A stretch of DNA of 64,000 bases from Thiosulfatihalobacter marinus (lineage in GTDB: Bacteria; Pseudomonadota; Alphaproteobacteria; Rhodobacterales; Rhodobacteraceae). The position numbers and the translations under genes were made by a program. The notes beneath the pieces are model-generated. The model made no database searches and was not told the origin of the DNA. It saw nothing but the letters and a program-made list of their open reading frames with translations. Below are positions 1 to 64,000 of this stretch, one piece after another (position 1 is the stretch's first letter; each line of letters opens with the position of its first letter). The DNA is taken from NCBI RefSeq assembly GCF_016019955.1, contig NZ_JAECRZ010000004.1, positions 248,001 through 312,000 on the forward strand. The letters run 5' to 3'.

Positions 1-269
1 GCGCCACCATCGGAAAAGCTGTCGGGCGTGACGTTCAGGATGCCCATGATCTGTGGCCGGTCCATGCGCAGCCGCCCCAGCCGGGGGCGCGGCGCGGTCA
101 GCCGCTCCAGAGTCTCTTTGGGCAGCGCGTCCACCGGCAGGATCCCGGCACTCCGGCCCCGCCTCAGGTGTTCAACATGCGTAAACCAGCACCAGCCCCC
201 CGCCAGCGTTTCCGCCTCTGGCGGGCGGGCTGCATCGGTCTGGGCAATCGGGCGAAAATAGTCGGTCAT
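1..269 (-). CDS. folP: Dihydropteroate synthase (N-terminal part, cut by window edge)
   Basis: Dihydropteroate synthase joins p-aminobenzoate to hydroxymethyl-dihydropterin diphosphate in folate synthesis. Only the first 89 codons lie in the window, read from an ATG at 269. Near the edge the frame reads PQIMGILNVTPDSFSDGG, the family signature containing the conserved Asn and the DSFSDGG pterin-binding loop. The roughly 65 residues before it are a longer N-terminal leader than in E. coli FolP. The start lies 39 bases after the stop of folB, so folB and folP form one minus-strand folate operon. The identity is secure; the rest of the protein cannot be judged. Confidence 0.93.
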   Translation of the reverse strand, partial: MTDYFRPIAQTDAARPPEAETLAGGWCWFTHVEHLRRGRSAGILPVDALPKETLERLTAPRPRLGRLRMDRPQIMGILNVTPDSFSDGG

Positions 270-308
270 CCCCGCTACCTGCGCAATTGATGCGTGAAAG
301 GCAAGCGT

Positions 309-1238
309 TCAGAGCCTGGCCTGATCATCCGGCAGTATCCGCACCGGCACAGGCGCGGTTTCCGGCGGGGTTCCGCCGATGATCCACAGTTTGCGCGCCT
401 GCATTTCACCGGCAAACCACGCCGCCAGGGCCACCGGATCACGCGGATGGGGGGCCGGGCCGTCCACCGCATCCAGCACGATCTTGGAAGGCGCCCAAAC
501 ACAGATCTGGCCGTTTTTCATCGCCCAATCCAGTTCCGTCCGCGTATTGACAACAACACAGCGCGGGTCTTTGGAGGCCAGAACCCAGGCATTCATCTCG
601 ATGGCCAGCAGGTCAATCCGGCGCTGGGTCATGGCGTGACCGGTTCGGGGAGCTTCGCCATCGGGCGCGCCAATGCAGAAAATCGCCGGAATGCCATCCT
701 GTTCCAGCTGATCGATCCAGCCCGTCAGATGCGGCGCGGCAATCGCCGAATTGGACAGGAACACCACGCGCGGATGGGGGGCGTCTTCTTCGGTGCCGAT
801 ATCCACCGGCGCCAGCGCCGTCTTGCGGCTGCGCACGATTTCCACCCCCAGCGCGCCGGGTCCGCGATCCAGCTTTTCGATCCGTACAAAGGCCCGCATG
901 GCCTGGGGTTCCAGCAGGATACGATCCGCCACGCGCTCGGCCAGGGTTTCCAGCAGGTTCAGCCGCTCGGCGGCCAGCTCATGGGCAATCGCCTCGGTCA
1001 CACGGTCATAGGACAGGATACGATCCACATCGTCGTCAATCGGATCACTCAGCGGGCGCACCTCGACAACAACGTTGAAACACACACGCTGCATCTGCCC
1101 GCGCTCGGTCTGAAAGGCGCCGATATCCACGTCGACAATGTGATCGCGCAACGAAATCCGATCCATCGGATCGGGGCCTGCCATGGCCTCGGAACGCTCC
1201 CGGGGATGCGCAAAGGCCAGCCGGATTTCATTGCTCAT
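309..1238 (-). CDS. folB: Dihydroneopterin aldolase with C-terminal extension
   Basis: FolB converts dihydroneopterin to hydroxymethyl-dihydropterin, one step before FolP. I start at the ATG at 1238 because AGGAG sits 7 bases upstream; an upstream in-frame ATG at 1280 lacks this support. Residues about 20-135 form the aldolase domain (RISLRDHIVDVDIGAF, then a RVCFNVVVEV strand). The protein is 309 residues, against about 120 for ordinary FolB. The extra half, from about residue 150, contains VVFLSNSAIAAPH and, later, ICVWAPSKIVLDAV followed by PVALAAWFAGEMQARKLWII. These segments recall amino acid kinase-type folds such as MfnE, but that match is by eye only. The folate role is firm; the role of the extension is unknown. 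Confidence 0.88.
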   Translation of the reverse strand: MSNEIRLAFAHPRERSEAMAGPDPMDRISLRDHIVDVDIGAFQTERGQMQRVCFNVVVEVRPLSDPIDDDVDRILSYDRVTEAIAHELAAERLNLLETLAERVADRILLEPQAMRAFVRIEKLDRGPGALGVEIVRSRKTALAPVDIGTEEDAPHPRVVFLSNSAIAAPHLTGWIDQLEQDGIPAIFCIGAPDGEAPRTGHAMTQRRIDLLAIEMNAWVLASKDPRCVVVNTRTELDWAMKNGQICVWAPSKIVLDAVDGPAPHPRDPVALAAWFAGEMQARKLWIIGGTPPETAPVPVRILPDDQARL

Positions 1239-1380
1239 GGCGCCGCTCCTGTCTGTGGGGCCTCGGTCCGTGTGGCCCATGTCAGGCTACGCGGTTTTTC
1301 CGCCCATAGCAGAGCGCGGCGCGGCAAACCAGTGACCAAACGCGTCACCGGCAAAGGGGGCTGACCCGGATCGCGGCCCG

Positions 1381-2022
1381 CTATTTCTGAGAGACCCGCT
1401 GCGGCATCCGATAGAAATGATGCACGCCGATCACGGCGGTGCGCGTGAACTTGCGCGCCCAGGACGGCTTTACCGCAGTGGTATGATAATGGGTAGCCCC
1501 TTCGGTCAGCAAATCGGGCGCGCCGTCGATCACAAGCCGCGCCACCTTGCCAACGCGCTCGTAGGCGTCCTTTTCGCGGATGCGGTTGGTCACGCCATCA
1601 CAATTATAGCTGAACTGGCACCGGTACTTGCGGCCGCTGGCGGTGCCTTGCTTGATCACGCCGCAGATGCTGTCGGGGAAGGCATCGCGCTTGACCCGGT
1701 TCATGATCACCTCGGCAACCGCGAACTGGCCCTTGACGCTCTCGCCGCGCGCTTCGAAATACAGCGCCTCGGACAAGCATTGCCATTCGGCGTCCCGCCG
1801 CTCGTCCTTCACACGCGGCAATTGATCGATCCACTCGCGGCTATAGGAAATCTGTGTGGGCTTGGAGGATTTCGGCGCAAAGATTTCCCGCAATGTCTTG
1901 CCATCGAACAGCACAACACGGCGCGGTTTCTCAGCCTTTTCCACGGTGCCTGATGGGGCGTCCGCAACGGCCAATCCGGCCGTAAGAACAATGCTCAGAA
2001 ATGCACAAAAAAACTTCTGCAT
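1381..2022 (-). CDS. Secreted cell wall hydrolase, SleB family
   Basis: This is a 213-residue exported protein. A signal peptide covers about residues 1-20 (MQKFFCAFLSIVLTAGLAVA). The second half is a SleB-type hydrolase domain (Hydrolase_2), with the motif LSEALYFEARGES containing the presumed catalytic Glu, then AEVIMNRV, and a closing GATHYHT segment. Such enzymes cleave peptidoglycan glycan strands. In non-sporulating alphaproteobacteria they are thought to serve wall turnover rather than spore germination. The gene stands alone between the dikinase-like gene and folB, with about 140-150 bases on each side. The substrate bond cut is inferred from the family. Confidence 0.85.
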   Translation of the reverse strand: MQKFFCAFLSIVLTAGLAVADAPSGTVEKAEKPRRVVLFDGKTLREIFAPKSSKPTQISYSREWIDQLPRVKDERRDAEWQCLSEALYFEARGESVKGQFAVAEVIMNRVKRDAFPDSICGVIKQGTASGRKYRCQFSYNCDGVTNRIREKDAYERVGKVARLVIDGAPDLLTEGATHYHTTAVKPSWARKFTRTAVIGVHHFYRMPQRVSQK

Positions 2023-2171
2023 GGCAGCCTCTACTGATTTCCCGCCGGACCCTCCCCGCCCGAAACTCGCGCCCTCATAGCTGAAAAGGCAAAATTCGTC
2101 TACCCCACCCCGAATCCGGGTCGGCAGCCCCGGCCCGAAATGTCAAGTAGACTCATGAAAAATTGGTTTAT

Positions 2172-4712
2172 TCAGCCCAGTTTATCCTGAATTGCCAGCT
2201 GGGCTGCGGCCAATCGCGCAACCGGCACACGGAACGGCGAGCAGGACACATAGTCCATTCCGATCTCACGGCAAAAGGCGATTGATTCGGGGCTGCCGCC
2301 ATGTTCACCGCACACTGCCAGCGTCAGGTCGGGGCGGGTCTTGCGCCCGCGTTCCGCGCCCAGCTTCAAAAGCTCGCCCACACCTTCGCGGTCCAGGATA
2401 TGAAACGGATCTTCGGGGAAAACGCCCTGCTGCACATAGGGCGACATGAACCGCCCCGCGTCGTCGCGTGACAGGCCATAGGTCATCTGTGTAAGGTCAT
2501 TGGTGCCAAAGCTGAAAAACTCGCAATGCTGGGCAATGTCCTCGGCCCGCAACGCGGCGCGCGGCGTTTCCACCATGACCCCCAGCCGATAGTCGAAATC
2601 GCGCCCGCTTTCGGTGCGCAGGGCGGCGGCCACGGCATCGATCCGGGTCTTGACCAGTTCAACCTCGCGCTTGGCCGAAACCAGCGGGATCATGATCTCG
2701 GGCACGATCGTATCCTCGTCCCCGGCGGCTTTCAGCATCGCCTCGAATATGGCACGGGCCTGCATCTCGTAGATTTCGGGCACCGTGATGCCCAACCGGA
2801 CCCCGCGCATCCCAAGCATCGGGTTGTATTCGCCCAATGCCTCGACCCGACGGGTGACATCCGAAAGCGGCAGGTTCAGCGCCTCGGCCAGATCGCGCAA
2901 CCCGGCCCGGTCCGTGGGCAGGAATTCGTGCAGCGGCGGATCGAACAGGCGCACGCAAACCGGGTGGCCCTTCATGATGACAAACAGTTCCGCGATGCTG
3001 TCGCGTTGCAAGGGCAACAGCTGGGCCAGCGCCGCGCTCCGGTCCCGCGGAGTGTCGGCAAAGATCATTTCGCGGATGGCGATCAGCCGGTCAGCCTCAA
3101 AGAACATATGCTCGGTCCGGCACAGCCCGATGCCCTCGGCCTTGAACTTCAGCGCGGTGCGCGCATCGTCCGGCGTGTCGGCATTGGCGCGCACGCCGAT
3201 ATCGCGCACGTCGTCGGCCCAGCTCATCAGCGACTTGTACGTATCGTCCAGCGTCGCCTCGATCAGCGCCGGCTCGCTGGCCAGTACCTGCCCGTTGCTT
3301 CCGTCCACCGTGATCACGTCGCCTTCGCGAAACACACGCCCGTCCGCGGCCATCAACCGTTTCTTGCGAATCTGAAACCGGATCGACGACGCCCCCACAA
3401 CGCAGGGCAGGCCAAGCCCGCGCGCGATCACCGCCGCGTGGCTTGTCATGCCGCCGCGTTCGGTCAGCGCGGCCGCGGCTGCATGCATCCCGCGAATATC
3501 CTCGGGGTTGGTTTCGCGCCGGACCAGCACACAGGGCTCGCCGCGCGCGGCACTGGCCTGCGCCTCGGCGGCGGAAAACACGATCTTGCCCGTTGCCGCG
3601 CCCGGGCTGGCCGCCACACCGGAGCCGATCACGTCGCGATCGGCCGACGGGTCAATCTGCCGGTGCAGGATCTCGTTCAACGAGCGCGGCTCGATCCGCA
3701 TCACCGCCTCTTCGCGCGGGATGATGCCGTCATTGGCCAGCGCCACCGCGATCCGCACCGCCGCCCGCGCCGTGCGCTGCACGCGCACCCCGTCCAGAAT
3801 ATGCACCTCGCCATTGTCCACGGCGAATTCGCACTGCATCTCCTCGCGCAGTTTGCGCCGCATCAGCGCCGCCTGTTTCTTCAGTTGCTCAAAGGCCTCG
3901 GGCGCTTTTTCCTCCAGCGACGGGCCGCGCGCATCCTTTTCCAGATACAGCGCCGCCGCCCCGCGCTGCAAGGCATCCCGCCCCTGGCTCTGGCTCAGGT
4001 AGCGCCCGGTGATCTGCGGCTCGCCCGTGTCGCTGCTGACCAGCTGCAACACACCCGAACCACATTCCCCCTGCCCCACGCCCAGCACCATGGACTGCAC
4101 AACCAGACCCAGGCCCGCGTCCGCCGGCGCGCCCTTGGCCATGCGCAACAAGCGGGCCGTCGTGCCCTCCCAGGCGCGCGCCATCGACCGCAACACGCCG
4201 GTCAGCTGTTCCCCCCTGTCCTGCGGAAACGGCTCCTCGGCCTCGTCTTCATAGGCATCCAGAAACTGCGCCACCACATCCGGCGCATCCATGTTCAGAT
4301 CGTCAAAGATATCCGGGTCCAGCCGCGCCACATGGGTCGAATAGGACTGGATGAACTTCACATACAGCCGCGCCGCCGCCCGTGCCCCGATCCGCGTGCT
4401 CAGCGATTCCAGCATTGCACCGTTCATGCCAATGTTCAGCACGGCCCCCGGCCCGCCCCAATCCGGGTCTTCCGAGGAGGGACGCACGCATAACAGCTGA
4501 TCCTGCGCGAACGGCGCCAGGATACAGTCCATGTCCAGCCTTCCTCCGGCTGCGATCCGGTGCACCGCGTCAAAGCTCAACGCAACCGTCACCGGCACCG
4601 GCAGTTCCAGCCGGACCAAACGCTGCAAACACTTGGCACGCCCCCCGTGCGAGGCCGTCGTCACCGGTGCCGTGTCGGTGATCAGGGTGATGTCTTGGTC
4701 ATATTGCTGCAC
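2172..4712 (-). CDS. ppdK: Pyruvate, phosphate dikinase-like PEP-utilizing enzyme
   Basis: Family members interconvert pyruvate, ATP and phosphate with phosphoenolpyruvate, AMP and diphosphate. I chose the GTG at 4712 as start, since AAGGAAGG lies 7 bases upstream; the product is 846 residues, close to the family size. The N-terminal nucleotide-binding half is divergent: where typical PpdK has a GAPVSMPGMMDT-type loop, this reads RPSSEDPDWGGPGAVLN. The central phosphohistidine domain is intact (GGMTSHAAV, His near residue 425). The C-terminal PEP/pyruvate barrel has GTNDLTQMTYG and VCGEHGGSPES with the catalytic Cys. The swivel and barrel argue for an active phosphotransferase; the unusual N-terminal loop leaves some doubt about the exact reaction. 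Confidence 0.82.
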   Translation of the reverse strand: MQQYDQDITLITDTAPVTTASHGGRAKCLQRLVRLELPVPVTVALSFDAVHRIAAGGRLDMDCILAPFAQDQLLCVRPSSEDPDWGGPGAVLNIGMNGAMLESLSTRIGARAAARLYVKFIQSYSTHVARLDPDIFDDLNMDAPDVVAQFLDAYEDEAEEPFPQDRGEQLTGVLRSMARAWEGTTARLLRMAKGAPADAGLGLVVQSMVLGVGQGECGSGVLQLVSSDTGEPQITGRYLSQSQGRDALQRGAAALYLEKDARGPSLEEKAPEAFEQLKKQAALMRRKLREEMQCEFAVDNGEVHILDGVRVQRTARAAVRIAVALANDGIIPREEAVMRIEPRSLNEILHRQIDPSADRDVIGSGVAASPGAATGKIVFSAAEAQASAARGEPCVLVRRETNPEDIRGMHAAAAALTERGGMTSHAAVIARGLGLPCVVGASSIRFQIRKKRLMAADGRVFREGDVITVDGSNGQVLASEPALIEATLDDTYKSLMSWADDVRDIGVRANADTPDDARTALKFKAEGIGLCRTEHMFFEADRLIAIREMIFADTPRDRSAALAQLLPLQRDSIAELFVIMKGHPVCVRLFDPPLHEFLPTDRAGLRDLAEALNLPLSDVTRRVEALGEYNPMLGMRGVRLGITVPEIYEMQARAIFEAMLKAAGDEDTIVPEIMIPLVSAKREVELVKTRIDAVAAALRTESGRDFDYRLGVMVETPRAALRAEDIAQHCEFFSFGTNDLTQMTYGLSRDDAGRFMSPYVQQGVFPEDPFHILDREGVGELLKLGAERGRKTRPDLTLAVCGEHGGSPESIAFCREIGMDYVSCSPFRVPVARLAAAQLAIQDKLG

Positions 4713-4796
4713 TGCGGCACCTTCCTTTGAAAAGGAGCATACGCACCAGCCGACCCGAGGCAAGGGAAAGCTTGCCCCGGTGATATTTGTCGCGGA

Positions 4797-7022
4797 TCAG
4801 CCCTCGATCCTGGCCAGATCGGCAACGCTCAGGCAAATCGCGCGAATGCGCGACAACAGGTTCAGCCGGTTGCGGCGCACCACCGTATTGTCGCTATTCA
4901 CCTGCACGGCTTCGAAAAACGCATCAATCGGGGCGCGCAGGGAGGCCATGGAGCCCATGGCCGGCGCGAAATCTTCGGCCTCGATGGCCGAAGAGATCGC
5001 CCCCTCGGCCCCGTCCAATGCGGCAAACAACGCCTTTTCGCTGTCCTCCTCGGCAAATTTCACATCCGCCCCAAAGGAATACTCCACCCCATCCTTCTCC
5101 TCGGCCTGGCTCAGGATATTGTTGGCCCGCTTGAACCCCTGCAAAAGGTTCTCGCCATCATCCGTGCCCAGGAAATCCTGCAAGGCGCGCGCGCGCTTGA
5201 CCAGCAGACAGATATCGTCATTGCCCGGCATCGCGATACAGGCATCGATCACGTCATGGCGAATGCCCTGATCGCGCAGATAGACCTTGAGGCGGTCATG
5301 GAAAAACCCCAGCAGATCGCGCGACGTGTCCGGCAGGCGGATTTTCAACCGCTCCAGATGCTCTGGCAGGTCCCCGTCAAAGGCATCCAGCACCGTGCGC
5401 ACCGCCGCGCCAAAAACACCGTGATCGGCAATTTCGTCCATCATGTCGCCCATCAGTCCGCGCGACACCTCGTCTTCGCCATTCTGCGCGATCTCATGTC
5501 GCAGAAGCTGGCCGTCGAAAAACCGGTCCAGCGGCAGGCGCAATTCATTCTCCAACACCAGCCGGATCACCCCCAGCGCCGCACGGCGCAGCGCGAAGGG
5601 ATCCTTGCTGCCGGTGGGTTTTTCATCGATGGTCCAAAACCCGGTCAGCGTGTCCAGCTTGTCGGCCAGCGCCACCGCCACCGACACCGGCGCCGTGGGC
5701 ACGTCATCCGACGGACCCAGCGGAGAGTAATGCTCCTCGGCCGCGCCCGCGACCTCCTCGCCAAACCCGGCGGCCTCGGCGTAATAGCGCCCCATCAACC
5801 CCTGCAATTCGGGGAACTCATACACCATTTCCGACGACAGATCCGCCTTGGCCCAACGCGCCGCCTGTTCGGCCAGATCGGAATCCGCGCCCACCTTCGG
5901 CGCAATTTCGCGCGTCAGCGCGGCGATCCGCGCAATCCGGTCGCCCTGGCTCCCCAGCTTGTTATGGAAGGTCACGGTGTTCAGTCTCTCCAGCCAGTCC
6001 GCGCCACCCGCCTTGGCCACCCGCAGGTCATTCTCCCAGAAGAATTTCGCATCCGACAACCGCGCAAACAGCACCTTCCGGTTTCCTGCCAGAATGGTCG
6101 CGCCCTGATCCCTGGTCTCCCGGTTCGCCACCGTGACAAATTTCTCGATCCGCCCCGTCCTGGGATTCTTCACCGAGAAAAACTTCTGATGTTCCTTCAT
6201 CGAGGTCTGCAACACCTCCGGCGGCAGGCCCAGAAAATCTTCGGCGATATCGCCCATCAGCACGACGGGCCATTCCACCAGCCCGGCCACCTCGGCCAGA
6301 AGCCCCTTGTCCTCGACCACCTCATGCCCCTGGGCAAAGGCCATGTTGGTCGCATCGTGCCAGATATGCTCGGCCCGCTCCGCCGCGCTCAGGATCACCC
6401 GGTCGCGCTTGAGCCTGGCCTCGTAATCCTCGAACCCGGTCACGGCAAACCGCCCCGCGCCCATGAACCGGTGGCCTTCGGTCGTGTCTCCCGCCCTGAT
6501 TCCGTCAATCTCCAGCGGCACCACCTCGGCCCCCGCCTCGTTCGACAGGATGCACAGGATCGAATGCAGCGGGCGCACCCAGCGCAAGCTGCCCGCGCCC
6601 CAACGCATCGACTTGGGCCATGGGAAATTGCGCACCGTGTCTTCCAGCACGTCGGCCACGATCCCGGCCGCCGGCCGGCCCGGCTTGGTGATGGTGGCGA
6701 AATAGATCGCCCCCTTTGGGGTGTCGCGCTCTTCCAGGTCCTCGCGTGCAATCCCGGCCCCGCGCAGAAAGCCTTCGATTGCCTTCTCGGGCGCGCCCAC
6801 CTTCGGCCCCTTGCGTTCTTCCTTCACCGTCGGGCTTTCGCCCAACAGCCCCTCCAGCGCCAGCGTCAGACGGCGCGGCGTCGAAAACGCATGGGCACCG
6901 GCATAGGTCAGCCCGGCCTCGACCAGACCGTCGGTCATGCGCTTTTTCAGGTCGTCGGCAGCCCGCGCCTGCATACGGGCGGGGATTTCCTCGGAAAACA
7001 GTTCGATCAGCAGATCAGGCAT
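4797..7022 (-). CDS. glyS: Glycyl-tRNA synthetase beta subunit
   Basis: This is the beta chain of the bacterial alpha2beta2-type glycyl-tRNA synthetase, which charges tRNA-Gly in the cytosol. The 741-residue product begins MPDLLIELFSEEIPAR, the typical N-terminus, and runs to a C-terminal anticodon-binding-like region (LRAPIDAFFEAVQVN). AAGGA stands 6 bases before the ATG. The partner glyQ lies upstream on the same strand, separated by gltS and a small anchored-protein gene. That interrupted glyQ...glyS order is a small oddity, since the two subunits are usually adjacent. All four genes are tightly packed and may still be one transcript. Confidence 0.96.
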   Translation of the reverse strand: MPDLLIELFSEEIPARMQARAADDLKKRMTDGLVEAGLTYAGAHAFSTPRRLTLALEGLLGESPTVKEERKGPKVGAPEKAIEGFLRGAGIAREDLEERDTPKGAIYFATITKPGRPAAGIVADVLEDTVRNFPWPKSMRWGAGSLRWVRPLHSILCILSNEAGAEVVPLEIDGIRAGDTTEGHRFMGAGRFAVTGFEDYEARLKRDRVILSAAERAEHIWHDATNMAFAQGHEVVEDKGLLAEVAGLVEWPVVLMGDIAEDFLGLPPEVLQTSMKEHQKFFSVKNPRTGRIEKFVTVANRETRDQGATILAGNRKVLFARLSDAKFFWENDLRVAKAGGADWLERLNTVTFHNKLGSQGDRIARIAALTREIAPKVGADSDLAEQAARWAKADLSSEMVYEFPELQGLMGRYYAEAAGFGEEVAGAAEEHYSPLGPSDDVPTAPVSVAVALADKLDTLTGFWTIDEKPTGSKDPFALRRAALGVIRLVLENELRLPLDRFFDGQLLRHEIAQNGEDEVSRGLMGDMMDEIADHGVFGAAVRTVLDAFDGDLPEHLERLKIRLPDTSRDLLGFFHDRLKVYLRDQGIRHDVIDACIAMPGNDDICLLVKRARALQDFLGTDDGENLLQGFKRANNILSQAEEKDGVEYSFGADVKFAEEDSEKALFAALDGAEGAISSAIEAEDFAPAMGSMASLRAPIDAFFEAVQVNSDNTVVRRNRLNLLSRIRAICLSVADLARIEG

Positions 7023-7031
7023 GACAGGTCC

Positions 7032-8243
7032 TTAGAAGTTCACGATTGTCTGTATGACAATCGCATTGGCGATATCCACGAAAAAAGCCGACACCAGCGG
7101 CAAAACCACAAAAGCAATGGGAGAAGGCCCATACCGCTTGGTCACGGCGGTCATATTGGCAATGGCGGTCGGGGTGGCGCCCAGCGAAAACCCGGCGAAC
7201 CCGGCCGCCAGCACGGCAGCCCGGTAGCCGCGCCCCAACAGCGGAAACAGGATGTAAAGCACGAACAGCACCGTCGCCAATGTCTGAACCCCGATGATCG
7301 CGACAATCGGCAGCCCCAGCCCGGCCAACGTTCCGAAATCCAGAGTCATCAGCGAAATCGCCAGAAACGCCCCCAGCGCAAAATCCGAAATCACCGCCAG
7401 CGATGGCGTGCGCGCAATCGGGGCGGCACGGGGAAACAGCGCCGGCATCAGATTGCCAATCACAATCCCCATGATCAGGCAGGGCACAAAAACCGGCAGC
7501 TTCAGCCCGGCTTGCGCGATCAACCCGGCCAACAATTGCCCCAATATCACCGCCACGTTCAGCGCCAGCATCACCCGCATCAGGCTGATATGCGTGATCG
7601 GGCGCTGGTGGCCCTCTTTCTCGAACGGAAGGCCCACCGTGTGTTCCTCGTCGGGGCGGCTGGGGCTCAGCCTGTTGCGTTCGATCAACAGCTTTGCGAC
7701 GGGGCCGCCGACAAGCGCCGCCACGATCAACCCCACCGTCGCCACCGCCACGCCCAGCTCGGACGCACTGCGCAACCCTGACGATTGCGCGATCTCCGGC
7801 GCCCAGGCGATGGCGGTGCCATGCCCGCCGATCAAGGCCGCGGACCCGAACATGACCCCGGCCTGCATCGGAAAATTAAACAGGATTGCCCCACCCACTC
7901 CGATCCCGTTCTGCACGACGATGATCGCGAATGTCAGCCCAAGCAGTATCGCCAAAGGCTTGCCGCCGGCAGCCAAATCCGCCAACCGCGCATTCAGCCC
8001 GATCGAGGTGAAAAACAGGATCAGGAAAAAATCCCGGCCTTCGAAACTGAATTCGAAATCCCGCCCCAGAACATACGACACCGCCGCAAATCCCAACGCC
8101 GCCAAAAGCCCGCCCGTCACCGGCTCGGGAATGTTGAACTCCCGCAACAGCGCAAACTTCCGCGTCAGCCGCGCGCCCAGCAGGAACACGGCAAACCCGA
8201 GAGTCGCGGTCAGCATGTCCGGTATCAGGATCGGGTCGGACAA
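7032..8243 (-). CDS. gltS: Sodium/glutamate symporter
   Basis: GltS-family proteins import glutamate with sodium across the inner membrane. The 403-residue protein is almost entirely hydrophobic, with about ten to twelve membrane segments arranged as two related halves. Glycine-rich re-entrant stretches such as ALIGGHGTA and AAGFAGFSLGATPTAIANM are hallmarks of this family. The start appears to be a TTG at 8243, with GGAG 9 bases upstream overlapping the end of the preceding gene; an ATG nine codons further in is the alternative. It sits between the two glycyl-tRNA synthetase subunits, with no evident functional link. Confidence 0.88.
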   Translation of the reverse strand: MSDPILIPDMLTATLGFAVFLLGARLTRKFALLREFNIPEPVTGGLLAALGFAAVSYVLGRDFEFSFEGRDFFLILFFTSIGLNARLADLAAGGKPLAILLGLTFAIIVVQNGIGVGGAILFNFPMQAGVMFGSAALIGGHGTAIAWAPEIAQSSGLRSASELGVAVATVGLIVAALVGGPVAKLLIERNRLSPSRPDEEHTVGLPFEKEGHQRPITHISLMRVMLALNVAVILGQLLAGLIAQAGLKLPVFVPCLIMGIVIGNLMPALFPRAAPIARTPSLAVISDFALGAFLAISLMTLDFGTLAGLGLPIVAIIGVQTLATVLFVLYILFPLLGRGYRAAVLAAGFAGFSLGATPTAIANMTAVTKRYGPSPIAFVVLPLVSAFFVDIANAIVIQTIVNF

Positions 8244-8246
8244 AAA

Positions 8247-8771
8247 TCAGTTCTCCGGCTTGGGCGGGCACCCTTCGGGCTCGGGCAGACCATCAAACAC
8301 CACCTCGCCGCACCGGTTGATCTGATGCCAGACAAACCCGCGCCCATCCGGCAGGATCGCGACAACACGGTCGATGCCATATTCGACATTCTCAACCCCC
8401 ATGAACGCCGCCGCCTTGCCATCTTCCAGCGCATAGCCAACTTCCTTGGCGTCAAAACAATCGAACCAGCCCGGCGCCACCAGCGGCTCGGCGCCCGGGT
8501 AGGCCTGATAGGTCTCGCTCAGGGTCTGCACGCTGGTCGGGGTGGTGAAACAGGCGCGGTACCGGATCGGAGAACTGTCGGCATCGATCGCCTGAAAATT
8601 TTCATACAGGATCGGTTCGGCCACACCGCTGGCCAGGGCCGTCAGCTGCACGTCATCCGTGCCCGTCGCCGGCACCTCTTCGTAATAGGCATAAACCTGC
8701 AAATAATACATGGCGGCACCCGCCAACAGGGCAATCGCAAAGATGAAACCCGCTACCGTTGTCCCCTTCAT
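8247..8771 (-). CDS. Membrane-anchored protein of unknown function (DUF6446-like)
   Basis: I do not know a function for this 174-residue protein. One N-terminal membrane segment (residues about 4-22, [20 protein letters not shown]) would anchor it with the rest outside the cytoplasm. The remainder is acidic and contains three Cys (in YRACFTT, WFDCFDA and INRCGEV), compatible with disulfides in the periplasm. The ATG at 8771 overlaps the glyQ stop in an ATGA arrangement, so its translation is coupled to glyQ. The gene resembles small conserved proteins found beside glyQ in Rhodobacterales. A role in translation is not implied by the sequence. Confidence 0.75.
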
Positions 8772-9697
8772 GCCGCATACCCCCCGGCTTGTGTCATCAC
8801 AAAGGCATCGGCGCATTTCCTGGCCAGTGCCCGCACCCGCCCGATATAGGCCTGGCGCTCGGTGACAGAGATCACCCCGCGCGCATCCAGAAGGTTGAAC
8901 AGATGGCTGGCCTTGATGCACTGATCATAGGCCGGGTGCGCCATGACAATGCGCCTGCCGGTCTTGGGATCAACATGCGCTTGCGACAGGATCGCCTCGC
9001 ACTCGGCCTCGGCCTCTTCGAACTGTTTGAGCAACACATCCGTGTTGGCCACGTCGAAATTCCAGCGGCTGTATTCCTGTTCGGTCTGCCGGAACACGTC
9101 GCCATAACTCAACGGGATCGGTGCATCCGGCGCGTTATAGGGCATGTCCATCACGTGATCCACACCCAGAACATACATCGCCAGCCGCTCCAGCCCATAG
9201 GTCAGCTCGCCCGACACCGGATGGCAGTCATGTCCGCCGACCTGCTGGAAATAGGTGAACTGGCTCACCTCCATACCGTCACACCACACTTCCCAGCCAA
9301 GCCCCCAGGCGCCCAGCGTCGGGCTTTCCCAGTCGTCTTCGACAAAGCGGATGTCATGCATGTCCATGTCGATACCGATCGCTTCCAGCGATCCCAGATA
9401 CAACGCCTGCAAATCCGGCGGGCTGGGTTTGATCAGTACCTGGTACTGGTAATAATGCTGCAACCGGTTCGGGTTCTCGCCATAGCGCCCGTCGGTGGGG
9501 CGGCGCGAGGGCTGAACATAGGCCGCCGCCCAGGGTTTGGGCCCCAATGACCGCAGCGTTGTGGCCGGATGGAACGTACCGGCGCCAACCTCCATGTCAT
9601 AAGGCTGCATCACCGCACAGCCCTTTTGGGCCCAATAGCCCTGTAGCCTCAGGATAATATCCTGAAAACTGCGTGGTTTTCCGTCTGATTGCACCAT
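8768..9697 (-). CDS. glyQ: Glycyl-tRNA synthetase alpha subunit
   Basis: This is the catalytic alpha chain of the tetrameric glycyl-tRNA synthetase. The 309-residue product carries class II synthetase features: [17 protein letters not shown] near the start, [18 protein letters not shown], then [14 protein letters not shown], with the motif 2 arginine region. Length and sequence are typical. It heads a minus-strand run followed directly (ATGA overlap) by a small anchored protein, then gltS and glyS. The 151 bases upstream, shared with the divergent gene at 9849, must hold the promoters of both directions. Confidence 0.97.
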
Positions 9698-9848
9698 GGC
9701 CCTGCCCCTTGAAAACGCGGCTCTTGCTTATGCGCATGACGGGACGGGGTCAATTGCGCGCGCGGACAAAATGGGGTGCATGACGGCGGGAACCTGCTAA
9801 ACAGGTCTGACCGTGTTAACAAACCGAATTTCAGGGGCCTGACTGACC

Positions 9849-11579
9849 ATGTTGCGCTTACTTCTGTCGCTGATTACCTGCATAGCCATCTCCGCCACCG
9901 CCGCCATGTCCCAATCCGCCCGGAGCGATGCCTTCTGGGTCCAACTGGAAGCACAGCCCAGCCTGACCGTGGCCCAAGAGCGCATTCGCATCCATGCCGG
10001 GCGCCTTGACAATGTGAACGGGTTCTCGCTTGGCGGCGGCTGGTACGCGATTGCGCTCGGCCCCTTCCGGCGCGCTGATGCCGAAACCGTGCTGCGCTCC
10101 TACCTCTCCGACGGGCTGATCCCGGGCGACAGCTATATTTCCGCCTCCGACAGCTACCGCGCACAATTCTGGCCCGTCGGCGCGAACCTGCTGAACACTC
10201 CGGTAACATCACCGCCCCCGCCCGCCGGGACCGCCAGCGCCGCGCCACAGGCCGCCGATGAAACCCCGCGTCAGGCACGCGCCAGCGAATCCAGGCTCAC
10301 CCGCGACGAACGCAAGGACTTGCAGACCTGGCTGAAATGGGCCGGTCATTACGACGCCGCCATAGACGGCGCCTTTGGCCGGGGCACCCGCGCCGCCATG
10401 GCCGCCTGGCAGCGCGCCAACGGCGTCGAGGAAACCGGCGTGCTTACCACCGCACAGCGCCAGACCCTGCGCAGCCAGTATTTTGCCATTCTCGATGGCA
10501 TGGATCTGCAACGCGTCACCCTGCCCGATGCCGGAATCGAAATGCTGATCCCCCTGGGCGTGGTCTCGAAATCCGCTACCGAATATCCCTTCGTGCAATA
10601 CGAGGCGACCGGCGACATCCCCGCCAGGGTGCTGTTGATCAGCCAGGCAGGCGATCAATCCACGCTGTTCGGCCTCTTCGATATCATGCAGACGCTGGAA
10701 ATCGTGCCCCTCACCGGCCCGCGCAACCGCAACGACAGCAGCTTCCTTCTGACCGGCCAAAACGACCGGATCGTGTCGCATACCGAAGTGACCCTGAAAG
10801 ACGGCACGCTCAAAGGATTTACCCTTGTCTGGCCGGCCGGCGACGAAAACCGCCGCACGCGTATCCTGTCGCAAATGCAGACCAGCTTCACGCGCATCGA
10901 CGGTGTGCTCGATCCGGCCGCCGGCGGCAATCCTGCGCAAGATATCGATCTGGTCTCCGGGCTCGAGGTGCGCAAGCCGAACCTGTCGCGCTCCGGCTTC
11001 TTCATCGACCGCGCCGGGCGCGTCATCACCACCGCCCAGGCAGTACAGGGCTGCGCCAGGGTCACACTGGAAGAAGACTACGAAGCCACTGTCGCAACCC
11101 TGGACGAGGCACTTGGCATCGCCATTCTGGAACCGCGCGACGCCCTCGCCCCGCTCGGTGTGGCAACCCTGCGCGCCGGCACGCCGCGCCTGAAATCCGA
11201 CATCGCCGTCGCCGGTTACTCCTATGAAGGGCAACTGGGCGCCCCCACGCTCACCTTTGGCCAACTGGCCGATATCAGGGGGCTGGGCGGCGAACAGGAA
11301 CTCGCGCGGCTGACACTGGCCCCGCAACCCGGCGATGCCGGCGGGCCGGTTCTGGACGCCGGGGGCGCGGTGTTCGGAATGCTGCTGCCCCGCCCCGCCA
11401 GCGGCACCCGGCAATTGCCCGTCGGGGTCAATTTCGCGGTCAACGCCGATGCCATCCGCGCCCTGCTGGCACAAGAGGGCGTCACCCCCGACACCACACC
11501 ACCCCGCCCCGACATGGCCCCCGAAGATCTCGCCCGCCTGGCCAGCGGCATGACCGTCCTGGTAAGCTGCTGGGACTGA
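9849..11579 (+). CDS. Exported SPOR/peptidoglycan-binding protein with inactive trypsin-like domain
   Basis: This 576-residue protein has a signal peptide (residues about 1-22). A SPOR-like segment follows (about 28-110: FWVQLEA...GGGWYAIALGPF), then a Pro/Ala linker and a PG_binding_1 domain (about 152-208: GHYDAAIDGAFGRGTRAAM). A middle region of unknown type precedes a trypsin/DegP-like domain from about 375 to 540. The fold landmarks of the protease are clear but each triad position is altered: TTAQAV (Gln397 for His), ALGIAIL (Gly423 for Asp) and GDAGGPV (Ala497 for Ser). It is therefore probably a non-catalytic, wall-associated binding protein rather than a protease. It is monocistronic, and a repeat element follows its stop. 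Confidence 0.85.
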   Translation: MLRLLLSLITCIAISATAAMSQSARSDAFWVQLEAQPSLTVAQERIRIHAGRLDNVNGFSLGGGWYAIALGPFRRADAETVLRSYLSDGLIPGDSYISASDSYRAQFWPVGANLLNTPVTSPPPPAGTASAAPQAADETPRQARASESRLTRDERKDLQTWLKWAGHYDAAIDGAFGRGTRAAMAAWQRANGVEETGVLTTAQRQTLRSQYFAILDGMDLQRVTLPDAGIEMLIPLGVVSKSATEYPFVQYEATGDIPARVLLISQAGDQSTLFGLFDIMQTLEIVPLTGPRNRNDSSFLLTGQNDRIVSHTEVTLKDGTLKGFTLVWPAGDENRRTRILSQMQTSFTRIDGVLDPAAGGNPAQDIDLVSGLEVRKPNLSRSGFFIDRAGRVITTAQAVQGCARVTLEEDYEATVATLDEALGIAILEPRDALAPLGVATLRAGTPRLKSDIAVAGYSYEGQLGAPTLTFGQLADIRGLGGEQELARLTLAPQPGDAGGPVLDAGGAVFGMLLPRPASGTRQLPVGVNFAVNADAIRALLAQEGVTPDTTPPRPDMAPEDLARLASGMTVLVSCWD

Positions 11580-11628
11580 CCCACCGACGGCCACAGGACA
11601 AAGGGTGCCCCTGACACCGGGCGCCCCT

Positions 11629-11691
11629 CTTCATTTTGCCCGAAATACTCTGGGGGGGGCGCCGCGCGCGGCGACGGGGGCAACGCCCCCT
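11629..11691 (+). repeat. Intergenic repeat, copy 1 (CTTCATTTTG...AAATACTC...GGGGG type)
   Basis: The unit begins CTTCATTTTGCCCGAAATAC, continues with a G run, a self-complementary GCGCCGCGCGCGGCG stretch and ends in GGGGGCAACGCCCCC, a perfect hairpin. It fills the gap between two convergent genes and abuts the stop of the decarboxylase gene. Five further copies occur in this window at 19473, 19552, 23571, 27011 and 51802. It could act as a bidirectional terminator. Confidence 0.75.
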
Positions 11692-11692
11692 C

Positions 11693-13306
11693 CTAGCCTG
11701 TCGTCAGTTCCGGCGTCATGCGGATTAGCGTCGGACGATCCGCCTCGAACGCCTTCAACAGCGCGCCCTGCAACGATGCCACATCGCCTGGCGCCTCGGA
11801 CAAACAGCCATAGGCCTCGGCCAGTTTACAGAAATCCGGGTTCACAGCCTTTACCGCATTGGGCGCGATCTGGCTGGCGACCATGCTGTCCTCGATCTCC
11901 TTCAGCGTGCCATTGTCCCACAACAGGATCGGAATGGGCAGCCCCATCTCCACGGCAGTCCCCAGTTCCTGAACCGTATACTGAAACCCGTAATCCCCGG
12001 CGATACACAGGGTCGGGCGTCCCGGTCGCGCCATCGCCCCGCCAATCGCCGCGGGCAAGCCATAGCCCAGCGTCCCGAACCCTGTCGGATGGTGCCACAT
12101 GCCCGGCGCCGGCATGTCCCACACTTCCCTGGCGACATAGGCAAACTGCGTCATGTCGGAAAACACCATCGCATCTTCCGGCAGGACCGCGCGCAAGGCA
12201 TCGCACAAACCGGCGATACCGGGGCGCTCGGCCTCGGTTTCGGCCCGGAACCGGGCCTTCGCGGCGGCAATCCCGGCGCGATCCCATTTCGCGGGCCGCG
12301 CCGCACCCGACACATCCAGCACCTGCCGCACGAACAGCAGGGCATCCGCCTGAACCGCGATATCGGCACGATGCCGGTCGGTCAGCATCTCCGGGTCGAT
12401 ATCCACCCGGATCAGCCGCCCCTCGTGACCCAGTTCATCGCGCCACAGATCGCTTTGCGACAGCTCGGTCCCGATGGCGATCACAAGGTCGCTCTCGCCA
12501 ATGATCCGCTTGCTCTCCGACCGGCCCAGATAACAGCCAAAACTCATCGGGTCATCCGGCGCCAAAAGCCCGCTTCCGGCATAGGTCATGAACGCCGCCG
12601 CGCCGCTTTGCGCCACCAGTGCCCGCGCCAGCCGCGCGCCCGCATCCCCGTGCCCCGCCAATCCGCCGCCCAGAATGAACAGCGGCTTGCGCGCGCCTGC
12701 CAGTTCACCGGCAATGGCGCGCATGTCACCGGGCGCCGGGCACCCCCGAACCGCGCCCTGCCCGGGGGGCACCTGCGGCGCCGCCGCCACCACCTGTCCC
12801 AATAGCGGAATTGGCACCTGGATATGCTTTGGCCGTGCCCGGCCTGCCGCGAACTCCACCAGCGCCCGGTCGATCAGCCCATAGGCCGCCTCTGCCGAAC
12901 GCGCCTCTTCGGACCAGTCGCACACACAGGCCGCCGCCCCGCGCTGGTCCGTCATCTGATGCAATTGCCCCCGCACCGCCGCCGCCTCGTCCAGGCAGGA
13001 CGAGATCACCAGCACCGGCACGCTGTCGGAATAGGCCTGCCCCATCGGCGTCATGATATTGCACAAACCCGGCCCGGTGATCACATAAGCCACCCCCGGA
13101 CGGCCACTGGCCCGCGCATAACCGTCAGCCATGAACCCGGCGCCCTGTTCATGGCGCGCCAGAACATGGGTGATCCCGGCCGCCTCGATCCCGCGATACA
13201 GCTCGATATTATGCACGCCGGGAATGCCAAAGATCACATCCACCCCCCGCGCCCTCAGCATATGCGAAATCTGCGCCCCCAGCGGCGCCATGGCCGGCGC
13301 GCCCAT
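11693..13306 (-). CDS. ThDP-dependent 2-oxoacid decarboxylase, AruI-like
   Basis: The protein belongs to the acetolactate synthase-like thiamine diphosphate family. The N-terminal domain contains VIFGIPGVHNIELYRG and HEQGAGFMADGYARASG (catalytic Glu in HEQ). The C-terminal ThDP site is GDYGFQYTVQELGTAVEMGLP, with the Mg-binding GDYG and a downstream Asn. In Rhodobacterales such proteins are usually annotated as 5-guanidino-2-oxopentanoate decarboxylase (arginine transaminase pathway). I infer that substrate only from general resemblance. The ATG at 13306 overlaps the trkH stop (ATGA) and has GGAGG 5 bases upstream; the longer reading from 13393 would lie inside trkH. The 537-residue length fits the family. 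Confidence 0.8.
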   Translation of the reverse strand: MGAPAMAPLGAQISHMLRARGVDVIFGIPGVHNIELYRGIEAAGITHVLARHEQGAGFMADGYARASGRPGVAYVITGPGLCNIMTPMGQAYSDSVPVLVISSCLDEAAAVRGQLHQMTDQRGAAACVCDWSEEARSAEAAYGLIDRALVEFAAGRARPKHIQVPIPLLGQVVAAAPQVPPGQGAVRGCPAPGDMRAIAGELAGARKPLFILGGGLAGHGDAGARLARALVAQSGAAAFMTYAGSGLLAPDDPMSFGCYLGRSESKRIIGESDLVIAIGTELSQSDLWRDELGHEGRLIRVDIDPEMLTDRHRADIAVQADALLFVRQVLDVSGAARPAKWDRAGIAAAKARFRAETEAERPGIAGLCDALRAVLPEDAMVFSDMTQFAYVAREVWDMPAPGMWHHPTGFGTLGYGLPAAIGGAMARPGRPTLCIAGDYGFQYTVQELGTAVEMGLPIPILLWDNGTLKEIEDSMVASQIAPNAVKAVNPDFCKLAEAYGCLSEAPGDVASLQGALLKAFEADRPTLIRMTPELTTG

Positions 13307-14754
13307 CAGGCCCTCCAGAACTGGACGGTAAAGAGTACGTAAACCGCAAGCAACTCCAGCCGCCCCACCAGCATTCCAATGGTCAACAGCCACTTGGCAG
13401 CATCGTTCAGGCTGGAAAAATTGCCGGACGGACCGATGATGTCGCCCAGGCCGGGGCCGATATTGCCGATCGCGGTCGCCGCGCCGGAAATCGAGGTGAC
13501 AAAATCCAGCCCGGTCATGCTCAGCGCCACCGCCAACACCCCAAGACTTACGGTGAAGAACACAAAAAACGTCATGACCGAGCCCAGAACGTCCTCGTCA
13601 ACCTGCCGGCCCTGATACCGGGTCGTGAAAACACCGCTCGGATGCTGGATCTTGCGCAACTGCACCTTGATCGCCGCAAACAGAAGTTGATACCGGAAAA
13701 TCTTCACCGAACATGCGGTTGATCCGGCACATCCCCCGATCAGACCGATGAAAAAGAACATCGTGATGATGAAACTGCCCCACGCCATATAATCGACGCT
13801 GGCATACCCGGTTCCCGAGATGATGGACGTGATATTGAACAGGGATTCGCGGAACGATTGCTCCCAGTGGTTCGGAAACACCACGGTCAGGACAAAGGAG
13901 AACACCACAACCAGAACCAGGATCGTCAGCAGGAAAACCCGCACCTGCGAATCCGCGAACAAAGGGCGCGCGCTGCCGTTCAGCAACTGCACATAGCGCA
14001 CAAACGGAAGCGCCGCGAGGACCATGAAAACAGAGGCCGCGTATTCCAGCGAACCGGAAAACGCGCCAAAAGACGCATCCTTGGTCGAGAACCCGCCGGT
14101 CGAAACCGTCGTCAATGCGTGAACCACCGCGTCAAATACCGGCATTCCCATAACTGTATAGGTGATGATGCACGCGCCCGTCAGCGCAAGATATATCACC
14201 GAGATCTGGCCGGAAATCGCCGTAGCGCGCGGAAGGATTTTCCCCATTGTTTCAAAAGCTTCAGACCGGAAAATCTGCATCCCGCCAACCCGCAGTTCCG
14301 GCAGGAACACCATGGCCACGACAATGATCCCGATGCCGCCCAGCCATTGCAGCAATCCCCGCCAAAGCAACAGCCCGCGCGGCATGGCATCCAGCCCGGA
14401 AAACACGGTTGACCCGGTCGTGGTCAACCCCGACATCGCCTCGAAAAACGCGTCCACGAACCGTGCTTCGGTTGCCCCCAACAAAAAGGGCAACGCCCCG
14501 AAAAACGGCAGCGCCAGCCACACACCGGTGGTCAGAAGAAAGGTCTGCTGAAGCGTCAGCCCACCTCCCCGGCCGTTGTGGCAGGACAATGACACCAGCC
14601 CGCCGGTCAACACCGTGATCACACCGCTGATGAAAAACGCCATCCAGTGCCCGGCGCCGTCGATCAGATCCACCAGCATCGGCAAGAGCATCGTCAGCCC
14701 CAGCATGGCCACCAGAAGGCCGATCACATATCCCACAGGGCGCAGGTCAAGCAT
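13306..14754 (-). CDS. trkH: Potassium uptake protein, TrkH/KtrB family
   Basis: This is an inner-membrane potassium channel-like subunit, normally driven with TrkA. I start at the ATG at 14754 (MLDLRPVGYVIG), the typical N-terminus; an ATG 12 codons earlier is possible. The protein has about ten membrane helices with four pore-loop repeats. Their selectivity-filter glycines are seen in EAMSGLTTTGSTVFSG, LTTVSTGGFSTKD, ISGTGYASVDY and ATAIGNIGPGLG. Filter segments in all four repeats look intact. It overlaps the downstream decarboxylase by ATGA; no trkA is present in the window. The coupling of a potassium transporter to a 2-oxoacid decarboxylase is unexplained. Confidence 0.92.
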   Translation of the reverse strand: MLDLRPVGYVIGLLVAMLGLTMLLPMLVDLIDGAGHWMAFFISGVITVLTGGLVSLSCHNGRGGGLTLQQTFLLTTGVWLALPFFGALPFLLGATEARFVDAFFEAMSGLTTTGSTVFSGLDAMPRGLLLWRGLLQWLGGIGIIVVAMVFLPELRVGGMQIFRSEAFETMGKILPRATAISGQISVIYLALTGACIITYTVMGMPVFDAVVHALTTVSTGGFSTKDASFGAFSGSLEYAASVFMVLAALPFVRYVQLLNGSARPLFADSQVRVFLLTILVLVVVFSFVLTVVFPNHWEQSFRESLFNITSIISGTGYASVDYMAWGSFIITMFFFIGLIGGCAGSTACSVKIFRYQLLFAAIKVQLRKIQHPSGVFTTRYQGRQVDEDVLGSVMTFFVFFTVSLGVLAVALSMTGLDFVTSISGAATAIGNIGPGLGDIIGPSGNFSSLNDAAKWLLTIGMLVGRLELLAVYVLFTVQFWRA

Positions 14755-14827
14755 GGGCGCAGCGTTGGCCCGCCGGTCGCGCACTGTCAAGCCGGATCAA
14801 CCGTTCACGCCGCCGCCAGCCGCATTT

Positions 14828-15052
14828 TCACCCCAACAGATCGGCAAAGACAAAGGCCGGGATATCCTTGCGGGCCAGCCCCATGGCCGTCAGTTCCGGA
14901 TCGCTCAGCGCGTTCAGCGCCCAGGCTTCGTGCAAACGCCGCCGCCGCTCGATCCCCGCATTGAATCCCATGCCCTGGCTGGCCAGAAAAAGATCCATCC
15001 GCGCCATCAATCCTTTGGTATCAAAGATAATTTCCGGGTCGTTCCTGCACAT
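14828..15052 (-). CDS. Small DUF1127-like protein
   Basis: This is a 74-residue basic protein starting at the ATG at 15052, with GGAGG 6 bases upstream; the longer in-frame reading from 15139 has no such support. The C-terminal half (ERRRRLHEAWALNALSDPEL followed by TAMGLARKDIP) matches the general pattern of DUF1127 proteins: an Arg-rich helix, then an ALSDxELxxxGLxRxDI signature. Small DUF1127 proteins in alphaproteobacteria have been linked to RNA binding and to phosphate or carbon metabolism, but this member is longer at its N-terminus and its role is unknown. It stands alone downstream of folE2 on the same strand. Confidence 0.65.
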   Translation of the reverse strand: MCRNDPEIIFDTKGLMARMDLFLASQGMGFNAGIERRRRLHEAWALNALSDPELTAMGLARKDIPAFVFADLLG

Positions 15053-15198
15053 TGGAAACCTCCGTGCAACACGTTTCAGGTTCCCTCCCACGCCACAGAC
15101 TACACCGGGCCACCCAATTGACCACGCCGCTTGGTCCATACGCCGGCCCCGGTGTTGCCCGCAAACAGCACTACCTTGCTATCGGGGGGGCCCCGGGT

Positions 15199-16299
15199 CT
15201 ATCCCACATGGAACAGGGTGGTGAACAGCCTGGGGTCCAGGCTTTGCCCGGCAAACAGCGGACCGTCCGTCAGGACCGACACCGCGTCATGGCTGTGCAG
15301 GCTTTCCTGGTGGCTGGCCACCACCCGGAAATCACCGATCCGGGGATCGTTCTTCAGTTGCGCACAAAACAGGCGCGCCGCATCCTCTACAAAGATCGGG
15401 TTGGCCGCGTTCAACTCGGCAAAGGCCTGTTCGTCCTCGCGCTTGACCATGACCTGCGTTTCGGTCGGCACCGCCGTGCGCGCCAGATCGATCAGGTCTT
15501 CGAACCACAAACGGTCCGGTCCGGCCAGTTCCACCGAGATACGCGCCACCGAACGTTGCGAATGCGGCGTGGCCAACTGGCCCCGCGCCATCCGCGCATG
15601 TTCGCTCAGCTCCAGCGAACAGGGGCAGGTCGACGAATAGACATAGTCCAGATGGATGATCTTGTGCAGCGTGCCGTTCATCTGCACCTTTTCCAGCGCC
15701 AGATCGTAATACTGATAGCCCTCCAGCCCCGACCGCAGCGACCGGATCTTCATCGGATAGGAAAACCGCATCTGAAGGCGGGCATCAAAGCTCTCCAGAT
15801 CGGTGATGTAATCGGCCAGCGCCGCCTCCATCACGTCAAAGCTGAACGTCTTTTCCGCATGTTTGTAGAACGAGCGCATGATCCGGGACATGTTGATGCC
15901 CTTCTTGTCGGCCTCAAGGCTGACCGTGCCCGTCACGCTGGTTTCCAGCGTGATATCGCCGTTGTCGCGGCTGTGAAACCGGATCGGCAGGCGGAAATTG
16001 GAAATGCCCACATGCTGGATCTGCTGCTTTTCGCCCTTGATCAGGCTGCTTGGCCCGTTCTGCAAATCCGGCAGGCTGGCGCGATAGGCGTCGTCCCCCC
16101 TGAAATCGGCCGGATAGCTGCGCGACAGGTCCGGATAATTGCCCAGCGGCTGTTGCGGCAGCAAACGCGCGATGGCCGGGTCCAGCTCGGCAATTTCCGT
16201 GACCGAGGCCTGCGCCGCCCAGTCACGCAGCTTTTCCAGCGCTTCGCGCGCGTCGTCACGGCTCAGCGTATCGCTGCCCTTGGGTGTCTGCATGTTCAT
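15199..16299 (-). CDS. folE2: GTP cyclohydrolase FolE2 (type IB)
   Basis: FolE2 makes dihydroneopterin triphosphate from GTP, the first step of folate synthesis, and works without zinc specifically. The 366-residue protein starts at the ATG at 16299, with GGAGG 10 bases upstream. Family features are MSRIMRSFYKHAEKTF, YSSTCPCSLELSEHAR with the catalytic Cys and neighbouring His, and a C-terminal VASHQESLHSHDAVS segment. Together with folB and folP at the left edge it supplies most of the early folate pathway. No zinc-responsive (Zur-like) operator was recognised upstream. Identity is secure. Confidence 0.95.
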   Translation of the reverse strand: MNMQTPKGSDTLSRDDAREALEKLRDWAAQASVTEIAELDPAIARLLPQQPLGNYPDLSRSYPADFRGDDAYRASLPDLQNGPSSLIKGEKQQIQHVGISNFRLPIRFHSRDNGDITLETSVTGTVSLEADKKGINMSRIMRSFYKHAEKTFSFDVMEAALADYITDLESFDARLQMRFSYPMKIRSLRSGLEGYQYYDLALEKVQMNGTLHKIIHLDYVYSSTCPCSLELSEHARMARGQLATPHSQRSVARISVELAGPDRLWFEDLIDLARTAVPTETQVMVKREDEQAFAELNAANPIFVEDAARLFCAQLKNDPRIGDFRVVASHQESLHSHDAVSVLTDGPLFAGQSLDPRLFTTLFHVG

Positions 16300-16394
16300 C
16301 GGCGGCGTGCCTCCGTTCGCGTCCTGTCGCCAGACTAATCTAGTCAATGCCCGGCCGGATTACCAATCTCGAAGAGTCTTACGCCAAATGCGAC

Positions 16395-16417
16395 GGCCCG
16401 GATCACTTCTCCGGGCC
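16395..16417 (-). terminator. Hairpin between metZ and folE2
   Basis: GGCCCGGA and TCCGGGCC form an 8-bp stem with a 7-base loop in the gap after the metZ stop. No T run follows on either strand, so it may be a weak or Rho-assisted terminator, or an RNA-stabilising hairpin. Confidence 0.45.
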
Positions 16418-16426
16418 GGCGCCCTG

Positions 16427-17614
16427 TTACCCTTGCGAAGCCGCCAAGGCCTGCTGCACATCCGCGATCAGGTCTTCGGCATCTTCCAGACCGACCGAGA
16501 ACCGCACCAACCCCGGTGTGATGCCAAGCTCGTCCTTCATATCGTCCGACAGCCGCTGATGGGTTGTGGTCGCCGGGTGGGTGGCGATGGATTTGGCATC
16601 GCCCAGATTGTTTGAAATCACCGCAACCTTCAATGTGTTCAAAAAGCGGAACGCCGCAGCCTGCCCGCCCCGGATGTCCAGCGACAGCACCGTGCCGCCC
16701 TTGCCGCCCAACTGACGCTGCACCAGCGCATTCTGGGCGTGGTCCTTCAATCCGGGGTAAATCACCCGCTCCAACGCGGCATGGCCCTGCAACGCCTCGG
16801 CCAGCGCCAATGCACTCGCCGCCTGCGCGCGCACCCGCAGATCAATGGTCTCCAACCCTTTCAGCATCACCCATGCATTGAATGGCGACATGCTGCCGCC
16901 GGTATGTTTCATGTACGGCTCAACCGTCTTGCGGATGAACTCCTTCGTGCCAAGGATCACCCCGCCCAGCGTGCGCCCCTGCCCGTCAATATGCTTGGTC
17001 GCGGAATAGATCACCGCGTCGGCCCCCTGCGCGATCGCGTTGGAAAACACCGGGGTCGAGAACACGTTATCCACCACCACCCTGGCGCCCACGGAATGCG
17101 CAATCCCGGCCACACCGGCCACGTCGATCACCTCCAGCGTCGGGTTGGACATGCTTTCAAAGAACACCGCCTTGGTCCCGGGCCGCACCGCCGCGCGCCA
17201 GGCGTCCAGATCGGTGCCGTCCACGAATGTCACTTCCACGCCAAAGCGGGTCAGGATCTCTTCCAGGATATACAGGCAGGATCCGAACAGCGCCCTGGCC
17301 GATACCACATGATCGCCCGCCTTCAGCATCGAACACAGCGCGCCATTCACCGCCGCCATGCCGCTGGCCGTGGCAAAGGCATCCTCGGCGCCTTCCAGCA
17401 ATGCGATCCGCTCTTCGAACATCGCCACGGTCGGGTTGCCATAACGGGCATAGATGAACTCGTCCGGGCCCGCCTCGATAAACCGCGCCTCGGCCTGCTC
17501 CGCCGTGTCATAGACAAAGCCCTGGGTCAGGAAAATCGCCTCGCTGACCTCGTTATACTGGCTGCGCCGGGTGCCACCATGCACCAGCTTTGTGCGTGTG
17601 TTCCAATCGCTCAT
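16427..17614 (-). CDS. metZ: O-succinylhomoserine sulfhydrylase
   Basis: MetZ is a PLP enzyme that makes homocysteine from O-succinylhomoserine and sulfide, in methionine synthesis. The 395-residue protein starts at the ATG at 17614, with GAGGAG 5 bases upstream. Cys/Met-metabolism family motifs are plain: YARYGNPTVAMFEERIA, SGMAAV, VVDNVFSTP and SATKHIDGQG with the PLP-binding Lys. The leader carries a SAM-II riboswitch followed by a terminator hairpin, so expression should fall when S-adenosylmethionine is abundant. That independently supports the methionine assignment. It is monocistronic. Confidence 0.93.
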   Translation of the reverse strand: MSDWNTRTKLVHGGTRRSQYNEVSEAIFLTQGFVYDTAEQAEARFIEAGPDEFIYARYGNPTVAMFEERIALLEGAEDAFATASGMAAVNGALCSMLKAGDHVVSARALFGSCLYILEEILTRFGVEVTFVDGTDLDAWRAAVRPGTKAVFFESMSNPTLEVIDVAGVAGIAHSVGARVVVDNVFSTPVFSNAIAQGADAVIYSATKHIDGQGRTLGGVILGTKEFIRKTVEPYMKHTGGSMSPFNAWVMLKGLETIDLRVRAQAASALALAEALQGHAALERVIYPGLKDHAQNALVQRQLGGKGGTVLSLDIRGGQAAAFRFLNTLKVAVISNNLGDAKSIATHPATTTHQRLSDDMKDELGITPGLVRFSVGLEDAEDLIADVQQALAASQG

Positions 17615-17645
17615 GTTCACTCCTCGGGCGCATGCTCCGCCCATC

Positions 17646-17680
17646 AAAAAAGCCCCGTTCCGGCCAAGCGAAAGGGGGCT
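17646..17680 (-). terminator. Leader terminator between SAM-II aptamer and metZ
   Basis: On the minus strand AGCCCC pairs with GGGGCT and is followed at once by six T residues, a classical intrinsic terminator. It lies 12 bases after the aptamer and 31 bases before the metZ start, the place expected for riboswitch-controlled attenuation. Whether an antiterminator competes with it I could not establish by eye. Confidence 0.8.
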
Positions 17681-17692
17681 CCTTCTTCCTGA

Positions 17693-17746
17693 CCTCTTTA
17701 GCGGAATTGTTTAACGTGGCCCGCAATCCGGTAACAAATCGCCACG
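17693..17746 (-). promoter_or_regulatory. SAM-II riboswitch aptamer
   Basis: Read on the minus strand, CGTGGC and GCCACG form stem P1. Between them is GATTTGTTACC and then GGATTGCGG, and after P1 comes TTAAACAATTCC followed by GCTAAAGAGG. This order, including the U-rich J1 loop, the GGATTG/CAATTCC pseudoknot pairing and the terminal GCUAAA(G/A)AGG, is the SAM-II consensus known from alphaproteobacterial met genes. It precedes metZ, a standard SAM-II target. A covariance-model search with Rfam RF00521 would settle it. Confidence 0.9.
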
Positions 17747-17864
17747 CCGTCCGATTAATCCTTCGGGCGTTGCACGTCAACACCGTCACGTTGCCCTAAC
17801 CCCGAATTCACGCCACTTGCACAAAAATTCTCGAACCGCACACAAGATGTAGTGGGACGCAACC

Positions 17865-18740
17865 ATGGCGCTCATACGGATCAACGCCCACGGCACCACG
17901 CCCATCCTGCATGGCGCTGGACAAGGCATCCGCGCAACACTCAGCCGCGCGCTGGCCACGCCGGGGCCGGTCGCGATCATGACCCACGGCTACCGCTTTC
18001 AGCCGGGCGATCCCGCGCATTGTCCGCATCTGCATATCCTCTCGCTTCAGGACGCCGACTGCCCCAGGGCGCTCAGCTGGCCCCGGCGGCTGGGGTTTGA
18101 CTGCCACGGTGTCGGCATCGCCTTCGGCTGGAACGCACGCGGCAGCCTGCAACAGGCCCGGAGCGCCGCGACGGCGGCCGCACAGGCGCTGACCAACCTC
18201 ATCGCCATCCTGCGCGCCCTTGCACCGGACCGCCCGGTGCATCTCATCGGGCATTCCCTGGGCGGCTTGGTCGCGTTGCGGGCACTGCACGGGGCCAGGG
18301 CGGGCGATGTCGGGCGGGTCATCCTGTTGAACGCCGCCGCCTTTCAGCTCGACGCAACCCGCGCACTCGCCTCCCCGGCGGGGCGCGGTGCCGAGATCTT
18401 CAATATCGCCAGCCGCGAGAACGCGCTTTTCGACTTTCTCTATACGCACGCCCTGAACCGCCGGGACCGGCCCCTGGGCCGGGGCCTTTTTGCCCGCAAC
18501 GCCATGACCATACAGCTGGACGATTTCAGGACGCTGACCCGGCTGTCCGAGCTTGGATTCGCCATCGCCCCGCCGCATCGCCGGGCCTGCCACTGGTCCA
18601 CCTACCTGCGCGACGGGGTCTTTCCATTCTACCGCGCCCTGATCCAGGCGCCCGAACGCCTGACGCTACAGCGGCTGCAAACCCTGTCGCCCGCGCCCGG
18701 CCCCGACACCCGCACGGCTTCCGCTTGCCCCGCCCGCTGA
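17865..18740 (+). CDS. Alpha/beta hydrolase
   Basis: This 291-residue protein has an alpha/beta-hydrolase core. It shows a MTHGYRF oxyanion-type turn near residue 40, the nucleophile elbow HLIGHSLGGLVAL near residue 125 with the catalytic Ser, and a C-terminal CHWSTYL that may supply the His. No signal peptide is visible. Such proteins are commonly esterases or lipases, but the substrate cannot be read from the sequence. The start ATG at 17865 faces metZ, so the two share a divergent promoter region; the GST gene follows within 40 bases on the same strand. Confidence 0.75.
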   Translation: MALIRINAHGTTPILHGAGQGIRATLSRALATPGPVAIMTHGYRFQPGDPAHCPHLHILSLQDADCPRALSWPRRLGFDCHGVGIAFGWNARGSLQQARSAATAAAQALTNLIAILRALAPDRPVHLIGHSLGGLVALRALHGARAGDVGRVILLNAAAFQLDATRALASPAGRGAEIFNIASRENALFDFLYTHALNRRDRPLGRGLFARNAMTIQLDDFRTLTRLSELGFAIAPPHRRACHWSTYLRDGVFPFYRALIQAPERLTLQRLQTLSPAPGPDTRTASACPAR

Positions 18741-18775
18741 AACAGGCATCATGGCGGCCCAGACAGGAGACCCCC

Positions 18776-19468
18776 ATGACCCGCCCCATCGATCTCTTCT
18801 ACTGGCCCACCCCCAACGGATGGAAAATCTCCATCGCGCTGGAAGAAATGGCGCTGCCCTACAACACCCACCTGGTCAATATCGGCAAGGGCGATCAGCA
18901 CGCGCCTGATTTTCTCAAGATTGCCCCCAACAACCGAATGCCCGCCATCGTCGACCCCGACGGCCCCGACGGCGCGCCTGTCTCGGTCTTTGAAAGCGGC
19001 GCCATCCTGATGTACCTGGCGCGCAAGACAGGCCGGTTCTACGGCACCACCGACCGAGACCGCATCTCGGTCGAGGAATGGCTGATGTGGCAAATGGGCG
19101 GCGTCGGCCCCATGGCCGGACAGGCCCATCATTTCCTGAAATATGCCAAGGAGGATATCGCCTATGCCAAAGCGCGCTACCGCGACGAGGTCGCCCGCCT
19201 CTATGGTGTTCTGGATCGGCGACTGGCGGACAATCATTACGTAGCCGGAGATTTCTACTCGATTGCGGATATGTCGATTTGGGGATGGGCCTCGCTTTGG
19301 CAAGGGCAAGAACAGTCATTGGATGACAAACCCAATCTCGACCGGTGGCTGCACGAGCTATGGGATCGCCCTGCCCTGCGCCGCGGCCGCGCCCTGCACG
19401 CAAACCTGCGCGCCGACCGTTCCGACACCTGGGTGCAGGCCGATCTGTCGGCGGCTCAGCAAAGCTGA
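18776..19468 (+). CDS. Glutathione S-transferase family protein
   Basis: This is a 230-residue cytosolic thiol transferase-like protein. It starts at the ATG at 18776, with AGGAGA 5 bases upstream. The N-terminal thioredoxin-like domain reads DLFYWPTPNGWKISIALEE, with the glutathione-contacting NNRMPAIVD and FESGAIL motifs. The C-terminal helical domain contains YSIADMSIWGW (the N-capping box). The TPNGWK variant resembles YfcG/YghU-type disulfide-bond oxidoreductases. It follows the alpha/beta hydrolase gene and ends before a pair of inverted repeats that should terminate transcription. Confidence 0.88.
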   Translation: MTRPIDLFYWPTPNGWKISIALEEMALPYNTHLVNIGKGDQHAPDFLKIAPNNRMPAIVDPDGPDGAPVSVFESGAILMYLARKTGRFYGTTDRDRISVEEWLMWQMGGVGPMAGQAHHFLKYAKEDIAYAKARYRDEVARLYGVLDRRLADNHYVAGDFYSIADMSIWGWASLWQGQEQSLDDKPNLDRWLHELWDRPALRRGRALHANLRADRSDTWVQADLSAAQQS

Positions 19469-19472
19469 GCCT

Positions 19473-19535
19473 GAGGGGGCCAGCCCCCTCTTGGCTTTGC
19501 CAATTCACCCCCGGGATATTTTTGGCCAAAAGAAG
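19473..19535 (-). repeat. Intergenic repeat, copy 2 (minus orientation)
   Basis: On the minus strand it reads CTTCTTTTGGCC, then AAAAATATCCCGGGGG, a TTGGCAAAGCCAA hairpin and GGGGGCTGGCCCCC. It sits head-to-head with copy 3 sixteen bases away, so the two CTTCTTTTGG ends form one large inverted repeat between convergent genes. Confidence 0.75.
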
Positions 19536-19551
19536 ATCCCTGCGCCCTGTT

Positions 19552-19613
19552 CTTCTTTTGGCTCAAAATATCCTGGGGGAGTCGCGCAAGGCGCGGCGGG
19601 GGCAAAGCCCCCT
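19552..19613 (+). repeat. Intergenic repeat, copy 3 (plus orientation)
   Basis: It reads CTTCTTTTGGCTCAAAATAT, then CCTGGGGGAGTCGCGC and GGGGGCAAAGCCCCC, and ends on the stop codon of the yciB gene. With copy 2 it makes a symmetric structure likely to work as a bidirectional terminator. Confidence 0.75.
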
Positions 19614-20208
19614 ACTCGGTTTCGTCGGCGTAGTCCTGAAAGACTTTGCCCTGCGTCATGAAGAATACAAAGATCGCCGCGGTCAAACCAAAGGTCTTGA
19701 AATACACCCAGGTATCGGTGCTTTGCGTGCGCCAGATCGCCTCGTTCAACACCGCAAGGCCAAAAAAGAACATCGTCAAGCGCCGGGTCAGGATCATCCA
19801 GCCTTCATGTTTCAGCGGAAGCATCTCTTCCATCACGTATTTCAGATAGCTTTCGCCGCGCAGCAGCCCCACGCCCAGGACGCCCCCGAACAGAAGGTAG
19901 ATCATCGTTGGTTTCATCTTGAAGAAGCGGTCATCGTTCAGCCAGACCGACAGCCCGCCAAAGATCACCACCAGCACCAGCGTGGCGATCTGCATTTTCG
20001 AAAGCTTTCCGGTCAGCCGCCACAGGGTCAGGCTTGACGCGATCATCAGCGGCACGAAACCGGCGGTGACGATGATGAACCCTTCGTATTCCGTCCCGCC
20101 AATCGTGAAAACACGTTCGCGCAACCACAGATAGGCTGCGAAGAATACGATGATCGGCCCCATCTCCAGGGTAAATTTCAGGGTCGGGTTGATCTTCTTG
20201 TCGTCCAT
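19612..20208 (-). CDS. yciB: Septation protein A / intracellular septation membrane protein
   Basis: YciB-family inner-membrane proteins have five or so membrane helices and affect cell division and envelope synthesis in gammaproteobacteria. The 198-residue product starts at the ATG at 20208 (MDDKKINPTLKF). It contains the family signatures LEMGPIIVFF, KMKPTMIYLLFGGVLG and LNEAIWR...DTWVYFKTFG. The much longer in-frame extension to 20541 runs inside the next gene and is not real. It lies 14 bases after the EamA transporter gene on the same strand. The molecular activity is unknown even in E. coli. Confidence 0.9.
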   Translation of the reverse strand: MDDKKINPTLKFTLEMGPIIVFFAAYLWLRERVFTIGGTEYEGFIIVTAGFVPLMIASSLTLWRLTGKLSKMQIATLVLVVIFGGLSVWLNDDRFFKMKPTMIYLLFGGVLGVGLLRGESYLKYVMEEMLPLKHEGWMILTRRLTMFFFGLAVLNEAIWRTQSTDTWVYFKTFGLTAAIFVFFMTQGKVFQDYADETE

Positions 20209-20222
20209 GTTCGCCTGTCCTC

Positions 20223-21125
20223 TCAGCCTCCCATCTCCACTATCACAGCCCCGGCTGCGATCAATGCCATCAATGCCACCCGGCGCGGCCCGACCGTCTC
20301 TTTCAGGAACATCCAGCCGATCACGGCGGCAAACACGGTGGAGGTTTCGCGCAGCACCGCCGCCTCTCCCACCTTGTCGAGCCGCGTGGCCAGCATCACC
20401 GAGCCGAAACTCGCAAAGGCCACAAGCCCTCCGATCAACCCACGCACCATCAGCGGCCCCGGCGCGGGCGGATGCACCATCGACCGCCAGCGCAGAAATG
20501 CAAGCACCGGAAAAAACAGCCCGTCGATAAAGAAAAACCACGCCAGAAAGGTGAACGGGTTGGCCGTGGCGCGGATTCCGTAGGCGTCATAGGTGGTATA
20601 AAGCGCCACGAACAGCCCCGTGACAACCGCCAGGATCATGGCCAGCCCCAGCGTGTCGCGCCCCGAGGTCATGAACACCATGTTGTAGACCGCCAGCCCA
20701 AGGATCCCGCTCATCAGCACCAGCACGCCCAGCCATTGCAGACCGCTGAAGGTCTCGCCAAAGATCAGGTAGGCACCGATGACCGTGAAAAACGGTCCCG
20801 TGCCGCGCACCACCGGATAGACGACGGTGAACGCCCCCTTGGTGTAGGCCCAGCTTTGCATCAGCTTATAGCCGATATGGATGAAAAACGCGCCCGCCAG
20901 TATGGGCCACATATGCGGCTCGGGCCAGGGCACCACGAACAGAGCAAGGGGCGCCGCCATCGCGCCATAGGAAAAATCGATCGCGCCGCGGCTCAACCAT
21001 GGATCGTGCCGCCCTTTTTGCAGGGCGCCGAATACCGCGTGCAGGACCGCCGCCATCAAAGCCAGGCCCATCGCAACCTGGCGTCCCGCCTCGGTGCCTT
21101 CCAGCGAGATCAGCCAGTCAGACAT
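20223..21125 (-). CDS. EamA/DMT-family transporter
   Basis: The 300-residue protein has about ten hydrophobic helices in two repeated halves, the drug/metabolite transporter architecture. Recognisable EamA features are WAYTKGAFTVVYPVVRGTGP, IFGETFSGLQWLGVLVLMSG and, in the second half, ETSTVFAAVIGWMFLKETVG. Substrates in this family range from amino acids to nucleosides and toxic compounds and cannot be read from sequence. The gene lies between ftsY and yciB, all on the minus strand and closely spaced. Confidence 0.85.
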   Translation of the reverse strand: MSDWLISLEGTEAGRQVAMGLALMAAVLHAVFGALQKGRHDPWLSRGAIDFSYGAMAAPLALFVVPWPEPHMWPILAGAFFIHIGYKLMQSWAYTKGAFTVVYPVVRGTGPFFTVIGAYLIFGETFSGLQWLGVLVLMSGILGLAVYNMVFMTSGRDTLGLAMILAVVTGLFVALYTTYDAYGIRATANPFTFLAWFFFIDGLFFPVLAFLRWRSMVHPPAPGPLMVRGLIGGLVAFASFGSVMLATRLDKVGEAAVLRETSTVFAAVIGWMFLKETVGPRRVALMALIAAGAVIVEMGG

Positions 21126-21149
21126 GGCCAGGGCATTGCCTTGGGCGGT

Positions 21150-22307
21150 TCACCCGTCCAGCCCGGTCAGGGCGGCGGCGAATTCCTCGGGGTCGAAGGG
21201 GGCAAGATCGTCAATCTGCTCGCCCACGCCAATCGCGTGGATCGGCAGGCCGAACCTGTCGGCCAGAGACACCAGAATGCCGCCCTTGGCGGTGCCGTCC
21301 AGCTTGGTCATCACCAGCCCCGACACATCCGCCAGTTTCTGGAAGGTTTCGACCTGGCTGATCGCATTCTGGCCGGTTGTCGCATCCAGCACCAAAAGGG
21401 TGTTGTGCGGCGCATCCGGGTTCTTCTTGCGGATCACCCGCACGATCTTGGCCAGTTCCTCCATCAGATCCTGCCGGTTCTGCAACCGGCCCGCCGTGTC
21501 GATCATCAGCAGGTCCGCGCCCTCGGCCTCGGCCCGCGTCATGGCATCATAGGCCAGGCTGGCCGGGTCCGAGCCTTCGGGCGCGGTCATCACCGGCACG
21601 CCGGCGCGTTCGCCCCACACCTGCAACTGTTCGACGGCGGCGGCGCGGAACGTGTCGCCCGCGGCAATCACCACTTTCTTGCCCGCATTGCGGAACTGGC
21701 TGGCCAGTTTGCCAATGGTCGTGGTCTTGCCCGACCCGTTCACACCCACCACCAGCACCACCTGGGGTTTGCTGGGATAGATCGGCAGCGGGCGCGCCAC
21801 CGGCTCCATGATCCGGGCCACTTCGCCGGCCAGAAGCGTCTTGATCTCTCGCGCGGACAGGCGTTTGCCAAACCGTCCTTCCGCGATATTCGCCGTCACA
21901 CGCAGCGCCGTGTCCACCCCCATATCCGAGGTGATCAACAGGTCTTCGAGGCTTTCCAGCATGTCATCGTCAAGCACCCGCCTGACTTCGTTCGCGGCGG
22001 CAGCGCGCCCGGTCAGCCGGGCCAGGATGCCGGGCTTTGGCGCGTCCCGGGTCTGCGGCCCGGTGGCCGGTGCGGCCGGCTCCGGCCCGCGCGCCTGCGC
22101 GGCGCCGGGCGCTTGTTCCGGTTCCGGCTCTGTCGCGGCTTGCGGCGCCGGGTCCGGGGCCGGGACAGGATCAGGCGCGGGCTCTGGCGGCATCCCCGCT
22201 TCGGCGGCACCTTCCTCGCCACCGTCTTCGACGATGGCCTCCAGCCCTTCCTCCAGCCGTGAGGAAGATTTGAACAGCTTGTCCTTGAGCTTCTTGAAAA
22301 ACGCCAT
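21150..22307 (-). CDS. ftsY: Signal recognition particle receptor FtsY
   Basis: FtsY docks ribosome-SRP complexes at the inner membrane and stimulates GTP hydrolysis by Ffh. The 385-residue protein has an N-terminal A region rich in Pro, Ala and Glu (about residues 25-90), then the NG domain. That domain carries GVNGSGKTTTIGKLA (P loop), DTFRAAAVEQL, DTAGRLQN and TKLDGTAKGG. The N-terminus MAFFKKLKDKLFKSS is basic and amphipathic, suited to lipid contact. GGAGG precedes the ATG by 4 bases. It heads the ftsY-EamA-yciB minus-strand group. Confidence 0.96.
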   Translation of the reverse strand: MAFFKKLKDKLFKSSSRLEEGLEAIVEDGGEEGAAEAGMPPEPAPDPVPAPDPAPQAATEPEPEQAPGAAQARGPEPAAPATGPQTRDAPKPGILARLTGRAAAANEVRRVLDDDMLESLEDLLITSDMGVDTALRVTANIAEGRFGKRLSAREIKTLLAGEVARIMEPVARPLPIYPSKPQVVLVVGVNGSGKTTTIGKLASQFRNAGKKVVIAAGDTFRAAAVEQLQVWGERAGVPVMTAPEGSDPASLAYDAMTRAEAEGADLLMIDTAGRLQNRQDLMEELAKIVRVIRKKNPDAPHNTLLVLDATTGQNAISQVETFQKLADVSGLVMTKLDGTAKGGILVSLADRFGLPIHAIGVGEQIDDLAPFDPEEFAAALTGLDG

Positions 22308-22346
22308 GGGGCCTCCGCACCGGTATCCCCTTCACCTAAGGCGATT

Positions 22347-23030
22347 TCACAGGATTTGAAAGAGCGGCGTTGCCCAGCCCGCGCCGGCAAGGATGGCAAA
22401 TTGCCCCCCCGCATAAAGCAGCCACAATGCGACCGAGGCCGGGCGCTGCCAGCGCGACATGCCGGACATGCGAAACAGCTGTATTGCCAGGATCGTGTCC
22501 GAGGCCAGGAAGGCAAACGCGCCGATCACGGCCAGCGGCATCCCCGGCAAGCCCAGCGCCGTTACCCCCATGGCGGTGATCAGCGTTACATAGATGCGCA
22601 CCGGCCATTTCATCGTGCCGGTATGCGGCGCCAGCCAAAGCTCGGTTGACGCGGCCAACAGCACCAGCGCCGCCACCCCCCAGACCGGCGCGGTCAGGCC
22701 GCCCGAAAGCGACAGGAAATGACCGACATAAACCAGATGGGCCAGCGCGAACCCGATCAGACCAACCAGAAAGGCCCGTTCGCCGTTGCGCGACAGCGCC
22801 ACGTCCCCGACCGCCGAAAGCACCAGCGCCAGGATCACCGCCGGGCTGCCGAAACTTACCGCGGCGGCCAGCGCAAAGGCCGGCATCGGGATGGATTTCA
22901 CAAGGGTCTTCCAGGCGGACGGCCCGCGATGACAAAAGACCAGGGCATAGATCGCCGCCGCGATCAGCCCCAGCACGATCAGCCCCAGCCGCGCGCCCTG
23001 GCGCAGTGCAATCTCTTCGACGATGCTCAT
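22347..23030 (-). CDS. YhhN/TMEM86-family membrane protein (lysoplasmalogenase-like)
   Basis: The 227-residue protein is a polytopic membrane protein with about eight helices. It has the YhhN pattern: a conserved first Asp in LSAVGDVALS, then FALAHLVYVGHF and a second Asp in FLASDTILAIQLF. Mammalian TMEM86B, in the same family, hydrolyses the vinyl-ether bond of lysoplasmalogen; bacterial members may act on ether or other lysolipids, but this is inference. It sits between rnpB and ftsY on the minus strand. Confidence 0.82.
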   Translation of the reverse strand: MSIVEEIALRQGARLGLIVLGLIAAAIYALVFCHRGPSAWKTLVKSIPMPAFALAAAVSFGSPAVILALVLSAVGDVALSRNGERAFLVGLIGFALAHLVYVGHFLSLSGGLTAPVWGVAALVLLAASTELWLAPHTGTMKWPVRIYVTLITAMGVTALGLPGMPLAVIGAFAFLASDTILAIQLFRMSGMSRWQRPASVALWLLYAGGQFAILAGAGWATPLFQIL

Positions 23031-23105
23031 CCCGCCATCCCGTTTTCGGGCAGATTAAACGCAATCGGCAAGGTTTGTCTGCCCCCGCCGTGACGGAAGG
23101 CAGAT

Positions 23106-23508
23106 ATGCGCAGAGGGCGTGTAAGCCGGATTCTGTAACCCCGGGTTTCCCCGGGACCGATGACCATTCATCTGGACCACGCGTTGCCGCGTGGCCTCAA
23201 GCTGCCAACCCGGATCTGCTCGGGGCAAGGCGCCCCTGCGGGTTGACCCGCACGCGATCCCTATTTGGCATTGCTCCCGGTGGGGCTTGCCGTGCCACCG
23301 CTGTTGCCAGCGGCGCGGTGGGCTCTTACCCCACCGTTTCACCCTTACCCCCGCAGGTATCGGTTCCCCGACCTGAGCGCGGTGGCGGTCTGTTCTCTGT
23401 GGCGCTTTCCCTCGGGTTGCCCCGGCCGGGCGTTACCCGGCACCGTTGCCTTGTGGAGTCCGGACTTTCCTCGGGTTGCCCCGCGGCCATCCGGCCCTCT
23501 GCGCGTTC
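23106..23508 (-). ncRNA. rnpB: RNase P RNA, bacterial type A
   Basis: This is the catalytic RNA that trims the 5' leader of pre-tRNAs. On the minus strand the 5' end GCGCAGAGGGC pairs with the 3' end GCCCTCTGCGC (stem P1, at 23494-23504 and 23108-23118). The 5' conserved region includes GAGGAAAGTCCGGACTCCAC, the 3' part AGAATCCGGCTTACA, and there are the expected GGTAACGCC and ACAGA segments in between. At about 400 nt the length is typical. End coordinates are good to a few bases. Confidence 0.95.
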
Positions 23509-23570
23509 CGGGATGTAGGCGGTTGCGCCCATGGCGTCAATCGCAGCGCGTGTGGCAGTGTCGGTTTTTG

Positions 23571-23591
23571 AGTATTTTTGGCAAAATGAAG
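23571..23591 (-). repeat. Intergenic repeat, copy 6 (partial)
   Basis: On the minus strand CTTCATTTTGCCAAAAATAC begins one base after the stop of the amidase gene. It matches the first part of the repeat family but lacks the G-rich hairpin half; a short T-rich/A-rich tail follows. Confidence 0.55.
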
Positions 23592-23592
23592 T

Positions 23593-24261
23593 TCAGGACC
23601 GGTGCAGCAGGCGGTCGAGGATGCGTATGTCTTCGATGTCGGCGGGGCCGGTGTATCGCGGGCGGAACCGGGCACGAAACGCGGCTAGGCTCGCGTCCGG
23701 ATCATCCATCGGATAGCCGAACCGGGCTGCCAGTTCCGGCCAGTCCCGCGGGCCGCTTTCGCGGGCGCCGGCATCGGGCCAGACCGACAGGCCTTGCAGC
23801 GCAAGGCGGCGCCAGTCGAATCGCGCCCCGGGATCGGATTTGCGCCCCGGCGCCATATCGGAATGGCCGATCACGCCATCTGGCGGAATGTTCCAGCGCG
23901 CCATGATCCCTGTCAGCAGCGTCTCCAGCGCCGTCATTTGCGGTTCGCAATAGGGGTGATCGCCGCGATTTTGCAGTTCGATACCGATCGAGCGCGAGTT
24001 GATGTCATCCTTGCCGCGCCAGCGGCCCGCCCCGGCGTGCCATGCGCGCATCTCTTCGGGCACCAGCCGGAAAACCCGCCCTTTTTCGCAGATCAGGTAA
24101 TGCGCCGATACTTGCGGGCCGGGATCGCACAGGCGCGCCAGCGCCGCTTTGGCGCTGATCATCGCGGTATAGTGCAGCACGACGAATTCGGGCCGCAGCC
24201 CGTTGCGGCGTGGCCCGAAATTCGGCGAGGGAAGATCCACGGGGTCCGGGCTGGCCGACAC
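23593..24261 (-). CDS. N-acetylmuramoyl-L-alanine amidase (Amidase_2 family)
   Basis: The enzyme cuts the bond between muramic acid and the stem peptide. The 222-residue product has the Amidase_2 zinc site: FVVLHYTAM with the first His, AWHAGAG with another, SIGIELQNRGD, and VIGHSDMAPGRKSDPG with the third His and downstream Asp. I start at the GTG at 24261, because it lies just past the stop of the lipoprotein gene and no ATG is available before the domain. No signal peptide is seen, so it may act on recycled muropeptides in the cytosol, like AmpD. The longer upstream reading overlaps the lipoprotein gene. Confidence 0.85.
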   Translation of the reverse strand: MSASPDPVDLPSPNFGPRRNGLRPEFVVLHYTAMISAKAALARLCDPGPQVSAHYLICEKGRVFRLVPEEMRAWHAGAGRWRGKDDINSRSIGIELQNRGDHPYCEPQMTALETLLTGIMARWNIPPDGVIGHSDMAPGRKSDPGARFDWRRLALQGLSVWPDAGARESGPRDWPELAARFGYPMDDPDASLAAFRARFRPRYTGPADIEDIRILDRLLHRS

Positions 24262-24262
24262 G

Positions 24263-25081
24263 CTAGTTGCCGGCGGCCTTGCGGAAGGGCGACGGATCCC
24301 AGTCACAGGCATAGCCATCGCCATCCGGGTCCAGGCCCAGCCGGTCGACCTTGGGACCGCCTTTTTCCAGGAACGCGGTTTGCGCCTGGTCGGCATGGGA
24401 GAACTTGGCGCAGTTCTTTTCATAGCGCGCGGCGGAGGTGAAGCCGATGCGCTGATACACCCGGGTTCCGCGCGGAGTGTTTGTGGACAGCGCATAGGCC
24501 ACAATGTTGGGTCCGGTGCTGCCCGTCCGCTGTGGCACCGCCGTCGGTGTGATCAGCTTGTAATTGGCCTTGTTGCGTTCGCGCAGCGCCGCGTCCGCCT
24601 CGATTGACCGGCGCTCGTCAACGACTGAAAAATCGTTTTCGTCGGAAATGCCGGGGTTGGACAGAACCGGCGGCGGCGGGTTGGACGGGCTGGCGACCAG
24701 CGGCTGCTGGCCGGAATTGGCGCGCGCCGCGGCCAGTGCGGCCTCGGTCTCGCGGGCGATATCGGCGGCTTCGCTGCCCTGGCTGGCGGATTGACCGGGC
24801 GTTGTGGCCGGCTGGGGCCGGGGCGCGGTGGCGGTTGTCGCCAGCGGCGCCGTGGACTGCAACGGCGGCGCCGTCACGCGGGGCGCATCCGGAACGGTTT
24901 CCTGGCTGACGACGCGCGGCGGCGGAACCGCCTGACTGCTCAGGTCCGCTTCGCGGCGGGCCCGCGCCTGGGGCGCGTTGATCTCATTGTCGAATCCGAC
25001 CCCGGCGGCGCTGTCGGGGATCCGGGGCTGGCACGCGGCCAGGATGGCCAGCGCAATTCCCGAAAGGAGTATCCGCTTCAT
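24263..25081 (-). CDS. Lipoprotein with C-terminal Excalibur-like calcium motif
   Basis: This 272-residue protein starts at the ATG at 25081. Its lipoprotein signal peptide has the lipobox ILAAC (Cys17), so the mature protein is lipid-anchored. A long low-complexity region rich in Pro, Ala and Thr (about 40-165) forms a linker. The C-terminal globular part ends in LGLDPDGDGYACDWDPSPFR, the DxDxDGxxC pattern of Excalibur calcium-binding domains. The stop is one base before the GTG start of a peptidoglycan amidase gene, so the pair is probably co-expressed in envelope work. Exact function is unknown. Confidence 0.8.
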   Translation of the reverse strand: MKRILLSGIALAILAACQPRIPDSAAGVGFDNEINAPQARARREADLSSQAVPPPRVVSQETVPDAPRVTAPPLQSTAPLATTATAPRPQPATTPGQSASQGSEAADIARETEAALAAARANSGQQPLVASPSNPPPPVLSNPGISDENDFSVVDERRSIEADAALRERNKANYKLITPTAVPQRTGSTGPNIVAYALSTNTPRGTRVYQRIGFTSAARYEKNCAKFSHADQAQTAFLEKGGPKVDRLGLDPDGDGYACDWDPSPFRKAAGN

Positions 25082-25115
25082 TGTCTGCCCTGCTATTTCT
25101 TGCCTGGCAGCAGTT

Positions 25116-26603
25116 TTACCACCATTTCGCCGGTTTGGCCACAAACCCGGCGGCCTGTTCCAGGGCATAGGCCGTATTCAGCAGATCGCCCTCTTCCCAG
25201 GGCCGCCCGATCAGTTGCAACCCCAGCGGCAGCCCCTGCTTGTCCAGCCCCGCCGGCACCGCGATGCCGGGCAGACCCGCCAGGTTGACCGTGACGGTGA
25301 AGACATCGTTCAGGTACATCTTGACCGGGTCGGCCTCGCTCATCTCGCCCAGACCAAAGGCCGCAGACGGGGTGGCCGGGGTGAGGATCGCGTCGACACC
25401 CTGCGCAAACACGTCCTCGAAATCTTTCTTGATCAGCGCACGCACCTTGCGGGCGCGGTTGTAATAGGCGTCATAAAAACCGGCCGACAGCACGTAAGTG
25501 CCCACCATCACGCGGCGCTGCACCTCGTGGCCGAAACCTTCGGCGCGGGTTTTCTCGTACATCTCGGTAATGCCGTCGCCCTGTGCTAGCGTGGCGCGGT
25601 GGCCATAGCGCACGCCGTCATAGCGCGCCAGGTTGGACGAGGCCTCGGCAGGGGCGATCACGTAATAGGCGGGCAGCGCGTATTTCGTGTGCGGCAGCGA
25701 GATGTCGACAATCTCGGCGCCGGCGCCTTTCAGCATCTCGCGCCCTTCGGCCCAAAGCGCGTCGATCTCGGCGGGCATCCCGTCCATGTGATATTCCCGG
25801 GGGATACCGATCTTCTTGCCACGAATGTCGCCGGTCAGCATCGCCTCGAAATTCGGCACCGGGATGTCTGCGCTGGTGCTGTCCATCGGGTCATGGCTGC
25901 ACATGGTTTCCAGCATGATCGCCGCGTCGCGCACGTTTTTCGTCATCGGCCCGGCCTGATCCAGCGACGAGGCAAAGGCCACGACACCCCAGCGCGAGCA
26001 GCGCCCGTAGGTGGGCTTGATGCCGGTGATGCCGGTAAAGGCGGCGGGCTGGCGGATCGAACCGCCGGTATCGGTGCCGGTGGCCGCAAGACACAGATCG
26101 GCCGCCACCGCGGCGGCGGAGCCGCCCGAAGAGCCGCCCGGCGTCAGCGCCGTGTCTTCATTGCCCCGGCGCCACGGATTGACCGCGTTGCCATAGACAG
26201 AGGTTTCGTTGGACGAGCCCATGGCGAATTCGTCCATGTTCAGCTTGCCCAGCATCACCGCACCCGCATCGAACAGGTTCCGGGTGACGGTGGATTCATA
26301 CTCGGGCACGAACCCTTTGAGGATGCCGCTTGCCGCCTGGCTTGGCACGCCCTTGGTGCAGAACAGATCCTTGATGCCCAGCGGCAGGCCGCACATGTCC
26401 GGCGCGTCGCCCATGGCGATGCGGGCATCCGCCGCCCTGGCCTGTTCCAGCGCCAGTTCGGGCGTGTTGTGCACAAAGGCGTTCAGCGCGCCGGCGCCTT
26501 CGATGGCGTCCAGACAGGCCTGGGTGAGATCCACCGAGGTCAGATCGCGGCTGCGCAGTTTGTCACGGGCTTCGGCCAGCCCCAGCTTGTTCAGATCGCC
26601 CAT
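25116..26603 (-). CDS. gatA: Asp-tRNA(Asn)/Glu-tRNA(Gln) amidotransferase subunit A
   Basis: GatA releases ammonia from glutamine for the GatCAB complex, which corrects Glu-tRNA(Gln) or Asp-tRNA(Asn). The 495-residue protein has the amidase-signature triad regions: [11 protein letters not shown] (catalytic Lys), [13 protein letters not shown] (cis-Ser) and [11 protein letters not shown] (nucleophile Ser). Translation starts at the ATG at 26603, overlapping the gatC stop as ATGA. GatB is not in the window. Identity is secure. Confidence 0.96.
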
Positions 26604-26890
26604 CACTCCACCACCTTCGGGACTGCGAAAAAGCCTTCGCGCGCGTCCGGCGCGTTGGCGAGGATCCTGTCCTGTTGATTGCCGTCCGTCACCACGTCCT
26701 GACGCCGCTTGAGGCGCATCGGCGTGACCGAGGTCATCGGCTCCACGCCGCTCACATCCACTTCGTTGAGCTGTTCGATGAAGCCCAGGATCGTGTTGAA
26801 TTCCTGCGCCAGCGCGGGCAGCGCGTCTTCTTCGACCCTGATGCGCGCCAGCTTGGCAACGCGCGCGGCGGTGTCCTTGTCAATCGACAT
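26603..26890 (-). CDS. gatC: Amidotransferase subunit C
   Basis: GatC is the small scaffold chain of GatCAB. The 95-residue product starts at the ATG at 26890 ([19 protein letters not shown]) and has typical landmarks: [22 protein letters not shown] and the C-terminal [12 protein letters not shown]. The start is preceded by GAGAGACC-type purines. The longer upstream reading reaches back through a repeat element and is rejected. It is translationally coupled to gatA. Confidence 0.95.
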
Positions 26891-27010
26891 GAGCGAGGTC
26901 TCTCCGGTTGCAACTTGACCACAGCCTTTACCGCCCCGCCCGGCGCGGTGCAAGCGGTTGGCCGGGCATTCCGGCCCGATCCGGCGCGCGGGTCCGCGAC
27001 GGGGGCCATG

Positions 27011-27070
27011 GGGGGGCGCTGCCCCCGTCGCCTTTGGCGACTCCCCCGGGATATTTGGGGCCAAAAGAAG
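27011..27070 (-). repeat. Intergenic repeat, copy 4 (minus orientation)
   Basis: On the minus strand it reads CTTCTTTTGGCCCCAAATAT, then CCCGGGGGAGTCGCC, the hairpin GTCGCCAAAGGCGAC and GGGGGCAGCGCCCCC. It follows the stop of the ceramidase-like gene by 9 bases and lies between it and gatC, so it may end the upstream transcript. Confidence 0.75.
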
Positions 27071-27079
27071 AGCGCGGGG

Positions 27080-27730
27080 TCAGTGCTGTCGGATCACGTG
27101 CCGCCTGTAGACCTCGATCATCCAGCCCAGCATGACTGCGTTCAGGATATGCCACAGGAAATGCGTGCCCGGCGGCCAGGCGGCGCAGAGCGGCGCATCG
27201 AGGCTGCGCAGGGTGAGGGACACGCTCAGAATCGCCGCGCCGAGGCCGAGGCCGCGGGCTGTTTCGGGCAGGCGGGCGCGCAGCAGCAGCGCATAGAGCG
27301 CGATCAGGAGCGGCACCGGCCAGTAGAAGGCCGATCCGCCGATCAGGGGGATTTGCGCAAACAGCGGGATGGTGAGGGCGGCAAAGGGGAAGAACAGCAG
27401 GGTCGCGCCCAGCGCGGGCCAGGGGCGCAGCCCCCAGAAGGCGCGGTTCGCGGCGGCGATGTAGAGCAGGACAAACAGGGCGATCGGCACGGTGTCGGCC
27501 AGACCGGCCCAGACCCGGGCATGGGTGTGGAACAGGTAGCTGCCGATCCCGATAGCCGCCAGCACCCCGACCAGACCCCGCGCCACCCCCAGGCCCGGCC
27601 CCTGCACCCGGCGCCACATCACCCAGGCCGCCACCAGAAACGCCAGATTTGTCAGGGCGTTGACCGGTTCGGCCCAGTATTGTGGCCCCAGCCGCTCGCA
27701 ATAGCTGTCTACGCTGCGCGTCCAATCCAT
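27080..27730 (-). CDS. Ceramidase-family (CREST) membrane protein
   Basis: The 216-residue protein has about seven membrane helices. It carries the metal-ligand pattern of the alkaline ceramidase/CREST family: EPVNALTNLAFL, GSYLFHTHARVWAGLADTVP with His and Asp, and the C-terminal GTHFLWHILNAVMLG with two more His. These point to a zinc hydrolase in the membrane, usually acting on amide bonds of ceramide-like lipids. Bacteria without sphingolipids also carry such genes, and the substrate here is unknown. Most of the protein agrees in length with the family. Confidence 0.82.
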   Translation of the reverse strand: MDWTRSVDSYCERLGPQYWAEPVNALTNLAFLVAAWVMWRRVQGPGLGVARGLVGVLAAIGIGSYLFHTHARVWAGLADTVPIALFVLLYIAAANRAFWGLRPWPALGATLLFFPFAALTIPLFAQIPLIGGSAFYWPVPLLIALYALLLRARLPETARGLGLGAAILSVSLTLRSLDAPLCAAWPPGTHFLWHILNAVMLGWMIEVYRRHVIRQH

Positions 27731-27801
27731 CTGCTGTCTTCCCTCACGGGTTTGCCGTGCTAGTCTGGTGCCAGCCCATTTCAGACACAGGGAGAGTCAT
27801 C

Positions 27802-28494
27802 ATGCAAATCATCTGGCTTGGCCATGGCAGCTTTCGCATCGAAACCGGCGACAAGGTGCTGTTGATCGATCCGTGGCTCACCGGCAACCCGGTCCTGCCC
27901 GAAGACCGGCACGAGGCGGCGGTGGCGGGTGGCACGCACCTGATCCTGACCCATGCGCATTTCGATCACGTGGCCGACATGCTGCCGCTGGCGCGCAAGC
28001 TGGGTGCGCCCATGGTGGGCCAGTACGATCTGATGTCCTATTGGAACGAACACGAACATCTGGACACCATTGGTTTCAACAAGGGTGGCACGGTGGATCT
28101 GGGCGGTGTGCAGCTTTCGATGGTGCCCGCCTCGCACAGTTCCACTTTCGCGGGCGATGACGGTCCCAGGGCGGCCGGATCCGAGGTGGGGTACATGCTG
28201 CGGGCCGAGGGCAAGACGGTCTATGTTTCCGGCGACACCGACATCATGGCCGACATGGATTGGATGGGGGCGTATTACAAACCCCAGATCGGCATCCTGT
28301 CGGCGGGGGGGCATTTCACCATGGACATGAAGGCCGCCGCCTATGCCGCGAGGCGCTATTTCAATTTCCAGACAGTGATTCCCTGCCATTACAGGACCTT
28401 CCCGATTCTGGAACAGGGCGCGGAAGATCTGCGCGCCGGATTGCCGGGGGTCGAGGTGATCGAACCCGAGGTGATGCTGGCGATCGAGGTCTGA
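27802..28494 (+). CDS. UPF0173 metal-dependent hydrolase (metallo-beta-lactamase fold)
   Basis: The 230-residue protein begins at the ATG at 27802 (QIIWLGHGSFRIETGDKVLL). It has the metal site THAHFDHVAD, later SHSSTF, VSGDTDIMADM and a final CHYRTFP His, all typical of UPF0173/YtkL-like beta-lactamase-fold hydrolases. These are cytosolic enzymes with poorly defined substrates, perhaps phosphodiesters. It ends 6 bases before the first gene of the tandem cyclase array on the same strand and probably shares its transcript. If the cyclases make a cyclic nucleotide, a phosphodiesterase-like neighbour would be of interest, but this link is inference. Confidence 0.85.
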   Translation: MQIIWLGHGSFRIETGDKVLLIDPWLTGNPVLPEDRHEAAVAGGTHLILTHAHFDHVADMLPLARKLGAPMVGQYDLMSYWNEHEHLDTIGFNKGGTVDLGGVQLSMVPASHSSTFAGDDGPRAAGSEVGYMLRAEGKTVYVSGDTDIMADMDWMGAYYKPQIGILSAGGHFTMDMKAAAYAARRYFNFQTVIPCHYRTFPILEQGAEDLRAGLPGVEVIEPEVMLAIEV

Positions 28495-28500
28495 CCGGCG

Positions 28501-29484
28501 ATGGCCACGCTTGCCGACACAGAGTTCGACGCCTCCCCGGAGCTGGGCGCCATCGTGCGCCGGTACCTTGCGGCCTATGGCGGCAATGACGTTGAGACGC
28601 TCTTGAACCTGTTCAGCGACAGCCCGGCGGTGTTCTATCAGGGCACTGCCGAAAACGAGCTGTGGGACGGGGCGACATTGCGCGCGATCATGCCCGCCTA
28701 TGTGCAGACAAAGCCCCAATTCGCGCTCGACCGGCTGGAGGTCAACGCCTTCGAGCGGGGCGACACCGGCTATGCGGTTTTCCGGGTCGAGATCACCTTT
28801 ACCACCGGCAAGACGGCGGTGGTGCGCGGCACGCATCTTTTTCGCCTGGAGCGCGGGCAATGGCGGCTGGTGCACGCACATCATTCAAGCCCCCGCCCCA
28901 ATACCGAGAACATGGGCTATGAGGCCAGGGGCGTCGAAGAGCTTTTGCAGGCCGCGACAGATACGCCGCTGGATATCGGCCAGACCGGCATGGCCTCGGT
29001 CATGTTCACCGATATCGTCGACAGTTCGGCCATTGCCGAAACCGTTGGCGACACGGTCTGGAGCGGCGCGGTCAAACGCCATCTGGAAACCCTGTCAGAC
29101 CTGATTTCGGCAGGGGGTGGCCGGCTGATCAAGACGTTGGGCGACGGCACCATGTCAACCTATCCCAGTGCCCGCCAGGCGCTTCAGACGGCGCGCGACA
29201 TCCAGACCGCCATGGCGGCAAGCCAGCAGGAACCGCGCCTGCCCCTGCGGGTTGGCATTCACACCGGCGAAGTGGTCGATGCAGGCGACGATTTCTTCGG
29301 CACGGTCGTCAACAAGGCGGCGCGCGTCGCGGCGCTGGCGGGGCCTGCGGAAATCTGCCTGTCGGATGCCACCCGGATCATGGTCGGCACCGCGCCCGAG
29401 TTTGCCTTTGGCGAAGCCGTGGCCGTGAAACTCAAGGGGCTGGAGGGCGAACACATGATCTATCGGCTTGCGTGGCAGGCATGA
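28501..29484 (+). CDS. SnoaL-like/class III nucleotide cyclase, array copy 1
   Basis: The 327-residue protein joins an NTF2/SnoaL-like domain (about 15-135, ending RGQWRLVHAHHSS) to a class III adenylate/guanylate cyclase domain (about 162-325). Catalytic positions look complete: Asp171 in MFTDIVDSS and Asp215 in LGDGTM for the two metals, Lys211 and Asp264 (DDFFG) for base recognition, Asn271 and Arg275 in VVNKAAR for the transition state. The Lys/Asp pair favours ATP, so cAMP synthesis is expected. No signal peptide or membrane segment: soluble. The SnoaL-like part may sense a small molecule. The stop overlaps the next start as ATGA. Confidence 0.88.
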   Translation: MATLADTEFDASPELGAIVRRYLAAYGGNDVETLLNLFSDSPAVFYQGTAENELWDGATLRAIMPAYVQTKPQFALDRLEVNAFERGDTGYAVFRVEITFTTGKTAVVRGTHLFRLERGQWRLVHAHHSSPRPNTENMGYEARGVEELLQAATDTPLDIGQTGMASVMFTDIVDSSAIAETVGDTVWSGAVKRHLETLSDLISAGGGRLIKTLGDGTMSTYPSARQALQTARDIQTAMAASQQEPRLPLRVGIHTGEVVDAGDDFFGTVVNKAARVAALAGPAEICLSDATRIMVGTAPEFAFGEAVAVKLKGLEGEHMIYRLAWQA

Positions 29485-30455
29485 GCGGTGTCAGGCCATC
29501 CCCTGAATTGCTGGCCGTGGCGCGGCGCTGGATCGCCGCCATCCCCAACCGCAGGCCCGACGAACTGCGCAACCTGCTGACCGACCACGATCATCTGCTG
29601 TTCGTGGGCACCGGCGATGACGAATTGTGGCGCGGCGGCGCGGTGCGCGACGGGGTCGCGGAATTCTTCGGCGTGATCCCGGATCTCGTCAGGCACGAGG
29701 AAACCTTTGCCGAGGCCCATGAAAATGGCGGCACGGGCTGGGCCGTTCTGAACCACGAGCTGATCTTCGCCAATCAGCCCGACCGCCTTTTCAATGTGCG
29801 CACAACGCTGGTCTTCGTTCTGGAAGGCGGGACGTGGCGCATCGTGCACCGTCACGGGTCGGTGCCGATCCCGAATGCCACGATGACCGGCACCGAACAG
29901 ACCGCGATTGCCGATCTGGTCGCCGCAGCGCGTCAGGGATTCGCCCTGGATCAGCGCGCTGGCTTCGCCTCGGTCATGTTCACCGATATCGTGAATTCCT
30001 CGCGCATCGCCTCGGTGATGGGCGACCGGCTCTGGTCGTCCGAGGTCGCCCGCCATTTCGCCGCCCTGCGCCGGATCATCGAGGACGCGGACGGGCAATT
30101 CGTCAAGTCCCTCGGCGACGGCACCATGTCCAGCTTTCCCGATCCGGTCCATGCCCTGCGTGCTGCGCAAGCGATCCTGACCGCTGTCGCCGGTTCCGAC
30201 GGGCCGTCCATCGCGCTGCGCATCGGTATTCATACCGGCCCCGTCGTCCAGACCGACGCCGATTTCTTCGGAAACGTCGTGAACAAGGCGGCCCGCATCA
30301 CTTCGGTCGCGGAACCGGGCGAAATCCGGGTGTCGGATGCAACCCGCGACCTTGTCGAGCCCGGTGCCGGCCTTGCCTTTTCGCTCCCCATTGCCACGGT
30401 CCTCAAGGGTTTCGACGGCGATCACACGACCTTTCGGCTGGAGTGGCGCGCATGA
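29481..30455 (+). CDS. SnoaL-like/class III nucleotide cyclase, array copy 2
   Basis: This is a 324-residue paralogue of copy 1 with the same two-domain plan. The SnoaL-like part spans about 8-128 (LLFVGTGDDELWRGG, GGTWRIVHRHGS) and the cyclase domain about 160-322. Catalytic residues are present: Asp169, Lys209, Asp213, Asp261 (DADFFG), Asn268 and Arg272. The ATG at 29481 overlaps the stop of copy 1; its own stop overlaps the start of copy 3. A 38-base stretch at its 5' end (29494-29531) is identical but for one base to 30459-30496 in copy 3, evidence for recent duplication or gene conversion. Confidence 0.88.
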   Translation: MSGVRPSPELLAVARRWIAAIPNRRPDELRNLLTDHDHLLFVGTGDDELWRGGAVRDGVAEFFGVIPDLVRHEETFAEAHENGGTGWAVLNHELIFANQPDRLFNVRTTLVFVLEGGTWRIVHRHGSVPIPNATMTGTEQTAIADLVAAARQGFALDQRAGFASVMFTDIVNSSRIASVMGDRLWSSEVARHFAALRRIIEDADGQFVKSLGDGTMSSFPDPVHALRAAQAILTAVAGSDGPSIALRIGIHTGPVVQTDADFFGNVVNKAARITSVAEPGEIRVSDATRDLVEPGAGLAFSLPIATVLKGFDGDHTTFRLEWRA

Positions 30456-31419
30456 TCCGGCCATCCCCCGAATTGCTGGCCGTGGCGCGGCGCTGGTTCC
30501 GGGCGGTGATCGAACGGCAGGACGGCCAGCTAAAGCATTTTATGTCCAGGGGCGACGTGCTGCGCTTTGTCGGCTCTGCCCAGGGCGAAACATGGTCGGG
30601 CCCCGCCGTGCGCAAGGCCATTGACGCCCATTTCGCCGAGATCCCGAACGTTCTGAAATACGAAGAGATATTTGCCGAGGCCCATGAAAAGACGGAATCG
30701 GCTGGACGTTCTTTGTCAACAGGTTCTGGTTCGAAACCCGCGCCGACCCGATCGTGTTTCACTCTACGCTGGTGTTTGTTCTGGAAGACAACGCCTGGAA
30801 AATCGTCCTGCGTCATGCCTCGGTGCCTGCACCCAACAAGGACACCACCGGGCACGAACACGCGGCGATCCAGGCGCTGGTCGATGCGGCGCTACAGGGC
30901 TTCTCGCTGGGCCAGCGCGAGGGGCTGGCCTCGGTCATGTTCACCGATGTTGTCGACAGTACCACATTGGCCAATGCGCTGGGGGATCGCGCCTGGTCGT
31001 CGCGCATGGGCGCGCATTTCGCCGAAATCCGCCGGATCATCGAAACCCATGGCGGGCAGTTCGTGAAATCGCTGGGCGACGGCACCATGTCCAGCTTTTC
31101 CTCCGCCCGCGCCGCGCTTTCGGCGGCGGTGGAGATCCAGCGCGCCATGGCCGCGCGGGCCGAAGAACCGGTGCTGCACCTGCGCATCGGCCTGCACACC
31201 GGCGACGTGGTGCAATCGGATGACGAATTCTTCGGCAACGTCGTGAACAAGGCCGCCCGCATCACCGCCATGGCCGAGCCGGGCACGATCCGGGTCTCCG
31301 ACACCACCCGCGCCATGGTCGGCGGCTGCGGCGATCTTGCCTTCACCGCCCCGCGGGTCGTCAGGCTCAAGGGGTTCGACGGCGACCATGCCACACATGC
31401 GCTGGACTGGGCGCCATGA
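30452..31419 (+). pseudogene. SnoaL-like/class III nucleotide cyclase, array copy 3, frameshifted
   Basis: Translation from the ATG at 30452 follows the family to FAEAHEK and then leaves frame near 30687-30692, in the run CATGAAAAGACGG. The correct continuation (DGIGWTFFVNRF and onward, through a complete cyclase domain ending LKGFDGDHATHALDWAP) is in the next frame and closes with a stop at 31417-31419. One missing base explains the break. The cyclase half still has FTDVVDST, VKSLGDGTM and VVNKAAR, but the base-recognition position reads DEFFG, Glu instead of Asp. The C-terminal part could be re-initiated from a GTG at 30754. A sequencing error in the reference cannot be excluded. Confidence 0.85.
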
Positions 31420-32378
31420 TCCGTCCCTCGCCCGAGATCGCCGCCATCGTGCGCCGCTTTACCAGCGCCATCCGCACCCATGCCGTGGCCGACCTGCCGC
31501 ATTACTTCAGCCAGGACGAGGCGGTGGTCTATATCGGCACCGCCGACGGCGAAATCTGGCAGGGCCCGATCATACGCGACGGCATCTCCGCCCATATGGC
31601 CGAGATTCCCGACTTCACCGAAACCGACGTGGACATCGCCGCCTTTGAAAACGGCGAAACCGGCTGGGCGCATTACAGCAGCAGGTTTCACTTTGCCCGG
31701 ACCGGCGCCACCGGCTCCCACCGCGCCACCTTTGTTTTCGTCCTCCAGCAGGGCAGCTGGAAAATGATCCAGCATCACATCTCCGAAGCGACCCGGAACA
31801 TGCCAAAGCTGGGCATCGAACACACCGCCTTTCAGGCGCTTCTCACAGCCGCTCAGGCGGCCAACCACGATTTTGGCACCGAGGGTCTTGCCTCGATCAT
31901 GTTCACCGACATCGCCGGGTCCACCCGACTGGCCGCCATGGTCGGCGACAGGATGTGGATGCAGGTGCTTGACCGGCACATGGGGATCATCCGCGCCTGC
32001 CTGTCCGATCACGGCGGCGAACTTGTCAAATCGCTGGGCGACGGCACGATGAGCGCCTTCCCCTCGGCCCGCAACGCGCTGACGGCGGCGCTTGACCTTC
32101 AGGCGCGGGTCGCCGCCGCGCCCGAAGAGCCCGCCCTGGCGCTGCGCATCGGCATCCATACCGGCGAGGTGATCCGCGCCAGCGACGATTTCTTCGGCAC
32201 CGTCGTCAACAAGGCCGCCCGCGTGGCCGATTCCGCCGCGCCCGGTGAAATCCGCGTCACCGACGCCGCGCGCCTGATCGCCGGGGAGGACGCCAGCCTG
32301 CACTTCACCGATCCCGACAACCGCCCGCTCCGGGGCCTGCCGGGAACCCATCTCACCTATCGCCTGACACCCCCCTGA
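31416..32378 (+). CDS. SnoaL-like/class III nucleotide cyclase, array copy 4
   Basis: This 320-residue protein is the most divergent in the array. The SnoaL-like part (about 5-123) reads VVYIGTADGEIWQGP and FVFVLQQGSWKMIQHHIS; the cyclase part (about 155-318) has Asp165 in MFTDIAGST, Lys205 and Asp209 in KSLGDGTM, Asp258 in DDFFG and Asn265/Arg269 in VVNKAAR. All catalytic positions are kept. Its ATG overlaps the stop of copy 3 (ATGA), so even the broken copy preserves the junction. The M24 peptidase-like gene starts 12 bases after its stop. Confidence 0.88.
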   Translation: MIRPSPEIAAIVRRFTSAIRTHAVADLPHYFSQDEAVVYIGTADGEIWQGPIIRDGISAHMAEIPDFTETDVDIAAFENGETGWAHYSSRFHFARTGATGSHRATFVFVLQQGSWKMIQHHISEATRNMPKLGIEHTAFQALLTAAQAANHDFGTEGLASIMFTDIAGSTRLAAMVGDRMWMQVLDRHMGIIRACLSDHGGELVKSLGDGTMSAFPSARNALTAALDLQARVAAAPEEPALALRIGIHTGEVIRASDDFFGTVVNKAARVADSAAPGEIRVTDAARLIAGEDASLHFTDPDNRPLRGLPGTHLTYRLTPP

Positions 32379-32389
32379 AAGGAGCGCCC

Positions 32390-33565
32390 ATGCCCGCCAG
32401 CGATTTCACCCCTGCGGAATACGCCACCCGCCTCGCCAGGACCCGCGCCGCCATGGCCGCGCAAGGCATCGATACGCTGATCGTCGCGGATCCGTCCAAC
32501 ATGGCCTGGCTCACCGGCTATGACGGGTGGAGCTTCTATGTTCCCCAGGCCGTCATCCTGCACCTGTCGGGCGAACCGCTCTGGTGGGGCCGCACCCAGG
32601 ACCGCCCCGGTGCCGCGCAAACCACCCGGCTGCCCGCCGACAACCTGCTCGACTGGCCCGAAGAGCATGTCCAGCACCCCGATCACCACCCCTACGAGTC
32701 ACTGGCCGATCATCTGCGGGCCCGTGGCTGGACCCGCGCCATCGGCGTCGAGATGGACAATTATTACTATTCCGCCAGATCGCATCAGGTGTTGCTGGAT
32801 GCCTTTGGCGCCGACCGGATCACCGACGCCACCGGCCTCGTGAACTGGCAGCGCGCGGTCAAAAGCCCGGCCGAACTCGACATGATGCGCAAGGCCGGGC
32901 AACTCACCGCCCATATGCACACCACCCTGCGCGCCGGGTTCCATCCCGGGCGCCCCAAACACGAACTGGTGGCCGAGGTACAGGCCGCAGGCGTCTCGGG
33001 CCTGCCCGGCATCGCCGGCGACTATGCGGCCATAGCCCCAATTGCCCCTTCGGGCACCGAGGCATCGGCCTCGCATATCACCTGGAACGATCGTCACCTT
33101 GTCGCGGGCGAAGCCACCTATTTCGAAATCTCGGGCTGTTATCACCGCTATCACTGCCCGGTCAGCCGCACGCTCTACCTTGGGGACCCCCCCGCCGATA
33201 TCCGCCGCGCCGAAGAGGCGATTCTCACCGCCATCACCGACACATTCGCCGCCGCGCGCCCCGGCGCCACCTGCGAAGAGGTGGCCGCCCGAGTCTATGA
33301 AAGCTTTGCCCGCGCGGGCTATGTCAAAGGCAACCGCACCGGCTATCCGGTCGGGCTCAGCTACCCGCCCGACTGGGGCGAACGCACCATGAGCCTGCGC
33401 CCGGGCGACACCACGCCGATCCGGGAAAACATGACCTTCCACCTGATGCCGGGGCTGTGGACCCCGGACTGGGGCGTGGCGATCACCGAAACTTTCGTGG
33501 TCACGCCCGAGGGCGGCCAGCCGCTGGCCGATGTCCCGCGCGAAATTTTCGTGCTGCCCGCCTGA
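32390..33565 (+). CDS. M24-family hydrolase, ectoine hydrolase/creatinase-like
   Basis: The 391-residue protein has the pita-bread fold of M24 (Xaa-Pro peptidase/creatinase) enzymes with an N-terminal creatinase domain (MAWLTGYDGWSFYVPQ). The usual metal ligands of the peptidases are changed: the first Asp region reads FEISGCYHRYHCPVSRT and the His region GYPVGLSYPPDWGERTM. The latter is characteristic of DoeA/EutD-type ectoine hydrolases and of metal-free creatinases. I therefore expect C-N bond hydrolysis of a small molecule, not a dipeptidase. No other ectoine-catabolism gene is nearby. It is the last gene of the co-directional run that includes the cyclase array. Confidence 0.8.
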   Translation: MPASDFTPAEYATRLARTRAAMAAQGIDTLIVADPSNMAWLTGYDGWSFYVPQAVILHLSGEPLWWGRTQDRPGAAQTTRLPADNLLDWPEEHVQHPDHHPYESLADHLRARGWTRAIGVEMDNYYYSARSHQVLLDAFGADRITDATGLVNWQRAVKSPAELDMMRKAGQLTAHMHTTLRAGFHPGRPKHELVAEVQAAGVSGLPGIAGDYAAIAPIAPSGTEASASHITWNDRHLVAGEATYFEISGCYHRYHCPVSRTLYLGDPPADIRRAEEAILTAITDTFAAARPGATCEEVAARVYESFARAGYVKGNRTGYPVGLSYPPDWGERTMSLRPGDTTPIRENMTFHLMPGLWTPDWGVAITETFVVTPEGGQPLADVPREIFVLPA

Positions 33566-33578
33566 TCCTGTTCTGCTC

Positions 33579-34034
33579 CTACTCTGCGCGGCGCGCCGCG
33601 AAGAACGCCCGGAGCAGCGCCTCTGACTCGCGCGCGCCAATCCCGTCATACAGCTCGGGCACGTGGTGGCTTTGGGGATGGGCAAACACCCGTGGCCCCT
33701 GCGCCAAGCCCCCCGATTTGGGATCGGCGGCACCATAATACAGCCGCGCGATTCGTGCCTGGCTGATGGCGCTGGCGCACATCGGGCACGGCTCCAGCGT
33801 GACATACAGATCATGGTCCGCAAGACGCTCGCTGCCCAGCGCCCGGCACGCCGCGCGCAGCGCCACGATCTCGGCATGGGCCGTGGGATCACACCATTCC
33901 CGCGTCCGGTTGCCCGCCGCCGCAACCACTTCGCCTTCGGGCGACACGATCACCGCGCCCACCGGCACCTCGCCGCGTCCCGCCGCCGCGCGCGCCTCTT
34001 CCAGCGCCAGGTCCATGTAGCTCTTGAACACCAT
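33579..34034 (-). CDS. tadA: tRNA adenosine(34) deaminase / nucleoside deaminase
   Basis: TadA converts wobble adenosine to inosine in tRNA-Arg. The 151-residue product starts at the ATG at 34034 (MVFKSYMDLALEEA) and carries the zinc deaminase signature: HAEIVALRAA (His and catalytic Glu) and PCPMCASAI (two Cys). The C-terminus (VPELYDGIGARESEALLRAFF) fits TadA. The longer upstream reading crosses the start region of the divergent rluB gene and is not needed. Generic nucleoside deaminases look similar, so a guanine deaminase-like role is a lesser alternative. Confidence 0.88.
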   Translation of the reverse strand: MVFKSYMDLALEEARAAAGRGEVPVGAVIVSPEGEVVAAAGNRTREWCDPTAHAEIVALRAACRALGSERLADHDLYVTLEPCPMCASAISQARIARLYYGAADPKSGGLAQGPRVFAHPQSHHVPELYDGIGARESEALLRAFFAARRAE

Positions 34035-34098
34035 GCCCCCATCACTGCCCCGCCTTGCCCCCTTTCGCAATCCCCCAAACCCCGCTAGAGGGAAGGGC

Positions 34099-34893
34099 AT
34101 GACCCAGAACAGCCCGAAATCCGATACCCCCGCCGGTGATCGCATCGCCAAGGTCCTGGCCCGTGCCGGGGTCGCCTCGCGCCGCGAGGCCGAACGCATG
34201 ATCGAGGCCGGGCGCGTGTCCGTGAATGGCCGCAAACAGACCAGCCCGGCGCTGAACGTAACCGCCAGCGACCGCATCACGGTAGACGGCAAACCGATCG
34301 CCGAACCCGAACCGGAACGGATCTGGCTTTATCACAAGCCGATCGGGCTGGTGACATCCAACAAGGATGAGAAGGGCCGCGAAACGATCTTTGACCGCCT
34401 GCCCGACACGCTGCCGCGCGTCATGACAGTGGGGCGGCTCGACATCAATTCCGAAGGGCTCCTGCTGCTGACCAATGATGGCGGCGTCAAGCGCAAGCTG
34501 GAACTGCCCGCCACCGGCTGGCTGCGCCGGTATCGCGTGCGTATCAATGGCCGCCCGACCGAGTCCACCTTTGCCCCGCTGCGCGAGGGCATCGTGATCG
34601 ACCGCGAGCATTTCCAGCCCATGGAAATCACGCTTGACCGGCAGCAAGGCGCCAATGCCTGGGCCACGATCGGCCTGCGCGAGGGCAAGAACCGCGAGAT
34701 CCGCCGCGCGATGGAGGCGATCGGCCTGACCGTCAACCGCCTGATCCGCGTATCCTACGGCCCGTTCCAGCTGGGCAATCTCAAACCGGGCGAAGTCGAG
34801 GAAGTGCGCCGCCGCATCGTGCGCGACCAGCTTGGCCTGGATGGTGCCAGGCCCCCCGAGACCCGCAGGAAACCCGTGCGCCGCCGGCGGTAA
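34099..34893 (+). CDS. rluB: 23S rRNA pseudouridine synthase, RluB/RsuA family
   Basis: The enzyme isomerises a uridine in ribosomal RNA to pseudouridine. The 264-residue protein has an N-terminal S4 domain (RIAKVLARAGVASRREAERM) and the catalytic core, with the Asp motif GRLDINSEGLLLLTND and the closing GKNREIRRAMEAIGL. It ends in a basic tail (RRKPVRRRR). GGAAGGG stands 2 bases before the ATG. RluB (U2605) is the likely assignment, but RluE or RsuA-like specificity cannot be excluded by eye. It diverges from tadA. Confidence 0.88.
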   Translation: MTQNSPKSDTPAGDRIAKVLARAGVASRREAERMIEAGRVSVNGRKQTSPALNVTASDRITVDGKPIAEPEPERIWLYHKPIGLVTSNKDEKGRETIFDRLPDTLPRVMTVGRLDINSEGLLLLTNDGGVKRKLELPATGWLRRYRVRINGRPTESTFAPLREGIVIDREHFQPMEITLDRQQGANAWATIGLREGKNREIRRAMEAIGLTVNRLIRVSYGPFQLGNLKPGEVEEVRRRIVRDQLGLDGARPPETRRKPVRRRR

Positions 34894-35027
34894 GCCAGCG
34901 CCCGGCAACGCCGATACCTTACGCGGCGGCCCGCCCTGTCGCGGCCTCGGGTATCAAGCGGGACATATGAACAAACCCTTGCGCCCGCCGCGTTAACACA
35001 TGGCTTTTCAGGCCCCGCACGCGGGCG

Positions 35028-35060
35028 ATACCGTCGCAATACCGACGTGATACCGACGCA
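35028..35060. repeat. Three tandem 11-bp repeats (ATACCGACGTG type), locus A
   Basis: Three units stand head to tail without gaps: ATACCGTCGCA, ATACCGACGTG and ATACCGACGCA. The locus lies between the convergent 3' ends of rluB and dnaE, in a 245-bp gap that otherwise holds no gene. CGTTAACC follows about 30 bases later. A second locus with the same layout is at 44345-44377. The 11-base period matches one DNA turn, as expected for stacked protein-binding sites. Confidence 0.7.
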
Positions 35061-35138
35061 AGGCCGATCCCCCGACCCTTGCAAAACAAGGCCGTTAACC
35101 ATCGAATCACAGGTAGGGCCGAAACTCCGGGGCGCGGC

Positions 35139-38100
35139 TCAGTATTCCTCGACCGCCATCACCCCTTCCAGCGATTTCAGCGCGCCCTTGATCTGCGGGT
35201 TCACCGGGAATTTCGCCTTCAGATCCATCTCCACCTCGCCGGGCAGTTCCGGGTCCAGCAGGCACAGCATCACCGGCCCGCGCGGGCTTCCCTTCAGGCT
35301 TTCCGCCGCGCCCTGCAACACGTTGGCCACCGGTCTGACCGCCCCGGCATCCTCCAGGAATATCTTCAACCCCGCCGAGCCCGCATCCGCCACAAACTGA
35401 TCCAGCGGCACGATATTCTGCGCCAACAGCTTGAGCTGATCCGCCTCCACCTCGGCCTTGACCGTCACCACAACCTTTGATCCGGTCTCCAGATGTTCGC
35501 GGCATTTTTCAAGCGTGTCGCTGAAGATCGTCACCTCGAAGGCGCCGGTCGTGTCGCTCATCTGGGCAAAGGCAAACCGGTTGCCGCGCTGCGACTTGCG
35601 CTCTTGCCGCCCCGAGACACGCCCGGCCAGTTTTTCGATACAGGCCCCGCCCCGCGCCTTCTCCATCAGCTCGTCCAGCGTTGGCACCTTCTTGCGCCGA
35701 AGCGCCGGCAGATAATCCTCAAGTGGATGACCTGAAAGGAAAAATCCGATTGCCTTGGCCTCTTCATCCAGCTTCTCAGCGGGCAGCCAATCCCCCACGG
35801 GCGACAGGCGCGGCTCGGGCAGATCGTCCCCGGCCTCGCCAAACAGCGATACCTGGTTGCTGTCCTTCTGCTCGTGGATCGCCGCCGAATAGGCGACCAG
35901 CGCATCCAGGCTTTCCAGCACGCGCCGCCGGTTCGGATCCAGCCCGTCAAACGCCCCTGACCGCGCCAGCATCTCCAGCGGGCGCTTGCCCACCTTCTTC
36001 AGATCCACCCGGCGCGCGAAATCGAACAGCGTGGCAAAAGGCTTGTCCACCCCGTCCACGCTGCGCCCCGCAACCACCAGCCTCATCGCCTCGACGCCCA
36101 CATTCTTGAGCGCCCCCAGCGCATAAACCAGCGCCCCGTCCACCACCCGGAACGTCGCGTCCGACCGGTTCACGCAGGGCGGCACATAGGGCAGCTTCAG
36201 CGCCTTTTTCACCTCTTCGAAATACACGGCCAGCTTGTCCGTCAGGTGAATATCGCAGTTCATCACCCCGGCCATGAACTCGACAGGGTGGTTCGCCTTC
36301 AGCCACGCCGTCTGATAAGACACCACCGCATAGGCCGCCGCGTGCGACTTGTTGAACCCGTAATTGGCGAATTTCTCCAACAGGTCGAAGACCTCCGACG
36401 CCTTTTTCGCCGGCACACCGTTTTCCGCCGCGCCCTTCTCGAACTTGGGCCGCTCGGCGTCCATCGCCTCCTTGATCTTCTTGCCCATCGCCCGACGCAA
36501 CAGGTCCGCACCGCCAAGCGAATACCCGGCCATGACCTGCGCGATCTGCATCACCTGTTCCTGATAGACGATAATGCCTTGGGTTTCCTCAAGAATATGG
36601 TCGATCAGCGGGTGCACCGATTCAATCTCGCGCTGCCCGTTCTTGACCTCGCAATAGGTCGGGATGTTCTCCATCGGCCCCGGGCGATACAGCGCCACCA
36701 GCGCCACGATGTCCTCGATACAGGTGGGCTTCATGCGCTTGAGCGCATCCATCATGCCCGTCGATTCCACCTGAAACACGGCCACCGTCTTGGCCGAGGC
36801 ATAAAGACCATAGGTCGCCTCGTCGTCCAGCGGGATGGCGTTGATCTGGTTCTCCGCCCCCTCCGCCGGCTCGTATAACTGCCGGCCATCCGCCGCCACA
36901 TGCAGCGGCCGCCCGCTGGCGTGGATCTGCTCGATCGCGTTCTGGATCACCGTCAGGGTTTTCAGGCCCAGAAAGTCGAACTTCACCAGCCCGGCCTGCT
37001 CGACCCATTTCATGTTGAACTGGGTCGCGGGCATGTCCGAGCGCGGATCCTGATACAGCGGCACCAGCGCATCCAGCGGCCGGTCGCCGATCACCACCCC
37101 GGCGGCATGGGTCGAGGCATTGCGCAACAGCCCCTCCACCTGCTGGCCATAGGTCAGCAACCGGTCCACAACCTCTTCGTTGCGCGCTTCTTCGCGCAGA
37201 CGCGGCTCCTGCTCCAGCGCCTCCTTGATGCTGACCGGCTTCACCCCCTCCACCGGGATCATCTTGGACAGCCGGTCCACCTGCCCATAAGGCATCTGCA
37301 ACACCCGTCCGATATCGCGCACCGCCGCCTTGGACAGCAACGCACCAAAGGTGATGATCTGCCCCACCCTGTCGCGCCCGTATTTCTCTTGCACATAACG
37401 GATCACCTCTTCCCGGCGATCCATGCAGAAATCGATGTCAAAATCCGGCATCGACACCCGTTCCGGGTTCAAAAACCGTTCGAACAGAAGGTTATAGCGC
37501 AGCGGGTCAAGATCGGTGATGGTCAGCGCATAGGCCACCAGCGACCCGGCCCCCGAGCCCCGCCCCGGCCCCACCGGAATATCATGATCCTTGGCCCACT
37601 GGATGAAATCCGCCACAATCAGGAAATAGCCCGGAAACCCCATCCCCTCGATGATATCCAGCTCGAAATCCAGCCGTTGCTGGTACTCCTCCACGCTCAC
37701 CGCATGCGGGATCACCGCCAGCCGCGCCTTCAGGCCCTCATTGGCCATGCGCCGCAACTCGGCCACCTCGTCATCGGCGAATTTCGGCAGGATCGGATCA
37801 CGCCGATAGGCCATGAACGCACAGCGACGCGCAATTTCCACCGTGTTTTCAATTGCTTCAGGCAGATCCGCAAACAGCGTTGCCATCTCCTGCTGGCTCT
37901 TGAAATAGTGCTGCGGCGTCAGGCGGCGACGGCCCTCCTGCTGGTCCACATAGGCGCCTTCCGCGATACAGATCAGCGCGTCATGCGCCTCGTACATCCC
38001 GGTTTGCGGGAAATACACGTCATTCGTGGCCACCAGCGGAATGTCCATCCCATAGGCCATTTCGACAAAGCCGCGTTCGGTCAGCCGTTCCGCCTCGGGC

Positions 38101-38657
38101 TGGCCGGTCTCGCCCGGATGACGTTGCAATTCCACATAAAGCCGGTCGCCATAGATCCCGTGCAACCGGCGCATGAATGCCTCCGCCGCCCCGCGCTGGC
38201 CTTGCCGCAACAGCCGCCCCACCGGCCCGTCCGGCCCGCCGCTCAGACAGATCAGCCCCTGCGAATGCGCCTCCAGCTCTTCCAGCGTGACCTGCGGCAA
38301 CTGCCCGCCCTTGTCCACATACAGACAAGACGACAGCTTCATCAGATGTTCATACCCGGCTTCGGTCTGCGCCAACAGAACCACCGCCGCCGGTGCAGGC
38401 GCCTGATTGCGCCCGGACTGATCCGGGTCGGGCATGGCCACATCCACCTGGCAGCCGATGATCGGCTGAATACCCGCGCCGCTGGCCGCAACGGAAAACT
38501 CCAGCGCGCCAAACAGGCTGTTCGTGTCCGTCACGGCCACCGCCGGCATGTCCATGTCGGCGCAGATGCCGGGCAGTTTCTTCAACCGCACCGCGCCCTC
38601 CAGCAAAGAGTATTCGGTATGGGTTCTCAGGTGAATGAATCGGGGGTCACTGCTCAT
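35139..38657 (-). CDS. dnaE: DNA polymerase III alpha subunit
   Basis: DnaE is the replicative polymerase of the chromosome. The 1172-residue protein shows an N-terminal PHP domain (FIHLRTHTEYSLLEGAV), the catalytic palm with PDFDIDFCMDRREEVIRY (metal-binding Asp residues), GPGRGSGAGSLVAYAL, a finger/thumb region (NFGFNKSHAAAYA-type, here YGFNKSHAAAYAVVSY), a helix-hairpin-helix and an OB-fold domain near the C-terminus (GRVSGRQERKSQRG). The length is as expected for DnaE1. The upstream gap toward the AEC transporter gene contains a MITE-like insertion that lies about 75 bases from the start codon, so it may affect the promoter. Confidence 0.97.
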   Translation of the reverse strand: MSSDPRFIHLRTHTEYSLLEGAVRLKKLPGICADMDMPAVAVTDTNSLFGALEFSVAASGAGIQPIIGCQVDVAMPDPDQSGRNQAPAPAAVVLLAQTEAGYEHLMKLSSCLYVDKGGQLPQVTLEELEAHSQGLICLSGGPDGPVGRLLRQGQRGAAEAFMRRLHGIYGDRLYVELQRHPGETGQPEAERLTERGFVEMAYGMDIPLVATNDVYFPQTGMYEAHDALICIAEGAYVDQQEGRRRLTPQHYFKSQQEMATLFADLPEAIENTVEIARRCAFMAYRRDPILPKFADDEVAELRRMANEGLKARLAVIPHAVSVEEYQQRLDFELDIIEGMGFPGYFLIVADFIQWAKDHDIPVGPGRGSGAGSLVAYALTITDLDPLRYNLLFERFLNPERVSMPDFDIDFCMDRREEVIRYVQEKYGRDRVGQIITFGALLSKAAVRDIGRVLQMPYGQVDRLSKMIPVEGVKPVSIKEALEQEPRLREEARNEEVVDRLLTYGQQVEGLLRNASTHAAGVVIGDRPLDALVPLYQDPRSDMPATQFNMKWVEQAGLVKFDFLGLKTLTVIQNAIEQIHASGRPLHVAADGRQLYEPAEGAENQINAIPLDDEATYGLYASAKTVAVFQVESTGMMDALKRMKPTCIEDIVALVALYRPGPMENIPTYCEVKNGQREIESVHPLIDHILEETQGIIVYQEQVMQIAQVMAGYSLGGADLLRRAMGKKIKEAMDAERPKFEKGAAENGVPAKKASEVFDLLEKFANYGFNKSHAAAYAVVSYQTAWLKANHPVEFMAGVMNCDIHLTDKLAVYFEEVKKALKLPYVPPCVNRSDATFRVVDGALVYALGALKNVGVEAMRLVVAGRSVDGVDKPFATLFDFARRVDLKKVGKRPLEMLARSGAFDGLDPNRRRVLESLDALVAYSAAIHEQKDSNQVSLFGEAGDDLPEPRLSPVGDWLPAEKLDEEAKAIGFFLSGHPLEDYLPALRRKKVPTLDELMEKARGGACIEKLAGRVSGRQERKSQRGNRFAFAQMSDTTGAFEVTIFSDTLEKCREHLETGSKVVVTVKAEVEADQLKLLAQNIVPLDQFVADAGSAGLKIFLEDAGAVRPVANVLQGAAESLKGSPRGPVMLCLLDPELPGEVEMDLKAKFPVNPQIKGALKSLEGVMAVEEY

Positions 38658-38730
38658 GCCGCCACGCTATCCCAGCCCGTGTGGCGGGGAAATCCCCCGA
38701 ACGCCGAACAGCCCGAAAAAGCCTCGCTCC

Positions 38731-38996
38731 TAGGGTCAGGACTCATTAATCCTGCACCACTGGCGCCAAATCCACGAAATCTCGGGGGTTTGGCGCGCGC
38801 CGGACATAGTGGCTCTATTTCCAAGCGTGCCAAGCCGCTGAAATGAAGTGGATTTGGCGTCCTGCGGATTTGACGGATTTGCCGCCTGACGTCCTTTCAA
38901 TGCCTTGAAATAGAACCACTATTCCTGCGGCATTGTACGTAGTCAGACAGCAAATCAGTCAAACCAGTGGCGCAGGATTAATGGGTCCTGACCCTA
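38731..38996. mobile_element. MITE-like element with 33-bp terminal inverted repeats
   Basis: The ends TAGGGTCAGGACTCATTAAT (38731 onward) and its complement ending at 38996 match over 33 bases with two mismatches. If TA is taken as the duplicated target, the element itself is 38733-38994, which is the pattern of IS630/Tc1-mariner-type elements. There is no transposase inside the 266 bp. Two nested inverted repeats occur within: CGCCAAATCCAC (38764-38775) against 38848-38859, perfect, and AGTGGCTCTATTTC (38808-38821) against 38907-38920, one mismatch. It occupies most of the 378-bp dnaE/AEC intergenic gap. Confidence 0.85.
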
Positions 38997-39035
38997 ATCC
39001 ATTGACCATGTCGTGTATCCTGCTACCAAGTTCAC

Positions 39036-39965
39036 ATGTTAGCGATCTTTCTGAAGACCATTCCCTTCTTTGCGCTGATCGGGCTGGGCTACTGGGCCGG
39101 GCGCACCCGGTTTTTCAGCGAAGAGGCCACCGCCTATCTTACCAAGTTCGTGTTCTACTTTGCACTTTCGGCGATGTTGTTCCGCTTTGCCGCCAATCTC
39201 AGCATGGGCGACATCCTGAACTGGAAACTGGTGGGCGCCTATCTCTGGGGCACGGCGGTGGTCTATGCCATCGCCTCTGGCGTGGCCTTCCTGCGCAGGC
39301 TCGACGTGCAAACGGCCGCGATCGAGGCACAATGCGCGGTGATCGGCAATGTCGGCTTTCTGGGCGTGCCCATGCTGGTGCTGCTGCTGGGCGAACAGGC
39401 CATCGGCCCGGTCATGCTGGTGCTGGCGGTCGATCTTATCGTGTTTTCCAGCCTGATCGTCATCCTGATCACCGGGGCGCGCGACGGGCGGATGAGCCTT
39501 GGCATCCTGCGCACCGTCGGTCTGGGCCTGATAAGGAACCCCATGATCGTCGCGATCTCGTCGGGGCTGATCTGGTCGGCGCTGGAAATCCCCATTCCCG
39601 GGCCGATGAACGAATTTCTCGGCATTCTCGGGGGCGCGGCCACACCCGGCGCGCTGTTTGCCATCGGCGCGTCACTGGCCTCCAAATCCGCTGAGCGCGT
39701 GCAGATCGCGCTTTGGCTTTCGGGGTGCAAGCTGGTGCTGCATCCTTTGTTCGTCGCCATCGCCGTGCTCTGGCTGTTCCCGATCGATGCCTATTCCGCC
39801 GGCGTGGTGATCGCCGCCGCCGCGCTGCCCGTGGCGGGCAACGTCTATATCCTTGCCCAGCATTACGGCGTGGCGCCCCACCGGGTTTCGGCGGCGATCC
39901 TCTTCTCCACTCTGTTCTCCGTGGCCACGGTTTCGGTTGTCATTGCATGGGTCAGCCAAACCTGA
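39036..39965 (+). CDS. AEC-family transporter
   Basis: The 309-residue membrane protein has about ten helices in two halves and the auxin efflux carrier (AEC/PIN-like) pattern. Visible features are FFALIGLGYWAGR near the start, GNVGFLGVPMLVLLLGE in the first half, and AALPVAGNVYILAQHYG in the second. Bacterial members export or import small organic acids such as malonate or malate. The ATG at 39036 lies 40 bases beyond the MITE-like element, so its promoter may lie partly within that insertion. The fghA gene follows on the same strand after about 40 bases. Confidence 0.87.
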   Translation: MLAIFLKTIPFFALIGLGYWAGRTRFFSEEATAYLTKFVFYFALSAMLFRFAANLSMGDILNWKLVGAYLWGTAVVYAIASGVAFLRRLDVQTAAIEAQCAVIGNVGFLGVPMLVLLLGEQAIGPVMLVLAVDLIVFSSLIVILITGARDGRMSLGILRTVGLGLIRNPMIVAISSGLIWSALEIPIPGPMNEFLGILGGAATPGALFAIGASLASKSAERVQIALWLSGCKLVLHPLFVAIAVLWLFPIDAYSAGVVIAAAALPVAGNVYILAQHYGVAPHRVSAAILFSTLFSVATVSVVIAWVSQT

Positions 39966-40008
39966 CATCGTGCCTCTGAAATTCGCGAATGACAGGGGAA
40001 TAGCAGCC

Positions 40009-40842
40009 ATGGAAACCATTTCGGAAAACCGTGCCTTCGGCGGCATTCAGGGCGTGTATTCCCACCTGTCGCAAACCTGCCGCTGCGAGATGACCTTTGG
40101 CCTTTTCCTGCCGGAAGAAGCCCAGTTCGGCCCGGTGCCGCTCTTGTGGTATCTTTCAGGCCTGACCTGCACCCACGAAAACGCCATGGTCAAGGCCGGG
40201 GCCCAGCAATGGGCCGCCGAACAGGGCATTGCATTGATTTTTCCCGACACCTCGCCGCGCGGCGACAAGGTGGCAGACGATCCCGAATACGATCTTGGCC
40301 AGGGCGCCGGGTTCTATGTGAATGCCACCCGCAAACCCTGGGCGCCGCATTACAACATGTGGGATTACATCGCCGAAGACCTGCCCTCGATGGTGCAGGA
40401 AAAATTCCCGCTCGACATGACGCGCCAGTCGATCATGGGCCACTCCATGGGCGGACATGGCGCGCTGACGCTGGCCATGTCCCTGCCCGGCCGCTACCGC
40501 TCGGTTTCGGCGCTGGCGCCCATCGCCAACCCCACCGCCACCGACTGGGGCACCAAACAGTTGCGCGCCTATCTGGGCGACAACCCGGCGGACTGGGCCG
40601 CCCATGACAGCACCGCGCTGATGCGCGAGCGCGGCTTTGACGGACCAATGCTGATCGACACCGGCGCCGCCGATCCGTATATCGACATGCTCCGCCCCGA
40701 AGCGCTCGCCGCCGCCATTGCCGAACGCCGCCAGCCCGCCACCTTCCGGCTGCACAAGGGCTATGACCACAGCTATTTCTTTGTGTCGACCTTCATGGAA
40801 GACCACGTCGCCTTCCATGCCGAGGCGCTTTATGCGGACTAG
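40009..40842 (+). CDS. fghA: S-formylglutathione hydrolase
   Basis: The esterase finishes glutathione-dependent formaldehyde oxidation by releasing formate from S-formylglutathione. The 277-residue protein starts at the ATG at 40009. Esterase-D features are LLWYLSGLTCTHEN, SPRGDKVADDPEYDLGQGAGFYVNAT and the nucleophile elbow IMGHSMGGHGAL; the Asp and His of the triad are in LIDTGAADPY and KGYDHSYFF. No formaldehyde dehydrogenase gene is adjacent. Identity is secure by motif and length. Confidence 0.93.
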   Translation: METISENRAFGGIQGVYSHLSQTCRCEMTFGLFLPEEAQFGPVPLLWYLSGLTCTHENAMVKAGAQQWAAEQGIALIFPDTSPRGDKVADDPEYDLGQGAGFYVNATRKPWAPHYNMWDYIAEDLPSMVQEKFPLDMTRQSIMGHSMGGHGALTLAMSLPGRYRSVSALAPIANPTATDWGTKQLRAYLGDNPADWAAHDSTALMRERGFDGPMLIDTGAADPYIDMLRPEALAAAIAERRQPATFRLHKGYDHSYFFVSTFMEDHVAFHAEALYAD

Positions 40843-40902
40843 CCCTCTTGATCCGACATCGGTTCACACGCAAGATCACCTCAACGAACAGGAGGATTAT
40901 CC

Positions 40903-41094
40903 ATGGCAACATATCGCTGCAGTTCCTGCGGAATGGGCGTGAACGCCGAATGCGCAGACTGTCACGAGCCGCTCGTCAACGACACCCTGACCAAGGATGA
41001 CGGCACGTCGGTGCAGATCTCGAAATGCCCCAAATGCGAGGGCAAGATCAAATCGCCCATGTGCTGTGGCGAAGACATGACCTGCGCCGTCTGA
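40903..41094 (+). CDS. Small zinc-ribbon protein
   Basis: This is a 63-residue protein with AGGAGG 6 bases before the ATG. It contains four Cys pairs or clusters: CSSC, CADCH, CPKC and CC (MCCGED), enough for two zinc sites. A closely similar small zinc ribbon is common in Rhodobacterales and cyanobacteria, where its role is unclear. It lies between fghA and a DUF188 gene, all on the plus strand, with short spacers. Confidence 0.8.
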
Positions 41095-41128
41095 CCGGCA
41101 CACCGGCTCAGACGCGAGTGGTGCGCAG

Positions 41129-41587
41129 ATGATCAAAGTTTATGTCGATGCCGATGCCTGCCCGGTGCGGGCCGAGGCCGAACGTGTCGCCACCCGCCAC
41201 CGTGCGCCGATGTTCGTGGTTTCCAACGGCGGCCTGCGCCCCTCGCCCAATCCGCTGGTGGAAAACGTGATCGTGCCCGACGGGCCGGACGTGGCCGACA
41301 TGTGGATCGCCGACCGCGCCGGGCCGGGTGACGTGGTAATCACCGCCGACATCCCGCTGGCCGCGCGCTGCGTCGAAAACGGCGCGCGGGTGCTGAAACC
41401 CAATGGCGAATCGCTGACGGCGGCCAATGTCGGCAATGCCCTTGCCACCCGCGACCTGATGACCGATCTGCGCGCCGCCGACCCGTTTCGGCAGGGCGGT
41501 GGCAAACCTTTCTCCAAGGCCGACCGCTCCCGCTTCCTGGACGCGCTCGAACGCGAAATGCGCGCCGCGTCCCGCGGCACGGCCTGA
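41129..41587 (+). CDS. YaiI/YqxD family protein (DUF188)
   Basis: The 152-residue protein has the PIN-like fold of the DUF188 family. [13 protein letters not shown] opens it with the two conserved Asp, and [18 protein letters not shown] with further acidic residues follows. The layout of acidic residues suggests a metal-dependent nuclease, but no activity is established for the family. Length and motif are typical. It is followed by a strong 20-bp hairpin and then an EamA transporter. Confidence 0.87.
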
Positions 41588-41602
41588 CACCGGGCACACC
41601 AC

Positions 41603-41657
41603 CGCCGTTCCCCCTGGCCACGGGGTGGGCGGGTGGGCGTGGCCAGGGGGGACGGCG
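41603..41657. terminator. Long hairpin after DUF188 gene
   Basis: A 20-base left arm (41603-41622) and right arm (41638-41657) pair fully except for one G-U, with a 15-base G-rich loop. It starts 16 bases after the stop. No T run follows directly, although TTTTTT occurs about 30 bases further on. A terminator or RNA-stabilising role is likely. Confidence 0.6.
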
Positions 41658-41729
41658 CTGCCCCGGATTTCTGCGATCCCTGTCGTTTTTTCGCTAGACC
41701 GCATCCTGGGCGGCGGGCCAACTGCGCCC

Positions 41730-42683
41730 ATGACCAATCGCTTTCCCCTTGGCCCGCTTTCGGCGCTGCTCGCCACGTTTTTCTTTTCGATCAACGACGT
41801 TACGATCAAGTTCCTTTCCGGCGATTACGCCCTGCATGAAATCGTCCTGATCCGCTCTTTGATCGGGCTGTCCCTGCTGTTGCTGATCATCGTGCCGCTG
41901 GACGGCGGTTTCAGGGTGCTGCGCACCCGCCGCCTTGGAATGCACCTGATGCGCGGTGCCTGCGTGGTGTTCGCCAACACCACCTTCTTTCTTGGCCTCT
42001 CGGTTCTGCCGCTGGCCGACGCGGTGGCCGTCTTCTTTGTCTCGCCCCTGATCATCACCCTGTTTTCCGCCATTTTCCTCGGGGAAAAGATCGGGCCACG
42101 CCGCATCTTCGCCGTTCTTGCCGGTCTGCTCGGCGTTCTGATCATGGTCCGCCCCGGCGGTGACAGCTTCAATGCCGCGCTTCTCTTTCCCATCGCCGCC
42201 GCCGTGGCCTATGCCGCGCTGCACATCATGACCCGCAAGATCGGCGTGACCGAAAGCGCCGCCACCATGTCGGTCTATATCCAGCTTGTGTTCATCGTGA
42301 TGTCCGGCGCTGTCGGCCTTACCCTGGGGCATGGCGCCTACGAGTCCGGTGGCGCAAGCATGTTCGATTTCCTGCTGCGCGGCTGGTTCTGGCCCGCCGC
42401 ACCGGACTGGCCCCTGCTGGCCCTGCTTGGCCTTGCCAGCGCCTGTGGCGGCTTCTTCATCAGCCAGGCCTACCGTATCTCCGAAGCCAGCCTGATCGCG
42501 CCTCTGGAATATGCCGCCATGCCCATGGCCGTGGCCTTTGGCGTGATCGTGTTCGGCGAATGGCCCCAGCCTCAGACATGGGCCGGCATGGCGCTGATCA
42601 TCGGCGCGGGCCTGTTCGTGTTCTGGCGTGAAAGCCGTGTCAGCCCCGTGGCCGGCGCACAACACCCCCGCACCCGCCGCTGA
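41730..42683 (+). CDS. EamA/DMT-family transporter
   Basis: The 317-residue inner-membrane protein has about ten helices. EamA landmarks include LLATFFFSINDVTIKFLSG, RSLIGLSLLLLIIVPLDGG, FLGEKIGPRRIFAVLAGLLG and, in the second half, LEYAAMPMAVAFGVIVFGEWP. I start at the ATG at 41730, just where the first helix begins; the upstream in-frame stretch contains the hairpin. The substrate is unknown. The HAD hydrolase gene follows on the same strand. Confidence 0.85.
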   Translation: MTNRFPLGPLSALLATFFFSINDVTIKFLSGDYALHEIVLIRSLIGLSLLLLIIVPLDGGFRVLRTRRLGMHLMRGACVVFANTTFFLGLSVLPLADAVAVFFVSPLIITLFSAIFLGEKIGPRRIFAVLAGLLGVLIMVRPGGDSFNAALLFPIAAAVAYAALHIMTRKIGVTESAATMSVYIQLVFIVMSGAVGLTLGHGAYESGGASMFDFLLRGWFWPAAPDWPLLALLGLASACGGFFISQAYRISEASLIAPLEYAAMPMAVAFGVIVFGEWPQPQTWAGMALIIGAGLFVFWRESRVSPVAGAQHPRTRR

Positions 42684-42757
42684 CGGGAATTGCCACTTTC
42701 CCCCGGGCCATCCGCCGCCTAATCTGCACAGCGAACAGCGCCACCACCGGAGCCCCA

Positions 42758-43381
42758 ATGCCCCAGATCGACGCGGTAATCTTCGACATCGGCAATGTGC
42801 TGATCGAATGGCAGCCCGAAAACTTCTATGATCGCGCCATCGGGCCGGATCGCCGCCGCGCCTTCTTTGCCGCCACCGACATGCACCGCCATCACGAGGA
42901 AATCGACCGGGGCGCCTCCCTGCCCGGCATGATCCGGCGCCTGATCCCGCGCTATCCCGAATGGCAGGCCGAACTGCGCATGTGGCACGACAACTGGAAC
43001 GACCTCGCCGCCCCCGCCATCCCCCATTCCGTGCGCCTGCTTGAGGCGCTCAAACGCAACGGCGTGGCGGTTTTTACCCTGACCAATTTCGGCCATGACA
43101 ATTTTCCGCTCTCGCAACAGGCGTTCCCCTTCCTGACGCTGTTTGACCGCGAATATGTCTCGGGCCGCCTGAAGCTGATCAAACCCGACCCGGCGATCTT
43201 CGAACATGTCGAACGCGATTGCGGCCTGTCCCCTGACCGGCTCCTCTTTGCCGACGACCGCGCCGACAACATCGCCGCCGCCGCCGCGCGGGGTTGGCAG
43301 ACGCACCATTTCACCAATCCCCAGGGCTGGGCCGACCGCCTCGTGGCCGAGGGGCTGCTTAGCGAGGAAGAGGCCCAATGA
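42758..43381 (+). CDS. HAD-family hydrolase
   Basis: The 207-residue protein has haloacid dehalogenase-like motifs: VIFDIGNVLIEW (motif I; the second Asp of DxD is replaced by Asn), VFTLTNFG (motif II), KLIKPDPAIF (motif III Lys) and LLFADDRADN (motif IV). It resembles YihX-type sugar phosphatases. The DxN variant of motif I is shared with YihX-like members and with haloacid dehalogenases, so phosphatase is likely but not certain. Its stop overlaps the start of the next gene as ATGA. Confidence 0.85.
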   Translation: MPQIDAVIFDIGNVLIEWQPENFYDRAIGPDRRRAFFAATDMHRHHEEIDRGASLPGMIRRLIPRYPEWQAELRMWHDNWNDLAAPAIPHSVRLLEALKRNGVAVFTLTNFGHDNFPLSQQAFPFLTLFDREYVSGRLKLIKPDPAIFEHVERDCGLSPDRLLFADDRADNIAAAAARGWQTHHFTNPQGWADRLVAEGLLSEEEAQ

Positions 43382-44289
43382 CCACGATCATCCCCTTTGC
43401 CCAAGGCGAAAGAAATCTCGACTGGCTGGATCTCACCGACGCGCTTGCGGCCGGTCATGCCCTGCCCCGGGCCGAAATTTCCGACAGCTTCCTCTATCGT
43501 GGCAAGGATACGCTGCTGCAACGCCAGGCCTGGATTGACGGGTTGGGCATCGCGGTGAAATCCGCCACCGTCTTTCCCGGCAACCCGGCCCGGAACGTGC
43601 CCATGATCCACGGCGCCGTCACCCTGTTTGACGACACCCACGGGCGGCTGGAGGCGCTGCTGGACTTCCACCTCGTCACCAAGTGGAAGACCGCCGGTGA
43701 CAGCCTTCTGGCCGCGCGCCGGCTTGCCCGGCCCGACAGCCGCAATATCCTGATCGTCGGCGCGGGCACCGTGGGGCGCAACCTGCACGCCGCCTATTGC
43801 GCCGCCTTCCCGGACGCATCCTTTGCCGTGTGGAACCGGACCCCCGCAAATGCCGAGAAAATGGCGTCCGAAATCAAGGGGATGTCGGTGGCCACCGATC
43901 TGCAAACCGCCATGCGCCGGGCCGACATCATCACCTGCGCCACCATGTCCACCGAGCCCACATTGCGCGGCGACTGGCTGCAACCGGGCCAGCATGTCGA
44001 TCTGATCGGCGCCTACCGTCCCGACATGCGCGAGGCCGACGACACCGCGCTGCGCCGGGCGCGGGTGTTTGTCGACAGCTTCGACACCACGCTCGACCAT
44101 ATTGGCGAGCTCAGGATCCCGCTGGCATCCGGCGCCATCGCCCGCGATCACGTGTTGGCCGATTACTATGCGCTCGATGACTTCCGGCGCGGATCGGACG
44201 ACGAAATCACCCTCTTCAAGAATGGCGGCGGCGCCCATCTCGACCTGATGACGGCCCGCTTCATCCTCGACCGGTTCACCCCCCCGTAG
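43378..44289 (+). CDS. Ornithine cyclodeaminase/mu-crystallin family protein
   Basis: The 303-residue NAD(P)-dependent protein shows the family pattern: KSATVFPGNPARNVPMIHGAV with substrate contacts, then a Rossmann motif VGAGTVGRNLHAAY and a later GAYRPDMREAD. Enzymes of this fold include ornithine cyclodeaminase, alanine dehydrogenase and delta-1-pyrroline-2-carboxylate reductase. The present sequence does not decide between them. It is translationally coupled to the HAD gene upstream and ends in front of a tandem-repeat locus. Confidence 0.85.
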   Translation: MTTIIPFAQGERNLDWLDLTDALAAGHALPRAEISDSFLYRGKDTLLQRQAWIDGLGIAVKSATVFPGNPARNVPMIHGAVTLFDDTHGRLEALLDFHLVTKWKTAGDSLLAARRLARPDSRNILIVGAGTVGRNLHAAYCAAFPDASFAVWNRTPANAEKMASEIKGMSVATDLQTAMRRADIITCATMSTEPTLRGDWLQPGQHVDLIGAYRPDMREADDTALRRARVFVDSFDTTLDHIGELRIPLASGAIARDHVLADYYALDDFRRGSDDEITLFKNGGGAHLDLMTARFILDRFTPP

Positions 44290-44344
44290 GCTGCCCGGTC
44301 CCCGCGCAACGCGCGCAACGTCAACCGGGCCGATCCGCGATTCA

Positions 44345-44377
44345 AGACCGACGTAATACCGACGTGATACCGACGCA
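44345..44377. repeat. Three tandem 11-bp repeats (ATACCGACGTG type), locus B
   Basis: The units are AGACCGACGTA, ATACCGACGTG and ATACCGACGCA. The last two are identical, over 22 bases, to those of locus A at 35039-35060, 9 kb away, and CGTTAACC again lies downstream, about 35 bases further. It is also between convergent 3' ends (ornithine cyclodeaminase-like and MFS genes), so it is unlikely to be a promoter. Confidence 0.7.
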
Positions 44378-44434
44378 TTGCCGAAGCCGCTTTTTAACGC
44401 GATCCCAACGCGTTAACCCCGATTCGCCCGCGCG

Positions 44435-45283
44435 TCAGATCCCCCCGGCCAATTCCCGCCGCTCCCGGATCGGCAAATGCAGGATCACACTCAGCACACC
44501 CACCGCGGATGGTGTCGTCAGCCCAAGGCGGGCCAGCAAACCCAAGGGGTCAATCGCGGCGCTCGCCTTGGTGATCATCGCCGGGAAATGCGCCGTGATG
44601 AACCCCAGCTGATAGCCGCAGCTGAAAAACCCCAGAAAGATCAGCGTGTAGGACGGATCACGAAACGCCCGTCCAGGGATCGCCGCCATGCTCTCTTCCA
44701 GTTCGGCCCGGCTGACCGCGGGCGCGCGCATCATCGGCAAAAGCAGCAGGGTTGCCAGCACCGTCGCGGCAAACACCAGGAACGTGGTTTGCCAACTGGC
44801 AAAAGACAGCATCCACTCGGCCAACGGCGGACCAACAATCTGCCCGACCGAGCCGGCAACCGTGACCATGGCCAGCGCCATGGACCGGTTTTCGTCCGTG
44901 CTGGCACGCCCCACAACCGCCAGAACCACACCGAATCCGGTTCCGGCAATCCCGAAACCCACAAGAATTTCATAGAGTTGATGGGCCTCCGGGCTGACCG
45001 CCCAGGACGACAGCACCAGCCCTGCCGCATAGACGAACGCGCCAATGACGATCGCGCGCCGATCCCCGATCCTTTCGGCCAGCGCCCCGAAAACCGGCTG
45101 TCCGATCCCCCAGGCCAGATTCTGTATCGCAATCGCCATCGAGAATTCGCTGCGCAGCCAGCCGAACTCGGCGGCAATCGGGATCTGGAACACGCCAAAG
45201 CTTGCCCGGATGCCAAACGACACCAGAACAATGATGCACCCGACCAGCAGGACCGGTGTGAAAAGAGGGGCCTTCTGCGCCAT
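44435..45283 (-). CDS. MFS transporter, C-terminally truncated
   Basis: The 282-residue product has the first half of a 12-helix major facilitator: SFGIRASFGVFQIPIAAEFGW, GALAERIGDRRAIVIG (helix 2-3 loop signature) and six helices, then the start of the second half (FFSCGYQLGFITAHFPAMIT). After LTTPSAVGVLSVI it ends in a short polar tail, LHLPIRERRELAGGI. About 110-120 residues and four or so helices of a normal member are missing, and they are not found in the other frames or in the 145-bp gap downstream. It is probably a decayed gene, although the start and the rest are intact. Confidence 0.75.
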   Translation of the reverse strand: MAQKAPLFTPVLLVGCIIVLVSFGIRASFGVFQIPIAAEFGWLRSEFSMAIAIQNLAWGIGQPVFGALAERIGDRRAIVIGAFVYAAGLVLSSWAVSPEAHQLYEILVGFGIAGTGFGVVLAVVGRASTDENRSMALAMVTVAGSVGQIVGPPLAEWMLSFASWQTTFLVFAATVLATLLLLPMMRAPAVSRAELEESMAAIPGRAFRDPSYTLIFLGFFSCGYQLGFITAHFPAMITKASAAIDPLGLLARLGLTTPSAVGVLSVILHLPIRERRELAGGI

Positions 45284-45423
45284 GTCCGGGCTCCTGTTGC
45301 GCTCTGATCACGATGCCCGCGCGCCTTTTGCCGGTCAATTCAGCATTTGTTCATCAATACATAACATCCTGTCATGACATAGCGTATCTTCCCCTTGCTC
45401 TCAGCATTGGCTAAGTCAGGGGC

Positions 45424-46488
45424 ATGAGCACCCTGCCACAGATATACGCCGCCAAAATCGCCGCCGGTGACCTGCACGCCGACGCGGCGCAAGAGGCGGT
45501 CCTGCCGCAATTCGAACGCATCCGCGCGGAATTGGCCAAGCCGGTGAAAAAGGGCTGGTTCCGCAAATCCGCTCCTGATCCTATCCAGGGACTTTATCTT
45601 TGGGGGGGTGTCGGGCGCGGCAAGTCCATGCTGATGGACCTGTTTGTCGAGTCGCTGGACGTGCCTGTGCGGCGCGTGCATTTCCATGCCTTCATGCAGG
45701 AGATACACGAGGCCATGCATCAGGCCCGTCAACGCGGGGTCGAGGATGCAATTCAACCCGTCGCCAGGGCGGTGTCCGACAATGTGCGCCTTCTGGCCTT
45801 TGACGAAATGCAGATCACCGACATCACCGACGCGATGATTGTCGGGCGCCTGTTCGAACAGCTGTTTCAGGCGGGCACCGTCATCGTCACCACCTCCAAC
45901 CGCGTGCCGGGCGATCTGTACAAGAACGGGCTCAATCGCCAGCTGTTCCTGCCTTTCATCGACCTGATCAAGCAACATCTGCGCGTCTGGGAGTTGGTCA
46001 GCCCGCATGACTACCGCCAGAACCGCCTGTCTGGCAGCCCGGTTTACTTTGTTCAGGCCGGCACCGAGGCCCGCTCCCAGATCCGCGGCATCTGGACCGA
46101 TCTGACCGGCGGCGCCGCGCAACCGCTTATTCTTACCGTCAAGGGGCGGCAGATCGAACTGCCCGCCTACCGCAACGGCATCGCCCGCGCGACCTTCTTT
46201 GACCTGTGTTCAAGAATGCTGGGGCCAGGCGATTACCTGGCCATCGCAAATGCCGTCAAGGTATTGATTCTGGAAGATATTCCAAGGTTATCCCGGCACA
46301 ATTTCAACGAGGCCAAACGCTTTGTCACCCTGATTGACGCGCTGTACGAGGCCCGCGTGCGGCTGATCTGTTCGGCTGCCGCGGAACCGGAAATGCTCTA
46401 TGTCGAGGGCGAGGGCACGTTCGAGTTTGAACGCACCGCCAGCCGTCTGCGCGAGATGCAGGATGCACAATGGGGTCAGCAAGGCTGA
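45424..46488 (+). CDS. zapE: Cell division protein ZapE (AFG1-like ATPase)
   Basis: ZapE is a P-loop ATPase associated with the Z ring in E. coli; its mitochondrial homologue AFG1 acts in protein quality control. The 354-residue protein has the Walker A LWGGVGRGKSMLMDLF, VHFHAFMQEIHEA, the Walker B region LLAFDEMQITDITDAMI, VTTSNRVPGDLYKNGLNR and the C-terminal FVTLIDALYEARVRLIC. Length and motifs are standard. A perfect hairpin overlaps its stop codon. It diverges from the truncated MFS gene. Confidence 0.94.
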   Translation: MSTLPQIYAAKIAAGDLHADAAQEAVLPQFERIRAELAKPVKKGWFRKSAPDPIQGLYLWGGVGRGKSMLMDLFVESLDVPVRRVHFHAFMQEIHEAMHQARQRGVEDAIQPVARAVSDNVRLLAFDEMQITDITDAMIVGRLFEQLFQAGTVIVTTSNRVPGDLYKNGLNRQLFLPFIDLIKQHLRVWELVSPHDYRQNRLSGSPVYFVQAGTEARSQIRGIWTDLTGGAAQPLILTVKGRQIELPAYRNGIARATFFDLCSRMLGPGDYLAIANAVKVLILEDIPRLSRHNFNEAKRFVTLIDALYEARVRLICSAAAEPEMLYVEGEGTFEFERTASRLREMQDAQWGQQG

Positions 46489-46492
46489 CCCC
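46472..46492. terminator. Hairpin overlapping the zapE stop
   Basis: GGGGTCAGC and GCTGACCCC form a perfect 9-bp stem with a 3-base loop. The zapE stop codon lies in the right arm. On the minus strand it falls 9 bases after the pobA stop, so it may serve both convergent genes. Confidence 0.65.
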
Positions 46493-46500
46493 GCAGGCGC

Positions 46501-48628
<2,128 letters not shown>

Positions 48629-48632
<4 letters not shown>

Positions 48633-49474
48633 CCGCATTCGATCAACAACGTGCCCGCCCCGGTATTGGAAATCGGGATGTGATAGTTCCGCGTCAGCTC
48701 GGTCACATCATCGCCCAGCGCCCCGCGCATCATCATCCACATCAGGAATTCGGTCCCCTGCGCCCCCGCCTTTTCCACCAGTTCCATCCGGCTGATCCTG
48801 GTCAGCTCCTCGGGATTATGCACGATATTGTTCAGGCAATATTCGTCAAATTCACGGTTGATGAACCCGGCCCGCTCGCCGTCCAGCTGATGGCTCAACC
48901 CGCCTGTGCCCAGCACGACAATCTTCGCATCCTCGGGAAAACTCAGCAGCGCCTTGCGCAACGCCTTGCCAAAATCCAGCGCCCGTTTCAGCGTCGGGAT
49001 CGGGTGCTGCACCGTGTTGGCGCTGATCGGCACCGCGCGCGGCATGTCCGGGTTGTTCGGCGCCCCCGGCCAGAACAGCTGCATCGGCACGACGAACCCG
49101 TGATCCACCGGCAATTCCTGACACGACGTGATGTCGAATTCATCCGCCACCATCGACTCGATGATATGCCAGCTCAACTCCGGCGCACCGGGAAAGGGCG
49201 GCAATTCGGGCAACCCCCAACCCTCATCCTCGTTGCGATATTCATGCGCCGCGCCAATCGCAAAGGTCGGCATTTGGTCCAGGAAAAACCCCAAACCGTG
49301 ATCATTGTAGATGTTGATCACATAGTCGGGTTTGTTCGCCTTCACCCACTCATGCACCTTGGGATAGCCGTCAAAAAACGGCTTCCAATAGGGATCGTCA
49401 TACAATTCGTTCTGGATCGCGTTGCCCACCGCCGGAATATGCGAGGTGGTGATCCCGCCCAAAATCTTGGCCAT
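48629..49474 (-). CDS. Protocatechuate 4,5-dioxygenase beta subunit-like, set 1
   Basis: The 281-residue protein belongs to the LigB family of extradiol dioxygenase catalytic chains. The iron ligands are apparent: His in TTSHIPAVG (residue 12) and in IYNDHGL, and Glu in GAQGTEFLMW; the acid/base His is in GTGGLSHQLDG. It differs more from the classical LigB/PmdB than the second copy at 56084 (FFLDQMPTFAIGAAHEY, LPELPPFPGAPELSW). It therefore may act on a related catechol, for example a gallate-type or methoxylated substrate, or serve as an alternative protocatechuate enzyme. It forms an operon with the alpha chain upstream. Confidence 0.86.
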
Positions 49475-49486
49475 GATACGCCCTCC

Positions 49487-49843
49487 TCAGGCCTGACTTT
49501 TCAGAAAATCCTTGAATTCCTCGGTACTGCGCCCGGTCTGAAGCCCGCCCACATCCTGCACCGACAGCTTGAAAATCCCGGCCAGCTTGGCAAGGTAATA
49601 GATGTTCCCTCCCGCCTCGATCATGCCCAGGATATCGCGGCTGCGGATCGCCTCTTTCTGCGGGTCGGTCAGCCCGAATGCCGCCATGTAACCCTCTTCA
49701 TCCGCGGCAAAGGCATCGCGGTTCTCTTTCTTGTTGAACGAGTAGCACATCTTGTTGAGCGCATAGCCCTTCATGGCCTGTTTGCCGTCAAAGATCGTCG
49801 TCCCCGGAATGTCGATGTGATAGTCATAGCCCGGCTGATCCAT
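49487..49843 (-). CDS. Protocatechuate 4,5-dioxygenase alpha subunit-like, set 1
   Basis: This is the small chain of the LigAB-type dioxygenase. The 118-residue helical protein has IPGTTIFDGKQAMKGYALNK, KENRDAFAADEEGYMAAF and GGNIYYLAKLAGIF, all typical of LigA. It caps the active site in the known structure. AAGGAGA precedes the ATG. The beta chain lies 12 bases downstream and a LigI-type hydrolase lies 14 bases upstream, so the catabolic genes are one minus-strand transcript. Confidence 0.88.
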   Translation of the reverse strand: MDQPGYDYHIDIPGTTIFDGKQAMKGYALNKMCYSFNKKENRDAFAADEEGYMAAFGLTDPQKEAIRSRDILGMIEAGGNIYYLAKLAGIFKLSVQDVGGLQTGRSTEEFKDFLKSQA

Positions 49844-49857
49844 GGGTCTCTCCTTTC

Positions 49858-50745
49858 TCAGCGCGCCCAGTAAAGACGCATGGGATTATCCACGAGCAGC
49901 TTTCGTTGCTGTTCGGGCGTTCGCGCGATTTCCGGAATGTAATCCACCAGCGCCCCGTCATCGGGCATGTGCGATTTCATGTTCGGATGCGGCCAATCCG
50001 TGCCCCATAGCACGCGATCCTCGAACCGCTCGACGATGGCACGGTAAAACGGGATCACATCGTCATAAGGCGGCCCTGCCACGGTAAGCCGTTCAGGGCA
50101 TGTCACCTTGGTCCAGATGTTTTCGTTTTCCTCCATCAACTTGATAAAGCGATAAAAATCCGGGTGATCCACGCCTTTTGCCACATCCGGACGCCCCATA
50201 TGATCCACTACGATGATCCCCGGAAGCTGTTTCAGAAACGGCTCCAGCTCCTGCAAATCGGCGGCCTCGAAATACACCACGATCGACCAGCCAAATTCCT
50301 GGATCTTCTCGGCAATCGCGATGAACACATCTCGCGGCGTCGCATCCACCAGCCGTTTGACAAAGTTGAACCGCACCCCGCGCACCCCGGCCTCATGCAT
50401 CCCCGCCAGGTCTTCGCGGGTAATGTCCGCCCCCACACTGGCCACGCCCCGCGCCCGGTCCCCCGCCGCGCGGCAGGCATCCACCATCGCCCGGTTGTCC
50501 TTGCCATGGCAGGTTGCCTGCACGATCACATTGCGCGAAAACCCAAGAAAATCGCGCAATTCAAACAGCTTGTCCTTGCCCGCGTTGCAGGGCGTATACT
50601 TCCGCTCCGGCGCAAACGGAAACTCGGGGCTTGGCCCGAACACATGACAATGCGCATCCACCGCCCCCTCGGGCGGCACAAATTCCGGCTTTTTCGGATC
50701 GGGGTGGAACTCAAGCCAATCCGCATCCATCCTCTGCACAGTCAT
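49858..50745 (-). CDS. ligI: 2-pyrone-4,6-dicarboxylate hydrolase
   Basis: LigI opens the pyrone ring of 2-pyrone-4,6-dicarboxylate to oxalomesaconate, the step after LigC. The 295-residue protein is an amidohydrolase with GAVDAHCHVFGP, MHEAGVRGVRFNFVKRLV, IIVVDHMGRPD and a final WGTDWPHPNMK holding the catalytic Asp. These are all LigI-like. Its ATG overlaps the stop of the galD gene (ATGA). Identity is firm. Confidence 0.93.
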   Translation of the reverse strand: MTVQRMDADWLEFHPDPKKPEFVPPEGAVDAHCHVFGPSPEFPFAPERKYTPCNAGKDKLFELRDFLGFSRNVIVQATCHGKDNRAMVDACRAAGDRARGVASVGADITREDLAGMHEAGVRGVRFNFVKRLVDATPRDVFIAIAEKIQEFGWSIVVYFEAADLQELEPFLKQLPGIIVVDHMGRPDVAKGVDHPDFYRFIKLMEENENIWTKVTCPERLTVAGPPYDDVIPFYRAIVERFEDRVLWGTDWPHPNMKSHMPDDGALVDYIPEIARTPEQQRKLLVDNPMRLYWAR

Positions 50746-51788
50746 GCGAACACCTCCCCATCCATCAGCTTGCGCGCCGTCCGCAAAATCGCGGCCTCAC
50801 GTACTGTCCCGGTTTCATCCACCGTCGCCACCACCGTCATTTCCCCGCCCGGATGCTCAATCGACAGGCTGCGCGCGCGCCCCTCGCCACGCGCGGCCAG
50901 ATCAAACGCCACCGATCCCTCGATCAGACAGGCCGTCGCCACGCTCACCGCGCCCAACACGCCTATCGCCTTGTGGCAACGATGCGGAATGAAGGTGCGC
51001 GTCGCAATCGCCCCGCCCGCGCGCGGCGCACTCACCAGGGTCATCTTCGGCACGGATTTGCCGGACACATCCCCAAGATTCATCAACGGCCCACAGGCCA
51101 GCCGGATCGCCTCCAGCCTCTCGCGCAAGGCCGCGTCATCTTCCAGATCCCCGGGCGCCTCGTCCCCCACAATCCCAAGATCCTCCGCCCGCATCACAAC
51201 ACACGGCATCCCGTTGTCGATCATGGTCACGGCCACGCCATCCACCTCATCCACCACATTCCCCGTCGGCAGCAAAGCCCCACAAGACGACCCGGCAGTG
51301 TCCCTGAACGCCACCGGCACCGCCGCCGCGCTGCCCGGCACGCCATCAATCCGCGCCGCCCCGGCATAGGACACGGCGCCCCCCGGCGTCGTCACGCGCG
51401 CCACCGCCACCTGCCCCGTATTCTCCATATATATCGTCACCGGCGTTTCCCCGTCCCGTGCGGCCACCAGCCCGCGCTCGATCGCAAACGGCCCGACCCC
51501 GGCCAGAATATTCCCGCAATTCTGCGCATCCGAAACAACCGGCTGATCGACGAAAACCTGCAAGAACAGGTAATCCACATCCACGCCCTCGCGTTCCGAC
51601 CGTTTCACCACCGCCACTTTCGAGGTCAACGGATCGGCCCCACCCATCCCGTCAATCTGGCGCAGATCGGGCGCGCCCATGATGCGCATCAGGAACGCAT
51701 CACGTTCCTTGGGCAAATCGTCGGCCAGGAAATACCCCCCCTTTGAAGTTCCCCCGCGCATCCACATACACCGCACGCCCCTGCTCAT
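50742..51788 (-). CDS. galD: 4-oxalomesaconate tautomerase (PrpF family)
   Basis: The 348-residue protein is of the PrpF/DapF-like isomerase fold. Its N-terminus MSRGVRCMWMRGGTSKGGYF has the conserved RGGTSKG loop, and QNCGNILAGVGPFAIERGL has the catalytic Cys region. In the gallate and protocatechuate 4,5-pathways this enzyme interconverts oxalomesaconate tautomers; the sphingomonad equivalent is LigU. The gene order with ligI, the hydratase and the aldolase supports that role over propionate metabolism. Upstream lies a repeat element and the aldolase gene. Confidence 0.88.
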   Translation of the reverse strand: MSRGVRCMWMRGGTSKGGYFLADDLPKERDAFLMRIMGAPDLRQIDGMGGADPLTSKVAVVKRSEREGVDVDYLFLQVFVDQPVVSDAQNCGNILAGVGPFAIERGLVAARDGETPVTIYMENTGQVAVARVTTPGGAVSYAGAARIDGVPGSAAAVPVAFRDTAGSSCGALLPTGNVVDEVDGVAVTMIDNGMPCVVMRAEDLGIVGDEAPGDLEDDAALRERLEAIRLACGPLMNLGDVSGKSVPKMTLVSAPRAGGAIATRTFIPHRCHKAIGVLGAVSVATACLIEGSVAFDLAARGEGRARSLSIEHPGGEMTVVATVDETGTVREAAILRTARKLMDGEVFA

Positions 51789-51801
51789 CCCTAAGCCCTC
51801 G

Positions 51802-51853
51802 CTTCATTTTGCCGGAAATACTCTCGGGGGGTCTGGGGGGCAGACAGCCCCCC
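51802..51853 (+). repeat. Intergenic repeat, copy 5 (plus orientation)
   Basis: It reads CTTCATTTTGCCGGAAATAC, then TCTCGGGGGG and the hairpin CTGGGGGGCAGACAGCCCCCC. It lies between the aldolase and galD genes, facing against their transcription. On the minus strand the GC hairpin comes first after the aldolase stop. Confidence 0.7.
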
Positions 51854-51873
51854 GGCGCGCCACCAACACTCCC

Positions 51874-52566
51874 TCAGACGTATTTCAGCCCTTTCGCCGC
51901 CAGCCGTTCGCGCATCCCGTAAACGTCCAGCCCCAGTTCCCCGGCCTCGAACCGCGCCCGCTTGGCGGCTTCATTGGCCTCCCGCGCACGCGCCTTTTCC
52001 AGAACCTCGGCGGCCTCCTCGCGGCGCACCACACACACCCCGTCATCATCCGCCACAACGATATCCCCCGGGTTCACGAGCGCATCGGCACACACCACCG
52101 GCACATTCACCGACCCCAGCGTTTCCTTGATCGTGCCTTGCGCGAACACCGCCCTGGACCAGACCGGAAAACCCATCTCGCTCAGGTCACGCACATCGCG
52201 CACACCGGCATCGATGATCAGCCCGCGACAGCCCCGCGCCTTGGCCGAAGTCGCCAGAAGATCCCCGAAATACCCGGCATTTGACGGCGAGATCGTGCCC
52301 AGCACCATCACGTCGCCTTCCTGCAACTGCTCGATAGCGACATGGATCATCCAGTTGTCACAGGGCGGCGCCAGGATCGTCACCGCCGATCCGGCAATCC
52401 GCGCACCCGCATAAATCGGACGCATGTACTCCGCCATCAGCCCCTTGCGCCCCTGCGCCTCATGCACGGTGGCCACACCGCATTCCGCCAGCCCGTCAAT
52501 CACCGATTGATCAGCCCGTTCCATGGTCTGGACGACAACGCCCGTTGTTCCCGGCTGATAGCTCAT
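51874..52566 (-). CDS. ligK: 4-carboxy-4-hydroxy-2-oxoadipate aldolase (RraA-like)
   Basis: The aldolase splits 4-carboxy-4-hydroxy-2-oxoadipate into pyruvate and oxaloacetate, the last step of the pathway. The 230-residue protein has the RraA/HMG-aldolase fold: [49 protein letters not shown] and the metal/substrate site AGVRDVRDL with the adjacent Arg and Asp. It overlaps the hydratase gene upstream by ATGA. RraA itself (an RNase E inhibitor) is shorter; the length and context favour LigK/GalC. Confidence 0.9.
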
Positions 52567-53300
52567 TCCAGTTCATCCACCGTGCGCGGGAAAACCGTCT
52601 GGAACCCTTCGGCATACTGCGCCGCGCGCCCGCCCGCCTGACCGCCCGAGTTTCGCCGGAAATGGTTGGCCCGGTTCTCGGCCACGTTCCTGTAGAAATC
52701 CCACAGATGCTCCTGCCCCCGCATGCACTGGATCGCGGCCCATTTCCTGTCCCACACTTCCGTGATGTCCAGAAACACGCTGGGCTTCCAGTCCATCTGC
52801 TCGGTCTGGTGCGGCTCAAACAGGTAAAGCTGCGGCGCGCCCAGCACCTTCTGCCCCGGATTGTGCCCCCAGGCCTGCGCGATCATCCGGCATTCCAGCG
52901 CGAACTGCGTCGTGTTCATATGATCGGTGTTGTAGGGATCCCACCTGGAATGACTCATCATGAAGTTTGGCTGCACCTCGCGGATCACATCCACCATCCG
53001 GTCCTGCGTCTCACGCCCCAGATCCAGCGGATAATCCCCCACGTCAAAGAAGCGGATGTCCTTCACCCCCAGCGCGGCGGCGGCATTTTCGGCCTCCTCC
53101 CGGCGCGCGGCCTTGACCCGCTCCAGCGTCATGCCTTCCTGCTTCCACAGCTTGGCGCTCTCGCCGCGCTCGCCATAGGACAGGCACACAACCGTGACCT
53201 CATACCCCTTTTGCTGATGCAGCGCGATCGCGCCCCCCGCCCGCCAGACAAAATCGGCGGAATGCGCGCTGATGACCAGGGCGGTTTTCTCGTCGGACAT
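52563..53300 (-). CDS. galB: 4-oxalomesaconate hydratase, PIG-L type (GalB-like)
   Basis: The 245-residue protein belongs to the PIG-L/LmbE deacetylase-like fold. The N-terminal metal site reads [17 protein letters not shown], a variant of the usual [25 protein letters not shown] supplies the second His pair. GalB of Pseudomonas putida is such a zinc hydratase of oxalomesaconate. Here it stands first in the minus-strand operon before the aldolase, as expected. The pathway thus uses the GalB type and not the amidohydrolase LigJ of sphingomonads. Confidence 0.86.
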
Positions 53301-53428
53301 GGCCAGTTGCTCCGTTTTGGTCCATGGCCCGCATGGTCCGGACCGTTCGCCACATCTTACCGCTCCCCATCACGGCTTGCCTATTTCGAAATCGGTTCCC
53401 AATATAAGCACATGCTATAGGGTGCCTG

Positions 53429-54643
53429 ATGCAGAACGGATTTCCCAATATTCGCCACATGCGCGTCTTTCTTGAAGCGGCGCGATCGGGCTCGGTATCC
53501 CTGGCGGCAGATCGCTGTCACCTGTCCCAGCCCGCCGCCACCCAGGCCATTTCACGTCTGGAATCCGATCTCGGCGCACCGCTGCTGATCCGGCGGCGCC
53601 AGCAATTCGCGCTCACCGCCTGCGGCACGGCATTCGAACCGCGCGCCGCCGCCGCCCTGCGCCACCTGCAAGAGGGCGCGCGCGCGGCGCGGCGCGGACA
53701 GGGCGATGGCGTTCGCCGCCCCAGCTTTGACCGCGCCGTCACAGCCGCCCAGCTGCGCACCCTGATCGCCATCGCCAATAGCGGCAGCTTTACCGTCGCC
53801 GCGCGCAATCTCGGCCTGTCGCAACCCACCGTGCACCGCGCGGCGCGCAGCCTCGAAGCGCTTGCGGGCGTTGCCCTTTTCACGGCCCGTCCCTCGGGCG
53901 TGGCGCTGACGCCGGCTGCCGAATCCTTCGTGCTGGGGGCCAAGCTGGCGCAGGCCGAAATCCGGCAAGGGATCGAAGAAATCAGTCAGGAGCTGGGCGA
54001 GGGGCGCGGCACCTTCGTGCTGGGCAGCCTGCCGCTCGCGCGCACATCCATCGTGCCCCGCGCCACCCATGCGCTGATTTCCGGCACACACGGGGTGCAG
54101 GTGCGCGTCGTCGACGGGCGCTACCCGGAACTGCTGCGCTCACTTCGCGAAGGCGATCTGGATTGCCTGATCGGGGCGCTGCGCTATCCGCCCCCCGCCG
54201 ACGACGTCACGCAGGAATTTCTGTTTCGCGACGCACTGACCATCGTCGCCCATCCCAGCCACCCGCTTGCCGGACGGCGCGGCCTGTCGATCGAAGACAC
54301 GCTTGCCTATCCCTGGGTGGCGCCGCCCCGCGAAACACCGGCAGGTGGTTACCTGTTCGACACGCTGCGCATCCATGAACGAGACCAGACCCCGGTGCGG
54401 CTGGTCACGTCCTCGCTGGTCATGCTGCGCGGCATCCTGGCCCAGGGGCCCTATATCTCCATCGTATCCCGCCATCAGATCAGCGTTGATGCCGAACTGG
54501 GCGTGATCACCGAACTCGACCTGCCGCTGGAAGGCCATTTCCGCGATATCGGGCTGACCACGCGCAAGGGCTGGCGGGCCACGCAAATGCAGGCGCGCTA
54601 TATTGAATACCTGCATCGCTTCAGCCGCCTTTCCGATCCATGA
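53429..54643 (+). CDS. LysR-type regulator with two N-terminal HTH domains
   Basis: The 404-residue protein is about 100 residues longer than a normal LysR protein. The extra length is a second winged HTH: the first is MRVFLEAARSGSVSLAADRC...LSQPAATQAISRLESDLG (residues about 10-60), the second LRTLIAIANSGSFTVAARNL...LSQPTVHRAARSLEALAG (about 108-160). A single effector-binding domain follows. It diverges from galB and lies between the two catabolic operons, so it is the likely regulator of both. A 10-bp palindrome ATTTCGAAAT (53383-53392) in the shared promoter is a candidate operator. The inducer is unknown, probably a pathway intermediate. Confidence 0.87.
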   Translation: MQNGFPNIRHMRVFLEAARSGSVSLAADRCHLSQPAATQAISRLESDLGAPLLIRRRQQFALTACGTAFEPRAAAALRHLQEGARAARRGQGDGVRRPSFDRAVTAAQLRTLIAIANSGSFTVAARNLGLSQPTVHRAARSLEALAGVALFTARPSGVALTPAAESFVLGAKLAQAEIRQGIEEISQELGEGRGTFVLGSLPLARTSIVPRATHALISGTHGVQVRVVDGRYPELLRSLREGDLDCLIGALRYPPPADDVTQEFLFRDALTIVAHPSHPLAGRRGLSIEDTLAYPWVAPPRETPAGGYLFDTLRIHERDQTPVRLVTSSLVMLRGILAQGPYISIVSRHQISVDAELGVITELDLPLEGHFRDIGLTTRKGWRATQMQARYIEYLHRFSRLSDP

Positions 54644-54759
54644 CCAGCACAGGCTCACACCCGCATAGCTTTTTTCAATGCAGGTCGGGCCATTTGAATT
54701 GGCTCCCGCGCGGGTCGCGATGCTAACACATAAAGCACAGCTTCAAGGAGACCCGCCCA

Positions 54760-55662
54760 GTGTCGACAAACCGCCCTGAACTTGCCTTTGTCGGCTTTGG
54801 CGAGGCCGCACAGGCCATTGCGGCAGGATTGCGCACCGACGATCCGGGGCTGGCCATGTCTGCCTTTGACATCAAGACGAACGGGGCCGAGGCCGCCGCC
54901 AAGCGCGCCGATTATGCCGCCGCCAATGTCACCGCCGCCGATACCGTTGCTGCCGCAACCGGCGGGGCCGATCTGGTGTTTTCGCTCGTCACGGCCGATG
55001 AAGCCGAGTCAGCGGCTGAAGAGGCGTCCCGCACGCCGTTCAACGGCGCGTTCTATCTGGACGGCAACAGCTGCGCACCGGATGCCAAACGCCGCGCCGC
55101 GCAACACGTCACCGCCGCCGGAGGGCGCTATGTGGACATGGCGATCATGGCCCCGATCCACCCGGCCCGGCACAAAACGCCCTGCCTGCTTTCCGGCCCC
55201 GACGCGCCATGCGTGCAGGCCATCACCACCACCCTTGGCATGAACACCACCGTCGCCGGGGCGGAAATCGGTGACGCCTCGACCCGCAAGATGATCCGCT
55301 CGATCATGATCAAGGGGCTGGAGGCGTTGACGCTGGAATGCTTCCTGGCTGCCCGCACGGCCGGGATCGAGGGCGATATCCTCGCCTCGCTGGAGTCCAG
55401 CTTTCCCGGCTTTGACTGGGCCAGGCGCGCGCCCTACATGATGGAACGCAGCCTGACCCACGGCCTCCGCCGCGCCGCCGAAATGCGCGAAGTGGCCCAA
55501 ACCCAGGCCGATCTGGGCCTTGATCCGCTCATGGCCACGGCCACCGCCGCGCGCCAGCACCAGATCGGCGCCTTGCAGCTTGATGCCGCCGCCATCTGCA
55601 CCGATGATCCGGGCGCCCTTGCCGATGCCATACTCGCCGCGCTCGACGCCGCCCCGACCTAG
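54760..55662 (+). CDS. NAD(P)-binding oxidoreductase with DUF1932-type C-terminus
   Basis: The 300-residue protein resembles the 6-phosphogluconate/3-hydroxyisobutyrate dehydrogenase group. ELAFVGFGEAAQAIAAGL is the nucleotide-binding start, YLDGNSCAPDAKRRAA and DMAIMAPIHPARHKTPCLLSG follow, and the catalytic-type Lys may be the one in STRKMIRSIMIKGLEAL. The C-terminal part looks like DUF1932. The start is a GTG at 54760, with AAGGAG 9 bases upstream. Genes of this kind recur in ring-cleavage loci, but their reaction is not known to me. It heads the second (plus-strand) catabolic operon. Confidence 0.78.
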   Translation: MSTNRPELAFVGFGEAAQAIAAGLRTDDPGLAMSAFDIKTNGAEAAAKRADYAAANVTAADTVAAATGGADLVFSLVTADEAESAAEEASRTPFNGAFYLDGNSCAPDAKRRAAQHVTAAGGRYVDMAIMAPIHPARHKTPCLLSGPDAPCVQAITTTLGMNTTVAGAEIGDASTRKMIRSIMIKGLEALTLECFLAARTAGIEGDILASLESSFPGFDWARRAPYMMERSLTHGLRRAAEMREVAQTQADLGLDPLMATATAARQHQIGALQLDAAAICTDDPGALADAILAALDAAPT

Positions 55663-55679
55663 CCAACAGGAGGCCCGCC

Positions 55680-56938
<1,259 letters not shown>

Positions 56939-56948
56939 GGACAGCCCC

Positions 56949-57893
56949 ATGAGAATTTGCGTAGCAGGCGCCTATGGCGCGTTCGGGATCAAACACCTTG
57001 ATGCGCTGGCCGCCATCGAAGGCGTCACCGTCACATCGGTGATGGGTCCAACCCGGTCCAAGATCGCGGCGCTGGCCGCCGAACGCGGCATTCCCCACGC
57101 CGCGACCACGCTGGACGAATGCCTCGCTCGCGATGACGTGGACGCGGTGATCCTGGCCACGCCCACACAAGTTCACGCCGAACAGGCCATTGCCTGCATG
57201 AAGGCAGGCAAGCCGGTGCTGATCGAAATCCCGATGGCGGACTCGCTGACAGACAGCGAGGAAATCTGCCGCGTGCAAAAGGAAACCGGGGTGCTGGCCA
57301 TGGCCGGTCAGGTGCGCCGCTTCAACCCGTCGCATCAGTGGATTCACAACAAGGTCATGGCCGGAGAGCTGAAGATTCAGCAGATGGATGTACAAACCTA
57401 TTTCTTCCGCCGCTCCAACATGAACGCCAAGGGCGAACCGCGCAGTTGGACAGATCACCTGCTATGGCACCACGCCTGCCACACGGTTGACCTGTTCCAG
57501 TACCAGACCGGCGAGGTTGCCTCTCAGGCGTTCGGCCTCGAAGGCCCGCACCACCCGGAGCTGGGCATCGCCATGGACATGGCCATCGGCATGAAAACAC
57601 CCTCGGGCGCGATCTGCACCCTGTCCCTGTCCTTCAACAATGACGGGCCACTGGGCACGTTCTTTCGCTATATCTGTGACAACGGCACCTATATCGCGCG
57701 TTATGACGATCTTTTTGACGGCAACGAGAACCCGATTGACCTGTCGGATGTGGCCGTTTCCGACAACGGTATCGAACTGATCGACCGCGAGTTCATCTCC
57801 GCGATCAGCGAAAAGCGCCAGCCCAATGGCACCGTTCATGACGTGCTGGATGCCATGCGCACGCTGGACCGTATCGAGCAAAGCTTCGTCTGA
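56949..57893 (+). CDS. ligC: 4-carboxy-2-hydroxymuconate-6-semialdehyde dehydrogenase
   Basis: LigC oxidises the ring-cleavage product, as its cyclic hemiacetal, to 2-pyrone-4,6-dicarboxylate with NADP+. The 314-residue protein has a Rossmann start (RICVAGAYGAFGIKHLDAL), PVLIEIPMADSLTDSEEIC with the Lys-equivalent region of the Gfo/Idh fold, and WHHACHTVDLFQYQTGE. It starts at the ATG at 56949. With ligAB it completes the plus-strand operon, while ligI and later steps are on the minus strand. Confidence 0.92.
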   Translation: MRICVAGAYGAFGIKHLDALAAIEGVTVTSVMGPTRSKIAALAAERGIPHAATTLDECLARDDVDAVILATPTQVHAEQAIACMKAGKPVLIEIPMADSLTDSEEICRVQKETGVLAMAGQVRRFNPSHQWIHNKVMAGELKIQQMDVQTYFFRRSNMNAKGEPRSWTDHLLWHHACHTVDLFQYQTGEVASQAFGLEGPHHPELGIAMDMAIGMKTPSGAICTLSLSFNNDGPLGTFFRYICDNGTYIARYDDLFDGNENPIDLSDVAVSDNGIELIDREFISAISEKRQPNGTVHDVLDAMRTLDRIEQSFV

Positions 57894-57894
57894 G

Positions 57895-57931
57895 GGCCGC
57901 GAACGCCTTTGGCACCAGCCAGGTGCGGCCC
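57895..57931 (+). terminator. Hairpin after ligC
   Basis: GGGCCGC and GCGGCCC enclose an inner GGCACC/GGTGCC pairing, directly after the ligC stop. No T run follows, so it may work as a weak terminator or protect the 3' end of the transcript. Confidence 0.45.
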
Positions 57932-58069
57932 GCGCCCGGCTCTTGGCAACCGGCGGATATCGGCGCGCAGCGCCCTGTCACGCAACCGTTTCTTGACCCG
58001 CCGTCGCCGCGTTTCGTAAGGTTTTCACAAATCCGACGCAGATCAACAACGTGAAAACAGAGGTCTGAT

Positions 58070-58369
58070 ATGCATCCCGATCTGAAAGCCCGCCGCCGCA
58101 TGGTGATGCACACATCGCGCGCCTATGTGGCCGCCGATCTGTCCCTGCGGCGCGCGCTCGAAGACGCGCGCACACTTGTGCCCGACGTGATTGACCACAG
58201 CATCTGGCGCATTGGCCACCCCGGATCCCGCATTCGCCGCCTGTACGACGAACGCCACCGCGCGCTTGAGCGGATGCAGGTGGCCTGTCTGAAGTTTGAC
58301 CTGGCTCGCCGCCGCCTGCTGGCGCGCCAGCGGTCCCGGCGGGTTCTGGCAATCGCCTACATGCCCTGA
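58070..58369 (+). CDS. Small basic hypothetical protein
   Basis: I do not recognise this 99-residue protein. It is rich in Arg and Ala and predicted helical (RALERMQVACLKFDLARRRLL), with no signal peptide or membrane segment. GAGGT stands 5 bases before the ATG, and the frame is open and closed by a stop 12 bases before the convergent cupin gene. Its coding status is probable rather than certain. Confidence 0.5.
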   Translation: MHPDLKARRRMVMHTSRAYVAADLSLRRALEDARTLVPDVIDHSIWRIGHPGSRIRRLYDERHRALERMQVACLKFDLARRRLLARQRSRRVLAIAYMP

Positions 58370-58381
58370 TACGCGCCGCGC

Positions 58382-58786
58382 CTATTCCGGCGCGCGCAGG
58401 TAATCCGCGTCGCTGACATGGTCCAGCCAAGTTGCGGCCGATCCGTCCAGCTTTTCCTGAATCGCCAGATGCACCATGCCGGCTTCCGGCGCTGCGCCGT
58501 GCCAATGCTCTTCTCCCGGCGCGATCCACACCGTATCGCCGGCCCGGATCATGCGTGGCGCTTCTCCGCGTCGCCCGACAAGCCCGACGCCTGACAGCAC
58601 ATGCAAAGTCTGGCCCAAAGGGTGGGTGTGCCACGCGGTCCGCGCGCCGGGTTCAAACCCCACCCGCAACGCCATCACCCGCGCCGGGCCCGGTGCGTCA
58701 ATCACCGGATCCTGCCAGACAGTTCCCGTGAAATAGGCGGCGTCCGCTTGCTTGCCGGGCCGTGACCCAACCGGGAAAATATCCAT
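58382..58786 (-). CDS. Cupin-domain protein
   Basis: The 134-residue protein is a single cupin. Motif 1 reads ARTAWHTHPLGQTLHVLSG with the metal His pair, and motif 2 GDTVWIAPGEEHWHGAAPE. This resembles small YhhW/carboxymuconolactone-decarboxylase-linked cupins of unknown function. It lies 11 bases downstream of the nrdJ stop on the same strand, but no functional tie is apparent. Confidence 0.85.
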   Translation of the reverse strand: MDIFPVGSRPGKQADAAYFTGTVWQDPVIDAPGPARVMALRVGFEPGARTAWHTHPLGQTLHVLSGVGLVGRRGEAPRMIRAGDTVWIAPGEEHWHGAAPEAGMVHLAIQEKLDGSAATWLDHVSDADYLRAPE

Positions 58787-58797
58787 AAATCAGCCTC

Positions 58798-61080
58798 TTA
58801 CCCACATTTTGAATACCCACAGCTCATACAGGTCATGCAGCCTTCGACCATCTGCAAATCAAATTGCCCACAGCTGGGGCACGCCTTGCCGCGCGGGGTT
58901 TCGCCCACAGCCATCACCTGTGCCCTTGGGTCTGATTTCAGCCCCATGCCCTCGCCCTCGATGAACCCGATGGAAATCATGTGCCGCTCGATCACACCGC
59001 CGATCGCCGCCAGAATGGACGGAATGTATTTGCCCTGCATCCACGCCCCGCCGCGCGGGTCAAACACGGCCTTCAGTTCCTCGACCACAAAAGACACATC
59101 CCCGCCGCGTCGGAACACCGCCGAAATCATCCGGGTCAGCGCCAGCGTCCAGGCGTAATGCTCCATGTTCTTGGAGTTGATGAACACCTCGAACGGGCGG
59201 CGGTGGCCGTTGATGATCACATCATTCACCGTAAGGTAGATCGCGTGCTCACTGTCGGGCCATTTCAGCTTGTAGGTCGCCCCTTCCAGCGATTGCGGCC
59301 GCTCCAATGGCTCGGACATGTAGATCACTTCGCCCGAATCCGCGACGTGATCGGCCGGGTTCTCGCCCGGTGCCTGATCCTCTGTCTCACTGACAGCCAG
59401 AACTGACCCGGTCACATCGTTGGGACGGTAGGTGGTGCACCCCTTGCAGCCCGTGTCCCACGCCTGCATGTAGACATCCTTGAACGCGTCAAAGCCGATA
59501 TCCTCGGGGCAGTTGATCGTCTTGGAAATGCTCGAATCGATCCATTTCTGCGCCGCGGCCTGCATCCGCACATGGGCCGACGGCTCCAGCGTCTGCGCGT
59601 TCACAAAGTAATCGGGCAATTCCGCATCGCCGAACCTGTCGCGCCACATCTGCACCGCGTAATCGACCACCTCTTCCTCGGTGCGCGATCCGTCCTTTTG
59701 CAGCACCTTGCGGGTATAGGCATAGGCGAAGACCGGTTCGATCCCGCTCGACACGTTCCCGGCATAAAGCGAGATCGTCCCCGTGGGCGCAATCGACGTG
59801 AGCAAGGCGTTGCGGATGCCATGTTCCGCAATCGCCGCCTTCACATCCTCATCCATCTGCGAGACCAACCCGCCCGACAGGTATTTCTCCTTGTCAAACA
59901 ACGGGAACGCCCCCTTTTCGCGGGCCAGATCCACCGACGCCAGATAAGACGCGCGCGCGATCTCTTTCATCCACGCCTCGGTCTGCGCCGCCGCCGCTTC
60001 GCTGCCATAGCGCAAGCCCAGCATCAGCAACGCATCGGCCAGCCCGGTCACACCCAGACCGATCCGGCGCTTGGCCTGCGCCTCGGCAGCCTGTTCCGGC
60101 AACGGGAAACGCGACGCATCCACCACATTGTCCATCATCCGCACCGCCGTGGCGACCAGATCGGACAGTTCCGCCAGATCCAGCGCCGCGTCCGCGGTGA
60201 ACGGGGTCTTGACCAGCCGCGCAAGGTTGATCGAGCCAAGCAGACAGGCGCCATAGGGCGGCAAAGGCTGTTCGCCGCAAGGGTTGGTCGCGGCGATGGT
60301 CTCGACATAGTTCAGATTGTTCAGCGCGTTGATCCGGTCGATGAAAATCACCCCCGGCTCGGCGTAATCATAGGTCGATTGCATGATCCGGTTCCACAGA
60401 TCGCGCGCCTGAACCGTGTGATACACCTTGTCCCCGAACTTGAGCTCCCACGGCCCGTCCGCCTTGACCGCCTCCATGAAGGCATCCGTGACCAGCACCG
60501 ACATGTTGAACATGCGCAACCGCGCCGGATCGCTCTTGGCGGTGATGAACTGTTCGATGTCGGGGTGATCGCAGCGCATCGTGGCCATCATCGCGCCCCG
60601 ACGGCTTCCGGCACTCATGATGGTGCGGCACATCGCGTCCCACACATCCATGAATGACAGCGGTCCACTGGCATCCGCCGCCACGCCCATCACATCCGCC
60701 CCGCGCGGGCGGATCGTGCTGAAATCATATCCGATCCCGCCGCCCTGCTGCATGGTCAGCGCGGCCTCTTTCAGCATGTCGAAAATCCCGCCCATGCTGT
60801 CGGGGATCGTGCCCATCACGAAACAGTTGAACAGCGTTACGTTGCGCGCCGTCCCGGCGCCCGCCGTGATCCGCCCCGCCGGCAGATATTTGAAATCCTC
60901 CAGCGCGCCATAGAATCGCTCTTCCCAGACATCCGGCTCTTTTTCGACCTTTGCCAGATCCCGGGCGATCCGGCGCCAGGTGTCTTCGACGCTCTGGTCG
61001 ATCGGGGTGCCATCCGCTTGTTTGAAACGGTACTTCATGTCCCAGATACTTTCGGCAATCGGGGCAGCGAAACGGCTCAT
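58798..61080 (-). CDS. nrdJ: Adenosylcobalamin-dependent ribonucleotide reductase (class II)
   Basis: NrdJ reduces ribonucleotides to deoxyribonucleotides with adenosylcobalamin as radical source, so it works with or without oxygen. The 760-residue protein starts at the ATG at 61080, with GAGGAG 6 bases upstream. Landmarks are VTLFNCFVMGTIPDSMGG, the active-site NPCGEQPLPPYGACLLGSINL with the radical Cys, LTSIAPTGTISLYAGNVSSG and a C-terminal Cys cluster (CPSCGQFDLQ, CMTCMSCGYSKCG). The upstream region to the divergent DUF1489 gene contains the promoter; no cobalamin riboswitch was seen. Confidence 0.96.
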   Translation of the reverse strand: MSRFAAPIAESIWDMKYRFKQADGTPIDQSVEDTWRRIARDLAKVEKEPDVWEERFYGALEDFKYLPAGRITAGAGTARNVTLFNCFVMGTIPDSMGGIFDMLKEAALTMQQGGGIGYDFSTIRPRGADVMGVAADASGPLSFMDVWDAMCRTIMSAGSRRGAMMATMRCDHPDIEQFITAKSDPARLRMFNMSVLVTDAFMEAVKADGPWELKFGDKVYHTVQARDLWNRIMQSTYDYAEPGVIFIDRINALNNLNYVETIAATNPCGEQPLPPYGACLLGSINLARLVKTPFTADAALDLAELSDLVATAVRMMDNVVDASRFPLPEQAAEAQAKRRIGLGVTGLADALLMLGLRYGSEAAAAQTEAWMKEIARASYLASVDLAREKGAFPLFDKEKYLSGGLVSQMDEDVKAAIAEHGIRNALLTSIAPTGTISLYAGNVSSGIEPVFAYAYTRKVLQKDGSRTEEEVVDYAVQMWRDRFGDAELPDYFVNAQTLEPSAHVRMQAAAQKWIDSSISKTINCPEDIGFDAFKDVYMQAWDTGCKGCTTYRPNDVTGSVLAVSETEDQAPGENPADHVADSGEVIYMSEPLERPQSLEGATYKLKWPDSEHAIYLTVNDVIINGHRRPFEVFINSKNMEHYAWTLALTRMISAVFRRGGDVSFVVEELKAVFDPRGGAWMQGKYIPSILAAIGGVIERHMISIGFIEGEGMGLKSDPRAQVMAVGETPRGKACPSCGQFDLQMVEGCMTCMSCGYSKCG

Positions 61081-61214
61081 GCGGGACTCCTCGGTCGGTA
61101 TTCGGGCAGATTTGGTGGCAGGCGGGACACGCGCCCAAGGGCGCGGAGATACACAATACCTTGAATGCCAGTCCGAATCCACTACCATATACGCCCTATC
61201 CTGTGGGGGACTCT

Positions 61215-61646
61215 GTGGATAACTTCGTGAATCTTGTGAAATTGTCGGTTGGCTCGGAAAGCGTCGAGACATTGGCCGACTGGCAAGCGACCCGCGCGGC
61301 CCAGACGCCGGATGGCCTGCCCCGCCACGTCACCCGCATGTGGCCCAAACGCGAGGCCGAAATTCTCGCCGGCGGCTCGATCTTCTGGGTCATCAAGGGC
61401 GCCATCCAGTGCCGTCAGCGCATCCTGCGACTGGACGAGGTGTTCGGGGCGGACGGCATCCGCCGCTGCGCCATCGTGCTGGACCCGGAAATTCATCGCA
61501 CCGTATCCGCCCTCAAACGCCCGTTTCAGGGCTGGCGCTACCTCAACCCCGGTGACAGCCCCGCCGACCTGCCAAAAAACCGTGACAACGACGATACCCT
61601 GCCCGACGATCTGAACCGGGCATTGGCCGAAATCGGGGTGCTCTGA
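61215..61646 (+). CDS. DUF1489-family protein
   Basis: The 143-residue cytosolic protein of unknown function matches the alphaproteobacterial DUF1489 pattern: VNLVKLSVGSESVETLADWQ, then HVTRMWPKREAEILAGGSIFWVIKG and CQRRILRLDEV-like text (here CRQRILRLDEVFGADGIRRC). I propose the GTG at 61215 as start, with GGGGGA 5 bases upstream. A GTG four codons later, or an ATG at 61161 with a longer leader, are alternatives. It diverges from nrdJ. Confidence 0.75.
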   Translation: MDNFVNLVKLSVGSESVETLADWQATRAAQTPDGLPRHVTRMWPKREAEILAGGSIFWVIKGAIQCRQRILRLDEVFGADGIRRCAIVLDPEIHRTVSALKRPFQGWRYLNPGDSPADLPKNRDNDDTLPDDLNRALAEIGVL

Positions 61647-61661
61647 AGCCGAAGGGCCACC

Positions 61662-62351
61662 CTACCCCAGCCGAACCAGCAATTCCCGCAGCGTTGCCTG
61701 CTCCGCTTCGGTCACATCCGCCACGCGGCTGCGCCACAAAGTTGCCTGCGACTTCAGGATCGGCCCGTCCGACAGGATCTTGAGATGGTTGGCCCGCAGC
61801 GTTTCGCCTGTCGACGTGATATCCGCCACCGCCTCTGCCGTCAGGTTCTTGATGGTGCCTTCCGTGGCGCCCTGGCTGTCAACCAGTTGATAATCCGCCA
61901 CGCCATTGTCGCGCAGATACTCCCGCACCAGCCGATGGTATTTTGTGGCAATCCGCAGCCGGAACCCGTGGCGCGCGCGAAACGCCGCCGCCGCCGCGTC
62001 CAGATCGTCCAGCGTGTCCACATCCACCCAGCATCCCGGCACCGCGATTATCAGATCCGCCTGCCCGAATCCCAGCGGCGCAACTTCTTCGACCTGCTGT
62101 TCCCAAAGCCCCAGCTTTTCACGCACGAGGTCTGTGCCGGTCACGCCCAGGTGAATACGCCCGGCAGCCAGCTCGCGCGGGATTTCCCCTGCTGACAGCA
62201 ACACCAGGTCCACCCCGTCGATCCCGTCGACCGCGCCGGCATATTCCCGCTCCGAACCGGTGCGCGACAGCGCCACGCCGCGCGCCTGGAACCAGTCGAA
62301 CGTCTTGTCCATCAGCCGCCCCTTGGACGGCACGCCCAGCTTGATGCTCAT
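61662..62351 (-). CDS. hisG: ATP phosphoribosyltransferase, short form
   Basis: HisG catalyses the first step of histidine synthesis. The 229-residue protein is the short form, lacking the C-terminal regulatory domain. It has IKLGVPSKGRLMDKTFDWF, the pocket sequences EIPRELAAGRIHLGVTGTDL and the PRPP loop LVDSQGATEGTIKNLTAEAVADI. The short form needs HisZ as partner, and hisZ precedes it with an ATGA overlap. Confidence 0.95.
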   Translation of the reverse strand: MSIKLGVPSKGRLMDKTFDWFQARGVALSRTGSEREYAGAVDGIDGVDLVLLSAGEIPRELAAGRIHLGVTGTDLVREKLGLWEQQVEEVAPLGFGQADLIIAVPGCWVDVDTLDDLDAAAAAFRARHGFRLRIATKYHRLVREYLRDNGVADYQLVDSQGATEGTIKNLTAEAVADITSTGETLRANHLKILSDGPILKSQATLWRSRVADVTEAEQATLRELLVRLG

Positions 62352-63433
62352 GCCCCGGCCTCCACCTGCACCAGCAATCCCGGACGGATCACCCCGCCCA
62401 CCGCCGGAATCTCGCGCCCCTGTCCCAGAACGCGGGTCAGCGCATCATAGCGCCCGCCGCTGGCCAATGGCGGCAGATCTGGCCGCCCCGGGACATAGAA
62501 CCCAAAGACAAACCCGTCATAGTATTCCATCGACGTGCGTCCATAACTGGCCTCGAACTCCAGCCTGGCCACGTCAATGCCGCGCGCCTGGAGCGCCGCG
62601 ATGCGTTCCTGCAAGCGGAACGTCGCCTCGGTGATGGCGGGCATGTCGACGGCCAGATCACGGATATGCTCCAGCGCGAAGGGCAGGGTTTCACGCACGT
62701 TCAGCAAGGCGTCGATCAGATCCACCTCCCGGGCAGAGATCGGCGGCGCACCGGCATCTTCGCGCAAGGCTTCGATCCGCGCCGCCACCTCGGCCTGTCC
62801 GCGCATCCCGATATCCGGGAAGCCATGCGCCAGCGGATCGGCATCGGCCAGCAGGGCGGCCCGGCTGGGCGGCATCGGGCTGCGCCCGGCAAAACGATCC
62901 AGCAGCGCACGAAACCGCCGGGGCCGCCAGACATGGCGCAGCAAGGCGCGCTTGCGCCGCTCTGTCGTATCCAGCCCGCGCACCGCCGCCGTCAGGATAC
63001 CGATATCCCCCGTCGCGGCCCGAAGATGCACATCGCCCAGCGCCGCCTGGATGGTGGCGAACACCTCGGCATCGGCCGCCGCCGCATTGTCGCGCGCAAA
63101 CAGCTCGAACCCGACCTGCATGTATTCATTGGCCCGCGCCGGATCATCCTCCTGACGGCGGAACACCTCGCCAGCATAGGTATAACGCGCCGGTTCCGCG
63201 CCGCCCTTCATGTGCATCTGTACAACCGGCACCGTGAAGTCCGGGCGCAGCATCTGTTCGCCGCGCAGCGCATCGCTTGTCACATAGGCCCGCGCCCGGA
63301 TGTCTTCGCCGTAAAGGTCCAGCAACACTTCGGCCGGTTGCAGGATATCGGTTTCCACAGGCAGCGCCCCGGCATTGGCGAACACATCGCGCAGCGCCGA
63401 CGCGCGCGCCCGGATCTCGGATTTCAGCGGCAT
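62348..63433 (-). CDS. hisZ: ATP phosphoribosyltransferase regulatory subunit
   Basis: HisZ is a catalytically inactive relative of histidyl-tRNA synthetase and forms the hetero-octamer with HisG that gives histidine feedback control. The 361-residue product starts at the ATG at 63433, overlapping the hisS stop. Remnants of class II synthetase motif 2 are visible (MLRPDFTVPVVQMHM, YTYAGEVFRRQE). It lies directly between its paralogue hisS and its partner hisG. Confidence 0.93.
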   Translation of the reverse strand: MPLKSEIRARASALRDVFANAGALPVETDILQPAEVLLDLYGEDIRARAYVTSDALRGEQMLRPDFTVPVVQMHMKGGAEPARYTYAGEVFRRQEDDPARANEYMQVGFELFARDNAAAADAEVFATIQAALGDVHLRAATGDIGILTAAVRGLDTTERRKRALLRHVWRPRRFRALLDRFAGRSPMPPSRAALLADADPLAHGFPDIGMRGQAEVAARIEALREDAGAPPISAREVDLIDALLNVRETLPFALEHIRDLAVDMPAITEATFRLQERIAALQARGIDVARLEFEASYGRTSMEYYDGFVFGFYVPGRPDLPPLASGGRYDALTRVLGQGREIPAVGGVIRPGLLVQVEAGA

Positions 63434-64000
63434 CAGCTTTCCTGCCCCGCCAGGATTTCGCGCACCCTGGCCACCAGATCGCCGCGCGCCACTTCGAACT
63501 GGCTGGGGCGCTCTTTCCACTCTTCAAGCGTGGCGCTTTGGGCGATCCGCGCACCAAGGATCAGATCCTTGATCTGCACGACGCCCTTTTCCTTTTCGTC
63601 ACCACCCTCGATGATCGCGACCGGCGCGTTGCGCTTGTCGGCATATTTGAGCTGGTTGCCAAAGTTCTTGGGGTTGCCGAGATACACCTCGGCGCGGATG
63701 CCCGCGTTGCGCAGTTCCGCCACCATCGCCTGGTAATCTGCCATCCGGTCACGATCCATCACCGTGACAACAACCGGCCCCGCGACCGTGCCACCGATCC
63801 GGCCCTTTTCACGCAGCGCCGCCAACAGACGGTCAACACCGATCGACACGCCGGTGGCAGGCACCGCCTGTCCGGTAAAGCGTTTGACAAGATCGTCGTA
63901 CCGCCCGCCGCCAGCAACCGAGCCAAACTGCCGCTTGCGCCCTTTCTCGTCGAAGATCTCGAAGGTCAGTTCGGCCTCGTAAACCGGCCCGGTGTAATAG
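63433..64000 (-). CDS. hisS: Histidyl-tRNA synthetase (C-terminal part, cut by window edge)
   Basis: Only the last 188 codons or so are present. From the edge the frame reads [18 protein letters not shown], then [18 protein letters not shown] and [13 protein letters not shown], the HisA/HisB motifs and motif 3 of the class II synthetase. The C-terminal anticodon-binding domain ([11 protein letters not shown]...) follows to the stop. It is the first visible gene of the hisS-hisZ-hisG operon. Confidence 0.95.

Follow-up and report, generated by a model that had tools for sequence, protein, structure and literature searches.

A variable array of overlapping NTF2/SnoaL-cyclase genes at one roseobacter chromosomal site may encode ligand-gated adenylate cyclases

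Four consecutive genes in the window (the whole 64,000-nucleotide stretch of Thiosulfatihalobacter marinus DNA analysed here) follow one plan, an NTF2/SnoaL-type domain joined to a class III nucleotide cyclase domain. The reading we prefer, and to which we give about an even chance, is that they encode soluble adenylate cyclases gated by ligands, in an array that varies in content and is coupled in translation, and that all of them feed one cAMP pool. It is built on direct observations of architecture, catalytic residues, overlaps, synteny, shared paralogue classes, domain-wise divergence and a tree conflict in copy 3, together with folds obtained by modelling. The class III cyclase and NTF2 folds are each known separately. 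Their fusion in coupled arrays at one site is undescribed among the literature matches listed. The features are as follows.

27802..28494, + strand: MBL-fold metal-dependent hydrolase (PRK00685 type); NCBIfam NF001911, 218.5 bits, cut-off 144
28501..29484, + strand: copy 1, NTF2/SnoaL_3 + class III cyclase; 327 aa; intact; fast-diverged; nearest to class A, placement weak
29481..29484, + strand: ATGA start-stop overlap, copies 1/2
29481..30455, + strand: copy 2, NTF2/SnoaL_3 + class III cyclase; 324 aa; intact; class B
30452..30455, + strand: ATGA start-stop overlap, copies 2/3
30452..31419, + strand: copy 3, NTF2/SnoaL_3 + cyclase plan, frameshifted inside the NTF2 domain; class C
31416..31419, + strand: ATGA start-stop overlap, copies 3/4; a genuine frameshift in copy 3 would break the coupling
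31416..32378, + strand: copy 4, NTF2/SnoaL_3 + class III cyclase; 320 aa; intact; class D
32390..33565, + strand: M24 peptidase, ectoine-hydrolase (DoeA)-like; TIGR02993 498.8 bits, below the cut-off of 613; PF00557

The initial annotation read the region as four soluble two-domain proteins encoded by a single coupled unit, with an ATGA at every junction; separate promoters would have counted against it. Much of this stands. Copies 1, 2 and 4 are intact and match both Pfam SnoaL_3 (PF13474, above cut-off with E values of 2e-14, 5e-15 and 9e-19, respectively) and Guanylate_cyc (3e-14, 7e-16 and 2e-16). They have no membrane segment by hydropathy (highest 19-residue mean 1.14-1.25). The overlaps are present at 29481, 30452 and 31416. 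In a scan for the sigma-70 consensus, promoter-like sites are at chance level (one against 0.9 expected), and terminator-like sites are not above chance in a consensus scan either. However, copy 3 lacks a single continuous reading frame. Translation from 30452 follows the NTF2 domain up to roughly residue 80, then departs from it and ends at 31066, and the cyclase half is open in another frame (30754-31419). This leaves three intact genes and one that is broken. If the break is real, ribosomes would halt 350 bases before copy 4 and the coupled chain would be interrupted, despite overlaps at all three junctions.

The frameshift in copy 3 may be a recent break or it may be an assembly error. Both remain because the private changes of this copy are few (17, nine of them nonsynonymous), and beyond that share the private-change count gives no sign of relaxed selection. 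A programmed frameshift is not favoured, because the remaining class C rows, seven in all (L038, L029, L045, L048, L046, L047, and L049), are uninterrupted in one frame. Copy 3 also has a Glu at the base-binding Asp position, where all 97 other aligned rows have Asp. The initial annotation missed both this substitution and the frameshift, although it was right that copies 1, 2 and 4 keep every catalytic position it could identify.

All six catalytic residues are present in 97 of the 98 aligned proteins, copies 1, 2 and 4 among them, and copy 3 is the exception. We take the six to be two metal-binding Asp, the base-binding Lys/Asp, an Asn and an Arg. Modelling of copy 2 supports a class III catalytic fold for the cyclase half, and in the alignment the base-specifying pair is Lys/Asp, as in adenylate cyclases according to the excerpt of PMC4215837. 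The enzyme of that excerpt also has residual GTP activity. The class III cyclase encoded by each gene would act as a homodimer, take mainly ATP, not GTP, as substrate and yield cAMP. Hetero-dimer mixing had been suggested as well. The data lend this no support: the retention of all six residues in 97 of 98 proteins argues against an active site divided between the partners of a heterodimer, since no copy lacks one half of the composite site. Facultative mixing of copies may nevertheless occur.

Among the closest comparisons are the mycobacterial adenylate cyclases Ma1120, Rv1900c/LipJ and Rv1264, which we take to be class IIIc. They resemble the array proteins in modelled catalytic fold and are related to them in the sequence of the cyclase half, although identity there is about 27-34%. 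LipJ and Rv1264 likewise have a domain ahead of the cyclase. However, that of LipJ is a lipase whereas that of the array proteins is NTF2/SnoaL, and coupled arrays at one site are a trait of the NTF2-cyclases, in contrast to all three mycobacterial enzymes.

For the N-terminal half, the SnoaL/NTF2 assignment was borne out by the PF13474 matches and by a model of copy 2's NTF2 part, which is predicted to adopt that fold. This part was modelled alone; the structure matches listed for the whole model are all cyclases. AtzH, PP_4556 (3f7s), SPO1084 (3fka) and the CaMKII hub domains share the predicted fold, but identity to the SnoaL_3/NTF2 and CaMKII hub fold matches is 8-20%, and here the domain is fused to a cyclase. 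Could it be a hub? If the NTF2 domain oligomerised as in CaMKII, co-translation would yield mixed rings or dimers of paralogues whose composition set the cAMP output. This seems unlikely to us, and the modelled likeness to a CaMKII-type hub is one of fold only. The domain might also be an oligomerisation module and nothing else. In the preferred reading of gated cyclases, it would be joined to the cyclase by a short helix, bind a small molecule and switch the enzyme. There is a precedent in the excerpt of PMC3924330, where NTF2-like domains of other families are proposed as ligand-binding regulators of the domains attached to them.

In the full-length tree, the paralogue classes are old and common to several genera. 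Identity in the NTF2 domain is 68% within classes and 37% between them, against 63% and 52% in the cyclase domain, for classes defined on a tree that includes the NTF2 columns. Judged by sequence, the NTF2 domain is what carries class identity, and 39 of its alignment columns are diagnostic of class. Because the classes differ mainly in this domain, the operon would be a set of several inputs for one output, a common cAMP pool. Regulators that bind cNMP and are encoded elsewhere would read this cAMP; the genome has six cNMP-binding domains, all on contigs other than that of the array. It is common for sensor domains to diverge faster than catalytic domains, and different ligands would therefore not be proved by divergence of the NTF2 domain alone. 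The proposed set of sensors for different ligands therefore draws on three things, the stronger separation of classes by the NTF2 domain, the spread of classes across genera and the NTF2-like regulators of PMC3924330 (as excerpted), with the ligands themselves putative.

The two-domain plan is as rare as claimed: the SnoaL_3/NTF2-cyclase family is almost confined to roseobacters. Of the 51 named-genome loci that contain a full-length gene, 14 have arrays of two to five genes. Every one of these arrays lies at one chromosomal site, and 36 of 41 junctions are four-base overlaps. The four-gene array is not a chance occurrence, because it holds four of the genome's 14 Guanylate_cyc matches and similar arrays are present at those 14 loci. 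The initial annotation would have been weakened by arrays that were common and already characterised. They do recur in roseobacters, but the literature matches listed include no description. Members are dispersed over contigs in several genomes (four in G654, three in G588), and thus function does not require the array. Class B genes are also found singly at other places.

The site itself is marked by the MBL hydrolase, which ends six bases before copy 1. It is present in 24 of 25 genomes of the genus, whereas the cyclase family is in only six. It therefore marks the conserved site and is itself not specific to the cyclases. The idea that it is the matching phosphodiesterase was rejected: it is not a dedicated partner, because of those 24 genomes and because 18 of 20 fetched sites have it but no cyclases. 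At these 18, the peptidase gene is the sole query match between hydrolase and tadA, or there is none. The M24 peptidase, which begins 11 bases after copy 4, is an optional component. Presence in six of 25 genomes and the broken copies fit a dispensable system.

A Pycsar-type anti-phage role, in which infection would raise a cyclic nucleotide that triggers an effector, might account for the rapid evolution and patchy presence of the family. The cyclase half gives weak PADLOC matches to PycC (35.3 bits at best in copy 2, 36.2 in the cyclase half of copy 3), with which it has a class III-like cyclase domain in common. However, Pycsar is defined by an adjacent cyclic-nucleotide-responsive effector (membrane or TIR). 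None of the four neighbouring genes scanned has a PADLOC match, and the cNMP-binding domains lie on other contigs. The surroundings are housekeeping genes, the content of the 18 cyclase-free sites also speaks against this role, and the adenylate-type Lys/Asp pair and the NTF2 domain set the array apart from PycC. We consider this role highly improbable.

Another rival is a birth-and-death process in which paralogues of little functional difference arise at an accessory site through tandem duplication, the result of unequal crossing-over, and are retained or lost almost at random, perhaps as dosage of one cyclase. Several observations agree with it: patchy presence (zero to five copies per site), broken copies (copy 3 and others at L045, L069, L077, L078, and L082), an overlap register common to most junctions, and a nonsynonymous share of private changes that is highest in copies 1 (83/101) and 4 (20/27), compared with 18/39 to 35/53 in relatives, which may reflect weak constraint. 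Yet the classes cross genera with the within-class mean identities given above, and the catalytic residues are retained almost throughout. Nor are the copies of one array homogenised. Gene conversion was not seen, the same-array identity excess being -0.2% for NTF2 and +1.0% for cyclase. This makes the process a doubtful explanation, and the array of gated cyclases is preferred.

Have the two domains recombined? Three of seven permutation tests of domain discordance gave p <= 0.0008 (copy 3 is in two of them, copy 2 and L033 are in the third); the other four gave 0.08 to 0.70. A screen found 59 crossing among 5058 within-class triples, but uneven rates can give the same, so quartets were relied on instead. 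There is strong conflict in two of seven, each of which includes copy 3 (bootstrap share 1.0 for the NTF2 split, 0.96-0.97 for the cyclase split). A third copy 3 quartet has 0.75 and 1.0, and the remaining four, drawn from classes A, B and D, give a weak or undecided result. Thus, copy 3 looks like a mosaic whose halves have conflicting trees. Copy 1 has an end branch of 0.83, and a support of 83 for the 15-row group that unites class A with three others. In the preferred reading, members are gained, lost and broken at one fixed site, and probably recombined. A bolder, tentative idea, which we hold to be clearly less probable than not, is that the site is a dedicated docking site where roseobacters assemble, exchange and prune co-translated sensor-cyclases, with homologous recombination shuffling NTF2 against cyclase domains and so editing the cAMP input repertoire domain by domain.

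Why some bacteria have many class III cyclases, all makers of one messenger, is an old puzzle. Here paralogues of old, shared classes stand side by side, and most of the difference between them lies in a single small domain that probably binds a ligand. Such paralogues occur in marine bacteria that can be cultured, Ruegeria pomeroyi (L034) among them, and this makes the idea of many inputs and one messenger testable gene by gene. The R. pomeroyi cyclases in the excerpt of PMC4809877 are given by locus tags not matched to the array, and the solved R. pomeroyi (Silicibacter) cyclase structure 3mr7 is of a different cyclase (27% identity over 165 residues). A natural NTF2-gated cyclase, if true, would be useful for biosensors because the NTF2 fold is a scaffold for designed binders; one of these, the cortisol binder 8uqf, is among the three PDB sequence matches of the profile.

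The array is real and recurrent; its organisation is unusual and its enzyme ordinary. In the window it consists of four genes (28501-32378, + strand), each joining a SnoaL_3/NTF2 domain at the N-terminus to a class III cyclase domain at the C-terminus, which lie among the following features.

27080-27730, - strand: ceramidase-family gene (PF05875), divergent from the hydrolase gene
27802-28494: MBL-fold hydrolase gene, 6 bases upstream of the copy 1 start
28501-29484, + strand: copy 1
29481-30455, + strand: copy 2
30452-31419, + strand: copy 3
31416-32378, + strand: copy 4
starting 11 bases past the end of copy 4: M24 peptidase gene, ectoine-hydrolase-like but under that family's cut-off

The initial annotation described four consecutive genes of one plan with an ATGA overlap at each junction. 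The overlaps are present at all three junctions and the shared plan stands, but copy 3 has a broken reading frame. From its start, the frame departs from the NTF2 domain about 80 residues in and stops at 31066; a different frame stays open through the remainder of the NTF2 domain and through the cyclase. In addition, its base-binding Asp is replaced by Glu, the sole such row among 98 aligned. Because copy 3 has few other private changes (17), the break would be either an assembly error or of recent date. Scanning 27000-33700 gave one promoter-like site, where chance predicts 0.9, and two terminator-like sites, where it predicts 3.9. In the genome assembly (4.16 Mb, 66 contigs, 99.8% complete) the Guanylate_cyc matches number 14, the four array copies and ten elsewhere; its six cNMP-binding domains all lie on other contigs.

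A scan for the family, limited to a single genome per species, yielded 75 loci from the best 80 of 84 matches. Of these, 51 have at least one full-length member, and arrays recur, at 14 of the 51. Within the same best 80 of 84 matches, the window's hydrolase gene is upstream at 33 of the 51 loci and the other 18 are sited elsewhere; all 14 arrays stand at the site, the chromosomal spot after this hydrolase gene, and none is among the 18. At 28 of the 33 hydrolase loci the first cyclase gene is within 158 bases, and at five a peptidase gene intervenes. The arrays among these best 80 of 84 matches hold 2 to 5 full-length copies (L045 has one extra broken copy), with 4-base overlaps at 36 of 41 junctions. 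A ceramidase-family (PF05875) gene is retained at many of the compared sites.

Is the hydrolase a dedicated partner of the cyclases? It is present in 24 genomes of the window's genus, and 20 of their sites were compared (left out were G022, the window's own site, and two with arrays already known, G002 and G023). A cyclase gene occurs at two; at none of the other 18 does a match span as much as a fifth of any query. On these sites, then, the cyclases are accessory cargo placed at a housekeeping location, and the hydrolase is not a partner dedicated to them. The peptidase gene comes next at seven of the 18 cyclase-free sites, and tadA is the next known gene at 11. One cyclase-free genome, G009, holds a family member elsewhere. 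At one of the seven sites with the peptidase gene, L106, the match to this DoeA-like gene is split in two, and the gene may also be decaying.

The family is sparsely distributed in overlapping samples: members occur in 6 of 25 genomes of the genus (family profiles, E 1e-30), 15 of 394 of the family and 28 of 390 of the order (profiles, 1e-60), and 3 of 398 of the phylum (1e-40; two full-length, both from the window's family, and one cyclase-only). Arrays, defined as at least two adjacent same-strand genes, are found in 3 of the 25 genus genomes and 6 of the 394 family genomes, the window's own counted in each; the wide searches scored at most five candidates per genome, making copy numbers there lower bounds. 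One of the genus genomes carries the array that is also seen in Shimia aestuarii (L038). The order search also found dispersed members (G654, at least four on four contigs; G588, at least three on three) and, in G607, a divergent pair in addition to an array. Full-length members at L051, L056, L057, L063 and L079 form one clade (99), with records labelled Gammaproteobacteria, Spirochaetaceae, Rhizobiaceae (two) and Alphaproteobacteria; these labels reflect either transfer or mis-binned contigs.

In a tree of 98 proteins (a quick method with SH-aLRT only, several long branches flagged), copies cluster mostly by class rather than by genome. Copy 2 falls in group B (16 rows, 98; 19 rows as the class was drawn, 82), copy 3 in group C (8 rows, 97) and copy 4 in group D (10 rows, 100). 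The placement of copy 1 is less sure: it sits with class A and three others in a group of 15 rows (83), and by its NTF2 domain it is closest to class A, at 46%. Class order is largely conserved.

Class order in arrays (o, outside the six classes)
ABCD: window and L038 (Shimia aestuarii)
ABD: L028
AFBD: L031, L039
AooBD: L030, L034 (Ruegeria pomeroyi)
ABFoE: L041, L042
ABoE: L043
oBE: L027
BoEC: L029
oCD: L045
FCDo: L048
oo: L075

Of the 19 sites with one copy among the best 80 of 84 matches, eight carry class E, six a copy outside the six classes, and one each A, B, C, D and F, a mix as expected from different losses from larger arrays, or from exchange. Class B members are solitary at other places in six genomes (L032, L035, L036, L037, L040 and L044, the last most distant); this may be a mobile class or the most broadly useful one.

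With copy 3 and rows outside the six classes set aside, NTF2 domains average 68% identity within classes and 37% between them, and cyclase domains 63% and 52%, a comparison that is partly circular since the classes were taken from the full-length tree. Class-diagnostic columns, again without rows outside the classes, number 39 of 134 in the NTF2 domain and 14 of 164 in the cyclase domain. NTF2 columns alone, however, recover the six classes in five changes, the fewest possible, against eight for cyclase columns (FastTree), and the best match lies outside its own class for 0 of 69 classed proteins by NTF2 domain and 6 of 69 by cyclase domain. On these alignments it is the NTF2 domain that carries class identity. 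Two copies in one array are no more similar than two copies of those classes taken from separate genomes (excess -0.2% for NTF2, +1.0% for cyclase). Copy 3 looks mosaic, with halves that conflict, the NTF2 domain going with L045/L029 and the cyclase with L038. Two of three quartets have both splits at 0.96-1.0 of bootstraps, and the third has the NTF2 split at 0.75; four more quartets, from classes A, B and D, are weak or undecided. Compared with S. aestuarii, the window's flanking genes share 84-90% DNA identity (73% for the ceramidase-like gene) and its array domains 53-81%. The array evolves, or recombines, at a higher rate than the genes around it.

The six catalytic residues (two metal Asp, base-binding Lys/Asp, Asn and Arg) are kept in 55 of 55 array rows from the best 80 of 84 matches; the scan patterns include these residues, so the loci were partly selected for them, and at most 19 of the 55 rows can have brought in their own locus (80 matches merged into 75 loci). 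Such retention argues against labour division within the active site. Most likely, each protein would act as a homodimer, a soluble adenylate cyclase under the control of its own NTF2 domain, and the classes would respond to different small molecules (candidate ligands), all feeding one cAMP pool. In one of the two main rival readings, the NTF2 domain could be a CaMKII-like hub, with co-translated subunits mixing, which we consider unlikely. As for gating by the NTF2 domain, the reading we prefer, NTF2-like domains have been proposed as ligand-binding regulators of attached domains in other families (PMC3924330). No paper on either SnoaL/NTF2-cyclases or such arrays was found among the matches listed from the open-access literature (titles and abstract openings). 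Domain databases may well show this architecture.

The other main rival, near-neutral turnover of the paralogues, is likewise improbable in our estimation. Decay seems common in the SnoaL_3/NTF2-cyclase family. The broken member in a second array (L045:5989-6417) matches only profile positions 3-99 and 270-323, with the middle absent, and single members at L069:6001-6951, L077:5995-6957, L078:5998-6519 and L082:6338-6909 are in two frames or are without the N-terminal domain.
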